DNA of 64,000 bases from Caenorhabditis elegans. Its lineage: Eukaryota > Nematoda > Chromadorea > Rhabditida > Rhabditidae. A program made the position numbers and the translations under genes. The notes beneath the pieces are model-generated. The model was not told the DNA's origin and did no database searches. It was given only the letters and a program-made list of their open reading frames with translations. Positions 1 to 64,000 of this stretch are shown here, piece by piece; the stretch's first letter is position 1, and every line of letters begins with the position of its first letter. The stretch covers positions 8,680,001 to 8,744,000 of the forward strand of contig NC_003282.8 of assembly GCF_000002985.6 (NCBI RefSeq), in the 5' to 3' direction.

Positions 1-2571
1 TGTCTTTCCGTAACTAACATATTTTTTGATGAGTTTTTTTTTGACAGCATGTAACTTGGTGTTTTAAAGTTGATATCAAATGTAGAGCAATGGCGGTGTT
101 TAACATATGGAAGAAACACAATATACTAATATTTAAAAATTGATCTTGTTCACAAACACTGATGAGTTTTGGTGTACGGTCGAATTATTAGAATACTTAT
201 AAGTATAGGATCAGAAGTAACAAATTACTTACAGAATATTGGATATTTCTTTATTTTTCATAGTTAAATAAATTCAATTCAATTCAACTAAATGATTCTC
301 CAAGCTGGGCTATACTTATACTTGTGCGTTGTTTTTTTAGTTGATCAGTGAGTGTTAAACTTTAAAAAAAAGTTAAATTGCATCGAAAGCAACTAATATA
401 ACATATATCAAAGTATATCAGTGAGGTGTAAAACTCTTACAGTTAAGGGAAAATTATTTTCAGCATTGATTTTCTTCTAAAAACGTTTCACTTGAAAGCT
501 CTGTTGAACATAAAAAATTACGTAGATCTTCAAGATGACATTAGCTTCAGATTATATATAAAAAGTAACGCATTACTTTCAGAAAATAGGATTTTTATGA
601 GTACCATAATCTGGCTTATACTTTGCAATTCGATCACTTCCTAATCGTCTTGTTCTTGGTATTCGGAGGGATAACTTGAAGTTTTAAACACACACTTTCA
701 ATGTATTATAGAAAATGCTATTCCAAAATTTCTAAATTAAAAATTTTAACCAAGGAAATGTGCAAAAAACTGGCCAGACTTCAAAATGAACAAAAACAAA
801 AATAAAATTGGATTATCTCACGTAAATTATTATAGTAATTGAGGAAGGAAGTACCCATCTATTTTTAAAGAATTTCCCGTTTATAAACTTTTTGAAGTAT
901 CTAATGAGGAAGTATGTCTAATGTCTATTATTTTAATCCACAAAAAAGCTACCTAGTCTGAAAAAATCTAAAAGCAAAATATGAATATTTATACTACTAA
1001 TATTCCACCTGTTTTCCACGTAAAAAAGTGTGTCTGAAAGATGTGTCACATGGGTCTTTTGAGAAAACAAAATGAAAAACGCTTTGGGATATTTCAGTAG
1101 TCTAATTGATTTGACAGATAATAAATAATTCATTTTTAAGCTACAGTATCCAAGACGCCTCGGTAACTCGAATGCTTTATATTTTGTAATGTCTTGCATG
1201 ACGTGTCATTCGCTTTTTCCAAGAAATTAATTTTCGGACTTTGAACTTGATGAGTAGAAAGAGGTTACTCAAATGAACGAATATTTAATTTTTACATTTA
1301 TTTTTCTCAATCGAAAGGGCAATTTCTAAAAATAAAAATGAAAAGTTTGAGTGCTACGTGTTTCTCGATATCTATACTTTTTACGTTGAAAGTTTCTAGG
1401 TTCAAAGAACGAGCTTTATTTTTAGTGTAAATGGTTTTTCCTAAAATAAACCCGTTGCGTAGAGCTGATAAAGAACATTCCCTTTTTTTGAAGGAAATCA
1501 CAGTGCTAACCCAAAAATGCTGAACCCATTCTCGACAAAAATAAAATATTCTCAAATGGAATCTTTGCGGAAATATGTGCGTCTTTAAAGAATTACAGTA
1601 ACCCACTCCTCCATTTTTTTGCGATATTATCTTCGATTTTCTAGGTTTTCAACTATCAGAAAGACGATTTGGTTGAATTAAGTGAAATATAGAATGGAAA
1701 AACTTCAAAGACTAGATGAACGAAAGAGGTGATACTGTAGTTGTTAAATGTGCACACCGTTTTGAGCAGTCTTCGTTTGGAACTTGTCCGTTCGTGACAA
1801 GAGTTTGAAAATAAATCATGAGAAATCGTGTTTAACTGGCAAGGATAAAACTGAGAAAACTCGGAAAACTCAGAAGTAGAAACAATTGAAAATTGTCAGC
1901 AAATTTAAATTCAAATATTATTATTCTCCGAAATTAGACTTCAGACAGAAAAATCTACCAAAAAATACTGAAATTCCCAATATTTCCACCAACTTTATAT
2001 AAATCCAACTAATTAGGCTCCGCCCTTTTATCATCTGAAATATTGCACCTGTCTTCTGTATGCGGGGCCCCCGGTTAATGCAAAATCTAAGTGATATCAG
2101 AATACGACGAGGTGGCTCAGTTAGGGTCACGTCACCTGAGAAGTGAAGTGATCTGAAAAAACTGAGATTCGTCATTTCGGAAATTGAAATGGAATTTTGA
2201 AATTAATTAATTTCGGATTTCTACAACTCCAGAATTGATTTTGCAAAATACTTGTTTTATTTGACACGTAGACCTCAAAAATTATTCAGAAATCACATGA
2301 TGTACTTGAGATGAAAATAGTGATAAACTGTGAGATTCAAATAAAAAACTGAAGAAAAAATGATTAAAAAATTAGATGAAAATCGAATGGAAAATTGTGA
2401 GATTGAGATGGTTTGCAGATCAAAGAAAAACGGGAATGGAATTGGAGATTTGATAATTAAAATAGGTAAGCTTGATTTGTGAAGCATGTCAGAAAAGGAA
2501 GAAGAATATGATTACATTTTTGATGTTAGAGCTGGAAATATAATTGGGTATGAATTCTTAATCATCATATT
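1..2571. other. intergenic, no gene recognised
   Basis: AT-rich DNA with many short poly-A and poly-T runs. Several open frames of 60-100 codons exist, but none has a recognisable domain, consistent splice signals or coding composition, so I call no gene. Around 1585-1760 and 1990-2130 there are stretches resembling dispersed nematode repeats, such as a 'ctttaaagaattacagtaacc' phrase and a slightly GC-richer block near 2060-2140. I could not delimit terminal repeats there. Confidence 0.5.
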
Positions 2572-5500
2572 CTACTGATCATCAAGTTCGGAAACTGGGA
2601 TTTGTGAAGCTTCCACGCGATTCTGACAGGGATAATAGACGTGGAAAGTGTAGTTGCTTCGAGAGAATGAACCAGGATTTGAGACAATTGTGTCAGCTCC
2701 AACGACTTTTTCGGTGAAAGTCTCGAAACGATCAGCAGTGATCAGAAGATCGGGAAGTGGATGAAGTGACAAGGAATGAGAGAAATCCGGTAAAACTGGT
2801 GTAATATGTTGAGGAAGTGGACACAAATGCGCCTGAAAATAAAACTATAATTAACAGTTTTCAGATTTTTCATATTTTGAGTGTCCAGTTTCCGAAGACC
2901 CCGAATTTGTAACTTCAAATTTAAATTAATCTTTGGTTCATGGATTCGATTGGTTATTCTTTTCCTATAGGATATGAAGGTCTAAATTTAACCGTGAAAA
3001 TCTAGAACTGTAGCAGAAGAACATGTATTTTAAGAAATTAAATGTTCTTTCGTATTTTCTGAGGATTTAATTGGCTCTCCATAAAAGGAAAAATCAAAAA
3101 TACTTCCATAGAGCCCACGTGATCAAAAATTATGAAAACAATGGGTACAAGGACATGTGGAATTTGCATCAGAGTCTCAAACATCGTCAAATCAAAAACT
3201 AAAATTGAAATAAAAAACTCGTGTGATTTCTTGTCTACAATTCAAAACACAAAATCAGACAAACTTTCAATTATAACGCTGAAGTCTGAAGCCTGTTGGA
3301 AATTTATTATTTTTTCTTTAAAAAAAAAGAGCGATAATTTTATTCTGTGGTTTTCGCTTTGAATAATTTGAAGTTTTTAAAGTGCTCACTAAAAACCAAA
3401 AATACCTTCTTTTTTTAAAGTTTTTTATTGAAAAATTTTAATTTCAATTTAACTTAATTATTTAACTTTTCAGCCCAATTCAATTACATTTTCTGAATTT
3501 TTTTAACATACTGAAAAGCGGGGTTTTCGAAAATTTGCAATTTTTGTTCGAATTGATCTTAGTTTTTATTTTTACATTTCATAGATCCAGATTGGCAGGT
3601 TCAAAATAAAATATATAAATTTTATAATTTCAGATGCAAAAAAAAATCTATTTTCAGCTCATTAGAAGAAGTTTATCGCTTATTTTCAGGTGTTTTTGAG
3701 CCGGTTCCAGTTCCCACTAAAACTGCTACGTGATTTTTTTCCAGCATGGACAGAAAAACAAATATAGTATTTAGGAGAAGATATATTTCGTAGTAAGATC
3801 AGGTGAATTTCGTTTAGTTATTCAAAACGTTGACTGAACTTATTGGAAATACGAGAAAGTTCAATGCTTCAAATCATGAAACTTCAAAATTTCTACGTTT
3901 CTGTATCAGGGGTTGCCGAGTTGAAAAAAAATCCAGAATGAAAAATCAAAATCTACAGAATTTAGTAGTTTTTTTTAATTACACAAATTTTCATCAAATT
4001 CATTTTACCAACCTGGCTCAACACACTTCTTGCATATCTCGATGGGATGGATTCGACAGTGATACTATTGATTGAATGTCTGAAATTAAGTAATTTCAAA
4101 ATTATTTAGTTTTAAGGATTATGCCAAAATTTCTTCTCGGAAAATTCTCATTTTTAGGAAATTATAACTTCTATGTTTGTTTATTCTCATTTTTTATTAT
4201 TATGAAATAAATAAAAATTCAGATATTCTGTTGTTGTTTCTCATATTTTTTAACCGATCTCTTTAGATTCCAACGTCATCACATCTGTATTTTGTCTAGT
4301 TCATTAGTGTCTAGCTCAATAAATAATAATCAGTTCATTGCTCCAATTATCATCTCAGCTGTCATTTTTTGTACTGCCGTACTAATTTCAACAGACAAAA
4401 TAGCGTATTGATGATGAGATTTCCAGACTGAAAAGCTTAAATTCACCTGCACGTTTTTTTGATCAAATCACTTCGGAAGACAACAATCTCCTGGCTTGCG
4501 AATTGAATTCGACACGGATTCGAAGCAAATGTACACGAGATAATTGGGGAAATATGCTTGAAGAGAAGAGATGGAAGATGTGGACGAGGAAGTACCTGAA
4601 AATTCCAAAAAATAGAAACGCAAATGATAGTATGATAGTAGTTTGATAAAAACTATATTCCGGCTGCTGTGACAACGAAAAGTCGGCGAAATTTCCGATT
4701 TTGGCAAAATTGTGTTTTTTTTTTTGAAATTTTTGGAAAAGAACATTTTTGAATATATTTTACCGTGTCAACAAATGGATCATCAGGTCCTGGTACAAAG
4801 ATAAACTGTGTTTTTTCATAATCCTTTCTGAGTGGTGTCAATTGATTAGCCAACCACCTGAATCCACGATCCAGTAAATCAATTGTATCAGTTTGTCTGG
4901 GTCTTGAGCAAAAATTTCCACAAAAAACAATTGCAACTGGAGGTTGATCTTTGTATCCTTGTAGCAATTTGAATACTGCTTTCATAACCTGGAAAACATA
5001 TAAATTAGACTGGTTTTTGAACTGAAAATTATTCTTTTCTAGTTTATTGGGGAAAAATATTTTTTTCGGAAAAAACCTAAACTGAGAATTTTCTTCAGAG
5101 TTTCTAAGAATAGACTATCGAAATTATAAATAGAGTTCAGTTAATTCAAAATATTTAGGTTTTTTAAAAATAGTGATTCAAACTTTTAAAAAAATTGTTT
5201 TTTGTTTATTAGTTTTTTTCGTTATTCGTTTTCAAAAAAAAAAGTTTTCGGATTACCTTTTTATCATCCAAAAAAACATCGGAAAGGAAGACAAGGGAAG
5301 TATCTTCCTGCTTAGCCAGAGCTGATCGTAGGCGATCACTGCACCGGAATGCGATCTGAAATCAGTTTTTTTTCAAAAAGAAGTATACTTTAAATTATTT
5401 CCATACCTTATCATCTCCTCCAAACCAATTCTCATTCGAACTCAACTCTTTTCTCGTAACTTCTGCTGATTCTACAGGTACCATTGCAACTTCATTCACT

Positions 5501-6610
5501 GTTAAAACACTATTCTCAAAAGTTCCTTCAAAAATTGCAATTGAATGCTCATGGAATAACGCATGATGAAATTTCGTGTCTTCTTTAAATTCTACTTCAA
5601 CTGAACCGCTTAGATCTTCGATATGATAGCAGTCGGCCTGAAAATTATTAATATTAGATTTTATCAAATTTCACTATTTCAAAGAATACCTTTTGCTGAG
5701 TAAGCATACCGAGAACTACAACTGATTGAAGATGTTTTGTGGAACTTCCCAAAATTTCGCATGTGGTGAATTTGAAGTTTTTCAGTGAAGCACATCGCAT
5801 TGCACGCTGTAAATCGTTAATTGATTAAACTTTTTATTAAAGATTTCAGTATATATTTATATGTTGACCTTTTTATGCAAACACATATTAGTGAAATATA
5901 CATTTTGCATATTTTTTTTGCAAATTTAAACAAAAAAGAAAAAATGTTCACCTGCTTAACAATAAAAAATCGTTGTCGTGCAGCATGTGAGAATGACGAC
6001 GAATCAGCAGCCAGACTAGTTTTTTCTTTTCTTAGAACCATTTTCCGAAGATCCGCATCAAAATCATACGGCTGGAGGGAGAATGCGTCGAATACATTGA
6101 GCAGTTTTCCTCTGAAAACACGAGTATAAAATTACCTTATCCAGAAATGTGACGTCAATTCGCAAAAATGAAAGGGTTATGATGCTCTAATAAAGATAAC
6201 AATAGAAGTTTTTTTTTTGAAAAAATTAATTTTTAGAGGTCAAAACCAGAACTCACGCATCTTGGGTTCCTTTTGATTTACATTGACGGAATGTATCTCT
6301 GATGAGTTCTTCACTGATTAGGGATGATTGCACTAAAGGAAAAAACTATTTGAAAATAGTTTAATAACTGGTATATGCTTACGTGTCTGCTTTTTGAGTA
6401 ATTCAATCATTTTATTCGTCCATTTCTTTCGAGTTTCTTTGTCATGGTCTAGGAATAGCTTCACACATAATTTGACCGCTTCTCTATAAAATAATTGCAA
6501 ATTGAAATAATTAATTTTCAAGAAAACTACTTTTTGAGCTCAAATGCGTGTATCTGAAAGGTTTTGACAATTTCTCGGCGCAGCGCATTCTCCTCGGCAG
6601 TTGTGTCCAT
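2572..6610 (-). CDS. pole-2: DNA polymerase epsilon subunit 2 (B subunit)
   Basis: Non-catalytic B subunit of the leading-strand replicase DNA polymerase epsilon, acting in the nucleus at replication forks and origins. I read 11 exons, high to low coordinate: 6610-6531, 6483-6383, 6332-6257, 6111-5952, 5806-5690, 5637-5407, 5355-5257, 4988-4764, 4595-4447, 4079-4013, 2832-2572. They give 521 residues (human POLE2 has 527). The N-terminal helical domain (about 1-75, starting MDTTAEENALRREI) is followed by the inactive phosphoesterase/OB-type B-subunit domain with SDVFLDD (about 280), FCGNFCS (about 310), VPGPDDPF, NPCRIQF and the C-terminal NPGSFSRSNYTF. The 67-nt tenth exon (SITVESIPSRYARSVLSQ) is isolated by a 1,180-bp intron but is needed for frame and matches the family. 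The start ATG is directly preceded by 'caattttag', a trans-splice acceptor. It lies 364 bp downstream of U1-C on the same strand, so a shared operon is plausible. Confidence 0.93.
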
Positions 6611-6974
6611 CTAAAATTGTATTTTTAATTTGCTTTTCTGTTAAGAAAAGAGGGATTAACTATTAAAATTAATTCAAAATATTCAGATAATCACACCATG
6701 CAAAGTCAACACATCACAAAACGATAAACAGAAATAGTATTAACAGATTAGATTTCAAAATAAAAATATTCATTACAAAAATTGAGACCAGGAACAGAAA
6801 TAAATTATTATTATATAATGTTCACGAATTAGGAAACTTCAGAACGATTTTTCTTGGAAACAGTTGATAATTTGAAAAAGAAAAATGAAATTTTTTGTGC
6901 ACACTTGGCAGAAACCCAAAACAATAACAATTTAAGCATTCTGAATAATTTCCATAGGAAACATCGAATTCATT
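6611..6974 (-). other. spacer between U1-C and pole-2
   Basis: This 364-bp gap separates the U1-C stop from the pole-2 ATG. It holds an 'aataataat' stretch on the minus strand that could serve as a variant poly(A) signal, and it ends in 'caattttag' immediately before the pole-2 ATG, as expected for a trans-spliced downstream gene. I see no coding sequence in it. SL2 use would establish an operon; I cannot tell SL1 from SL2 by sequence. Confidence 0.5.
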
Positions 6975-7809
6975 TTACATCGGACGGAATTGTTGTGGTG
7001 GACGTGGCATCATTGGTGGCATTCCTGGTGGTCCAGCCATACCCATAGGCCCTCCTGGGAATGGTGGCATCTGAAATATTCAGTTGTTGGCGAGACTTTT
7101 TAATATTTCAAGAAAAAAAATACATAGTCCTCTTTAAACTCTAAAATGTCAGTCAAATCTGCATTGACACAATTTTAATTTAGATTTCAGCTGCATTTCA
7201 GTGTAATCTTTTAAAAAGACTGACCCCTGGTGCTCCTGGAAATCCGACTCCTGGTCCAGGGAACGGTCGAGGAGCCATCATTGGCATTCCTGGGGGACCT
7301 CCCATCATCGGATGATGACCCACTGGTGGTACAGGGGCCATTCCCATTGTTGTACGTGGTACGGCTCCTTGCATCTGAAAATTGACTTTGGTTTATACTT
7401 GTTTTCAAACAAAAAGGACGCTGATTTTTAAATTACAACTGGATTATATATTTGTTGTTGTAAAAGCTGTATTTTAAAACAACTTACTCTATTTGTGGCA
7501 AATGCCCGTGCAGTTTGATCAACAAGCTTCTGTGCTTGGTCTTCCATCCATTTCTGAAATAAAATGATTTTATAGTTCATGTCCAATTAAATAAAAATTG
7601 CATTATTTACAAAACAGAAACTTCTTAGAAGAAAATCGATAATATCAAACACTAGCTCACTTTATTTGAAAAATAGCGTGTTAGGAACTTACCTGATAAA
7701 ACATTCTGACGTTATCCTTGTGTTTTCTTCCTCCATTGTGCGTTTTTCTCACTGATGGCGAGTCATGTGTCAAAAATGTGTCGCAGTAATCACAATAGTA
7801 CTTTGGCAT
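6975..7809 (-). CDS. U1 small nuclear ribonucleoprotein C
   Basis: U1-C stabilises the U1 snRNA:5' splice site duplex in the spliceosome (family knowledge). Four exons, 7809-7693, 7553-7488, 7374-7225 and 7070-6975, give 142 residues. The start is [20 protein letters not shown]. Residues 1-39 carry the U1-C C2H2-type zinc finger (C6, C9, H24, H30) with the conserved [10 protein letters not shown] block. A short basic/acidic helix ([13 protein letters not shown]) follows, then a Gly/Met/Pro-rich low-complexity tail of about 80 residues (repeated [14 protein letters not shown]), typical of the family. The ATG is preceded by 'aattttcagc', an acceptor for trans-splicing. It lies between hst-1 (636 bp upstream) and pole-2 (364 bp downstream), all on the minus strand. 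I believe the C. elegans locus name is F08B4.7 (recollection). Confidence 0.95.
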
Positions 7810-8444
7810 GCTGAAAATTAAGATTTTGTCATTTTGAACTATTGTTACCAAGAAAAGAAAGCATAATGAAAAATATAAACCACGAAAAACTGAGAGTATT
7901 CGAAAATCGGTTTCAAAAAATTCTTGCTCCGAAAGTGTGTCAACAGGGCACGAGAAATACGCAAACATATCGAGAAAAGCGTCAGTAATTTATTCACGTG
8001 GGTGTTCAAATTTGGTTTTTAACGAAAATTTTCTACGAAAATAAAAACGAATTCAAGATCATCATGAAATAGTTTTTCAAAGAAGGAAATGAATTATATT
8101 TTGGATGCTGAATGCTCGGTTAAAATAGATATAAGGTGTTGTCGTTATTCAGACGCGCCCAGTGCTGTTTGGACGCATTTAATGTTGAATATCGACTCTG
8201 TCAATTGGTATCGATTGATTTTGGGCATCGTGAGATAGTCGTAAATATGCACAAAACATTGAGAAGAAGATAACTGATTTTACATTGTATATTTATAGAT
8301 TTTTCCACGGGAAAAATTTCAATTTTTGTTTAAAAAATTTAAACCCGTATTAAAAAATAAACAAGCGAAAGATCAATAGGTACAGGCATTTGTTACAAAA
8401 ATGAGCAAGCAGTTATGGCAAAGTACAAGAAAAAGTAGTGTAAA
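7810..8444. other. spacer between hst-1 and U1-C
   Basis: 635 bp with no supported gene. It contains a relatively GC-rich block near 8150-8225 ('cagacgcgcccagtgctg') that may belong to a U1-C promoter. The gap is longer than a typical worm intercistronic spacer, so U1-C probably has its own promoter even though hst-1 is on the same strand. This is inference from spacing only. Confidence 0.4.
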
Positions 8445-11400
8445 TTATGCACGAATTCTAACCGATTCCTCAAGCCACGTGGGAATTTTCAGTCTGTTTT
8501 TTCGTAAAAATTTATAAAGTGCCGAGTTGTCTAGCGAGAAGATTTTATCCAGTTTGCGACGGAGATTTTCAGGCATTTCCGGATACTTTCGACCTTTACT
8601 TTCTCCCAAACATTTGGTTTTTCCATCCAACAAACGGCAATGAAATCCTTTTGAAGGACTATAGCGTATGTAGGTTTCAAATGGAAATTCCGGTAGATCA
8701 AGCCATTTTGATAAAGAGTTGAGTACCTGAAAAATAAAAAAATAAACTACTTTTTTTTTTCTTTCAGTTTTTCTTTCAAATACCGTTGGTGGCTTCATCT
8801 TCAACTCATCAGAGTCTACAAAAATCATTTGTTGTAAAGAGAAATGTTCGAGCCACTTTGTCAGATGATGAACATATCGTCCACCAGATATACACCTCTG
8901 TCGTACTTTTTTCGATGAAGTGGAATTTGAATCAAGAATAACTTCCAATGAACCAGCAGTAATGGCTACTGGATCTTCGTGGGCAAGGATGTGCTGAAAA
9001 TGAAATTATTATGTAGATGAGAGTTTCAGAAAAAGGTGGAACACTAGAAATTATCAACATTTTTGAAAGTTGTTTGAAATAAAAATATTACCTGAAACCA
9101 CGAATAAGCTCTTTGTGCAGGATTTTGAAGAATTATCACTATTTTTGCATGTGGAACAAGGGAAGCGGCTTGTTTCGGCGCCGATGGATTATCGAAATAT
9201 GTTGCACTTTTTTCAAAGGTTACTGTAGACGAGCTGGGAAAGTTTGACATATACCATTCAACGCCTTTCAAATAATTTTGACCACCGAAAAATTGAACTT
9301 CTTCAAAACTACCAGGGACTGGCGTATTTTGTGAAGTATTTGGATGAAGAGATAGAAAACTTGCCAACGCGGTAGAACCTGAAATATTGGTGTTTATTTA
9401 ACTGTAATAATACATCAGCAATAAATAAAAATACACACCAGTTTTCTGAGGTCCAATAATCAACAAATCAGGCAATGATTTCTTAGTGCAGTTGATAGAT
9501 GGAGGAAGAATCGCATGATGACGTGGATCGGTGCAAGGATTCTGAAAAATTAAAATACTTTTAATTAATATGTTGCATTGCTTGTACCGTCCACAGAGGA
9601 GTTCTTTCATCAGGAAACTTTTGAAAGTACAGCTGAGATGACGTCAGAGGATCTTGCCATTTAAGTTTAATATTCGTCCAGCACTTTATGAATCGAAATA
9701 GATTTTCAAAAGTATACAGAGCCAGACGATCATAAGCATAATTTTGTTGATGGGTCATGAAGATCGAAATCTGTAAATTTATTTATTTCTATTTGATTCT
9801 ATAATTTGCTGATAACCGGATTTAATAGAATCGTAAAGAAAAGATCTCCTCCTTCAATACTTTTTTGAACTTTATCAAATCCTTCTGGATATTCATCAAA
9901 CAGTTGAGTATGAGTGTACAATCCACATGTTTGCCGGGGTAAAACATGTATTCCAGCATGAATAAAACCTTTTCGAGCTGTTGCTGGTTTGAAGTGTGGA
10001 TATTCTTCAGTTGCAGTTACAGAAACATTCCAAACTTTTCTCCACGCTCTAAATAATTGCTCGTGAACTGGAAATACACCATCATGTTGCGGAGCAATCG
10101 CATACGGATAGTCAACAGGAAGGTGCATATTCTGAATAGGATATATATTTTATTTTAAAAATTGATGTCAAACCTGCGCAAAGAGTTTATTCTGAGCCAT
10201 TATAGCTTCTAGATACGTGAAATTATGTTCATGAGCATGATTGTGCCTCCACATATGTGGGAACCACACGAACTTTTCAGCATTTTCAACGAGAAACTCG
10301 TCTCCACGATCCTCCAAATCATCTCCATTTCGAAAATAACTCCCCGAGAATCCTAGCATAAATGTGAAATTTTGAACATAATTTCGAAATTCTTTTTGAG
10401 TTGAAATTAATTTTCGCACATCTTCTTCTACTATCCGAGTTCCCTGGGCACCTACGAATACATCATCGATGTCTACCTGTAAAATTGATATTTTCTAACT
10501 TCAAATTTGATAAATTGTTCGAAAACTTGTACTTACTTGTACAAATCTATCCAGTGTGAAGCTTTTCTGGTTACCCATTGCCCACCATAAAGCATCCAGA
10601 AATGTGATTTTAACTTGAAAATCTGTCAAATTTCTTCCAAAAATTATTCTTTCAACGCCATCTTCTAATCCTTTGTCTCTAACAACTACTGCTCTCTCAT
10701 AACCACTCTTTACTGTTCCAGATAGAACTGATTCGAACTTTTCGGATGTTTCAAATAATATCCAATCGGCTGGATCTGATGAAGAAAATTGCCGATAGTT
10801 TCCTATTTTAGAGATTCTGTGAATTATGGATGGAGTGACGGCGAGTCGTTGAATTCGTTGATTTTGCCACATCCAAAGTGAACTTCCCTGAAGAAAACTA
10901 ATATATGAAACTGTTTTAATAAAATTAAATCCAATTTACAAACCTTAGTAAAACCGGAAAATCTCACCTTGATTTTTATCCGCTTGAGTTGGTCATTCGG
11001 TTTACTCGACATGAATGAAAACATGGGAACTCGATATTCTTTGCAATATTTATCCAATAATTGGCGATTCCATTGTGCCATATTCAAATATTTATAATAA
11101 TTCTCAATTATTATAAGCGAATATCTCCCTCTTCGTGATGTAGTTAGCACTGGGAGATTTTTTGAAACAGCTTCTGCCTTGAACTGTAGTTTTTGAGAGT
11201 TCAAAATTTGAATTATCGTTTTTCCATGTCTCGAAAAAAGTGAGTCCAGAATTACTAAAATTCGTGCATCGGTTCCATTGTTAGTGTGGAAAAATAGATT
11301 TTCACTGGCAGTGCCCTCTGTTCTTGCAAACGGACACGTGTAATTTTCCACAAGTTTTGGCTTTTTTCTTGGTTTTGGTGGCTTCGAATTGTTGGAAAAT

Positions 11401-11492
11401 AAGCATATATAAATCAAATATAAGAAAATTAACGCTAAAATCCATTTTAGCGGTCTTGTAATTTTACGATTGAGGTAGGGGGTTATTATCAT
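8445..11492 (-). CDS. hst-1: heparan sulfate N-deacetylase/N-sulfotransferase
   Basis: Golgi type II membrane enzyme that N-deacetylates and N-sulfates GlcNAc in nascent heparan sulfate, the first modification step. Nine exons (11492-10968, 10887-10537, 10476-10174, 10131-9817, 9770-9588, 9541-9439, 9378-9092, 8993-8784, 8726-8445) give 852 residues, the usual NDST size. Residues about 13-33 are a single signal-anchor helix ([16 protein letters not shown]). The deacetylase-type region spans about 70-550 and includes [10 protein letters not shown] and [13 protein letters not shown], a His-rich motif expected at the deacetylase site. The sulfotransferase domain starts near 585 with the PAPS 5'-phosphosulfate loop [14 protein letters not shown] and continues with [12 protein letters not shown]. 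All exon phases join cleanly. Its 5' end faces dic-1 across a 637-bp divergent promoter, and a 21-nt upstream reading frame overlaps the ATG. I see a single NDST-type gene in this window. Confidence 0.96.
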
Positions 11493-11509
11493 CGTACAGC
11501 TTGCAACAT
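11489..11509 (-). promoter_or_regulatory. uORF overlapping the hst-1 start codon
   Basis: Downstream of a good splice/trans-splice acceptor ('atctgaaaaa' read on the opposite strand as ttttcag) the leader reads ataaATG, which opens a six-codon frame (M-L-Q-A-V-R-stop). Its TGA overlaps the main ATG in an ATGA arrangement. If the transcript is trans-spliced at this acceptor, ribosomes meet the upstream AUG only 4 nt from the spliced leader and could terminate and reinitiate on the overlapping AUG. Translational control is an inference. Confidence 0.5.
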
Positions 11510-12129
11510 TTATCTGAAAAATTGAGAAAAAATTTTATATTAAGTTTTCGAAAAGAAGGTAACCGATAAAAACTGAAAATTATCATTTTATAGAATTTTA
11601 TTTTATATTTTATTTTATTTTATTATAGAATTTTATAGAAAAAAAATTAATTGTCGCGACATGTCGTAATATAAAATACATTGTACGCAAACACAGTGCT
11701 CTGCGTACTTTGTAGCGAACCTGACGCGCAATAAGTTTCGTATGTAAAAACGAAATTTGAAATAGGAAATTGTTGGGAAATTGCTAAAATTTAATTATTA
11801 AAAGTTTTTAAAAAGACAGTTTTTTAGTCTATGACAAATACAAATTGTTGCTGTGCTTTTTAAAGTTACAACCTAGATACATACGCTGGCTATACTTATT
11901 TTTGAGACAAGCGATATTAAAAATTAGTTTCTTTGCAGTTTTTTTTGTACCTCATTATTGCGTATAGAAAATTAAGTGATTTAGATTTTATAAATTTTGG
12001 ATTTAATTATTCTCGAAAATCATAGTTCTTGCCAATTTAATTTCCCAGCATTTCCCAGTTCAAAGACCCGATAAAAAATCTTTTCAGGATCTAAACTGGC
12101 AAATTCGAATGAAATATCAATAATCAAAA
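11493..12129. promoter_or_regulatory. divergent promoter region, hst-1 / dic-1
   Basis: This 637-bp region lies between the head-to-head genes hst-1 and dic-1. It contains tandem 'ttttat' repeats at 11588-11640, a palindrome-rich GC patch near 11652-11670 ('tgtcgcgacatgtcg') and a further CpG-containing stretch to about 11740. 'tcttttcag' at 12080-12088 is a candidate trans-splice acceptor for dic-1. No coding sequence is apparent. Confidence 0.5.
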
Positions 12130-15100
12130 ATGCCGTGTTTTTTCTTCATTTTGGATACAAGTGGATCCATGTCCACCCGTGCACATCCACAATTCTCCTT
12201 CTTCGATTTGGCAAAGAATTTTATCGAAAATTTTATCAAGGTTCGCAATATATTTTTTTTCATAATATACTCCATTTATTTTGAAGCAGCGGACAAAAGG
12301 TGACAATCGAATGATGGTTGGAAGAGAAACAGACAAATATTTTCTAATGACAACACAAGCAAGATATCCTAAAAATGTTAAAGTGAGTTGTCAATAAAAT
12401 GAGAAAAAAAACAATTTCAAACTGCAGTAAAATATAATCAATTGAAAGAAAAACTTGAGTTGACAAAAATCGTACTTATAATAACACAATGGTTCAGGTA
12501 GCTTGTGAAAAACTTGGTGCAGTGGTTATCGAGGAAATAAAGAAACTTCATCTTCCTTACGGGTCCTGTCAATTACACCATGCCATTCTTGAAGCTTTCA
12601 AAGTTCTTCATGTCAGTCGTGTTCAAACTGGAATTGATGGTGTCGGAATAGGAAGACTTATTTCAAATACAGAACCGGTTACAATGATATTATTGACTGA
12701 TGGAAGTGGTGTTGCTGGAATTCCAATCGATTTTCGACTTTTTTTTGATCCACCGTTTCTTGGATCGGAAATGACGAGGGATGCGTTTAGATGGGATCAA
12801 AAGTTTTATACCGTGGTGAGAATAATTTTTTCAAAAGATATAAGTTGTATGAAAAAAAAAAATCTAATTTTCAGGTATTTCGTATTCCATCCACTCCATA
12901 TCGTCCAACAATTTCCCAGCTAACAGCAATTGACATAGATATGCCTGTCATTGAAAGGCTGTGCGCCAGGACAGGTGGACGAAGCTTCTCAATTGTATCA
13001 CCTCGTCAAATTCAGACTACAATTGATTATCTTTTGGCGATGGGTAATCAATACAAAATTGGCGTTCGATTCGAGTGTCTGCCAGCAATACGTATGTTTT
13101 TGAAACGCAAAAGTTTTAATATGATATAATTTCCAAATATTATTTACTATAATTTTCTAAAACCGCCGTCAAGACTTTACAGCTGCTCCAATAACTTCCG
13201 ATGAAGTGAATCTTGTCAAAATGAAGTTTAAGAAAGTTATCGATAAAAGACCAGTCACAAACATTATTTCTCGTTTGAATCCACAAGCACGCCCAGTAAC
13301 ATGCCATTGGCCAATTCCAGAGAGTTTCTTTCCGATGAGAACTATGTAAGTTATGTGTAATACAAATGTATTACAACAAAAACACTAAGAAACTTAATTC
13401 CTTATTTTAAAAAAACCTTTCCCAGGGATCAACTTCCTCAACGTACATCACATCCAGTCATTTTGTGTGCCCCAATTGCACTTCCACTTCATATTCGTCC
13501 AGAACTTCCAGTTGATAAATTAGAATTAGAACCTGGTGGTATTAGTGATATCATTATGGAGATATTACAAGGTCGCAAAGATATGACAGTTTGGGTAATA
13601 ATTTATTTAAAGTCTTTCATTACTTTTTATAATTGTAATACAGTTAAGAAGTTGCAAATTATGTAATAAACTTCTTATTTTCAGACATACATGGAAGGTT
13701 CATCAAATGGACCAACAGCTCCATTTGGATGTCTACGAATGAATACTCTTGGAACTGGTATTACATTAATATTAATGCCATTCAATTTCCCAATGCTCTA
13801 TTCACTTGTTGAAGAAATCGTTAAAGAACCATTTTTAAACAAGTCGCAAGTTTGGAGATCAAAGCTGGAATCATACTTTCACACTGTTCCATTCTACTAC
13901 AATACGGTAGGTTTTTAACAATAGAAACATTATTGAGAAACATAGTTTCAACAATGTTCTAGATTTAAATCGGTTAATTTTCAGCAAATCCGTGTTTGTT
14001 TGGACAAGTTCGATGTGAAAGTAGATTATTCGAGCTCAATGAGCATGTTTTATCCAGGTCAACTACTGAGTAATCTGAATCGATTTAAAGCAAAAGCAAG
14101 AGAAGAATTAGATCAAATGGCTATCGCCTCCAAGTTAAATGATTCAAAGACTCTGAAAATAGTTAATCCTTCTGTTAGTTTGTAAAACCGAAAAAAACCT
14201 CTTTGAAAATTGGTAATTTATAGATCCGAATCGAACGAATCACATCCAGATCTACCATTATTGGGTTAGGAAACAGTGAAGTTGATATTGAGGATGATAG
14301 TCTAGAAGGATATGAGTCTACTCCTATTTATGCAGGAGATTTCAAGGTAAATATAGAACGTATTCAAAATGTCAAAACATTCGTTTAGATTCCACTTTAC
14401 CCACCATCTATTACTGATGCTCAGTTGGATTCTGCTTACCGTACTCCTTACTCTTCACCTATTGAAGATCTTACCAGCAAGCTGAACAGGTATTTATTTT
14501 TTTATTGAAATATCCGGTTTTAGATTTTATTTTTACGAATCTTGATTATTTTTAACTGCACAAATTCAAAAATATCATATTTTATCGTAGGCCTGTTGAA
14601 TAAGTCGACCCACTTTTCGGAAAATTTCCAATTTTTCTGATTTTGTAGAAACTATGGCATTTTTTAATTTTCAGCTTTTAGAACAGTTTTAAAAATTAAA
14701 AAAATTTTAAAAAAGTTTTTGACAATTTTTTTCACATAAATATGTGTATCGGGGGCGCTACCCCGACCCACTCTACATGCCTATTTTACCGTATTTTCCC
14801 ATTATGGGGTTATTCAAATAATTTTGCAAAATGTATTTGGTATATAAAATGCTTTTTTTTGTAGAATTCAAGCGAATATCGAATTGATGTTTGATCCGAA
14901 CAAGATTACTCTCCTCGATATGGCTAAACTTGGAACAAAAGCAAGATTCAACACACTTGGTTTGTGCTTCTTCCACCCAATGTCTTTATGACTTGGTTTT
15001 TTTTTCAGAAGAGCTCCACAACATGCCTCAAAAGCTCATGGGAGAATACGAGCCGTATCAAGCTGTCAGTTTGAAACTATACAATTATAGTATTAAAAAA

Positions 15101-16134
15101 GTACATTTCAGGCAAGAGTCAAGTACTACGGTCAACCGATGCGTAAAATTGATGAAGAAAAGGATCGTACTCATGCATTCGGAAATCCATACAAACTGAA
15201 AGGTTTGGGTGCTGGAATCGATGAGGTTAGTATAAAATATCATAAAAATATATAGATTCTTGGCTAATTCAACTTCTCGGAAATTCTATATCCAAAAGTT
15301 CGAAACGTTACAGGTTATGGATAGTGCTGTAGTGGATAACAATTCCCCTTCGACTTCTGGCCAACCAAAACGATTTGGTGGAGAAGGCCGTCAAGGTGGA
15401 GGACCTCCAAAACGAAGACGTGGACCACTTGGAATCGACGCATATGATCAGTACAGAATACGTCGATCGATGCGCGGATCATCAGCTGGCTCAGATATTT
15501 CTGACATATCATCAAGTTTGGGAACATTTGATCAAGATTCAGATATGACAACTCCTGGAACAAGTGGAATGAATACTCCAATTTCCGAATTCGATGATCT
15601 ACAATTACAAGAAATGGATTCTGATGATCAATTAATGAAGAATTTAGATGAAGTTCAAGCTTTGAGGAAGAAAGAAGAAGCACAGGTTCAGCCAAAGATA
15701 AAGGTATTCAACATATCAAATTTATTGTGAATTAGAATAACAACGGTTCACCCGGAAAATCGAAGAACTCAGCAATTTCATATCAATTAACGTTTTAAAA
15801 AACACGTACTTTTTTCAAAATATTTTTACAGAAACCTCCACCAGTTCCACCTGCAAGTATTCTATCCAGTCAGGAAATTCTCACACGAAAAATTAGAATT
15901 GGGTCGATTATCAGAAAGCCAGCAAACCGTTAGTTTCAATTTTTTACGAATCAAATTAGAACTTCATTGACAAACTCTTTTTCAGATTGTGCGTTCGAAG
16001 AAATAATGACACTAGTAGCTGGAATAACACAAGAAGCATGTTCACAATTGATTAAATATGCCCTACGAGAATCTCAACGATTCAAATTGAAACAACTCAC
16101 TGAACGTCTCGAAAATCGACTGAAAACTGTTTGA
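12130..16134 (+). CDS. dic-1: Integrator complex subunit 6 (DICE1 homologue)
   Basis: INTS6 is part of the nuclear Integrator complex, which cleaves snRNA 3' ends and terminates transcription; the worm gene is known as dic-1. I join 16 exons: 12130-12240, 12290-12382, 12498-12815, 12875-13091, 13183-13345, 13426-13594, 13685-13906, 13985-14173, 14224-14346, 14389-14489, 14865-14959, 15009-15064, 15112-15225, 15314-15703, 15832-15928, 15986-16134, for about 868 residues. An N-terminal VWA domain carries the MIDAS-type DTSGSMS (about 9-15) and FRWDQKFYTVVFRIPSTPY (about 160-180). Family-diagnostic blocks follow: CARTGGRSFSIVSPRQ, RTSHPV, PFGCLRMNTLG, and HAFGNPYKLKG in place of human HTFGNPFKL. 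A basic, Ser-rich linker (about 650-780) precedes a conserved C-terminal helical region. The acceptor chosen for exon 3 is the least certain junction. Confidence 0.93.
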
Positions 16135-17736
16135 TTTTTTTTGTAATTTTTTGATGACGAAGCGATGTTTTGGTGATTTTTTGTGATGTTATGCATCTTA
16201 AATTGTTTTTTTAATTATTATTTTTCCTTTGAGTATTCCTATTGAAAATTAAATCCCTCTGAAATTTAACTGAAAACATCTTGATCGTTTTTTAACTTCT
16301 CTTTCTAGGTGCTCTTTCAAAACTTTTGTGATTTTTGCCCCATTATCCATTTCTTTCTTTTTTCATCACCCCAGTTTGTTTTATTCGAGGTTTTATGTTC
16401 TTTTTTTATTTAAATTAATTTAACATTTTTAGTCAAAATGAACACTTTGAACTTTATATAAAACACAATATCTGCAACTAACAATGCGATTTAGAATTTA
16501 ATTACTTACCAGCATAATGATTTAAAAATTGTAAGTGGAAACATTGAAAATAAATTAGAATGGAGCCACTTTTCACTTTTGAACAATAAATACTAATATT
16601 GTTGTCCTCAAGATTTTCAAAACATGGCTTATGCTTTTCTTCAAAAAATAAAAAGTTCAGTCAGACAAAAAATATATTGGCTACTTTACTTCCGGTCACT
16701 TGAGGGGTCGTGTGCTGTGAAGGAGAAGGAAAATACTTTTTTTAATATTCAAAGTATCCTTATTACATTTTTTTTTCGAAAAGAACTCTAGAGTCAGCCC
16801 AACTTTGTTTTACTAAAATATGTTTTGAAAAGTTTAATGTAGTATTTTTTTTAATTTTGGAAATTTTGAGTTTATGTGAAAGATCGCCTTGGTTAGAATA
16901 TAATAGAAAAACATTTTTTTCTTAATTCTTAGGATTTTCGCCAATTTATATTCATTTAATTGTAATTTTTAATTTTAATAGCTCGATTGTTCACCTAATA
17001 TAGGCATTTTAAATAGTTTCTCAACAAAATAGTTACTAAAGTAAGCGCCGCCCACTTCTTGGTCTTTCAATTATTTGCATCGAACTTTTTGTATTTTTCT
17101 TGTTTAATATTATTAATCAAGTGAAACATACTGAAACCAAATATTATCAAAAAAAACTTAAATTTTTTTAAAACAGTTATCTACAGTTCTAGGTCATATC
17201 TACAGTTATTTACATAAAAATGGCAGTTTTTCAATTTTGTATCTAAAATTTGGAAGTCTCTAAAAACTACATATTTCTTTTACTAATTTTATATCTGAAT
17301 TATGTTTCAAATATTTATATTCAAACATGTAATAAAGTCCAGATAAATTTCTCAGAAGGCCCAAGTTTTTGGCAATTTTGGCAATTTACCAAAGTTTTAT
17401 TCCACCTCTAAAAAGTTTCACTGATAATTTCTCAGGAAACCTAGCACTTTCTTCTCAGGAATTATTGAAAATGTGATCACATTTTCTTTGCACTTGTTTC
17501 GTTTATGCACGTTGCCGGGTAACTGCCCGACTATTCCGCCCAAACACCGCTTTCCTTGCTCCGACATTTCTATGCCTACGTATACGCTCTTTTTTTCAAT
17601 TACTGATTCTGGGTATATTGTTTTGAGAATTGAGTCAGTCTGAAATCTACATCATTATATTTTTCTCTCTCTAATAAATGTCATGTAACTTTTATTAATT
17701 CAGATATTTCATTTAAAACCGGTGATAATATGATTA
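16135..17736. promoter_or_regulatory. dic-1 3' region and ttll-11 upstream region
   Basis: 1.6 kb without a gene. The first part is the T-rich 3' untranslated region of dic-1, with candidate AATAAA signals further down near 16550-16590. The distal part is the ttll-11 promoter. A GC-richer block at about 17500-17570 includes the X-box annotated separately. A 'ttaattcag' acceptor at about 17694-17702 may be a trans-splice site for ttll-11. Confidence 0.5.
17511..17523 (+). promoter_or_regulatory. X-box (RFX/DAF-19 site) upstream of ttll-11
   Basis: The sequence GTTGCCGGGTAAC consists of the two perfect RFX half-sites GTTGCC and GGTAAC separated by one base. It lies 214 bp upstream of the ttll-11 ATG. 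DAF-19/RFX factors bind X-boxes typically 50-250 bp upstream of ciliary genes in nematodes (established knowledge), which fits a tubulin glutamylase acting on cilia. The spacer is one base rather than the commonest two, which RFX sites tolerate. Confidence 0.8.
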
Positions 17737-20700
17737 ATGGGCTGCAAGATATCAACAGAATTTTGTTCGGACAATCCAGTTGGTTCAATTTCAACAAGTA
17801 AAGTTCATCCTACAGATGTGAGTTAATCCAATAATAGTCAAAAAGTAAATGATATTATCAAAGTACGTATATCTATTTATCATTGAACAAGTTTGAATTT
17901 ATTAAAACGAAATCACTTGGCATTAACACAAGTTTTTCTTCAAGGATATAATTGTAGATTTGAATATTTATTTAAATTTTTTAAAACAAAAAATGTAATA
18001 ATTTTCCATATCTAGTTTTTTTTTTCTGGTTCTAATTAAAATCCACAGAATTCTCATTCAATTTTCTTATCAATGTGAAACTGAAAAAAAAAGAAAAATA
18101 TGATAAATAAATTTTCTTTGATTTTTAGACACAAAGAAAATGAAGGGGGTTTCTTTCTCCATAGCAACCAGAAAAGATACGTGTTTTTTACTTCCTCTCT
18201 GTTTTTATCTTTTCTGCTCTTTTCTTATTTGTTTTGAAATTCAATATTTTGAGAAAAAGATTATGTGAATCTAAATTTCAGACAGAAATTAATCCATTCC
18301 CCAATTTGCAACCCCACTTCATGAATTTTTATACCACAATTTCCAATTTTACTAAGAATTCGAAAATGGTGATTGCTATCTAGGGGTTTCAATCTTATCA
18401 AAAAATAATTTATGAACCTCAATGTTCCAAAAAATTTTAACTCTAGGCAGTCTTGTTCAGTTTACCGTTGCAGCTTAACCTATACCACAATAGTCCTAAT
18501 TAAAAAATTAATATTTGTTTCTCAAAATTTATATCTTTGTCTAAATTCAGTAATTTACTGTAAAATAGTTTTTAGCCTAAAAACTACGATAACCGTTCAT
18601 CTAGCTAGCCGGTCAAAATTTGAATGAAATTTATTTTTTGAAAATGTGTGTGTCTATAATACACAAGTACCCAAAATCTTTAACATGTTCATAAAAAAAA
18701 GTTAAAGTTCAATCCAAAATTCTTATATTTCCAGCTCTCAACACCATCCTATGCAATAAAACCCGTTGAGTTCTACGAAGAACCATTAAAAGACGACCAA
18801 TTATTCTACAAGGTGGCACTCGCAAAAAAAGAGTATAGGGAAAAGGAAAAGGACAAAAAAGAGCAATTGAGTTCAAATCGACGTGTTTCTCTGCAGGTTG
18901 AACCGAATAAGGTGCACCCTTTTTTTGTTGCATTGTTATAGTTTTTATACTTGAAAAACGTAATAGTGCAAAAGTTCTTATTTTCAGCTGCCAATTCCAC
19001 TCACGAGGTCTTCATCGTTGAGCTCTATCATGGAAAATCGACCACCGAGTGGGATATCAAAGTAAGTATGAGTTTTAAAAATATTGTTTCAAGCAATTAG
19101 AAAGTAAAAATTAAATAATTGACTTTATATATTTGCACAGAAAAGTGGAGAAAAATTCACATTCTTGAAACAAAAATTTCATTGAATTCTAACGTCGATG
19201 TATCGCAAATCTCCCCAAAAAGAAAAGTACATTCGGTACATTTCCTTCTACCCATAATATTCTTTTAAAAATGCGGGGTAGAAAAGGAAATGTACCGTAC
19301 ATTCTTTAAATAATGTTGCTGAGCCATAAAAACAATTACAAAAGCTTTCTTTAAAGCAGAAAAATTATTAAAATGTAGCTTTCAAACAAATTTCAATTTG
19401 TCTATTAATCGTGTTCATAAATACTTTGATGGCACAAAAATTTGCTGACATAAATGCTTTTAAAAGTTTTTAGCTCACCATTTGAACTCTAAACTAGGGC
19501 TGCTTAGGCAGCAGCCCCCGCAGCCCCGTAGCAACTCAGTATCAGTAATATACCGTGCCAATTTTTATAAAACTGAATATAAATTAGGTTGATGTTGCTA
19601 AAGGGCTGCGAAGGGCTGAACCGGGCTGAAGCTGGGCTGCGAAGGGCTGAAAGTATGAGCTTTTTTCTGAGGGGCTGGGGCTCAGCCCCCTTTTAGCACT
19701 GTAGCCTTCTGCCCTCGCAGCCCTTCGCTGCCCTTTGCATTCCAGCTTCCTCCCAGTTATGTTTTTCGCAGCCCTTTAGCACCATCAACCCTATTTATTT
19801 TCAGTTTTATTAAAATTGGCACGGGATATTACTGATACTGTGTTGCTACGGGGCTGCGGGGGGCTGCTGAGTAAGCAGCCCTACTCTAAACACATTCGAA
19901 ACGCATTTAAGCATTGTCGTCTAAAAATTTATCTCATCTTTTTTTTTTAATTCTGAAAAGCTAAAAAGTGTTTGCCCAAATTTTTTTTGGATCAGCAATA
20001 TATCGTGCAAAGTTTGCTTCTAAGTCAAGTCTAAACTTTTTGGGTGAGAGGTGAGCTTATGTTGGGTAATGTCAAACAACATTTTATAAATATTTTTTCA
20101 GTTCATCGTTCATCCGTTCAAGAAATACCGCATCTCGTCGCTTTACAATTGACACGTCACGGGCAAAATCAAATCAATATGTGGTTTCACTGTGTTCTAA
20201 GAAAATAGGAATAATTGAATATCCGGATGGACGTTCAGATAAACAACCATGTGATGTTTATTGGCATAATGTTGTACTTTCGGATATGAACAAAATTGTT
20301 ACTTCACCACAGTCAAGGGTTAATAAATTCCCAGGTAAGATGATAATACATTTTTTTGAACTTCTCTCGTTTTGAAATTTCAACCAAAATGTACTTTTTA
20401 AGATTTTGCCATCATTTTTTTTTCGAAAATAACACTTTTTGTTGTATATCGTATGCAATAAATGAAATTATTCAGGTATGACCGAATTGGCGAAGAAAAT
20501 ATCATTAACTCATTCAATATCATCTATGCAAAAATTGTTTCCTGACGAATATGCATTCTATCCAAATTCATGGTTTCTACCAGCTCATCTGGCTGATTTT
20601 CACGTAAGCCCTCCAAATTGAATACATTTCTAAAATTGCTAATTTAAGGCGTTCTATCGAAAAGCTCAAGCATTGGGAAAAACTGAAATGTGGTTTATTG

Positions 20701-22652
20701 TGAAGCCTGACGAAGGAGCACAAGGAACTGGAATATACTTAATTAATAGCCCAAATCAAATCAGAAATGTTGATCAGAGACAATTGGTTCAAGTGAGAAT
20801 TTATTCAATATTTTAATTAAATTTGCATCGTTTTCCAAGTTTTCAGGAGTATGTAGCTGATCCATTATTGATGAATGATAAATTGAAGTTCGATTTTCGA
20901 GTATACGGAGTTATAAAAAGCATCAATCCCTTGTCTATTTATGTTGCTCGCGAAGGAATGGCCCGGTTTTGCACAGAAAAATATGAAAAACCTGATTCGT
21001 CTAATTTCAAGAATCTTTATGCTCATTTAACAAATTATTCACTGAATAAGGCAAATGAAGCATATGTTCATAGCAATACACTTCAAGATCAAACAAGAGG
21101 TAAGTATGACTCAATTAGCCGATTTAAATTGTTGGATTTATCATCCAAAACATTTTGCAGGAAGTAAACGTCTTCTCTCTACTGTATTCCATCAATTAGA
21201 ATCTCGAGGTGTCAAAACAAAACGCTTATGGCATGACATCAAACTTATTCTTGTAAAAACCACTCTAGCAATGCTTCCAGAAATCATGCTTCACTATGAA
21301 CATCATTTTTATGATTCAACGGGTCCTCAATGCTTTCAGGTGAGACAAAAATAACTGTAGACATTTACAAACTTATTTTCGATTTTTAAACTACATTTCT
21401 ACCTAAAAACTTACCTTATAAAGTAAATTTAAAGTATGTGATTTTGTAGATAATGGGATTTGATGTAATGATTCGGGAAGATGGTACCCCAATTCTTCTC
21501 GAAGTAAATGCAGCACCATCTCTAACAGCTGACCATATTGTTCCACATCCTGGACGTACACTTTTGGAGGGTGGACAACGTGTGAGAAGTATTGTCGACG
21601 AGGTAATCGAGATGAGTTCCGAAAAAAATTACAAAACAGAAATGTTACAGGTTATAAAAATTCCACTGGTTAGAGACACTTTACTTTTGGTATTGGGACT
21701 CATGGAAGAAGAGTATCAAAATAATAGCCTGTGAGTAGTCACAAAAGGAATAGGTTTTTATCAATTTAATTTCAGAAAAGGGGAAACAAAATCACTGGAT
21801 GATATGCAGACAATCAAACAGAGGCGGAAGCCACATTTGAGTGAGGTGAGAATTTTAGATTTTAGAAAAATGTATCAGCATTACCTTCATAAGTCATTCA
21901 GATTTTCCCAACTCGTTATGGAGCTCATAGTGGACATTTGCTCTTTCTTGACAAAGCCATGTATATTTACATGCAGTTTGTACAACTTCGAAGTAATGTT
22001 AACATAACGAACGCTGGTTTGAAGCAATTTGTTAGGTACTTAAACTTTTCGCCACTGAAAAAAGATTTTAAATTTAGGAAGTGCAATTTGATAGATATTA
22101 TACCAGTTGTGCATGTGGATGCAAAAGTTTCAGAAATAAATTATTATTTCACTGGAGAGAAAAGAACAAATGGAAATGGTTTGTTTCTCAAATACTTACA
22201 AGTTGATTATTTGAATTTATTAATTCAGGTCTCCCATTCCACGCCTTTCTAATGTTTTTGTTTTTCATTGCTGAAAAGAAGTTTGTGTTAGAAAATGATT
22301 TATTATCAAAAGTGCAGAGACTTTTATCTTTTTGCGATATGAGTTTAAGACGTTATGGAGTTCGATCAGCAAGGTTAAGAAGAGCTGAAGTTGATTCAAC
22401 TATTGGGTTAGTATAAGATTTAGCTTGAATTTCAAACATAAATGCCAAGCCTTATCTTTTTATTCCAGAAATGTTGAAATTTATATGCTACCTTCTCGTA
22501 TGGCGAGAAATCGATCTGGAACAAATGGACGGAAGGTAGTTTTTTAATTTTAAAAATTCAGCTGAAGCCAACAATTTCAGCAAAACTTCACCGATGACAA
22601 TAACAACCCGAACAGTTTTGCGCATTTACCAAAAATCAACGAGCGACTTTAG
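17737..22652 (+). CDS. ttll-11: tubulin tyrosine ligase-like polyglutamylase
   Basis: TTLL enzymes add glutamates to tubulin tails; TTLL-11 acts on ciliary axonemes of sensory neurons. Exons: 17737-17817, 18735-18911 (or -18896), 18988-19061, 20102-20334, 20476-20603, 20649-20792, 20847-21099, 21161-21339, 21450-21602, 21651-21730, 21776-21845, 21902-22035, 22078-22178, 22229-22406, 22469-22535, 22581-22652, about 640 residues. The N-terminus MGCKIS matches a dual myristoylation/palmitoylation signal (G2, C3). The ATP-grasp core has VYWHNVVLSD, FPDEYAFYPNSWFLP, WFIVKPDEGAQGTGIYL, DFRVYGVI, NLYAHLTNYSLNK and the Mg-binding LLEVNAAPSL. The C-terminal extension (after about 430) is rich in aromatic and basic residues. 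I chose the start at 17737 because it is in frame with exon 2; the ATG at 17730 hits a stop. The 48-nt intron at 21603-21650 is in frame and could be retained. A further isoform from an internal promoter is known in worms but not identifiable here. Confidence 0.92.
19226..19303. repeat. short inverted repeat in ttll-11 intron
   Basis: The left arm (about 19226-19253, containing ggtacatttccttctaccc) and right arm (about 19275-19303, containing ggggtagaaaaggaaatgtacc) are reverse complements apart from a 3-nt difference. They are separated by about 20 nt, giving a hairpin of roughly 28-bp arms. It lies 190 bp before the larger palindromic element in the same 1.04-kb intron. Confidence 0.7.
19495..19883. 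mobile_element. hAT-type palindromic MITE
   Basis: A 389-bp near-palindrome in the third ttll-11 intron. The ends are TAGGGCTGCTTA and its reverse complement. The two arms match at roughly 90 percent over more than 120 bp, for example GTAGCAACTCAGTATCAGTAA against GTAGCAACACAGTATCAGTAA. It is flanked by an exact 8-bp direct repeat, CTCTAAAC (19487-19494 and 19884-19891), the target-site duplication length of hAT-superfamily transposons. No reading frame is present, so it is non-autonomous. The interior is rich in repeated GGGCTG motifs. It is GC-rich against an AT-rich intron and was presumably mobilised in trans. Confidence 0.88.
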
Positions 22653-23042
22653 GTTAATAAATTAATTTTTTCTGAATTGTACAATAAAATTTGATTCTCA
22701 AGCTTCTTCACGATTTTTCAGTTTTTTTCGAGTTAAAATCGTGTTTTCTAAAATATGTGGAAACAGTGAAGGATAAGTCACTTACCTAGGTCACTTATTT
22801 CAGATATTGCCATGTTTATAGTTTTTATTTTAACTAATTAAAAGGCTTGAGAATCACAAAAAAGAATAACAACAGTTTAAAAAATACCAAATTTTATTTT
22901 CGTTCCAACCCGTAAAAAAACAAATATGAGAAATAGCTTGAAATGTATGAAAGGCTGGGGAGATCAAAGGAGCAGGAAAAATTGAGAAATAACACAACAA
23001 TTTATGCATTTTTTTGTATTTTTTAGTATTTGAAGAAATCAT
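22653..23042. other. convergent intergenic region
   Basis: 390 bp between the stops of ttll-11 (plus strand) and the GPCR gene (minus strand). A plus-strand AATAAA at about 22681-22686 would serve ttll-11, and 'tttatt' at about 22824-22829 and 22895-22900 read as AATAAA on the minus strand for the GPCR gene. No gene is seen. Confidence 0.5.
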
Positions 23043-25604
23043 TCATGAAATCAATTTTCCGCTAACGCAAGGTGTACGATAAATTGATGGCATTGAGAGA
23101 TGCCGATGTTTTGAATTTGGCTTCGAGTTCTGAAAATGAAATAATATACAAATTTGTAAAGATTTGGATTTATTAGATTAATTAATAAAGTTAAGGAGTA
23201 GATTTAGTTTGTTTTGAAGGTTATATTAGAATTAGTTGCTTGTATTATTTATCTTGCTGTTAGATTTTTGAATTTCCCGATTTTGATTATTAATTCGGAA
23301 ATATTGAAGTTTTGTGAGAAATTAGTATTTGTATTATTTAGTTAGTTTTTGTTACCTTCAGTTCCCGTTTCCCGCTTTCAAATTGAAGAAGAACTAAAAT
23401 TCTCGAGTTTCCAGAGCTTTTACAATTATTTTTCAAGAATTTGTTCTTGGCAGTCAATTTTAGTACTTGCATCATCGTTTTCTTACAATCTTCAGGATTT
23501 TATTGAAAAAAAAACATTTTGTAAAAAATGGTTATTTTATATGACACAATGTATCAATAACTTTTGGCAACTTTTTTCTTACTATTTTCATAGTTTTTCA
23601 AAAAAAGCGTAAAACAGATTAAGATGATGTTGGCTACATATGTAGATATAATATTTACACAAAACTCCAATGACCAGCGATTATCTCAACATTTTCGTTT
23701 CTATTTTCGTCATCAAAATTTGAGAATCCTGACAAAAACTGAAAATATATAGGACGAGAATAAAAATAAGCAAACGTCATCAGAATTTTGCGTGTTTATT
23801 CTAATTTCTCAACCCTCTCTACTCACCGTTATTGCATAGCTCTCGGATCGAGAAGCAGGCGATGCAAAGTGTGAATTCCACATGGTTCGAAGATCACGAA
23901 ATTGGCGGGTAAAAACAAAATATAGCTGCAATTTTAATAATATTTTTGCTGTATCAAACTCCTAGAAAAATAAACTTTTTTTTTCCTGTTTCCGGATTTT
24001 TACTAAATTTCCTAGAAAATTAATTGTTCCCTAATACAACTCAATATGTTATTTGTAAAATTCTTCTTTGAAGTTTTTACATTTCAAATGTTGAAAATTG
24101 CAAACGCTTTGCTGGTTTATTTTGTAAAAACTGAAAAGCTCACCAATGGATTTGTGAATGAGTACACATTGAATAATAAATTGATGACATCCTTCAAAAG
24201 AACAAATAATTCCGAATTATTATATTTTTCTTGATCCACGAATCGATATGCAAGACCACCCGTATGACACAGGAAGAACATTGTCACAATTGATATCAAA
24301 AGTGTTACAGAACGTCTTTCCTGAATTTTTAGTTTTTTCGGTGACTATGCTTTGAATTTATTTTTTACCTGTGCAAATCGTGACTTATGATCGAATGATA
24401 CTCTTCGATTCGAAATATTTGATAAAATTCGAAAATTCAAAACAGATAAAAGGAGAAGAGGAACCAGGTAGACTAATAATGGGTAGAGAAGATTATCCAA
24501 CTGAAATATTTAAATATTAAAATTGGGTGTTAAGATCCAATTACTTGTATTTGAACACTGTTAGAGATGGGGCTGTCTTAAATTACTCAAAATTTCTGAA
24601 CGGTTCGAAAATTTGGCAATTTACAAAAAACTGAAATTTTTGAAAATATAAGTGAGATAAGATAGGCGATAAGTATTTTAATTGAAACTACAATCACTTC
24701 CGACTCACCACCCTATGATAATTTTCATTTCTTGCTAAATCCGAAGGCTCGTGTGCCAGAATATACTGATAGTCACTAGAATTCGTTGGATCATGTGACC
24801 AAAACCACCGAAATTCTGCCCATTTGCAACCATTAAACATTAAAGCCATTAATGAAATAAATAATAATGGCTTGAATGGTTTTGATGGAGAAGATATACT
24901 TGAAAGAGGACGAAGAATAGCCTGAAAATCACAAATATTTAAGGTTCCAGCAATATTCATACATACCCGATGCCTCTGAATTGAAATAAAACAAATTGTC
25001 CATATACTTGCACAATTAAATGTAAGCAGTAGTGGTGATAAGAGACCGGTGGATAAATATGCAAGTTGTCCTGAAATTTGTTTTTTTGTAAATCAAACAT
25101 TAACCTTAAAATTTGTTGGAATCCAAATATACTAACCTAGAGCTGAATAAGGTGTCGACTGTGAGAAATCGTGCAGAGCTGGCAGAAATAATACTAAAAA
25201 CGAGAAGAATAATTGAAGACAGTCGCAAAATGACAAAAATATAAGTGCCTGAAATTTTTTTAATTTTGCTTCCAAATGTGTTTTTTTCTGTTAGAAATTG
25301 ACAAGCTCCAGCGGTTAATTATCTAATATTCAAAAAGTATACACAGAGTTTATATTATCGATTAGCACGAGAATTATTGAACATTTCATAGTTAAAACTT
25401 ACGGGTACAAGTGGATGACCTCTTGTAGAGAAAAATACTATTAGGCAGCAAATATTTAGAATAAGTCCTGAAATGTAGTAACAAATGGAAATTATCACAT
25501 TTTAAATTAAAAGAAAACGTACCGATCCCACAGACAAGAGGTAAAAGCCATAAATTCAGTAAACAACCGAAAAACCGGGGCCCGAATTCTTCGGAAACAC
25601 ACAT
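23043..25604 (-). CDS. rhodopsin-family GPCR, FMRFamide-receptor-like
   Basis: Predicted seven-transmembrane receptor of the nematode peptide-receptor type. Nine exons (25604-25523, 25467-25403, 25248-25137, 25070-24967, 24921-24709, 24500-24369, 24320-24144, 23925-23827, 23129-23043) join in frame to 356 residues. TM1 is about 13-38 (LLPLVCGIGLILNICCLIVFF), TM2 contains FLSFCDCLQLF, TM3 contains LLTFNCASIWTICFISIQRH, TM5 contains YPLLVYLVPLLLLSVLNF, and TM7 ends with the classic NPLLYFVFTRQFR (NPxxY). The DRY position reads QRH (118-120), as in several divergent worm receptors. The N-terminus before TM1 is only about 12 residues. An upstream exon with ATG at 25889 encoding ILINNSGV (N-glycosylation site) and a phase-0 'gtgact' donor would give a more usual ectodomain, so the 5' end is uncertain. 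The ligand cannot be inferred. Confidence 0.82.
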
Positions 25605-28417
25605 CTAAAAAATTAAGTTGAAATTTGTTGAATAAAATTGAAAAGAAAAGAATAGAAAAAGAAAGGTTTCTTGAGAAATGTTAGAAAAGAAGAAATGAGT
25701 TATTAGTTTTTCCTTTTTTTTCTCGAGATCGAATAAAAATAAGCAAACAAGGAAAATGAGGGAATTCTCAAGAAAATGATAAAAAGTAAGCCAACAGTTT
25801 TCAAACTTTTTTTCGAATTATTTAAATCGAATCTGTTTAGAGACAACGAAAGTCACACCAGAGTTATTTATAAGAATTTCCGACTGCATTTTTTCCCAGC
25901 TAGTTTGAAGTTGTGAGACAAAATCCCCCTTGGAAAAGGTCTCAATATTTGAAAATATTGTGCGATCAATACAGGATCCTGAGTAGAATGATTCAGGAAT
26001 TTCCTTTTTTTGTTCAAAAAAATTGGGAAAATGCTTCAAATAAACGAAGAAGAGCAGAATTTGTTGTGATGATGACACCCATATCTCCAGACAAACACAC
26101 CGCCATCAGGAGGTGCTAGTTATTCAAATTGGGTTATTCCGAAAAAAATAGACGGAAGAAATGAAAAAGAGAGACAAATCGAGAGTAAAAAAAGTGGTTT
26201 GAAATATTAAAAAAAGTATCATGATTTTTTTCACGAAATTTTTCAACTTTAGATATTCTTATGCCAAAAGTTGATCCTAAAAATTACTGAGCGCATATGT
26301 GAACCTTTTAATTTGAAGACTAGTACAACTATTATATCAGTCTTTTTAGTTATACTCTGTCTTAATCTGGTAAATATTATTGTATATCGCTAGGTTAACT
26401 GACTGAATTGCAGAAATTTTGAAACAAAAAAACTGAAAATAATTGGAACCTCATGAAATTTTTGATGACGCATCATTTATATTCATGAAAACGAGGATTG
26501 AAAAAATAGGAAAGTTGCAGAGAAAAATAAAAGACAACGTTGGAAATGAAATGAGCAAGAGATCGGCCCGTTGAAACAAAAATTCTGCAAAAGTAAACAT
26601 ATGCGAAAGTAGGAATATTGAAGATTCACATTTATAACATTTTTTTAATTCATAAATCCAGATCGTCTTAAAGTTTAGAAGAAAGAAGAAAATTAAATTA
26701 TGATAGGTTGTGTGGAGTCAATCTTTTAATTTTTGCGTTCAAATTTCCGATTTCTATAAAGATGAAAGTGTGACGAAGGCTTCTAGTTAGTCGGTCATTC
26801 ACATTATGCGGTCAAAGTGTAGTAGATCAAATTAATAAATATTCGATAGAGTAAGAAGGTGTAACTAAGAAATCGGATTATATGCTAGATGGCAAAAAGC
26901 AAAAAGCAAGTTTAGGTTAAGTTAGTTCAACTGATTTGATTATTTAGAACGTTTTTTTACAATGTTTTCATAAAATTTGTGAATTTGCAAAAACTTGCAA
27001 AAATCTCATTTAGTGCATAAATAGGTCAATGAAACAAACTGCAAGAAAATACCTACTATGATATAGAATATGAATGAGAACTAATTGAATAAAATGAGGA
27101 AAATGTGAATATGCACCTTTTATTTGCTACCGCTTTCATCCTGCCAAGAAAACTGAAGATATTAGAGTTTGTCACGCAATTCTGGACTTTTTATTTTTAA
27201 GGATGATATGTGATAGAGCTGCAGAAGTTAAGCAATTTATTCATATAGGTCAGTAGGTGTTGTTTAGAATATTAGAACTTTTGATATTTGTGAAATTTCA
27301 ATAACACGGACATGTAACACGAATAACACGGACACGGAATGACAGTGAATATCGTAATATAAAACTAATTTTATACGATATAGTTTCAATTTTAGGGCTC
27401 AAGTTCTCAAGTTCTCTTGTAAAATTGAATTGTTTGTCTAGCTACATATCTGTTGAATGGCCAAATGACTATAAAGAGTTGCGTGATTGAGTTTTTTTTA
27501 AACTTTCGCGCATGAACTTTAAATAAAAAATATTTTTTAATCCATTTCTGATGGCTTGCCAATTCGCTCCCTAAAGTTTTAAGTGAATTTTTGATGCTAT
27601 GACGTTAGTTGGGCCCATGTGAAAACTATTAACTATGCTTTTTAAAAGGAAATTTGACCGAAATGATGATAAAGCTTACTAAAAATGTATCACTCTGAAT
27701 TACAAAAGTGATAAATTTAACTTCAATTTCTAGCGACTTGTTACAAAAAAACCAAAAACCAAATTGTTAGTTGAGGTATAACAGTAAACTTAAAAATTAT
27801 AGACAGTGTACAAATAAGTTATTTGAAAGCAGTACATCTTCTGAGTTCTCTATGAAACATTTGGATATTTTTTAATGGAAAAGCAAATGTTTCAAATATA
27901 AATATAATGGTTGAAACAGCACATTATTTTTTTTAGTTATGAAATTTCGTGAGCGACATACAAAAACATAAGAAATTTCACGAAATGGAGAAATGAAATG
28001 AAGTCTTAAAAATGAAATTCGCAATTTTTGAGGTCAAAACAAGGCAAAGGAGAACTATCAGGCTTCACTGAAAGGCTTCAATGTCAACGAAATTCTTCTT
28101 AAAATGAAGAAAAAAAGTACGATGTTTAAAATTACAAAAAATTGATGGAAAAATGCGAATATAAAAGAGTGCATTTTGAGAAATGGAAATATTAAAATTT
28201 CTGAACAAGTTCCTGATATCCATATAACTAATTGTATAGGGGATAATGTATAAATAATTGCAAAATGAACGAAACATGAAAAAATGAATAGGAAAAATGG
28301 GAAAAGTTACGTCAGTGTGAAAGATGTCAGTTGCAGATTAAAGCTTATGTGTATAAAATTTTTCAGAATAAAAATTCAATAATGTCGACAATTTTTGAGA
28401 AGGCGCAGAAATCACAT

Positions 28418-28491
28418 ACTGGTATTATTAATTGATCATGAGGTAAAATTCTTTTTTTACTGGTATTATTAATTGTTCATGAGGTAAAATT
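28418..28491. repeat. 33-bp direct repeat
   Basis: Two copies of a 33-bp unit beginning actggtattattaattg (28418-28450 and 28459-28491) differ at one base and are separated by eight nucleotides. Each contains the same tcatgaggtaaaatt tail. There is no evidence of a longer array. Confidence 0.75.
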
Positions 28492-30571
28492 TCAAGCTAA
28501 AAGCCGATAAAATTTATTCAAGATGTAATAAAAAAAATAGTTTAAAACCGAAAGATACCTTCTATGAATATTAAAAAATAAAATCCGATTCCACCATCCT
28601 ATAAATATAATCTTGATTATTTTTCCTTATTTTTTATCAACAATTTTTATTGAATTTTAAGAAGATTTGAAAATAGGAAACTAAGCGGATAATTCCAGCA
28701 CAAATTCCTTCAAAATTTTAGTCATTTTTTTTCGGCTGGATTAGCTAAAATCGCTTATTTCTCGTGCTGGATAAGAATGACGGGGAACAAAAAACTATAT
28801 TTTTTGAGTCGAAATTGAGACAGAGATCAAAATTTATTACAAAGATATTTTTTACAAAGAGTTCAAGAATTAGAGAAAAGAAATAAAAATAGAACAATAA
28901 TATATCAAGATATTCCAAGAAAGAACGCAAAAGGGAAATGAACTAGAAGAACAAGCATTTTGCATAAATAAATAAATTTAGAGCTGCGTTTTTTTCGGGT
29001 CTATCCCAGACACGAAAGAAAAAAATAATTCTTGGAGAAAATCTATTTAAACTTATTTTTAGAGTTGGGTTAAGTTTGAAATTTTGAAATCATAAGGATT
29101 TCTTTGCCTACGATAAAGATTTAAACTTTTTTAGAAACCAAAAATAGTTATGGAAGAGGAAACAAGGAGTTCAGAAGTATTATTGTAATTCTGAAATATG
29201 CCTAGATTTAGATTAAAAATCAAAGTTTTCAAATTGTGAATTGTGAATTCTAAGTTCACAATTGAATTTTTCATTGTGTTTCGTAGAGTCTCGTTTTTTC
29301 GTGACATATTGACACCTTTTCGAAGGATTTCTGAAAGAATGCGAAAATGAGGAACTGAGAGACAAACAAGGAACAAAATAAAAGAAGAATGAATGGATTT
29401 GCATATACCTAAAAATGAAAAAAAAACTCAAAGATCTATTAGTATTTGTTTCCTATTTTGCATAATATCCACGAAATGAAGAATTTCAAATCATTAAAGT
29501 TTTTTTGGACAACAGTTGTTTTTTTCTCATGCAAAAAATTAAATGTTGCATCAAATAATTCCAGCATCAAAAATTATAAAACACCTGAATATTTTTAAAA
29601 CTGAAAATAAGAAAGAAATAAATTGAAAATTTCCAGAACTAAACCCGGGTCCAAAATAGATTTTAATTCAAATTTTAAAAATTTAAGGTCACAATGCAGG
29701 AAATTAAACTTAACAATGACACATTCTGTAAGCTTAATTTTCAAGCCACAATAAAAAAAACTATTTTCAATTTGTGTTATACAAAACTAAGCAACTATGA
29801 GCATTTAACCGTTGACAAATAGCTATAATAAATTTTTTGTTCAAAGTTTTACTATCAGAATTGAAATATGCACTATTCTGCATCCAATTTCCTCAAGTTC
29901 TCCCAGTGCGAAACAACTTGGACTTTTTCTATTTTTGACATTTTCTCAATATAATGTTCCAAATGTTTCTCAAGGGACTCAAGTTAAAAGTTAAGTTAAG
30001 CTAAAAGTTGTAGTCTTGTGCAATATCAAGTTTATAACATAAGGTTAACAACTGATGACGGTGAAAAAAGTTTTGAAGACCACAAATCCGAACAATTTGA
30101 AAACACCGCATAAATATACTGAACAGCCAGCAAAACCTCCAAAACTTATTAAAATAAACTCAGTCAAGCAGAATTCACTACTTTGTGTAGTTTGAATTTC
30201 GTTCAACAATATTATTATATTTTTATTGTAAAAATTAAAATTTTAAAAAATACCAGTGGCGACTTCAAAACGGCAAAAAAGTTATACATCGTCCCCAAGA
30301 TTAGGTCATCAGTTTTACTTCGTGTCTAATTGAAAATCTGGAAAAATTGTCTAATTGAAAATCTAGAGAAATGCAGAAAGGATTAACATGACACCAAGTG
30401 TTTAATTATTTTCCCATTTTTTTCAAATTACAATTTGATTTTATGTATTCTGCCCTTTAAATTATTCCAAAAAAGGTAAACAATTTCAAGGTTCAGACAA
30501 GTTTACTGGGGCCTAAAAGCAACAACCCTGAAAAAATTAAAATTGAAAAGAAAAAACACTAATTAATTCAG

Positions 30572-31015
30572 GAGGAGTCGGGCAAAGGACCTATGGATAT
30601 ACGGGGTGTTTTGAAGATGTTCCATGAAAATGAACAACAAATAGCACTTCTGGGGCACATGGTCGATGATTACTGATTATTAAATATACTATGAACCTTG
30701 TGTTAAATAAATTTAGAAAATAAAAATAGCAATTTGAATATTTCAACTGCTTCGCTTGATAGGGAGCTTGCTTTTCAAATCTCCGCTCTTGAAAGGGATG
30801 GGGCTGTAAAAATTAACCCAGTATCAAGTGCACAATGTGTGGAGTACGATCCTATGTTAAATGTGCTGCAAAGAATTGAAAGTGGCAGCTCAAGTGATAA
30901 ATTGATTCAGAAAAATGGGTACAGGGCACCTACCAGTTTTGTAGGCAGGCACACGCGTGGGAGCATCAATGTATTCTCACCATGTTATTTTTCTTCAAAG
31001 GAAAACACTTCTTGA
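30572..31015 (+). pseudogene. coding-like island, unrecognised, possibly a gene fragment
   Basis: Within the desert, 30572-30676 follows an 'aattaattcag' acceptor-like sequence and reads as a 34-residue open segment (GPMDIRGVLKMFHENEQQ visible) ending in TGA. 30734-31015 then encodes 93 residues (starts MNISTASLDRELAFQISAL; later YRAPTSFVGRHTRGSINVF). Base composition rises clearly above the flanks and the frame looks coding, with balanced amino-acid use. I recognise no family. It could be a two-exon nematode-specific gene, a fragment of a transposon protein, or a decayed duplicate. No credible promoter or continuation was found. Confidence 0.35.
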
Positions 31016-32634
31016 AAACAATTGGTAATTTTATGAGAAACAAAAATTCTGCGAAAAAGTATACCACATGGAATTGCTTCCGGTAACGTTTTTAATCTGT
31101 GGCACTTCACTAATGAATCAAATCACTTGAAACTAAATTAGGTACTATTCTAGAAATTAATATGTTTATGTGTGATAAGTGATCAAGAATCGTTATTTTC
31201 TTAGCTGTTCCAAAGCATTTAAAGTTAGGTTTAAACATATATTACATTGAAAAAAGAACTAGATAAAAACTGATTGATCCAATTTATCCTAAATTTGATA
31301 ATACTTGGTTATTTTTTAGTTTTGCATTTTGAATATGTACTTTTTTAAATTCTGTTTCAATACATTAATAATTGTAATCTTTTCAACACCTTAAGAATTC
31401 TTCAATGTTGCAAAAAAAAGGGTAAATTGCGGAATAGACATTATTCTGCAAAAACTTGATACAATTGCTAACACTAATGCAAAGATGGATTTATTTCAGA
31501 CGTAAATAAAAAACAATAGGTATATACGGAACTCTTTCTGTAAATGGAAATTAATATACGATCTCTAGGATTTTGGTGCAGTTAACAAATATTGTTACTA
31601 AATTCATTTTACTTGTGATATCATATTGATTAATAATCATTCAATTAGGTTTTTTAGCCAGAAAAAAAAGAGATAGCTGACTATCAAATTTCAGAAATTG
31701 TTCGTACTCCTCGCTTAAAATTTGTGTAACATTTAAAAAATTAAAGAATTTAACGCAATTTTCAATAATAAAGGTTCCAAAACCAAGGAAAAAAGTGAAT
31801 ATTATTTTGTTTTTGTGAATATTTGCTCTTTTTGTCCAGTTGAGAACAGAAATTCATCGTCAATGAAAAAAGAAAGATTAAGCTTGTGACAAATAATGTG
31901 TTTTAATCTGAAAATCGTTGAAAAATAACACTTTTCTGCGAGATTTATGATTTTGATGAATAATCCATTGAAAACAAGGAAAAACTTTAAAGTAACTTTC
32001 TATAGTGCAGCCGAAAATTGTTTGAATGTCGTTCAATCAAAAAAAAACAATTCTTTGCAATTTTGGAGAGTTTCCCCATCGGCACTAAAATAATAACTTT
32101 TTAGTACACTCTTTTTGAAAAAAGGTGATTTTTGAAACAAAAATGCACACATTCAGAGGCTAGGCAATTCAAACTTTTGATTGATTATAATATTTCATTG
32201 CAAAAAAACCTAATTTATATATGTCTACGACTTTTCGAGAAAAATTTGGTTACTGATAAACGTATGAGAGAAATAAATAAAATCATAAAAAATATGCAAT
32301 TATTCCTTCGACTATAGTGGTTTAGTTAGTCAGCTTCAGACTTTGAAACTTCCGGGAAATGTAAAAATAAATTGAAATCTTAATTGGATTTTGTCATAAA
32401 TTTACAAGAATTTAGGATGAATGAAAACTTTTATTGGTATCTTATGAAAATATTAATGTTTAATTTTTGAAATGGTCATGATCAGTTAAAAAATAAATTG
32501 AATAAACAATTTTTAGAATATTAATTAAAAATTTGAAAGTAAAAGTTCAGATAAAAATACGAAAAAATATTTGGAAAAAACACTGTATATAAAACTTTGG
32601 GGAAAATATAGCATTTCTGACAAAGTACATAGCT

Positions 32635-35027
32635 TCATGCTTTGGTGGAATTGATTTTTGCTCTGATTGCATCAAAAACATACTGTTCAGAATAGTTGAG
32701 TGGTGGCCCGATGGAATTAATAATTAAAAATAGTTGGCCTGAAATTAAAACTTTTTAAATATGCGGAGTATATTATATCCAAATATCTCTATGATAACAA
32801 GGACGTTTGAAAAAAAAAGACCTTATCTATGTAGGCACAGAAATGTATGCCTGTCTGCCTTCAAAGCAACCTATGCATATCTTGGACTTTCACTAGACTC
32901 TACGGAAAAACTACGGAAACATCTACAATTTCGTAAGAGTGCTCAATAGGAAAAAAACCAGAAAAGTTATTTGAGTTCGAACTGATAATAATTTAAGCAA
33001 TTGAGTTATTAAAGAGTTGACTGAATCTAATATAAAAATCTTTTAATTTGATGTCCGGCTCTTACAATTAATTTGAAAAATTTGTATCATTTGATTATAG
33101 TTTCATTTAAAATTATTGAACTTTTTCTTACCTGTTCTGACATTGTTATTTCTGAATAACGTCATCATTTCTTCGCACTTTTTTGCCAGTTCAGTGTCTC
33201 CGAATGTGCAAAATTGTAGTGGTCGATCAGAAATTCCACAAGCAATTACTTGAATTAGGACTGAAAAATTATTAATAGTATTTTATTCTGCAAAATGGTA
33301 CGCTATGTTCATTTTGCCGTCCATTGGAAAACTTGCTGTAGCTGAAAAGGAATTCTGAATAAAACGAAAAAAAAAAAACGTACATTTTAATGGTTTATTT
33401 CCTCGAAATGCTCCACATCCCCACCATCCCGATACAACTGGAATTTTTGAAAATCCGTCACCGGCACTCAAAAATCCAATTGCAGCTTTTCGAACTTCTC
33501 GTGTTAATTTTTCAGTTGTTAATTGATTTAAAAGGCATTCCAACGGCGTCCCCGCATTTCGAACAGCATCAATTGCAACTGTTTCAGTTTGAAGACGTCC
33601 AAATTGATCCCGAAATGAATTGTTATTTTGAGCAGAGTGCTTTGGTGTTATCTTGGCCCATTTGAGAGTGTTAGCTGAAACAATATATTTTTTAGAAAAT
33701 AAATTAACATTTAGAACTTACAATATCCAGTATAGGAACTGAAAACATAGGCTCCAACAATTGAAATAGCTTCCAAATCTTGAGTTACATCATTCAATAA
33801 TATAGCAACCATCATTTCAGGGCACATCATAAAACGAATTTCTTCCTAAAAAACAATAATGCTTTTTATTAATTTCAGATGATTCGAATTTTTAATAACA
33901 ACTCAAAACATGAATACCACAAAACGTCAAATTGAATCGCTAAAAATTGAGAAAAGATAACCTGTACCTGAACAGCTCCTCCTTTCAAAACTCCGCCTCC
34001 GAGACGTTTATTTGCAAAATCGATTTGTGTGCAGAGTGCGGTCTCCTCAATGGACATTTTATCAAATACTTGAACATCTGGCAACAAATTAGTTTCTCTT
34101 AATTTCCAATTTTCCAAATATTGTTTATGTGTTATTCTCATTTTACGAAAACTGACAGCACCAATTGGAGGATCTATTGACATTTTATCAAAGTATGTGA
34201 ACAAAAATTTCAGTTTTTCCACTGCGACACAAGTCGTTTTTTGAAGAATTCTAAAACAAGGATTTAAATGTACAGCTCTACACTAGTTTAGATTTACATA
34301 ATGAAACTCAATCGAGGTGTGTCACTGAAAAACATCCAAGCAATTAGTGATGCACATTGAATATGACTGAAAGTTGCTGATTCAATATCTCCGACAAGCC
34401 GATAAATTTTCTAAAAACAAAAATATGTAAGAACATGGTAAAAAGAATTTCCCACAGTTTCACTTACCTCTGGAAGAACTTCACAAGCTGATTTGGTAAT
34501 TCGAACTAATCTTGCTAATTTTTCAAGAACTTCATCCTCTCCAACAATTTCTGACATTTTGCGGTAAAACGACTTTAGTGCTGGTAAATCAAATCTTTCT
34601 TTTTCTTCAGAATATCCCCATATTTTGAAAAGAAGATCCTGGAAATTAGATATTTTACACGAATTTTATTTATTTAATGTAAAGAATAATATGTTTAGAA
34701 TAAAACATACTAGTACAAAGATTTTAAAAACTTACCTCGAACTGCGAATATCCTCCATTTTTGTAAGTTTTCAAATATTCATTGAACAAATTTTGATCAC
34801 AATTTCTCCATTGTTGAGACACCCCTGTTTCCAGTAGCTCAAACGCTGAAGTTATTGTACTCATATTTTTCGAAATAAATTTGGAATAACTCACATATGT
34901 TAGAAATAGGAAAATCCGTAATTTCACAGTATCTAACATTCCTTTCAGCATCAACTTTTTGGAAATCTGGTTGAAATCTGATGCTTCTGAATTCTTCCAA
35001 ATACTTCATTAAGTTTTCATGATCCAT
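32635..35027 (-). CDS. parg-2: poly(ADP-ribose) glycohydrolase
   Basis: Hydrolyses ribose-ribose bonds of poly(ADP-ribose), reversing PARP signalling in DNA damage responses; also known as pme-4. Nine exons (35027-34895, 34845-34736, 34638-34468, 34410-34298, 34250-33968, 33845-33722, 33674-33384, 33260-33132, 32738-32635) give 485 residues. The catalytic signature IDFANKRLGGGVLKGGAVQ-EE is intact and split by an intron just before the two glutamates (271-272), the second being the expected catalytic acid. Further family blocks are FMMCPEMMVAILL, VGAYVFSSYTGY, SGWWGCGAFRGNK and LQFCTFGDTELA. The last exon (GQLFLIINSIGPPLNYSEQ) lies 393 bp away and was placed by frame and a clean acceptor. It shares a 595-bp divergent promoter with the iPLA2 gene. 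An acceptor-like site in the intron before exon 8 (about 33343) leads into a short open stretch with a stop and is not used in this model. Confidence 0.93.
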
Positions 35028-35622
35028 TTCAGTTGTTGTTAAACTATATTTAAAAATTCAATTGCTAAAAATTAAAAGAATTAAATAACAGAAATATTTT
35101 AGAATAGTTGGAACAATGTTTCGTGTCCTCTAAAAATGAACATAAGAAAACTATGAAAAGGTCGAAATATATAGAGGACATCGCTTTGAAACATTGCGAA
35201 ATTTTTCAAAATCTCGCTCTACATTTTTTTAAAATTATGACAATCATTTAAAATTTAGAAAAACCGCAAACGTTTTATGCTGCTTGGCAACAGTCGAGAA
35301 TTTTTCGAAGTTTCCAACGTTATTGCAAAATATTAATTTGTGTGGCGTCATTTTTTTTATTATAATTTCTGGACATAAAACAAAGTGTTACACCAGTCAC
35401 CGAGGGCACCAGATTTTTTGAAGATGACACACAAAAAACTGCACAACAAACCGATTATAAATAAAACAAGAGACTATAATAAATTGTGAACTTTTACAAT
35501 TTTATTTTTGAAACTATGTTTTATTTTACGCGACCTTTAAAAAAGTTTAAAATAAAAAAAGTTTGGTTTTCTGATCCCGTTGTCGCAATTTATTTCAAAA
35601 TTTTCAAAAAACGGGCGGAACA
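35028..35622. promoter_or_regulatory. divergent promoter, parg-2 / iPLA2 gene
   Basis: 595-bp head-to-head spacer between parg-2 (minus) and the ankyrin-patatin gene (plus). It has several poly-T tracts and no coding sequence. No specific factor site was recognised. Confidence 0.45.
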
Positions 35623-37857
35623 ATGTTTAGCGATGTTTTAAAAAGAATTAATGCTCAAGAAATATACAAGGTATTCCAATTTTCGGTTAATTTCGCAAAT
35701 ACAATTTCAGCGTCATATTGACATTTTCCATGCAATCACTTATGACAATATTGATGGATTGGTGGCGTTAGTTTTTCAGATTTTCAGATGCGTTTTTGAA
35801 TTGTTAATATTTTCAGAGCATTTGTCCGCAATGAACCATTTGATATAAAGGATAAAAATGGAAATACTCCGCTTCATTTGGCTGCAAAACTCAGTAATTT
35901 TAAAGTTTTAATGTTTAAGAAAACTTAAATGATGTTTTGACAGATCGACGTCTTCTTTGCCGAGCTGTTTGTGTCTATGCCGCTGGATTGGATCTTTGGA
36001 ACTCGAAAAATAATGATGGAAAAACACCAATTGAGATGACTGATGATGCAAAGTAAATTAAACTTTTACGGTGTTCATTAAAATTAATCAAGATTCAAAA
36101 TCTCGATTTTACATTAAATGATTATGTTTTCAGCATAAAACGAGATCTCCAAAGCATTTCAACTAGTAGAAGTTCCGTGGACAGTCATCACATGGCTTAC
36201 AACAAACTCCTAATTGAAAAGAAAATCAATGAAAATGAGGAGCAGAATCAAAATCAGAAAGTTATTTTGAGTCTTGATGGTGGCGGTTTAAGAGTTGTTT
36301 TGCAATGTGCAATTCTTTTGGCTGTTGAAAGAGAACTTGGAGAACCACTACGAAATCGAATTCATTGGATTGCCGGAACAAGCTGTGGAGGTATCATGGC
36401 AAGTTCAATTGGTGTTGGTTAGTTTTTAATTGCTATGATTCAATATTTAAATTCAAATGTTTCCAGGTATTGATCTAGCGGACGCACTCCGTCTCTACAT
36501 CATAATTCGAAAACGTATCTTCGGTGGAAATAATCAAAAGTTCCCTAAACATTCAGCACTTGGAATCGAAACTTGTCTTCAAGAAGTGATGGGTTCAAAG
36601 ACTTTAATGTCCAAGTGCACTGCCCATCGGTACAGCTAAGGGATTGAAAATAGTTGTAAATCTTAATTTCAGTCTTGTTGTTACAACTGCAAAAGTCACA
36701 TTGGCTCCACCTCAATTGGTTCTCTTCCGGTCATATGCACCGCGTATCGACTCAAAAGAGTTTGAGCAACTTGGATATTTCAATCCGAACAAGATTTTGT
36801 TGTGGAAAGCAATTCGATGCACTACGTAAGTTTTTCGTCCGCTAGAGCTGGACCAAAATTTTATGTTTTCTTTTTTAAATAAACTCAAATCAGAGCTGCT
36901 CCTACTTACTTTCCATCGTTCAATGGCATGGCGGACGGAGCCCTTTTCTGCAACAATCCATGTATTATGGTGATGACCGAATTCGCAAAGCTAAAGAAAA
37001 TTGAAAACTATCGTGGTAAAAACAACACTGACGAGATTGGATGTGTGATTTCCGTTGGAACCGGAATTGAGCCATCGTATCCAATTAATGGAATTGACAT
37101 CAATTTAACAAGTGGGCTGACTGGAATAACTGGAAATTGGAGAGAGATAATTGAAAATACAAAAAATCTGATAACTGTCTTCCTTTATCAGGTGTGGTTT
37201 AGTGCAAATATATATTTAAATTGAATCTTGTTCTCTTTCCTCGAATGATCACAATTTTCACTTTTTTCTACTGAAAAAAGGGGCTAAAAAGTGTTCATGC
37301 GATGAATGAACAAAAGATTCAAGAATAGAGACACAAAATTGATAGTTACTTCTGATAGAATATCATAGAAAGTAACATATATTTGTAATGTAATTACATA
37401 TGTATGTAAGAAAGATAACAAAAAAAATGATAATTAAGACATTTGCATTAGAATAAAATGTTGTGGATTATGAAAATGTATAAAAATAGCACTTTAGAAA
37501 TTGATAAATATAGAAAAATGTGAATTCCAGTTACAATGAAATTATTTTCAGTGCACAAGTTCCCACAACGTCCATGTCGGTCAATCTCGTGAATGGTGTC
37601 ACTCGATGCAAGTTCCATTCTTCCGCTTCTCGCCTCATCTCGCTGCTCCATTCGAACTTGATAATTGCAAAATTGAAGACATTACGAATGCAATGTTCGA
37701 CAATGAAGTATACATTCGTACAGAAATCAAACAACACATATCTGATTTGTGCAGACTTTTGAAATCGATGCCACGTAACACGGAGCCATGTAACTATTCA
37801 AAGATTACCGGAGGCAAGGGAAGTAAGGTTGGATCGCCAAAATCAGATAAGAAGTAA
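35623..37857 (+). CDS. calcium-independent phospholipase A2 (ankyrin + patatin)
   Basis: Group VI iPLA2-like enzyme hydrolysing the sn-2 acyl chain of phospholipids. Nine exons (35623-35670, 35711-35766, 35817-35893, 35944-36052, 36134-36417, 36467-36629, 36673-36825, 36894-37191, 37552-37857) give 497 residues. One to two ankyrin repeats occupy about 17-75 (DKNGNTPLHLAAKL; NNDGKTPIEM), far fewer than human PLA2G6. The patatin domain begins near 110 with the oxyanion motif SLDGGGLR. The nucleophile elbow is G-T-S-C-G with Ser180, and the dyad Asp311 lies in MADGALFCNNP. Family blocks PTYFPSFNG, VISVGTG and MQVPFFRFSP align with PLA2G6. An AATAAA lies 23 bp past the stop and a trans-splice acceptor 83 bp past it, so it is likely the first cistron of an operon. 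I believe it is one of the ipla genes of C. elegans but leave the number open. Confidence 0.9.
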
Positions 37858-37979
37858 ATGGAACTATTATGTTTATACGGAATAAATGCTTTATGGATAG
37901 ATTTTTTTGGAACAAACCTTCAATTTTCTTACTCACACAGGTTTAAAAGCGTAGTAGATCTCAACTCCGAGCGCATCAA
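37858..37979 (+). promoter_or_regulatory. intercistronic region with poly(A) signal and SL2-type acceptor
   Basis: AATAAA at 37881-37886 is followed by a T-rich stretch (about 37900-37930) and the acceptor 'ttcttactcacacag' ending at 37940, then the ATG of the next gene at 37980. The stop-to-ATG distance of 122 bp and this order of elements are typical of worm operons. Confidence 0.65.
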
Positions 37980-39243
37980 ATGGCCATTATAATATTGGCA
38001 ATGTTTTTAATCCTAGTTTGAATAAACTGGGAAAAATATTTTAAAAACTGCTTGTTACTTGTAACGCTGCTTGCTAGATTTCAGAAAACCGGTGTCAAAA
38101 CAATTGTATGGCAAGTTATTACATAGCTAAAATACTCAAAACACTTTTAAAAAGTTAAAAACTTTAAAAGACAACTCGAGGTCTCTGAAACTTTGTTTCC
38201 AATCTTCATTTTTTGCAGTTATGTCCTTTTGTTGCCAAAAAGTCCCCCCCCCCCCCCCCTCCCAAACTAAATATTTTTGTAATATAAGCAGAAAACGTAT
38301 AGAACTCCCAATGCCTGCGTCTCGAATATTTACAACAATTTTCAACTCAAGCATTATGAAGAAATGAGGTCAATTAGACAACGTCTTGCTCATATCGTCT
38401 CATATTCTGAGAATATGAAAATGCTAACGTCTTCTATATTTATTCATAATATAAACAGACATTCTTCATCTCAACCCATCTGCTATTGCGTCTACCTATT
38501 CCAGCTCTGCAGCTTTTTAAAAGTTGTTTTTTTTTCCAATGATCATTTTAAAATATATTATGATTTATTTAAGCATTGAGCTTATATCAGGCACTCTAGG
38601 GGTAATCAATATTTTGAATTTCGGTTAATGAACTTATTAATTTCAGTTTCAAAAAATCGAGTGTGCAAATTATTCTGCATCTGTAACAGTAGTCCCACAT
38701 ATTGATGGTCCAACTCAGTTGATTTTAGACTTTCGACTGCTATCCGAAGAGCAGGTAAGTTATTTGTTGGAGTTACAAAAAATTCAATTATTTCAGCTTT
38801 GTCACAGTCGAAGAAAAATTCCGAAATTTCATAAACTTCATATTAGCCCCGCGAGCTATGTCACAACATGTGAACAGTGCCCACAGTAAGTTTTTTGGAA
38901 TGTGACTGTTCATTTTCTTTGTACCTTGCCTTTGAAATTTTTCAGGTGTTATTTCACATTTCCAATGCAATTTGAACTTCCGATATCTTGGTCCATAGAT
39001 CGATTATTCGTTGTCACAAAGTCACAACCTCATCACCAATCAGCTACAGATGTTCCAATTCATTATGTGATTGTTGACAAAATGCCACCAATTGGTTCTT
39101 CTCTTCGAAACTGTAGAATACACGTTCCCAGCATGATTCCACCGATTTCCGACAATTTTCAAATTAAATTTCTTGCTGGTTTCTTCATTTCAGCGTTTGG
39201 TGTTATGTTGTTGATCAGGTGTTTTTGTATCAAAACTAGATAA
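37980..39243 (+). CDS. uncharacterised type I membrane protein
   Basis: I do not recognise the family. Exons 37980-38015, 38085-38114, 38647-38754, 38797-38885 and 38946-39243 join in frame to 186 residues. The start MAIIILAMFLIL is a signal-peptide core, and the region about 23-155 is a predicted lumenal or extracellular domain with a CEQCPQC cluster and FPMQFELP. Residues about 160-180 (FLAGFFISAFGVMLLI) form a transmembrane helix, followed by a short Cys/basic tail (RCFCIKTR). The last three exons are well supported by splice signals and coding bias. The first two are chosen because they place a signal peptide immediately after the putative SL2 site and preserve frame, and they are tentative. 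Co-transcription with the iPLA2 gene suggests possible shared membrane-lipid roles, but that is only inference. Confidence 0.6.
38244..38259 (+). repeat. C16 homopolymer (G-tract on minus strand)
   Basis: An uninterrupted run of 16 C followed by T and three more C. On the minus strand this is a G-tract of the kind that can form G-quadruplexes and that worms maintain through DOG-1/FANCJ. It lies in the 532-bp intron of the membrane-protein gene. Confidence 0.9.
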
Positions 39244-39943
39244 ATATCAACTACTTTTATTTTATTTTATTAGCAATGTATTTCATTAACAATATATAAT
39301 GTCACAGATTTCTGAAATGGCGACTTGAACGCAAATGAATTTATTTAAATGGGTCTCAACGCAATACCTGAATTTTTACTTTCTTGATGAAAAAGTAAGT
39401 TTGAAGCCTGATATTAATCTTCAGTTTGGAAAATCTACCAATTTTGCATATAAATGGCCTATTCCATTCAATCTCTAAACTTGCTCTAAAATGTATGACT
39501 GGCAATGCACTTTTTCCGCTTGAACACGGCGGTTACAAAAGTTTTTGGAATACCGTTTTCAAATCCTGAAATAACACAAAATTTGCAACAAAATGGCTAC
39601 GGGGATTTCCAAAAAAATAGTTTGAAGCCAGATATTAATTTTCGAAGTTTGGAAAATCTGCTAATCAATATATGATGTCACAGACTTCTAAAAAGGTGAC
39701 TTAAAGGCGAATGACGTATTTGAATGGATCTCAACACAATAACAGCTTATGAGCGAACGGTTTGGTATTTCTAGGGCCCGGTGTTATATTGCCTTCTTTC
39801 TTGAATACAGTTTTTGGGGGGGGGGGGGAGGGGGTCTAACATTCTCTTAACAAAATGTACAAAATTTGCATAATTCGATTAACAGTTTCCGTATAAAACA
39901 TGATAATATTTCTACAATCATCCATATTTTTGTGCATCTCAAA
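39244..39943. repeat. intergenic with internal duplication and a G-tract
   Basis: Two related blocks are duplicated in rearranged order. Unit A (aatatataatgtcacag ... gggtctcaacgcaata) is at about 39290-39368 and again at about 39664-39743. Unit B (gtttgaagcctgatattaat) is at about 39400-39440 and 39621-39660. Identity is roughly 80 percent. A run of 13 G, one A and five G occupies 39816-39834. Similar A-type text occurs at 50993-51035, so this is a dispersed element. No gene. Confidence 0.6.
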
Positions 39944-40408
39944 ATGCAACAATCATTCTCACTTTCTCTCATCATTCCATTGATATTCTTTACAATTCCT
40001 CCTGTTTATTCTTAATATGATATGTTCACATTCAACATGTCTCTAATGTGTCATCATAAGCGATCATTCACTCTTGATATTACCTTCAATATTCGTCAAG
40101 AAGATCCATCGTCTCCAATTAAACAGGGACAAACTGGGCATATTGGTAGACAGGCAAACGGTGGAATTACTGAAATCAAATTCACTGGATTTTATGAATT
40201 CGAGTTTTCAAGAGCTCCAGCATGGGAACCTGTTGTGTTGATTCAACATGAATGTGTTCCAAAAGGAGTTCCTTTCAAATCAATTAAACTTCTTTTTAAT
40301 CATTCTCCGGCTCTTCGAAACAAGACAATGTACACCTACAAATACTACATGGATATCACTGATAAGGCTGGGGATTTTAATGGAATGGCTGTAGTTACTA
40401 AGAGCTAA
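39944..40408 (+). CDS. small predicted secreted protein, unrecognised
   Basis: Two-exon model: 39944-40003 and 40061-40408, 135 residues. Exon 1 encodes a textbook signal peptide (MQQSFSLSLIIPLIFFTIPP). Read straight through, the frame meets TAA at 40013-40015. However, the 57-nt segment 40004-40060 starts GT, ends AG and has length divisible by three, so splicing it out removes the stop and joins the signal peptide to RSFTLDITFNIRQED. The mature part has motifs such as GFYEFEFSRAPAWEPVVLIQ and YKYYMDITDKAGDF and only one Cys. I recognise no family. Without the intron the downstream frame could start at ATG 40022 and give a 128-residue leaderless protein. An AATAAA at about 40434 follows the stop, supporting a transcribed gene. 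Confidence 0.55.
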
Positions 40409-43400
40409 GTGTGATCGGTATGGGATTGAATTTAATAAAATCGTGCATTCAAAATGAATTTTAATATTTGTGTTCGTGTCTTTGATGTCTTTGACGTTTT
40501 TTCAAGTGTTTCAGTGTTTTAATCGTAAATTTTGAAAAGAAAAAAAACGACCACATGAGCGAAATTACCAAGCCCTTGTGCTATGAGTGTTTTGCCTACC
40601 TGAAAAGCATTATGAGCCTTTGGATAGATGTTTCAGTGAATTCCATTTTCAGATGTTTTCATGGCAATACACATTAAATAAAATACCACCATATATCATT
40701 TGTAAACAAATCCCCTTAACTATAAATACCAATCTAATTGTAAGTGCCATGAAAAATGAGGCGACGTCCGACGGGTGTCAGTGTCATATCCATAATGGTG
40801 GCGGATGCGGCATGAATTCTTTGATCTCCTACTGCCGCCAAAGTGGTAAAAGTACGCGGAAAACAGTTCGACTTTTGTCGGAAACAGATGAAAGAGTTGG
40901 GGATATGTGAGATTGTGACACGTGTTGAAATTGTTATTCGAATTAAAATGTATGTTTTCTCTAATGGGAATTGGTTTGCGTTCAGATGGGAAGTGGGAAT
41001 AGTGTATTTGTTTTTAGCCCATCGAAACGGGTCAATGAAAAAAAATCCCGCTCTTTTCATATTTTCTTTTAAAATGTTTTCTTATTGGAATATTAAATAA
41101 TTTACGGTTAGACGAAACATAACTACTACTTATCGCTCATGGTTCTCTTCCACCGTATGCCGTTCCTTCTTTCCATTAATTTCTCTCTCTCTATATTTCT
41201 ATTCAATAGGGTCCATTGTGATGAGCCAATTAATAATAAGCGCATCTTGACCGATTTGACCTAATCGCTCCCCAGAGCACAATGATTCTATTCACAGAAC
41301 TTGGGCGACGGATAGTTTGTGAAGAATATATGAAATGAATGGACAATGGAGCATTTCGCAGAATAATGTCAACTGGCAAAGTTAAGTTACATATGTATTT
41401 CTTTCCTTTTTGAAAATATTCTTGTGGAAATTAGCTTTTTTCTCAAAATTTTATTTTATATATTTCTCCTTGTTTCTCAAATTTTCTCCTTGTTTCTCAA
41501 ATTCATTAATTTTAGATTTTAACCATTTTTGTTCGAGAGCACAAGGTCGTATTTGCTGATTATTTCCAACTATTATTATTTTAATTTTTTTGAACTACCA
41601 AAGTCTACCTTTTGAATGATAAAAGTATGATCTTACAGTATTCTTTCATTCATCTCAAAGCCAAACATTACAGTCCTTTTTATCAAACCAATTGATCATA
41701 TCCCTTAATCTTATTCCAGTTTCTCGAAACATGCTTCTCCTTGTCTTTTCTAATAAGTAACTAACCCAGCCGACACTTCTCACATTTTCCAATCGTCTCA
41801 AGAGACTCAGTTTGACGTCTTCAACAGGGCATCCGACAATCAAATCCGCCTTCTTTTCGCGCCTCTCATCCACTTTTTGTGGATTCTTGCAAGTAAAACC
41901 CGACCCGTTCACATTCTTTGTTTTGAGAAAATCAAGGCGAAGAATTGTTTTTCTAAGTTTTCAATTAGTATTAACAGTTTGGTGTATCGCTAATTATAAG
42001 AATTTAGAAATTACTGTAATCTTGTCCGGGTTCTTCGTGAGGAACATTTCTCAAATAGATATGGTAATTGAGATGTATGTGTTTAGCGGGATGGGCGGGT
42101 ACCTCTACTCGCTTCACGGTATTTGACACCTTTTGACACAGCTGGATGCCGTCTTATTTCTGAGACATGGACCATGCATTTGTCAGGTCACTTTTATTTT
42201 ATTGCTGACAGACAACCATAGGTTTGAAAATGTTCCGGTATTTGTAGATCGTGTTTTTTCATTTGAATCACTAAAAACTCCGCATCATTCGAAATTAAAT
42301 TTTCACAAAAAATACATTGATAGATTTACCATATTATTAATTACTATTAGGTTGGTTTCTAATAAATTTGTGCCTTAAAAGTCCATGCAACCAATTTTAG
42401 CGGCCAAACTCAAATCGTTCTCTCTTTTTCAAAAATAGACATCTAAAAATTTTCTGCAAATTTGGATCTTTCTGCTTTTGATGATTTTAAGGAGTTTCAG
42501 ATTTCGAAAACATCATATTTACATCTTTTGATTGTTCGAAGAAACCTGAAAGTTTTTCACCCAACTCGAACATTTTTAGGAAATGGGAGTTATTTTTTGT
42601 CCCTTGATTGTGATTACCTAGTTCAAACCAAGCCATGTTTCAAAACCAAAGTATGGCTATAAACTGTTCGACTGAAAATCTAGTAAAATAATTTTGTATT
42701 CATTTTTGTTAGCTGGAATCTATAGTTCATATTCCTCAGTTCAACAATTTTGACTTCCGGTTTCTTTTTCAAAATCTGGTTTCGTTTCATCGGCATCTTC
42801 ATTTCTTCACCTCTTCTCGTCACCTCTTCTAGGCAGGTGCAAGACACTTCCGTATCCTTAACCTAATCCTGTCCATCCAACCGTCTGTTCACTCAATTGA
42901 ACATGTTGTTCATGTCGGTTACGTAAACCTTTTAAGACTGTCAAAAGGATTGGGAAACATTATATGAAAAGAAATGACAGATGGTGAAGGGTAGGATTAA
43001 GGTTGACTAAGAAGCTTGAAAATAAGGTGTCGCAGTCACATAAACGGTATTACGCAACTGTGTCACCTTATGGGTATCTTTTTTTCGACATGTCTATATA
43101 TAATTTTCATTATTATAATTTTCAACGATTTCGCATTGTCGGAAATCCCATCAATTTTGCTATGTAACAAAAAATCATTACACCAATATATTCTATCAAA
43201 CTATTCATAACTTTCAATACTCAATAATAATAATAATGTTCATATACACCAACTGCTCATATTCATTACCTTCCACATACATATTCTCAGGAGTCTGTGG
43301 ATGTGAGGTGTGGTGCCTAATTATCATCTTCTTCTACGTCCAATGATATTCAAAATACCTACTCCCCATCTTCCAAACTTTATAAATATTCATCAAACTA

Positions 43401-44047
43401 CCGTAGTAACTTGCGAAAATACGGGGAATAACAGAATAATATTATTTGGGAAAATACGGGGGAAAGGGGCGGAGTCGTTAGGCACCTGATGACGATAAAT
43501 AAGATTGTGAAAGGTTTTGAGGAGATTTTGTAGAATTTTTACATGCAGAGGCCGATCTTTTTTGTACATTGGTTCAGTTTTTATTATGTATAGTGTATAC
43601 AACAATTTCGGGATATCAGGGATTGATTATTAGGATTTTAACAATATACGGTATTAACGGGTATGCATTAATGATTTGGAACATAGCGGATTCTTTTCAC
43701 TTGATACTGATCAACTCAAACACAGAAAACAACATAAAGATTACCGTAGAACACATTGATGCAGTTTTATGTTAATTTTAACACATTTCCGTTGCATTTC
43801 ATTCAATCTTTCCTTTCCTATCTTTCTCATCGTCTTCAATCAGATTGATGTCAACAGGCGGTACTAACAATCTGTCTACTAATGAATTACTGTAATTCTC
43901 AATCATCTTCCTGAAGTTTAATTTAGTTTAGAAATCTGTATTTTTTGTGAATTCTAGGTGCTTTTCCATTCGAAATATTTTAAATACCTAAGAAATGTTT
44001 TTTGAAATTCCTGTTTTAGGATTGCAACGTCATTTTTTCAACTAAGA
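40409..44047. promoter_or_regulatory. 3.6-kb region upstream of the zinc-finger gene
   Basis: No gene could be supported. Blocks of higher complexity stand out against the AT-rich background: 40760-40900, 41140-41330 (pyrimidine-rich, then gatgagccaattaataat), 41740-41930, 42790-42910 and 43840-43900. The open frames across them lack family motifs or splice logic. A long upstream region with unique, moderately GC-rich islands is what one expects for regulatory DNA of a developmentally controlled transcription factor, but this is inference. Confidence 0.4.
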
Positions 44048-44702
44048 ATGGCAGATGGTCCAATGGCAAAAAAGTTTCGAATCTGGAATCCCGCAGTTTC
44101 AGAAGTGTCTGAAAACCGGGAAGATCCTGGAACAAACCTACAGACTCAAGATGAAGAATCTCCAGACGAGACACCTCTTGATTGCACTTCCAAGACTGCA
44201 CAAATTCAGTTTCCCCAAGTTTTTCAAGTAATATATCCAAGTACTGTACCAAATGCACAAATAATATTTTTCAGAATTATCTTCAACTTGCACCCCTAAT
44301 GATTCGCCTTCAACAACAACGTCAAATGGAAGAGTTTGCACGCCGCCAATTCATTTCCACATTATGCCATGCTTCACCAGCACCGATTACTGTACCTCTT
44401 CCACGTGTCCAGCAACCCCGTGCAACCACATCAACCAGTTCCTCCTCTTCCACGTCATCAAGCTCTGGGGTTACTGTACCTTCTACAATGAACAATCCAC
44501 TTGTGGCTAATGCTCTTGGCAGTTCTTTGGTTAATGAAAATTGTTGTGCTGTATGTGGAGCAGTTTTCAGGTAAATACTACAAAGCTCTTGGTTCTGGAA
44601 TCCAATTTTCTTGATTTCAGACTGACTGGTGACTTAGTACAACATATGCGTAACAATCATCGAAAGAGCAAGTTCAAGAGAAAATCGGATCTTCGTCAAT
44701 AA
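44048..44702 (+). CDS. single C2H2 zinc-finger protein
   Basis: Three exons (44048-44227, 44275-44570, 44621-44702) give 185 residues. The N-terminal 60 residues are acidic/Ser-Thr rich and include DETPLDCTSK, loosely like a CtBP-binding PxDLS motif. The middle has a Gln/Arg-rich helix (MIRLQQQRQMEEFARRQ) and a Ser/Thr low-complexity run. The C-terminus carries one C2H2 finger split by an intron (CAVCGAVFR-LTGDLVQHMRNNH) followed by a basic tail (RKSKFKRKSDLR). The ATG is preceded by 'ttttttcaactaaga'. It is probably a nuclear DNA- or RNA-binding regulator, and a single finger plus a basic tail can suffice for binding. I do not recognise an orthologue outside nematodes. It lies between a 3.6-kb upstream desert and pgm-3. 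Confidence 0.8.
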
Positions 44703-45723
44703 GAAACAAAATAACTTTTCCTTTTTTTTCTCCGAGAATTTTATTATTTAGCTACTTAATATTTATTATTTGTCTCAAAACGTTTTTCCAGTGATTTCTC
44801 TTTTTCTGTCTTTTCTCTTTCTTGCAATAATTTTTTTCCTAGAATTTCCTCTTTTCAATGAAAAATCTTATTGATATACTTTTTTTTCCAATTTTTTACA
44901 AGATGTGGTAGACCAATGCTGTTCTTCGAACAATTTTCATCGAGAAAGGAATAATTCTAGAAAAAATAATTTTAGTGGACGGATGATTCCAACTGAATTT
45001 TTTTCTAACAAAAATGAGTTTTCAGCCACAATAAGGCCTCAATCATGAATAGGCCTGAAAATTTCTACAGTGCTCATGATCGCTGTGAGACCCGGAACTC
45101 ACGCAACAGTGCGCGCCTGGAAACCGTACCATCGAAATGTTAGTTCATTTTTTTTCCTAATTATACTTTTTAAAGAAACACCATATATTCCGTTCAGCTC
45201 TAAAAATTATTCAAAAGAGTAATAAAACTATACTAGAAAACTATTTTAGTATTTAGCGAAACTTTCTTAATCTGAATCATAAATTACGATCTACAAGTTT
45301 GATCTTTGTTTCCCGCGTCCTGTTAAACATTTTCCATGAGAAAATAAAACACATACAGCACCGACATTTTTCAATTCCATGTTCTTTTTTCAAAACATTG
45401 TTTCTGGTCTCAGTGTGAATATAATCATACCTTTTGTTTCCGCTTGTTATCAGTTGAACGTTTATTACTTCATCATCATTTTTCATTAACACGCCCTGTT
45501 ATGATCAATATACTCGTTTATTTAACGTTTTTACTTTCTGGTGGGAAAGGAAAAACGCGTTTAGAACTCTTTTCCGCACAACGCTCCGAAATAACGTCTT
45601 GGGCGTTGTTTAGCGCCGTAAATCAACATGTAGTTTAGATTCATCTGATTTAATACATTTTATTGGTTCTGTCGACTTATTTCTCTACGTATTTAAAATT
45701 CGAAATCCAAATTTTTTTCAGAA
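44703..45723. other. intergenic between zinc-finger gene and pgm-3
   Basis: About 1 kb. The first 300 bp are the T-rich 3' region of the finger gene. Two GC-richer patches (45075-45140 and 45535-45615, the latter with acgcgtttagaactc and cgctccgaaataacgtc) probably belong to the pgm-3 promoter. 'tttttttcag' ends 3 bp before the pgm-3 ATG and is a likely trans-splice site. No gene is seen. Confidence 0.45.
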
Positions 45724-47706
45724 ATGGATCTCACTGTTCCAGTTGAATATTCACGTGCCGGTAACACAACTCACAGCGGTAATGTGCATGCCATTCAAGA
45801 CGATGAGAAATTCTCGTATGGTACGACTAAAAATAAAATATTTTCTTTTATCATTTTCAAAGTTTGCTATTTCAGGAACTGCTGGATTCCGATTCAAGTC
45901 CGAGAAGCTTCCATTCATCGTCTTCCGGTGTGCTTACGTTGCGAGTCTTCGTGCGCGGCAGCTCAACTCAGCTATCGGAGTGATGATTACAGCTTCACAC
46001 AATCCATCATGTGACAATGGTGTGAAATTAGTGGATCCAAGTGGCGATATGCTCAATGAGCAGTGGGAGGTTAGTGAAAATAAATAAAAAACGCACAGAA
46101 ACCTTTTTTCTACAGATATACGCGACTGAAGTTGTGAATGCTACTGATGCCGAGCTCCCAGCCGCAGTTCGAGCTCTTGAAAAACAAATTTCAGTCGGAA
46201 AGACCCAACTTTCCCGTGTCGTTTGTGGTATGGACACACGTTGCTCTGGTCCTTGTCTGATGAATGCAGCAAGAGCCGGTGCAGCGTTATTCAATGTACA
46301 ATTCGATGATATCGGTGTTGTGTCGACTCCAATGCTTCATTATGCTGTCAAGGCATTCAACGAGCCAAAATTCGCAGAGCCAACTCACGATGGATATTAT
46401 TCTGCAATCGCCGATTCGTTCAAGAAGCTGTATGAAATAACTGAGGAACCCAAAGACTCGAGGTACGGTTCAGAGAAAAACTTGCCATTAAAAAAGTATT
46501 CTTCAGATATCAACCAAAAGTCATTGTCGATTGCGCAAACGGAGTCGGTGCTCCACGGTTCAGAAATCTTCTTGAGCGAATCCCATCATCACTTCTGGAA
46601 GTTGAATTTCGTAATGAATCGGAAGAACTGAATCAGGGATGTGGTGCCGATTTCGTTAAGATTTCGCAAAAGTTACCAGCAAACTTCTCACCGACAGCAG
46701 CAGAACCAAAATGTGCTTCATTTGATGGAGATGCCGATCGCTTGATGTACTTCCGTGCAAAGGCTTCAGAAAATTCGGAATCAAACGATGCTGAGCTGTT
46801 CGACGGTGACAAAATTGCAGTTCTGATTGTCACATACATTCGGGAGCAACTGAAGGTGATTTATTTCAAAATAATAGTTATCAAATTATGAATAAACTGA
46901 GTGTGAAGTTTTCAATGATGCATCATTCTAGGATTACGAAAATTCCACTCCGATGGAACGTCTCCGCCTTGGTATTGTTCAAACAGCATATGCGAATGGA
47001 AGTTCAACACGCTACATTCGTGAAAAGTTGGGTATTGAGCCAATTATTGTACCTACTGGAGTCAAGCATCTGCATGAAGCTGCTTCTGAGTTCGACATTG
47101 GAATTTATTTCGAGGCCAACGGACACGGAACTGTTGTTTTCAGCGAGATTTTCGACCGCATCATCAGAAGGTATAGGAGACTAAACAGCTTCATAAATTT
47201 CTTTTTTTTCAAATATAGAAATGAATTGTTTCAGAACTCCAACTGAATCATTACCTCTCCGTCGTCTAGCACTTTTCTCCCGTGTCATCAATGAAACTGT
47301 TGGGGATGCTTTTGCAGATTTGCTTGCCGTGGAAGCTGTTCTCCGTCACTATGGATGGTCTATGGATGACTGGGCCGAAAAACTGTATCGAGATGTTCCG
47401 AATGTGCAGATCAAAGTTCCAGTTATTGATCGTTCCATTTTCAAAACGACGAACGCCGAGCAAACTCTTGTGAAACCTGTTGGAATTCAAAAAATGATTG
47501 ATACGGATGTTGCAAAGTACAATAATTCGAGAGCTTTCATCAGGTAATCTTATCTGAAGTTTTTGTTTCATATTCAAATCGATTTCAGACCATCTGGCAC
47601 CGAGAACATTGTTCGCGTATACGCTGAAGCGGATACTGTTGAAAATACATTGCAACTCGGAAAATCTCTCGAACAAGTCGTTCTCAACCTTTGCAACTCG
47701 AACTGA
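45724..47706 (+). CDS. pgm-3: phosphoacetylglucosamine mutase
   Basis: Converts GlcNAc-6-phosphate to GlcNAc-1-phosphate in cytosolic UDP-GlcNAc synthesis (hexosamine pathway), feeding N-glycans, chitin, O-GlcNAc and heparan sulfate. Seven exons (45724-45820, 45876-46069, 46116-46462, 46507-46855, 46932-47170, 47235-47543, 47589-47706) give 550 residues, typical for PAGM/AGM1. The active-site loop MITASHNP has phosphoserine Ser73, the metal loop is [11 protein letters not shown] (about 290), the sugar-binding loop is FEANGHGTV and the phosphate-binding loop is [14 protein letters not shown] at the C-terminus. The AGM1-type order of these motifs distinguishes it from classical phosphoglucomutase. 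AATAAA follows the stop almost immediately (about 47712). The codon usage looks more biased than that of neighbours, consistent with good expression. Confidence 0.97.
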
Positions 47707-48207
47707 AGAAAATAAATTCCATATGTAGTCTCGAGTTTTCACAATGTATTTTTATTCATCCCTTCAGTTTAGTCATTTTCAGCATAATCTCCCAAAGTTT
47801 TTTTTAAATTTTTCCCTTTCATATTCCCATATTTATTTGTTAAAATTCATTTATGAGTTTCTACTGGTTTCCCCATTTCCCTATATCAACTTTCAACGGT
47901 TTTAAAGTAAATTCCTGGTTTCATTAAAACACATCATTGGCCCTTTCCCCTATGCTTTAAAATATATTGAAAAATTGTGATAACTAGATAACAGAGTGAT
48001 GACGAATTGAAGATTCTCGTTTTGAGACTTCATCTTGAGTAAAAATGAATGTTTCGATATAAAATCATGGGTATTCTAGCTCGTTGTTCAATAAGAAGTC
48101 TACAATTTCTTTTGTACTTTCGTTATGAAATTTTCGTTTGTGGAAATTTCCATGGAAACATTTTCCTAATTTTAAGACCGCAAAACAAATTTTCAATCGA
48201 TTTAAAA
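47707..48207. other. intergenic between pgm-3 and otub-3
   Basis: 501 bp with the pgm-3 3' end and presumably the upstream promoter of otub-3. It is T-rich and has no gene. Confidence 0.45.
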
Positions 48208-50160
48208 ATGTCGTCGGATGGTGAGCAGGATGAAGAAAATCCGATCCTAGCACGGCATCGGCGTGAAAAGAAAGAGTTGAGAGGTAATTTTGACATTAAA
48301 AGAGAAAAATATTTCAAGTAGACTTGAAATGTACAACCAAACATTTTTTTTGATCTACCCGCCAATACTGAAAACTATGCGGATGTTTTTTAAATGTTCT
48401 TGATAGTTTTCAATCAACCAGTTCCGTAGTCTTTCACTTACTTCTTCGCATTTTTCTACAAATTCCCATTATTCATTATGTCGGGCACACCAAAACGAAA
48501 CAGAACCTATTTGGCCCCGGATGATGAACATACTCCCACTAAAAAGAGGGAATCATCACCAAAATCACGCCAGTCGAAATCCACGTCACCACTCGATCGA
48601 TTAAAACAACTTCCAGGAAAAATATTGGCAAAGAAGAAGGCGGCAAAATGCGGGAATAAGCAAATGCAAAAAGAGGCCGGTGCTGAGGTTGGTTTGATAT
48701 AAAACTATTAAAAAAATGCCGAATATATGTCTTGTTTCAGTGCGAGAAAATGGAAAAAGAAATGGATGAACGTCACAAAAAGGAGCTCGAAGAAGCAAAG
48801 AAGCCAGAAGAATCGGAAGCCGTTCCTGCTGAAAATCCAGAAGCTTCTACATTATCACCACCTTCACCAAATCCAGAAGGATCGGATAATGATGGAGAAG
48901 GACCATCGTCGTCGGCATTCTACAAAACTGTGAAGATTTCAAACAAAGCTGCAAAAAAACAAGATAAAAAAAAGAAAACCGCTGACAAAATGAAGGCTGC
49001 CGAAGCAGCCGATAAGGAAGCGGGAAAAAATCAACTTTCGGATAGACAAATGGAGAAAGCAGCTGTTAAAGAGGTACGTTGAAATACACATTTTTAAAGC
49101 TTCGATTTCACAATCATTTCCAGATGCTCGCAGAAGATCACATGAAAATGATCGATATTCCAGCAGATGGTGATTGTATGTACAATGCAATTTCTCATCA
49201 ACTTCAAGAAGAAGGAATCGAGATTTCTGTACGAAAACTTCGCAAGAGATGTGGTACTTATATGCGTGAGCACAGCGAAGATTTTCGGCCTTTCATTGAG
49301 GATATGGCAAATATGGATAGTGATTCTTCATGGGCAACATATCTCGGTGGAGTTGAAAATGTCGCTGAAATTGGTGGAGTATGGGGTGGAGAACTCGAGT
49401 TGAAGGCGTGTTCCATGATTTTTGAGAAGACTATTGTGGTGAGAATTTTGTTAATTTGAAAAAAATATAGAGAATCATGTTACTAGGTATAATAATTTCG
49501 CCACTATTTTCAGAAATTTATACGTTTTTATTGATTTTTGTAGATTTTCAGTACTTTGATTGAAAACAGACCCTTGCGCATACGATCAGACAAGAAATCA
49601 TTGAAGTACTTATTTCAGGAAATTTCGAAACTACGATAATTCTGGAAACTTTTAGATACCGTTTTATAAGTGACCTTCCAGTGTTTTAAGGCGTTTACCC
49701 AATGACTAATCTGACATACGTGAAAACCATCACGTCCAGTTCTTATCACTTATGGTTCGGGTAGTCCCAATTTTTTGCATGATTTGTCCAAATTTTGTCA
49801 TCAGAGTTCGCTATCAAAAATAGATTGCAAAAACTTTTTTATCAGACGTCACGTGACTTTCTGTTATTTTTATGCTCTTTGAGTCTTAATTAATTGGCGA
49901 AGTGTCAAATGGTAGTCTTTTTTAGGAAAAGAGCACAATTTTTGACATATCAGTTGTCTTGTTACTGAGAAAGTATTAAAAGAAACAAAATTCAGAGGTA
50001 ATATTGAAAATAATTGATTTTTCAGGTCTACAAACAATACGGTGGCCGTCACACAATTGGCGAGGAATACTCGAGTCCAAAGGATCGAGCCCTCCGAGTT
50101 GTCTTCCTTCGACATGCTTACTCGCTTGGAGAACACTACAATTCTACGTGCCCGTATTGA
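48208..50160 (+). CDS. otub-3: OTU deubiquitinase, OTUD6 family
   Basis: Cysteine protease removing ubiquitin chains. Two 5' ends are supported. Form 1: exon 48208-48283 (MSSDGEQDEENPILARHRRE, ending KELR) spliced to an internal acceptor at 48617, giving 309 residues. Form 2: ATG at 48478 in an exon running to 48687, giving 330 residues with a Ser/Pro/Lys-rich N-terminus. Common exons are 48617-48687, 48741-49073, 49124-49438 and 50026-50160. Form 1 reproduces the conserved OTUD6 N-terminus (human RRHRKEKKEL). The Lys/Glu/Ala-rich coiled coil (about 50-155) is followed by the OTU domain: catalytic Cys178 (form 1) in IPADGDCMYNAI, GGVWGGELELKACS, and the catalytic His in RHAYSLGEHYNS. Frame phases match for both starts. 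The otub-3 name is from memory. Confidence 0.92.
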
Positions 50161-50826
50161 TTAGTTTGATTAAATTGTTTTGATAATCTCAATTGTTTTT
50201 TTTTATGTTCTTTCTAATTAATCACACCAATATTGATGAGATCTTTACATTTTAGGTGAATTTTTCTTGTTTTTTTCTCAGAAAATTTTCATCGAGAGCT
50301 CATATTTCAATTCTCCCGTTATTTTGTTGTTCTAATTCAAGGAATTTTTGAAGTTATACAAGAGTTTCAAATTTATGAATATTTAGAATTCTCCCCACAT
50401 TTTGATGAAACTCCAATCAACACTAATTTTCAATATTTATTGTAATTTGATTACAACACTTTTTGATCCTCTTCTGAAAATATATTTCAAATCATAAACA
50501 CTTTCACTGTAACCTTCCAAGACACGACCTACACTATCATTATCAGTTTAGAATTTAAGAGAACTGGCTTAATATTACACACTTCTCCGCACATTTTTAC
50601 ATCGTTAATTTTCACACGTAAAGTGAGAATTATGACTGAAACTGTTTGCGATTACCAGCACATTGATAAGAATTTTGGGAGGGTTTAGACAAGGTTTAAA
50701 TAGTGATAAGAAGCATGATCACTTGTCATTTTAACGAGTTTTATGAAACTTTGATTTATTACTTTCGAAAATCAAACGTCGAAAGCTTCCAACATTTTAA
50801 TTCGATTTTTCCAGAGAAGGAGCACA
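50161..50826. other. intergenic between otub-3 and multicopper oxidase
   Basis: 666 bp, AT-rich. It contains otub-3 3' sequences and the presumptive promoter of the oxidase, including GATAAG-type motifs at about 50669, 50703 and 50709 ('tgataag'), the GATA-factor sites that drive intestinal expression in worms. No coding sequence. Confidence 0.45.
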
Positions 50827-53800
50827 ATGAGGGCTCTTTTAACAGTAATTTCTATATTTTGTTCTTTATTCTCTGTAACTGATGGATATTCGAAATACTC
50901 AAAACCTTTAGAGATAATGAAACCAGACTCGGTAAGATTTAGATAATAGATTGAGATATTGTAGTTCCTTAGTTCTCTGAAACGTGTACTTAAAGACGCA
51001 TGGATTTATTCGAGTGGGTCTCGCCGCGAAATATAGGTTTACGGTAGCCTTTACTTTTTGTGATATTCAGAATTGAAGAAGCTGTAAACCTATGTAACAT
51101 AAATTACTCACGAAATCACCGCCATAAATACAAAAAGTTTTGCGAGAAAATTTTCCTCGTGGCGAAACCCATAAATCCGTTTATCTTATGTACGCAATTC
51201 AGAAAATTCAAACTATGATATAAATCAAGACAATAAAACCTTTAACCGTGAACCAATGATTTTCAGAACGGTGTCTATGCATATGATATGAAAATTAGTA
51301 AGAAATTAACAATGGCCTACAAGAATGATAATCCGGCAAAGCACGCAACTCCAGTCGACTATGATTATAAAACTGTAAGTTTGGGAATTTAATTTCCAAA
51401 GATTTGGTCTGGAATGTTCACATGGAGTTTTTTTTAATCAGTTCTTGAACCATTTTTTACTCACTGCTGGAGGTGTTTTTTGAAGATAAACTGTACTATT
51501 TACCATTCAGTATATAAATACGAAACTATTATAAATTCTAGATTTCTTTTTGTTTTTACTATTTTAATATTCAGCAAACATGGTCAAAACGTGAGCCGAA
51601 TCAACTGATGGATTGTTTCCAAAACTATTCATTTAACCATATTTCGGATCCAGGAGATGCAAATAGAATGGAAGATGTTTTGGTGGTTGATGGATTGCAT
51701 AAACGAGTTATATCGATTAACGGAGATATGTGAGTACTACATATTCTAGTATTCTAGACACTGAAATACATAACTCTTTCAGGCCTGGAGCACCAGTTGT
51801 AGTTCCATACATGTCAGAAGTATGGATTCGTGTCTCTAATCAGATCCTTATGGATTCAATGACAATTCATGTTCATGGTATTGACAAACATGGAATGTGG
51901 TACATGGATGGAGTTGCTTTTGTTCAACAATGTCCAATTCAAAGTACAAATAAATTTGAGTATAGATTTATTGCTGATAACAAGGGAACTCATTGGTATC
52001 ACGGACATATGCAAACTGATAGAGGAGATGGAATTGCTGGAGGTTAGTTCAAGTTAAGTATAGGATTAGAGTACAATAATTTGAGAGAATCAATGATCAG
52101 GTCTTTATTTTTTATCAATGTTTACTTTTGAAAGTAATTTTTTTAATAGTTTCGCACCCTATTGTCACATTTTGATTGTTCAGGATTCATTGTTGTTGAT
52201 CAGAATGATACATCAGTTCCAACATTGGATGATCGGAAGCGAATTGTTCCAAGCCGTGAATACTTCTTTTTGTTGCAGGTAGCCACATGTTTTTCTCCAA
52301 ACTCCCACAACCATGATTTTCAGGATTGGGCGACAAAAGTTGGAGAAGAAGCTTGGATGCAATTGGAAGATAAAACTATGAAATGGATGTATGGATATGA
52401 TGACTTTACAAAATGTTGGGAGCCAACTAGAACTTCCGATGGAGGTCAGTGGCTTCAAACTGAAAAGTTCTGAAACTTAATAATTCTTTGGAAATTTAAC
52501 CTGACTCGTGCATAACTATCCGGAGTTATTTGAAAATTCCAAAAAAAACTTACGATGAAGAAAAGCCAGTCAACGTTTTGGTATATTGCCAAGTTTTCTA
52601 AGACACTTTGTTTAATGCCTAAAAGTTGATTCGTTTTTTGTCAACTTCTAAAATTATGATAGGTGCAGACTGAGTTATTGCCACTTTTGTATAAAATATA
52701 TAATTGAAATCTACACGGTTCAAATACAACCACAAGTTGTGAGATAATAGTCGGATATGTGCATTCTTCTCATGGAAGTTTTACATTTGTGTAATTATAT
52801 ATTTAGGAAATGTCGGAGGAGCTGTACCAATTTCTGCAATTCTTTTGAACGACAAGGGATGGTATGATCATGACATTATCAAATCTCAACCATTCAATCT
52901 TCCACTTGAAAGATTCCAAATTAAGCCAAGTAAGTCTATGAGTCTATTTAACTAACAAATAATTTGAAATGTCAGACGAGGATATTCTTTTCCGTATTGT
53001 AAACGGAGGAGTTGCTCAAGAGCTTATGCTATATGTTGAAGGGCATCCAATGACTGTAGTTGCAGCTGATGGTGATGAGGTTGTTCCGATGAAGGTAGGA
53101 ACCCATTCATTTGAAGCATAATCTATTCTCTCATTTCAGGTTGATCGTCTCATCGTTTTCCCAGGAGAAAGATATGACATTTTGATTAAAGGATTGGCAA
53201 CACCCACCAAAAAAAGCTACCGTATCCAAGTAGAGACAGTTCAAAAATATTTCTTTGATTGGAAAGAGATTCCAATTGTTTATGGATTTGGTTATATTGA
53301 ATATGAAACTGATGGACTCCCCGAGGATAAGACTACACGTAAGTAGAGAAAAACAGTAATTTAAAAACAACAATTCCTTTCAGCCAACCTGATGCACCCA
53401 GAATGTACACAAAACAAGAAATGTACCGTTTTGAACTGTCCATTCCAAGAATGGATGGCTCAACCAAACTTCACATGTATCTCATATGATAAGTTGGAAA
53501 ATCCAAATCCAGAAAAAATCGAGGCCGAGATTCTTCAAGCAACACAATTTAATGGAGGATTCGAGGTGGGATTTTGTTTATTATAGAAATAGGGTTGGAG
53601 TGGCAAAGCAGACGTCTGGTTTTCCAAAATCATTGGAAGAAAAGAATCATAAAAGTTTATTACACTTGAAAAATGTTAAACACCTGTTTTTGATAAGCAG
53701 GCGCATTTTCAGGAAGGTAAGTATATAATGAATGCAATGGGGGAAGGCAACCACGAGATGTCTCTTTCCTATCTGTTTCTTAATGCCTACATGCCTGCCT

Positions 53801-55605
53801 ATCTGACTTTTCTAGGCCATCTTTTGTTTTAATAATCACGAGCCCACTTTTTGCAGGAGCATTTTATCAACATGCACCATGACTCTCAAATGGATCAATT
53901 CTTATTCCAATTCCCATGGGGTATTCCATATTATCATGATGGTGACATGGAAACTATTTCAACGGTGAGTTAGGGTCGACGGGAGAAAATATCCATTTTA
54001 TATTATTTACAGTCGTGCAGTCAAACTGCTTGTGCCAACAACTCAATGTCAGATCTCGATACAACATGTCGTTGTTTCTATCATTTGGAGCATAAATTAA
54101 ATAATATTGTGCAAATAACCCTTTATAATATGGGACTTGGTGGTGCAATGGGAACTGGTTATGCTCATCCATTCCATCTTCATGGACATCATTTTTATGT
54201 GATGAAAGTTGGATGGCCATCGTATAATGGATCTGGATTTATTGATCAAATGAATCAAGATATTGATTGTCCTGGACGAGATGTTAGTTGTAATGGAAAG
54301 AAATGGAGAAATAAAGATTGGTTAGGTGGAGCATTAGAAGCAATGAATACTAAGAATCCAACGAAAAGAGATACTATTACATTGCCAGTTGGAGGATATA
54401 TCACTATTCGGTAGGTTTTTGTTGTGTATTGAGCGAAAGACAAGGAGAGAAGTAGTTTATTACAAGAAGTGTAAGAAGTAATGAATTATAAAGAGAGGTC
54501 GCTTACGCGATAAGTTCATGATGACCCAAAGGTCACGTCTGTATAAAGTTCAGGTTTACGTTCCGTCCACAACATCTCCCCTCTTATATGACAAAAAGCC
54601 AGAAATGCCTGGGCTAGGGGCATCACGACCAGAGGCGGTATATCGACCTCTGCGGCGAGTGGAGGCATGATCAGTGTTTGGGGCTGATCCTCGCACAACT
54701 TGTCCCCCTCCCCATCTCATCCTGATCGCCACTGTTGTGTATTGAGCGAAAGACAAGGAGAGAAGTAGTTTATTACAAGAAGTGTAAGAAGTAATGAATT
54801 ATAAAGAGAGGTCGCTTACGCGATAAGTTCATGATGACCCAAAGGCCACGTCTGTATAAAGTTCAGGTTTACGTTCCGTCCACAACAGTTTTCGAATCGT
54901 TGTTTTTTTAAAACATTTTTTAATTCATGGAGCACGTGAGAACCCATTGTTAGGAACACAATCTTTTGAGAACTACAGTAACCAATTTTTTGAAACATTT
55001 TTATACCCATTTCCACTTTTTTCTCTCACTCACCCGGCAAACTATCTGTTTGTCTCGACATATTTTTGAGTGTGAAAAACAATGTAAAATCGAGGAAAAG
55101 TGTATACTGTAGTTCTTAAAGGCGCACCTAGTTTTGTGCAATCTCGAGTTGAACATTTTTCTTTCGTGATGAAACCATCCACCGTATTTTTTGCGAAACG
55201 ATCTCAAAATTTTTACTATTAAAGTTTAAGGATAAGAATTAACACTCTCTTATATTTTTAATACTCATTCAAGAAACAAATTAATAATTTCAGATTCCGT
55301 GCTGTAAATCCAGGATGGTGGTTTGCTCATTGTCACTTGGAACTTCATTTAATGGGTGGAACTGGATATGCATATAAGGTAAAATACACTTAATATCAGT
55401 ATCAGTGCAATTTCTAACTGTTCTATTTTAGGTTGGTGATCAAAATCAAATCTACATGCCACCTGACAATTTCCCGCATGATTGTGGTGTCTTCAAAGTT
55501 GATAAATTACCAGAATTAAGGCTTCCAACTCAAAAATCTTCGAATATCCCATACACTTTCATTGCTGTGTGCCTAGTTCTTATTATTGATAGAATATTTC
55601 ACTGA
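50827..55605 (+). CDS. membrane-anchored multicopper oxidase
   Basis: Laccase/ferroxidase-like blue copper oxidase, probably extracellular. Fourteen exons: 50827-50931, 51267-51374, 51575-51729, 51783-52042, 52184-52278, 52324-52444, 52807-52929, 52976-53094, 53140-53338, 53384-53565, 53857-53964, 54013-54410, 55294-55378, 55432-55605, for 743 residues. A signal peptide (MRALLTVISIFCSLFSVTDG) is followed by three cupredoxin domains. All four copper-binding clusters are present: TIHVHGI, HWYHGHMQT, HPFHLHGHHF and HCHLELH. The C-terminus (about 722-740, YTFIAVCLVLIIDRIF) is a hydrophobic tail fitting a GPI signal or membrane anchor. The residue at the type 1 axial position after HCH appears to be Thr rather than Leu or Met. 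An LTR retroelement sits 9 bp downstream of the donor of exon 12, in an 883-bp intron. GATA-like sites upstream hint at gut expression. Substrate is unknown; iron, copper or phenols are possible. Confidence 0.93.
50991..51188. repeat. imperfect inverted repeat in oxidase intron 1
   Basis: The outer arms (taaagacgcatggatttatt at the left; ataaatccgtttatctta at the right) and the inner arms (ataggtttac ... gtaaacctat) are reverse complements with mismatches, making a nested foldback of about 200 bp. The left arm resembles blocks at 39330 and 39715, so it is a dispersed worm repeat. Confidence 0.6.
54420..54887 (-). mobile_element. TRIM-like non-autonomous LTR retrotransposon
   Basis: Two 155-bp direct repeats, 54420-54574 and 54733-54887, each beginning TGTTG and ending CAACA, differ at a single base (ggTcacg against ggCcacg). 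They flank a 158-bp non-coding interior. The whole is bounded by an exact 5-bp duplication GTTTT (54415-54419 and 54888-54892), the target size for LTR elements. Read on the minus strand, the interior begins one base past the 5' LTR with TGGCGATCAGGATGAG, a plausible tRNA primer-binding site (TGG start). It ends with the purine-rich AAGAGGGGAGA directly before the 3' LTR, a polypurine tract. No gag or pol sequence is present. It lies in the oxidase intron 9 bp after the splice donor. Confidence 0.9.
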
Positions 55606-55799
55606 TAATTGATAATTTTGATGATTAGAATTTGAACTTTACTCAGCTTGATGTCATATTGATATTAATAAATGAACGTGTGCCTGAAAAAAGTGGAAAG
55701 TGAATGAGATTTATTGCACAAGTTGAACAACAAAATTAAAACTCAGATTTTTGGAATGTGTAAGTATATATTTAACATTTAATTAATTTCAAATTGGAA

Positions 55800-58700
55800 T
55801 CACTCGATCAAATACATCTTGTAAAGTTTTTCGTGTTCTTCCACTTCGAATTTCGGGCGGAAATTAACTTTCACAATCTGTGAAAATCCCTCGGACAGTG
55901 TTGGTTCAACATATTTTCCTTTATGAATTCTTAATACCATTGACGAGATTTCAGCTGCATTATCATCTGTTAACACTCGGAATCGAATATTGTGCTGTGC
56001 GTGTTCCATACTACAATTCATCTCGAAACATCGAATGGGCACTCCGAGCTCTTTTGCCACGTCAATATATCGCTTTCGTGATTCTAGATCCGGTGATGTG
56101 TTATCAATAACTACAGATTTTCCATCAGCAAGATATGAACGAGTGGCTGCTACACACTTTTGCCATGTTCCGATCGTGTCACGATTCACAATATGAATCA
56201 AAAATTTTTGAGTTGAAAAATGCTCCAAAACTTACTTTATAATCATGTTGATGACCGAGCATTTTAGCAAAAGTCGACTTTCCTGAACCGGGAAATCCAA
56301 CCATTAGAATAATTTCTTTTTCGGATGATTTAAGTTGAGCATCTGAAAATATAATTATATTTATGTTTTCTCATAATTTTATTTCACCATGAGGTTCAAG
56401 TTCAGTAATTTCCTCTGAAAATAGATTTTTTGGATCAAAGTTTGGTGGTCCCCAGGGCTCATCAACTTTCGATTTTCCGAAAAATTCTTCTGGAGTTTGA
56501 AATTTAACACCGACATTTGCAGCAAAGAAACGATCTGCGTATGAGTGATCTTTTTTAGGACGACTCTATAAAATTAGAATTAAATGAAAGTTGAATCTAT
56601 TCACACGTACTGTAGTCTTGATTCTTCCAGCAGCATCTCCAACAAAAATGCTTTCTTTTTCATTAATTTCCACTTCATCATTTCTCAATTTCAGCTCATT
56701 CCACATACCAACACATGGTTTTCTATAGTGTCCCCCAGCAACTGAAACAAATGCTTGAACAGGTATTCCAAGTTTTCCAACAATTGCTTCAATTTTCTTC
56801 CTAAATTCATTTCGATCAACTTTTCCAGCGTGGATGCCTTTTTGATTTGTGAAAATGACAATTTTGAATCCGTCGGAATGCAATTTTTTGAAATCTGATG
56901 GAATTGAGTCATATAGAAGTTGCCAATCTTGACAATTTGTTGGAAACACTTTTCCAGACTTTGTTTTGATCAGAGTTCCGTCTGAAAATACGATTTTTTT
57001 AAACAAAAATATTTTTTTCATACACTAGAAAGTTTAGAACAACTCATAAATTTAACCTTTTTCAGGTTTTCATCTATTATTGTTGTGGAGATCGACAAAA
57101 AATAGTTGTAGGGGTTCGAATCTACAGTAATTTTAGGGATTTCCACAAAAATTTGGCAATTTACCAAAAAAAAAATTGATTAGTATTACATTTTTATTAA
57201 TTTGTGCAAACTACTTAATTTGAAGAAAATCAAATGGAAATTACATCACAATTTTAGGTTCAAGGGATAAATGTACCGAGCCAGAGGCTCACTGCTTGAA
57301 TAGTCTCAGTAAGGCCAAGTTTCTTGATACTAATTTCATATTTCGTGAAAATTATCAATTCTGCGCCAAAAATATGTGTTTTCTTTTGATAGAAGACGTG
57401 AGTTTTCCCACTCATCAACAACAAGAAAATCAAAAAATATATCCATACACCACTCAGTATTTCTAGTCGTCTGTGTTCTCTAATTGTAGGTCACAGCCTC
57501 CCTCCATTAGACAGGCATAGTATGTTTGTCTGTGTCTCTTCATCTTCATACACACTCTGAATGTTTGTCTGTTGTCTCTTGAAGTGTGGACACCCTCTAT
57601 TAAAACGGCACTCCCTTCTTCTTGACGTTAGAATTCATTGATTTTTTTCTATTTATTTATTTTATCTTTTCTAAAGATGCAAATGTAAATATTACACAGA
57701 TGCGAAATTTTGTGATTTTCAACGCAAAAATACGATACTCGGTCTTGACACTGCGGAATAAGTTTATATGAAAAAAAGTGCACCTTTAAAAAGTACAGTA
57801 ACCTCTACGAGTCACTGTTCTGACTTATTCATCTTCGACTTTTTTCCTGAATTTTGCATAAAATTTTAGTATTTTTTGATTTGTCTCACAAAAAACAATT
57901 TTTTTTTGGGAAAAATGTGAAAATCGGAAAATCAAACCAATGAGGCAGGGAGATTACTGTACTTTTTAAAGGATATTCGGTCGTGCCAAGACCTAGTATC
58001 GCATTTTTGCGTAGGAAATCGCAAAATTTCGAATCTGAGTAATACTATTCTAACCGAAATGTAGAATTCTCAGCTTTAAACTTCAGAAATGACTGAAATC
58101 TCTCCTAAAATACTTGAAACTTCATCCGAGCCACCACCAAAAAAGAAGCGTGCCAATTTTACACTCGAATTCAAAAATGAAGTTATTCGATTTGCTGAAC
58201 AAACAAATAATTGTCAAGCTCAGAAGAAATATGGAGTTGCAAGAGCTTGTATTCAACGATGGAGACATTTGAAGGTATTTCTGAACTACAGTAGTTCTAT
58301 CAACAAATTTCTGGAATTTCAGCACGAATTAGCATTCGAATCAGAAGGAAAACAAGGAGCAAAGAGGCTCGGTGGAGCAGGAAGACCGCTAAAGAATGTG
58401 GAATTAGATGAGAAAGTTGAAGATTGGATTGCTTCGAAAAACGGGAAAATTTCGGGAAAAGATATCAAGGAATATGCGAAGAAAATTAATGGAAATGCAG
58501 ACTTTAAGGTTTGAAACATTTAAACTCGAATTTCGAATAAAATATTTTCTAGGCAAGTAATGGTTGGCTTCAAAGATTTATGATTCGACACGGATTGATA
58601 AAAGCAAGAAGTTCAAGCCCAAAAACGCCATCAACTAGTGATGGCACAACAGACAAAACGCTTGAAGAATCACTTTTTGAACTAATTAACAGTGATGAAT

Positions 58701-59374
58701 GGAAGAATATATCAGAAGGAAATGTTTCAGGATTCCTAGAAGATTTTAATGCAGAAAATGGAGAAACTAGTTTAAAAGTCGAGGGAAACAATAGTACAAC
58801 CACAGAGAGTGAAGTAAAACAGAAACCAAATGAATCATCGAAATTGCCAGAAATAAACATTTTTCAACAATTGGAGATGCTTATTAAGGATTCTAATGGG
58901 AAGGAAGACAGTGTAGAAGAAACCGAAACATCTGTGAACCGTTCTCCGAAATCTTATTAATTTTTTGTTATCGTTCATATTTTTCTAAAACTATAGCATG
59001 TTATTTTCCATTGAAACAATTCATATCTGATATTCATAATCAAAATTTGGAATACTCATGGAAAGTTAAATCTCGCCAATAAAATAATGTGACCAATTCT
59101 TACCCATATCGAATGCGGCAATTTTCTCTTTTCCTTCACATTCTGAATGGGTGAAAATCATCAAATCGCCGTTGTCCTGGAAAAATCAGACTTTAGTTTT
59201 TTTTAATGAAGTTTATTTTTGAAACCTTTGATTCCCAGGATCCAGTCTTTTTCAGTGGTCGTCCAAATAAATCAGTATCTGTAAACCGGAGATGAACTTT
59301 TTCAGATAAATTGCAAAATCGAAACCTTTAGATTTTTTCGCTTCGTTTTTTGCTCCATCCATTGCTCTTTTCAT
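55800..59374 (-). CDS. polynucleotide kinase 3'-phosphatase (PNKP)
   Basis: Repairs DNA ends by removing 3'-phosphates and phosphorylating 5'-hydroxyls. Seven exons: 59374-59326, 59278-59226, 59176-59104, 56981-56611, 56565-56388, 56342-56236, 56192-55800, for 407 residues. The phosphatase (HAD) domain has IAAFDMDGTLI with nucleophile Asp57 and Asp59, [20 protein letters not shown] and FVGDAAGR. The kinase domain has Walker [10 protein letters not shown] (257-265), then [21 protein letters not shown] and HNIRFR. The N-terminal FHA domain of vertebrate PNKP (521 residues) is absent. The short start [17 protein letters not shown] is basic. The third intron is 2.1 kb and contains an oppositely oriented gene. 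The last junction is odd: the alignment requires resumption at IVNRDT, but the base pair before it is AT, not AG. It is probably the distal cistron of the SRP54 cluster: AATAAA at about 59516 and 'gttttcag' upstream of the ATG. Confidence 0.9.
57691..58044. repeat. inverted-repeat element inside PNKP intron 3
   Basis: The left arm (57691-57815: attacacagatgcgaaattt ... ctttaaaaagtacagtaa) and right arm (about 57945-58044) are reverse complements at roughly 80 percent over about 100 bp, with a spacer of about 130 bp. Shared text includes acgcaaaaatacgatact with few changes. It is a foldback/MITE-like dispersed repeat. Its right end is 45 bp before the ATG of the nested gene, so it occupies that gene's promoter. 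Confidence 0.72.
58089..58960 (+). CDS. CENP-B/Tc5-type HTH DNA-binding protein, nested gene
   Basis: Three exons (58089-58274, 58323-58508, 58553-58960) give 259 residues. An acidic/basic start ([19 protein letters not shown]) leads into a psq/Brinker-like helix-turn-helix (about 22-62: [20 protein letters not shown] ... [12 protein letters not shown]). A second HTH of CENP-B type follows (about 70-140: [20 protein letters not shown], then [14 protein letters not shown]). This pair is the N-terminal DNA-binding module of pogo/Tc5-class transposases and CENP-B-like proteins. The catalytic DDE domain is absent and is replaced by an acidic, Ser/Thr-rich tail ending RSPKSY, so it looks like a domesticated DNA-binding module. 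The ATG follows 'aaacttcagaa', a likely trans-splice acceptor. The gene lies wholly within intron 3 of PNKP on the opposite strand, directly beside an inverted-repeat element. Confidence 0.87.
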
Positions 59375-59594
59375 AATTCTAAGTCTGAAAACTGCTGAAA
59401 AAAGCAACGTCTGCCAATTATTTGTGGAGCAATTAAAAAGAAAATCAATAATCGATATTTTCTGTGTTAAAAACTTTAATTTTATTGGAAAAATGTAGCA
59501 AAACCTCAAAAAGAATTTATTTTCAATTAAAACAAACGTAAAAAAAAAATCAACAAAACTTCTAATCTAGATTTAAACTTCGAGAACATCCACA

Positions 59595-60026
59595 CTACTT
59601 CTTTCCTCTCAATTGTGCACGCTTTCCTTGACCGATTGGTGGCCGAACAACTTTTCCGCGAATAATTTTCAAATTATCTTGAACATCTCTGAAAACTACG
59701 TGATCATCAAAAAATAGTCCATGGAATCGTAGCATTTTGGTCAAATAATGAAACATCGGAAGATTTGGATAGTATTTCGGTGATAATTGTTCTTTGGTTT
59801 CATATGGTTCTGCAGACATTACTCGGACAACCTGTAAATGAAAATTTTCAGAAACTTTTCTTTATAAAAATCATCTAAAAACCTTTAAACTTTTAGTGTC
59901 AGTTGGCATGACAACCTCTCCCCATACTCGATTTGACAATCGATCCATTCGTTTTCCGAATGGTGTAGGTTGAGAGATTCCGCGGCCGGCGTGCACAATT
60001 CGTGATGCAGCCAGACGTGCCGCCAT
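59595..60026 (-). CDS. mrps-33: mitochondrial small ribosomal subunit protein S33
   Basis: Component of the 28S mitoribosomal subunit. Two exons (60026-59883, 59831-59595) give 126 residues, close to the family size (about 106 in human). The N-terminal segment MAARLAASRIVHAGRGISQP is basic/amphipathic and could act in mitochondrial import. Diagnostic blocks are NRVWGEVV, YYPNLPMFHYLTKMLRFHGLF and DHVVFRD, ending in a basic tail. The ATG is immediately preceded by 'attttaag', a trans-splice acceptor. It lies 261 bp downstream of the RNase H2B gene and 220 bp upstream of PNKP, within the putative operon. Confidence 0.93.
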
Positions 60027-60287
60027 CTTAAAATATTTTTTTTATTGTTGATCCGTTAAAATCGGATGAAACTGTTAAATATAGATATAAATAGGCAAAG
60101 GACCCATTTCGGAAGGAGTATTCTCAATCGAAAACGTTTCAAAGTTTCAGTTATTTAGTACACGAATTAAAAAATGTGTGAAATGCAAAATTGAGATTGA
60201 GCAAAGTAATAGCATCGGAATCATAGATAAATTGAGGTCAATGTTATGAAATTATATGCGAAATTGTTGAATAAAGAAAATAGAGAT

Positions 60288-61381
60288 TCAAGCAGATTTT
60301 TTTCCAAAAAATGAGCTGATTGATTTGGTTCCCTTCGAGGCGGCTTGAAGTTTCTTTGATTGTACTGATTCTTTTGGTTTCTTTGCGACAGGTTGCTTCT
60401 TATCTTCAAGCTCATCGTCATCCACAGCTTTTCGTTTCATACTCATATCGATGTTCTCGGAGACAGTAGCATCTTGAATATTCAAATGATCTTTAACAAT
60501 CAATGCAAGATCAGAAGAAAGATATTCAGACAGGAATGTGAAAACATAACGATCGAATGCTTCCGCTGAAATTTATTTCATTTTGGTAAAATTAAGAAGC
60601 AAAACGAGAAACTTACGACATGACAACAAAGACTTGTGGGCATCACTTTCTAGAAGTTTTTTGAGAGAATCAAACTTCCTTCTCATCCAATCCAACATTT
60701 TTTGATCGTTCAAACGATATAGTTTGACATCGAGAACATCTGGAAATCTTTTATTTTTCCATCTCCACGAACTGATATTTCCAAACCTTTGACATCTGAA
60801 ACAGCTTCCAATGCTTTCAGAATTCTTTCATTTTCAGCCAATTCTTTGATCCCGTCAACTTGATCATCTACCAATATTTCGCCAATTTCCACAAATTTTC
60901 CTGCGGTCTTTTGTAGATATGGGAGACAAATGAAGACGAGATTGTATGGAGTGAATATGTGAATTGTTCCGTTTTCGATTACACTCTCACCGTAGAAGAA
61001 TGATCGATGACCGTCGTTGACAGCGAAAATCTGCATAAATTTTGTAAGTTTATTCTCATTTAAAAGTTTATTCAGGTTTTTTGTGAAAGCTTGACCAATA
61101 TTTTTACCTCATCAAAGCACGTTTCGGAGATTCTGAACAGCGCTAGTCCTTCCTTCGGGTGCCGCAGTTTGATGATTCGGCTATTTGGCAAATTGCCCTC
61201 TGAAAACAAAAACATTCATTTTTGAAATTAAATAAAGGAAATCACCTTTGGAAATGACAACTTTTCTCGAATAACTCTCATCGGATTCTGGTAATTTTGC
61301 AGGTTTAGTTTCTTCTAAAATCTCTTCAACAGCCTCTTCCTCGACGTCTTCTTTTTTTGTTTTTCTAGTTTTTGGTGGCAT
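60288..61381 (-). CDS. ribonuclease H2 subunit B
   Basis: Accessory subunit of RNase H2, which removes ribonucleotides from genomic DNA and RNA:DNA hybrids. Five exons (61381-61246, 61199-61108, 61030-60787, 60739-60617, 60565-60288) give 290 residues. The start MPPKTRKTKKEDVEEEAVEE is charged. The triple-barrel region (about 40-100: LPNSRIIKLRHPKEGLALF, then FAVNDGHRSFFYGESV) and the helical region (FIC-LPYLQK; LYRLNDQKMLDWMRRKF; FTFLSEYLSSDLA) follow the human RNASEH2B order. The C-terminus has a KKPK-rich basic stretch and KSISSFFGKK, matching the PCNA-interacting motif KSIDTFFGVK of human. A retained 50-nt intron (60740-60786) would truncate the product. 'gtttcag' lies 7 bp before the ATG (trans-splicing). 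Gene order places it second in the SRP54 cluster. Confidence 0.87.
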
Positions 61382-61788
61382 TCTTGTTCTGAAACTGATT
61401 TATTACAATTTGTAATTGATCTAAACTTATGGAAAATAGTTCGAAATTCGTCAAAAAACGAGAACAATGAGATAGAAAATAAACAGGCATATGTTTTTCA
61501 GTCATTTTTAAATGTGAATATTTACACCGATGAGCCAAGGGAAAAAACGAGTTTAATTCAGGAAAATTCAAAAGGGAAAAAAGAAATAAATAAATTATTC
61601 TTTAACTAAATTGTTTCTAATTAGAATCACAGAATCTGCTAGACAAAAAATGAACTTGGGAAACATTCTGATGAAAGGGAAATCGAGAAATCATATTGAT
61701 ATTATTAAAAAACGTTTTAGTCAGAATGAATTGTGGGAACTGGGAACAGGCATTTCAAAAACTACAGAAAATAATTGCATCCATTTCT
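61382..61788. other. spacer between SRP54 and RNase H2B genes
   Basis: 407 bp. It holds the SRP54 3' region and ends with the acceptor 'aatcagtttcag' before the RNase H2B ATG. Minus-strand AATAAA occurs at about 61401-61406, unusually close to that acceptor. The length is more than a typical SL2 spacer but within the operon range. Confidence 0.4.
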
Positions 61789-63812
<2,024 letters not shown>

Positions 63813-63923
63813 TCAGTCCCTGTGGTTTTCTTCGGCTTCCTAATCATTTTTTGACGACATAGTGGTATTTCACAATAGGTTTTTTCAAGACACAACAGAT
63901 TTTTCACAAAGAGTAGAGAAGAA

Positions 63924-63986
63924 ATGGAAAACTGTAGATTTCTTCTCGAAGAGCCGAGAAAGGCAAGGTATTGGAAGTTTAAAAAG
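63924..63986 (+). CDS. first exon of a gene running off the window
   Basis: ATG at 63924 opens 21 codons (MENCRFLLEEPRKARYWKFK, then K) ending at a good donor, AAG|gtaatg. The context aagaaATGG is favourable, and its position divergent from SRP54 fits a real start. The product is too short to identify and the remainder lies beyond the window. Confidence 0.5.
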
Positions 63987-64000
63987 GTAATGTTTCTTTA

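Follow-up and report, generated by a model that had tools for sequence, protein, structure and literature searches.

Among described miniature LTR elements, a near counterpart of the element analyzed here is the rice TRIM OsajRetroS10, which, according to the available text of the report, spans 408 bp, has short LTRs, is non-coding, and is an internal deletion of a larger LTR element (Gao et al. 2016, PMC4717578). Its breakpoint is placed there just after a 25-bp stretch, CGATCCTA(C/T)AA(G/T)TGGTATCAGAGCC, of which a near-identical second copy lies past the breakpoint in the parent. The same accessible text calls the origin of TRIMs ambiguous, mentions unpublished nematode TRIMs, and describes the duplicated sequence with no link drawn to a primer-binding site (PBS) or to strand transfer (PMC4717578). 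Plus-strand strong-stop DNA of the tRNA-primed Ty1 and Ty3 is described as copying 12 nt of the tRNA, and the yeast tRNA copy is reported, in the sections available, not to be inherited (PMC5371799), whereas here an 18-nt copy is present in the genome, at aberrant sites only. In HIV, m1A58 halts plus-strand synthesis, and m1A58 has been reported in primer tRNAs including tRNA-Ser, as far as the accessible portion of that source extends (PMC13191261). Like the group examined here, the Cer elements of C. elegans form low-copy LTR retrotransposon families; Cer1 is reported in the available pages to match tRNA-Pro (PMC3315495), in contrast to tRNA-Ser(GCU) for the present group. A literature search over titles and abstract openings, with subscription papers mostly outside it, found no natural mini-LTR element tied to misplaced plus-strand transfer, a gap that is weak evidence of novelty. 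By its title, a 1991 study of Pulsinelli and Temin reportedly connects strand-transfer errors with large deletions in a single round in retroviral vectors, an experimental setting as compared to the natural retrotransposon considered here.

The window (the whole stretch of DNA analyzed, 64,000 nt, to which positions refer) contains a 468-bp LTR retroelement that is complete and lies on the minus strand, antisense within an intron of a multicopper oxidase gene. Its features are as follows, with L009, L013, and L014 denoting longer copies that carry the same LTRs.

54411..54419, plus strand: opening nine bases of the oxidase intron, GTAGGTTTT, read from the sequence, with the donor intact ahead of the insertion and flanking exons matching Cu-oxidase_2
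54415..54419, no strand: left copy of the target-site duplication GTTTT, read from the sequence
54420..54574, minus strand: 3′ LTR, 155 nt, one mismatch to the other LTR
54575..54585, minus strand: polypurine tract (PPT) AAGAGGGGAGA, abutting the 3′ LTR; the same in L009 and L014, with a neighboring base differing in L013
54575..54704, minus strand: retained 3′ internal remnant of 130 nt, corresponding to the end of the parent internal region, collinear with L014 from element position 2392
54705..54713, minus strand: filler GGGGAGGGG, which together with the preceding T matches L009 and L014 (L014 position about 2015-2016)
54714..54719, minus strand: TGAGAT, coded by tRNA-Ser(GCU) and not at this place in the longer copies, ending one base before A58
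54720..54731, minus strand: PBS core TGGCGATCAGGA, common to the parents and to pol-bearing relatives
54733..54887, minus strand: 5′ LTR, 155 nt, with a private base at 54846
54888..54892, no strand: right copy of the target-site duplication GTTTT, read from the sequence

Near-identical direct LTRs, each with TG at the start and CA at the end, are thus combined with a 5-bp duplication, a tRNA-matched PBS (the 5′ LTR being followed on the minus strand by a single G and then TGGCGATCAGGATGAGAT) and a PPT, the hallmarks of an LTR retrotransposon, and all of these had been recognized correctly in the initial annotation. The one LTR mismatch is T at 54533 versus C at 54846, and the latter base, private to the 5′ LTR of the window element among 20 LTRs compared, reflects either a subsequent mutation or an error in copying. 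A recent insertion, as previously suggested, is plausible with this single LTR difference. The placement 9 bp past a splice donor in an oxidase intron was likewise borne out: exon stretches on both sides of the intron match Cu-oxidase_2, the donor GT lies at 54411, and the acceptor AG ends at 55293. A tandem or satellite reading of the 155-nt units was rejected, as no tandem array was found within 53500-56000.

Family size had been left by the initial annotation to a genome-wide similarity search, which, over 100,286,401 bases in seven contigs, returned at least 38 matches to the 468-bp query; with these matches and LTRs one mismatch apart, a chance 155-nt repeat was also rejected. The longer copies with the same LTRs measure 2.7 kb (L009 and L014) and 3.8 kb (L013). 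Every one of the seven multi-LTR family copies examined has a 5-bp duplication, and of the 19 examined copies and fragments 14 do (the exceptions being L010, L017, L021, L022, and L024), so that neither of the findings that were to count against a retroelement, a tandem arrangement or a lack of other copies with 5-bp duplications, was encountered. An 807-codon open frame in L014 corresponds to gag (DUF7083), a zinc knuckle, and an aspartic protease, and the open frames of the window family (2.7-kb copies) gave no match to RT or integrase. Compared with relatives, the 2.7-kb copies skip ∼2.4 kb between the protease and the 3′ end; one relative is matched at gag-protease (C1:3847548-3849008) and then ∼2.4 kb onward near its 3′ end (C1:3851436-3851639), and the 2.7-kb parent is therefore itself a non-autonomous deletion form. 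In the relative L042, two pieces match RVT_1, RNase H, and rve, the LTRs show no difference over 211 nt, and the PBS core TGGCGATCAGGA is the same. The gag-protease match of L042 is 47% identical and holds four TGA, and activity of this copy is therefore not implied. Gag and protease (from the 2.7-kb copies) as well as RT, RNase H, and integrase (from L042) are accordingly encoded among the relatives. As neither RT nor integrase was matched in its open frames and ∼2.4 kb are skipped, the family would need mobilization in trans, as would the window element. Two family members have unusual structures: L013 (C5:5145500-5152000) is ∼1.1 kb longer than other copies and its gag match is split, and L017 (C3:5569000-5572000) is a solo LTR in which 18 nt of one LTR end, TGTTGTGTATTGAGCGAC, occur a further time inside an outer duplication TTAAG.

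Comparison of the PBS to tRNA 3′ ends, also proposed at the outset, yielded a match to tRNA-Ser(GCU). A genome-wide count gave 17 occurrences of the 15-mer ATCTCATCCTGATCG, as compared to zero of a reversed control. Seven of the 17 lie in intact tRNA-Ser genes (anticodon GCT), three resemble tRNA fragments, and the remaining seven are PBS sites of LTR elements in which CCA follows the 15-mer; since the same word thus lies in seven intact tRNA genes and in seven PBS sites with CCA, the PBS is complementary to the 3′ end of tRNA-Ser(GCU). A Cer1-type tRNA-Pro PBS pattern, tried as a second primer group, matched no site in the genome.

In L009, L013, and L014, the LTR is followed by TGGCGATCAGGA and then ATATCGAAA, i.e., ATATCG comes directly after the PBS core. 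Four short copies exhibit four different junctions, with distant parts of the parent replacing the post-PBS sequence (positions in L014 numbering). The junction in the window element consists of 18 tRNA-matching nt, the filler GGGGAGGGG, and a restart at 2392. L011, with two tandem units, has 13 tRNA-matching nt and restarts at ∼2263; L012 has 13 tRNA-matching nt, a short filler, and a restart at ∼1813; and L015 has ∼10 tRNA-matching nt and a restart at ∼2236. The left breakpoint falls inside the 18-nt tRNA-copiable zone in all four short copies (chance ∼6e-9 under uniform breakpoints), and parental bases directly past the PBS are kept in none of them. The TGAGAT of the window element represents exactly the next tRNA-Ser(GCU) bases beyond the 12-nt PBS, the last of which precedes A58, so that tRNA-coded bases past the native PBS stand at the junction and end just before A58, a presumably modified residue. 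TGAGAT is present elsewhere in the longer copies at approximately the chance rate (position 278 in L009, L013, and L014, plus once more in L013), and the window TGAGAT, taken alone, could possibly have been copied from position 278 of L009 or L014 or from the L013 occurrences. Similarly, L011, L012, and L015, with ∼10-13 tRNA-matching nt, could each, taken alone, have arisen by other template switches. Among the matches listed in the genome, no second copy of the window internal junction was found. In L011 (C5:11606000-11608900), the short elements lie in tandem with the middle LTR common to both and a single CTAAA duplication around the pair.

Regarding the filler of the window element, the 10-mer TGGGGAGGGG (filler plus preceding T) is found in L009 and L014 (L014 position about 2015-2016), is absent from L013, and arises in 2 of 3002 codon-shuffled parents, a figure uncorrected for the choice of this word. 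An equally long 10-nt match, GGAGGGGGAC, spans the filler and the junction and lies in the PPT region of the relative L044. With L013 lacking TGGGGAGGGG and L044 carrying the equally long GGAGGGGGAC, the window filler has more than one candidate source. The L012 filler, GGATCGAG, occurs at 1845 of L014. To judge by these matches, the fillers of the window copy and L012 may be templated, and L014 position about 2015-2016 is a possible first landing site of the window strand. Further tRNA read-through was rejected as a source of filler, as the tRNA match halts at 18 nt.

A pattern search of the genome collected 34 sites with a PBS and an LTR. The tRNA-copy match extends over 11-15 nt at 27 of these sites and over 18 nt at the remaining seven (19 nt in L051), the 18th base of the tRNA copy being the one before A58. 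A family leader directly follows at none of the seven long-tail sites, as compared to 21 of the 27 others (Fisher p = 3e-4, with family-leader status assigned by eye and the L043 leader, seen once, and L088, with a 3-nt insertion, counted as normal). Six of the 27 short-match sites likewise have no known leader (L011 twice, L012, L076, L079, and L082); upon removal of L076 and one L011 unit, leaderless sites amount to 7/7 with long tails versus 4/25 of the others (p = 1e-4). As a control, all recurrent 6-nt tails were compared over 34 distinct contexts, and TGAGAT is the only one leading into unrelated sequence. It is followed by seven different 10-mers, two of which are one-base variants of each other (L048 and L073), while every other recurrent tail enters one leader or, at most, a one-base variant.

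Landing sites are apparent for several of the long-tail copies. L073 and L048 restart at an L042-type site at element position 4446, where the acceptor GATGAGATGTCCC (GATGAGAT) holds the same 8 nt with which the tRNA copy ends and GTGGCG lies just upstream; their deletion junction is common and their LTRs are only ∼82-84% identical. The tail of L070 is followed by ATGGTTCATC, the L042 counterpart of which is GATATGGTTCATC at position 4696, and afterwards L070 exits the element. L067 restarts in the apparent last bases of its own LTR, a stretch with one other match, which is partial. In L050, GA separates the 18-nt tRNA copy from a second PBS, behind which the family leader lies. L051 yielded no landing site. 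Duplications of 5 bp also surround L048, L050, and L073. L050 (C5:16936000-16938200) is a 985-bp element with identical 156-nt LTRs in which the PBS occurs twice, the first copy matching 18 nt of the tRNA. L048 (C1:13144500-13151500) is a mosaic of non-adjacent L042-like pieces between 247-nt repeats and adjoins an array with a 224-bp period. L070 and L051 each consist of a lone LTR and a PBS with an 18-19-nt tRNA match, followed mostly by non-element sequence; no second LTR of either was found nearby among the matches listed (40 of 65 candidates scored in one search). Both may represent strong-stop DNA that was inserted, or else copies that were truncated.

The window element is best seen as the fossil of one failed strand transfer, of which the genome holds several, rather than as part of a family of TRIMs. 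Specifically, and with a probability of roughly 0.83, we consider that it arose by deletion, probably within one cycle, from a non-autonomous LTR retrotransposon family that encodes only gag and protease and uses tRNA-Ser(GCU) as primer. Plus-strand strong-stop DNA would have ended in an 18-nt tRNA copy, halted before a presumed m1A58 of the worm tRNA-Ser(GCU). The parent PBS has only 12 nt, and the final six bases, TGAGAT, would have been left unpaired at the normal site; as an 18-nt copy would not fit a native PBS of 12 nt, the strand would land elsewhere. Its free 3′ end would then have been extended at another place, gaining nine bases rich in G, for which a site near parent position about 2015-2016 is a possible template, before synthesis resumed at parent position 2392 and continued through the PPT and 3′ LTR with a loss of ∼2.2 kb. 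RT and integrase would have been provided by a tRNA-Ser-primed relative, and integrase from this other element would have inserted the 468-bp product, producing the 5-bp duplication. Counting against this reading, the long tail is present at only seven sites.

If the element were instead a true TRIM, mobilized in trans and replicating in miniature form, its deletion would be far older than its insertion. The TRIM-like designation in the initial annotation holds with respect to a retroelement of this size and structure (468 bp, 155-bp LTRs, PBS, PPT, 5-bp duplication, and, per that annotation, no coding capacity), and the deletion junction common to L048 and L073 suggests that a deleted form may sometimes propagate. 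The part of the designation that did not hold is a multi-copy family propagating as a miniature: the window junction is single among the matches listed in this genome, and each other short family copy has its own junction. Even for L048 and L073, LTR identity of only ∼82-84% and 8 nt of tRNA homology make two independent events possible, and we regard a replicating miniature as improbable for the window element. A template switch on the RNA during minus-strand synthesis, from the 3′ region to the PBS, is a still poorer candidate, notwithstanding that it likewise gives internal deletions ending near the PBS; HIV internal deletions are ascribed to such switches in the available part of one report (PMC10986323). 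Post-PBS parental bases should often stay after a switch of this kind, but are seen in none of the four short copies. In addition, minus-strand synthesis copies element RNA, not tRNA, in this polarity and would not add TGAGAT, which in this genome stands at independent junctions and follows the PBS in no parental copy.

Chromosomal deletions can show short fillers and microhomology, which speaks for an ordinary deletion after insertion of a longer copy. However, such an event would leave unexplained why the breakpoints of four copies all fall within the tRNA-copied zone, as well as the tRNA-coded bases, and appears extremely unlikely. Just as implausible is an origin of the 5′ part in another element family whose PBS truly spans 18 nt. 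LTRs are indeed exchanged at the PBS in this genome, and L048 and L073 both carry an 18-nt match, but among the sites collected an 18-nt match is found at no site with a family leader, and the LTRs of the window element are those of the 155-bp family.

Beyond this locus, over-extended plus-strand strong-stop DNA might be a general route by which miniature LTR elements originate, with the failed-transfer tail diagnostic genome-wide and the rice TRIM breakpoint formed by the same route, an extension that we offer tentatively and hold to be conceivable yet somewhat doubtful. If true, a native PBS shorter than the 18-nt tRNA template would leave a mismatched tail that blocks normal transfer and lands elsewhere, the outcomes being TRIM-like deletions and PBS duplications, while normal-length ends would give LTR swaps among primer-sharing families. 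Irrespective of this extension, the tRNA-coded bases at deletion junctions of this natural genome are a readable trace pointing to one reverse-transcription step, and a simple test can be applied to any genome, namely whether foreign sequence follows PBS sites with a tRNA match of exactly 18 nt. Near-identical LTRs on a mini-element, furthermore, need not mean a spreading mini-family. In the rice stretch, TGGTATCAGAGCC is presumably the plant initiator-Met PBS. Insofar as the available description of OsajRetroS10 extends, the duplicated stretch of its parent is what a misplaced plus-strand transfer would use, similar to the window case; OsajRetroS10, in contrast, is a subfamily with reported recent transposition, whereas the window copy is single among the matches listed in this genome.

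The results also indicate that families with the same primer tRNA swap LTRs at the PBS, which offers non-autonomous elements a route to new promoters. Recombination among LTR families is known, e.g., for Athila in the accessible part of its description (PMC2410132). Two chimeras in this genome, c80 (L089 and L080, C4:9876500-9877930) and c81 (L090 and L081, C4:15303050-15304470), have internal regions 98% identical to that of L050 and 3′ LTRs of the L050 group (86.5% and 96%, respectively), fused at the PBS to a 5′ LTR resembling L042 in c80 (92%) and L043 in c81 (91%). This is the product expected from transfer of strong-stop DNA onto the minus strand of another element. As their tRNA match is 13 nt, the chimeras bear on inter-family plus-strand transfer and not on the 18-nt tail. 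The 5-bp duplications flanking c80 and c81 are AAAAT and ATTAC, respectively.
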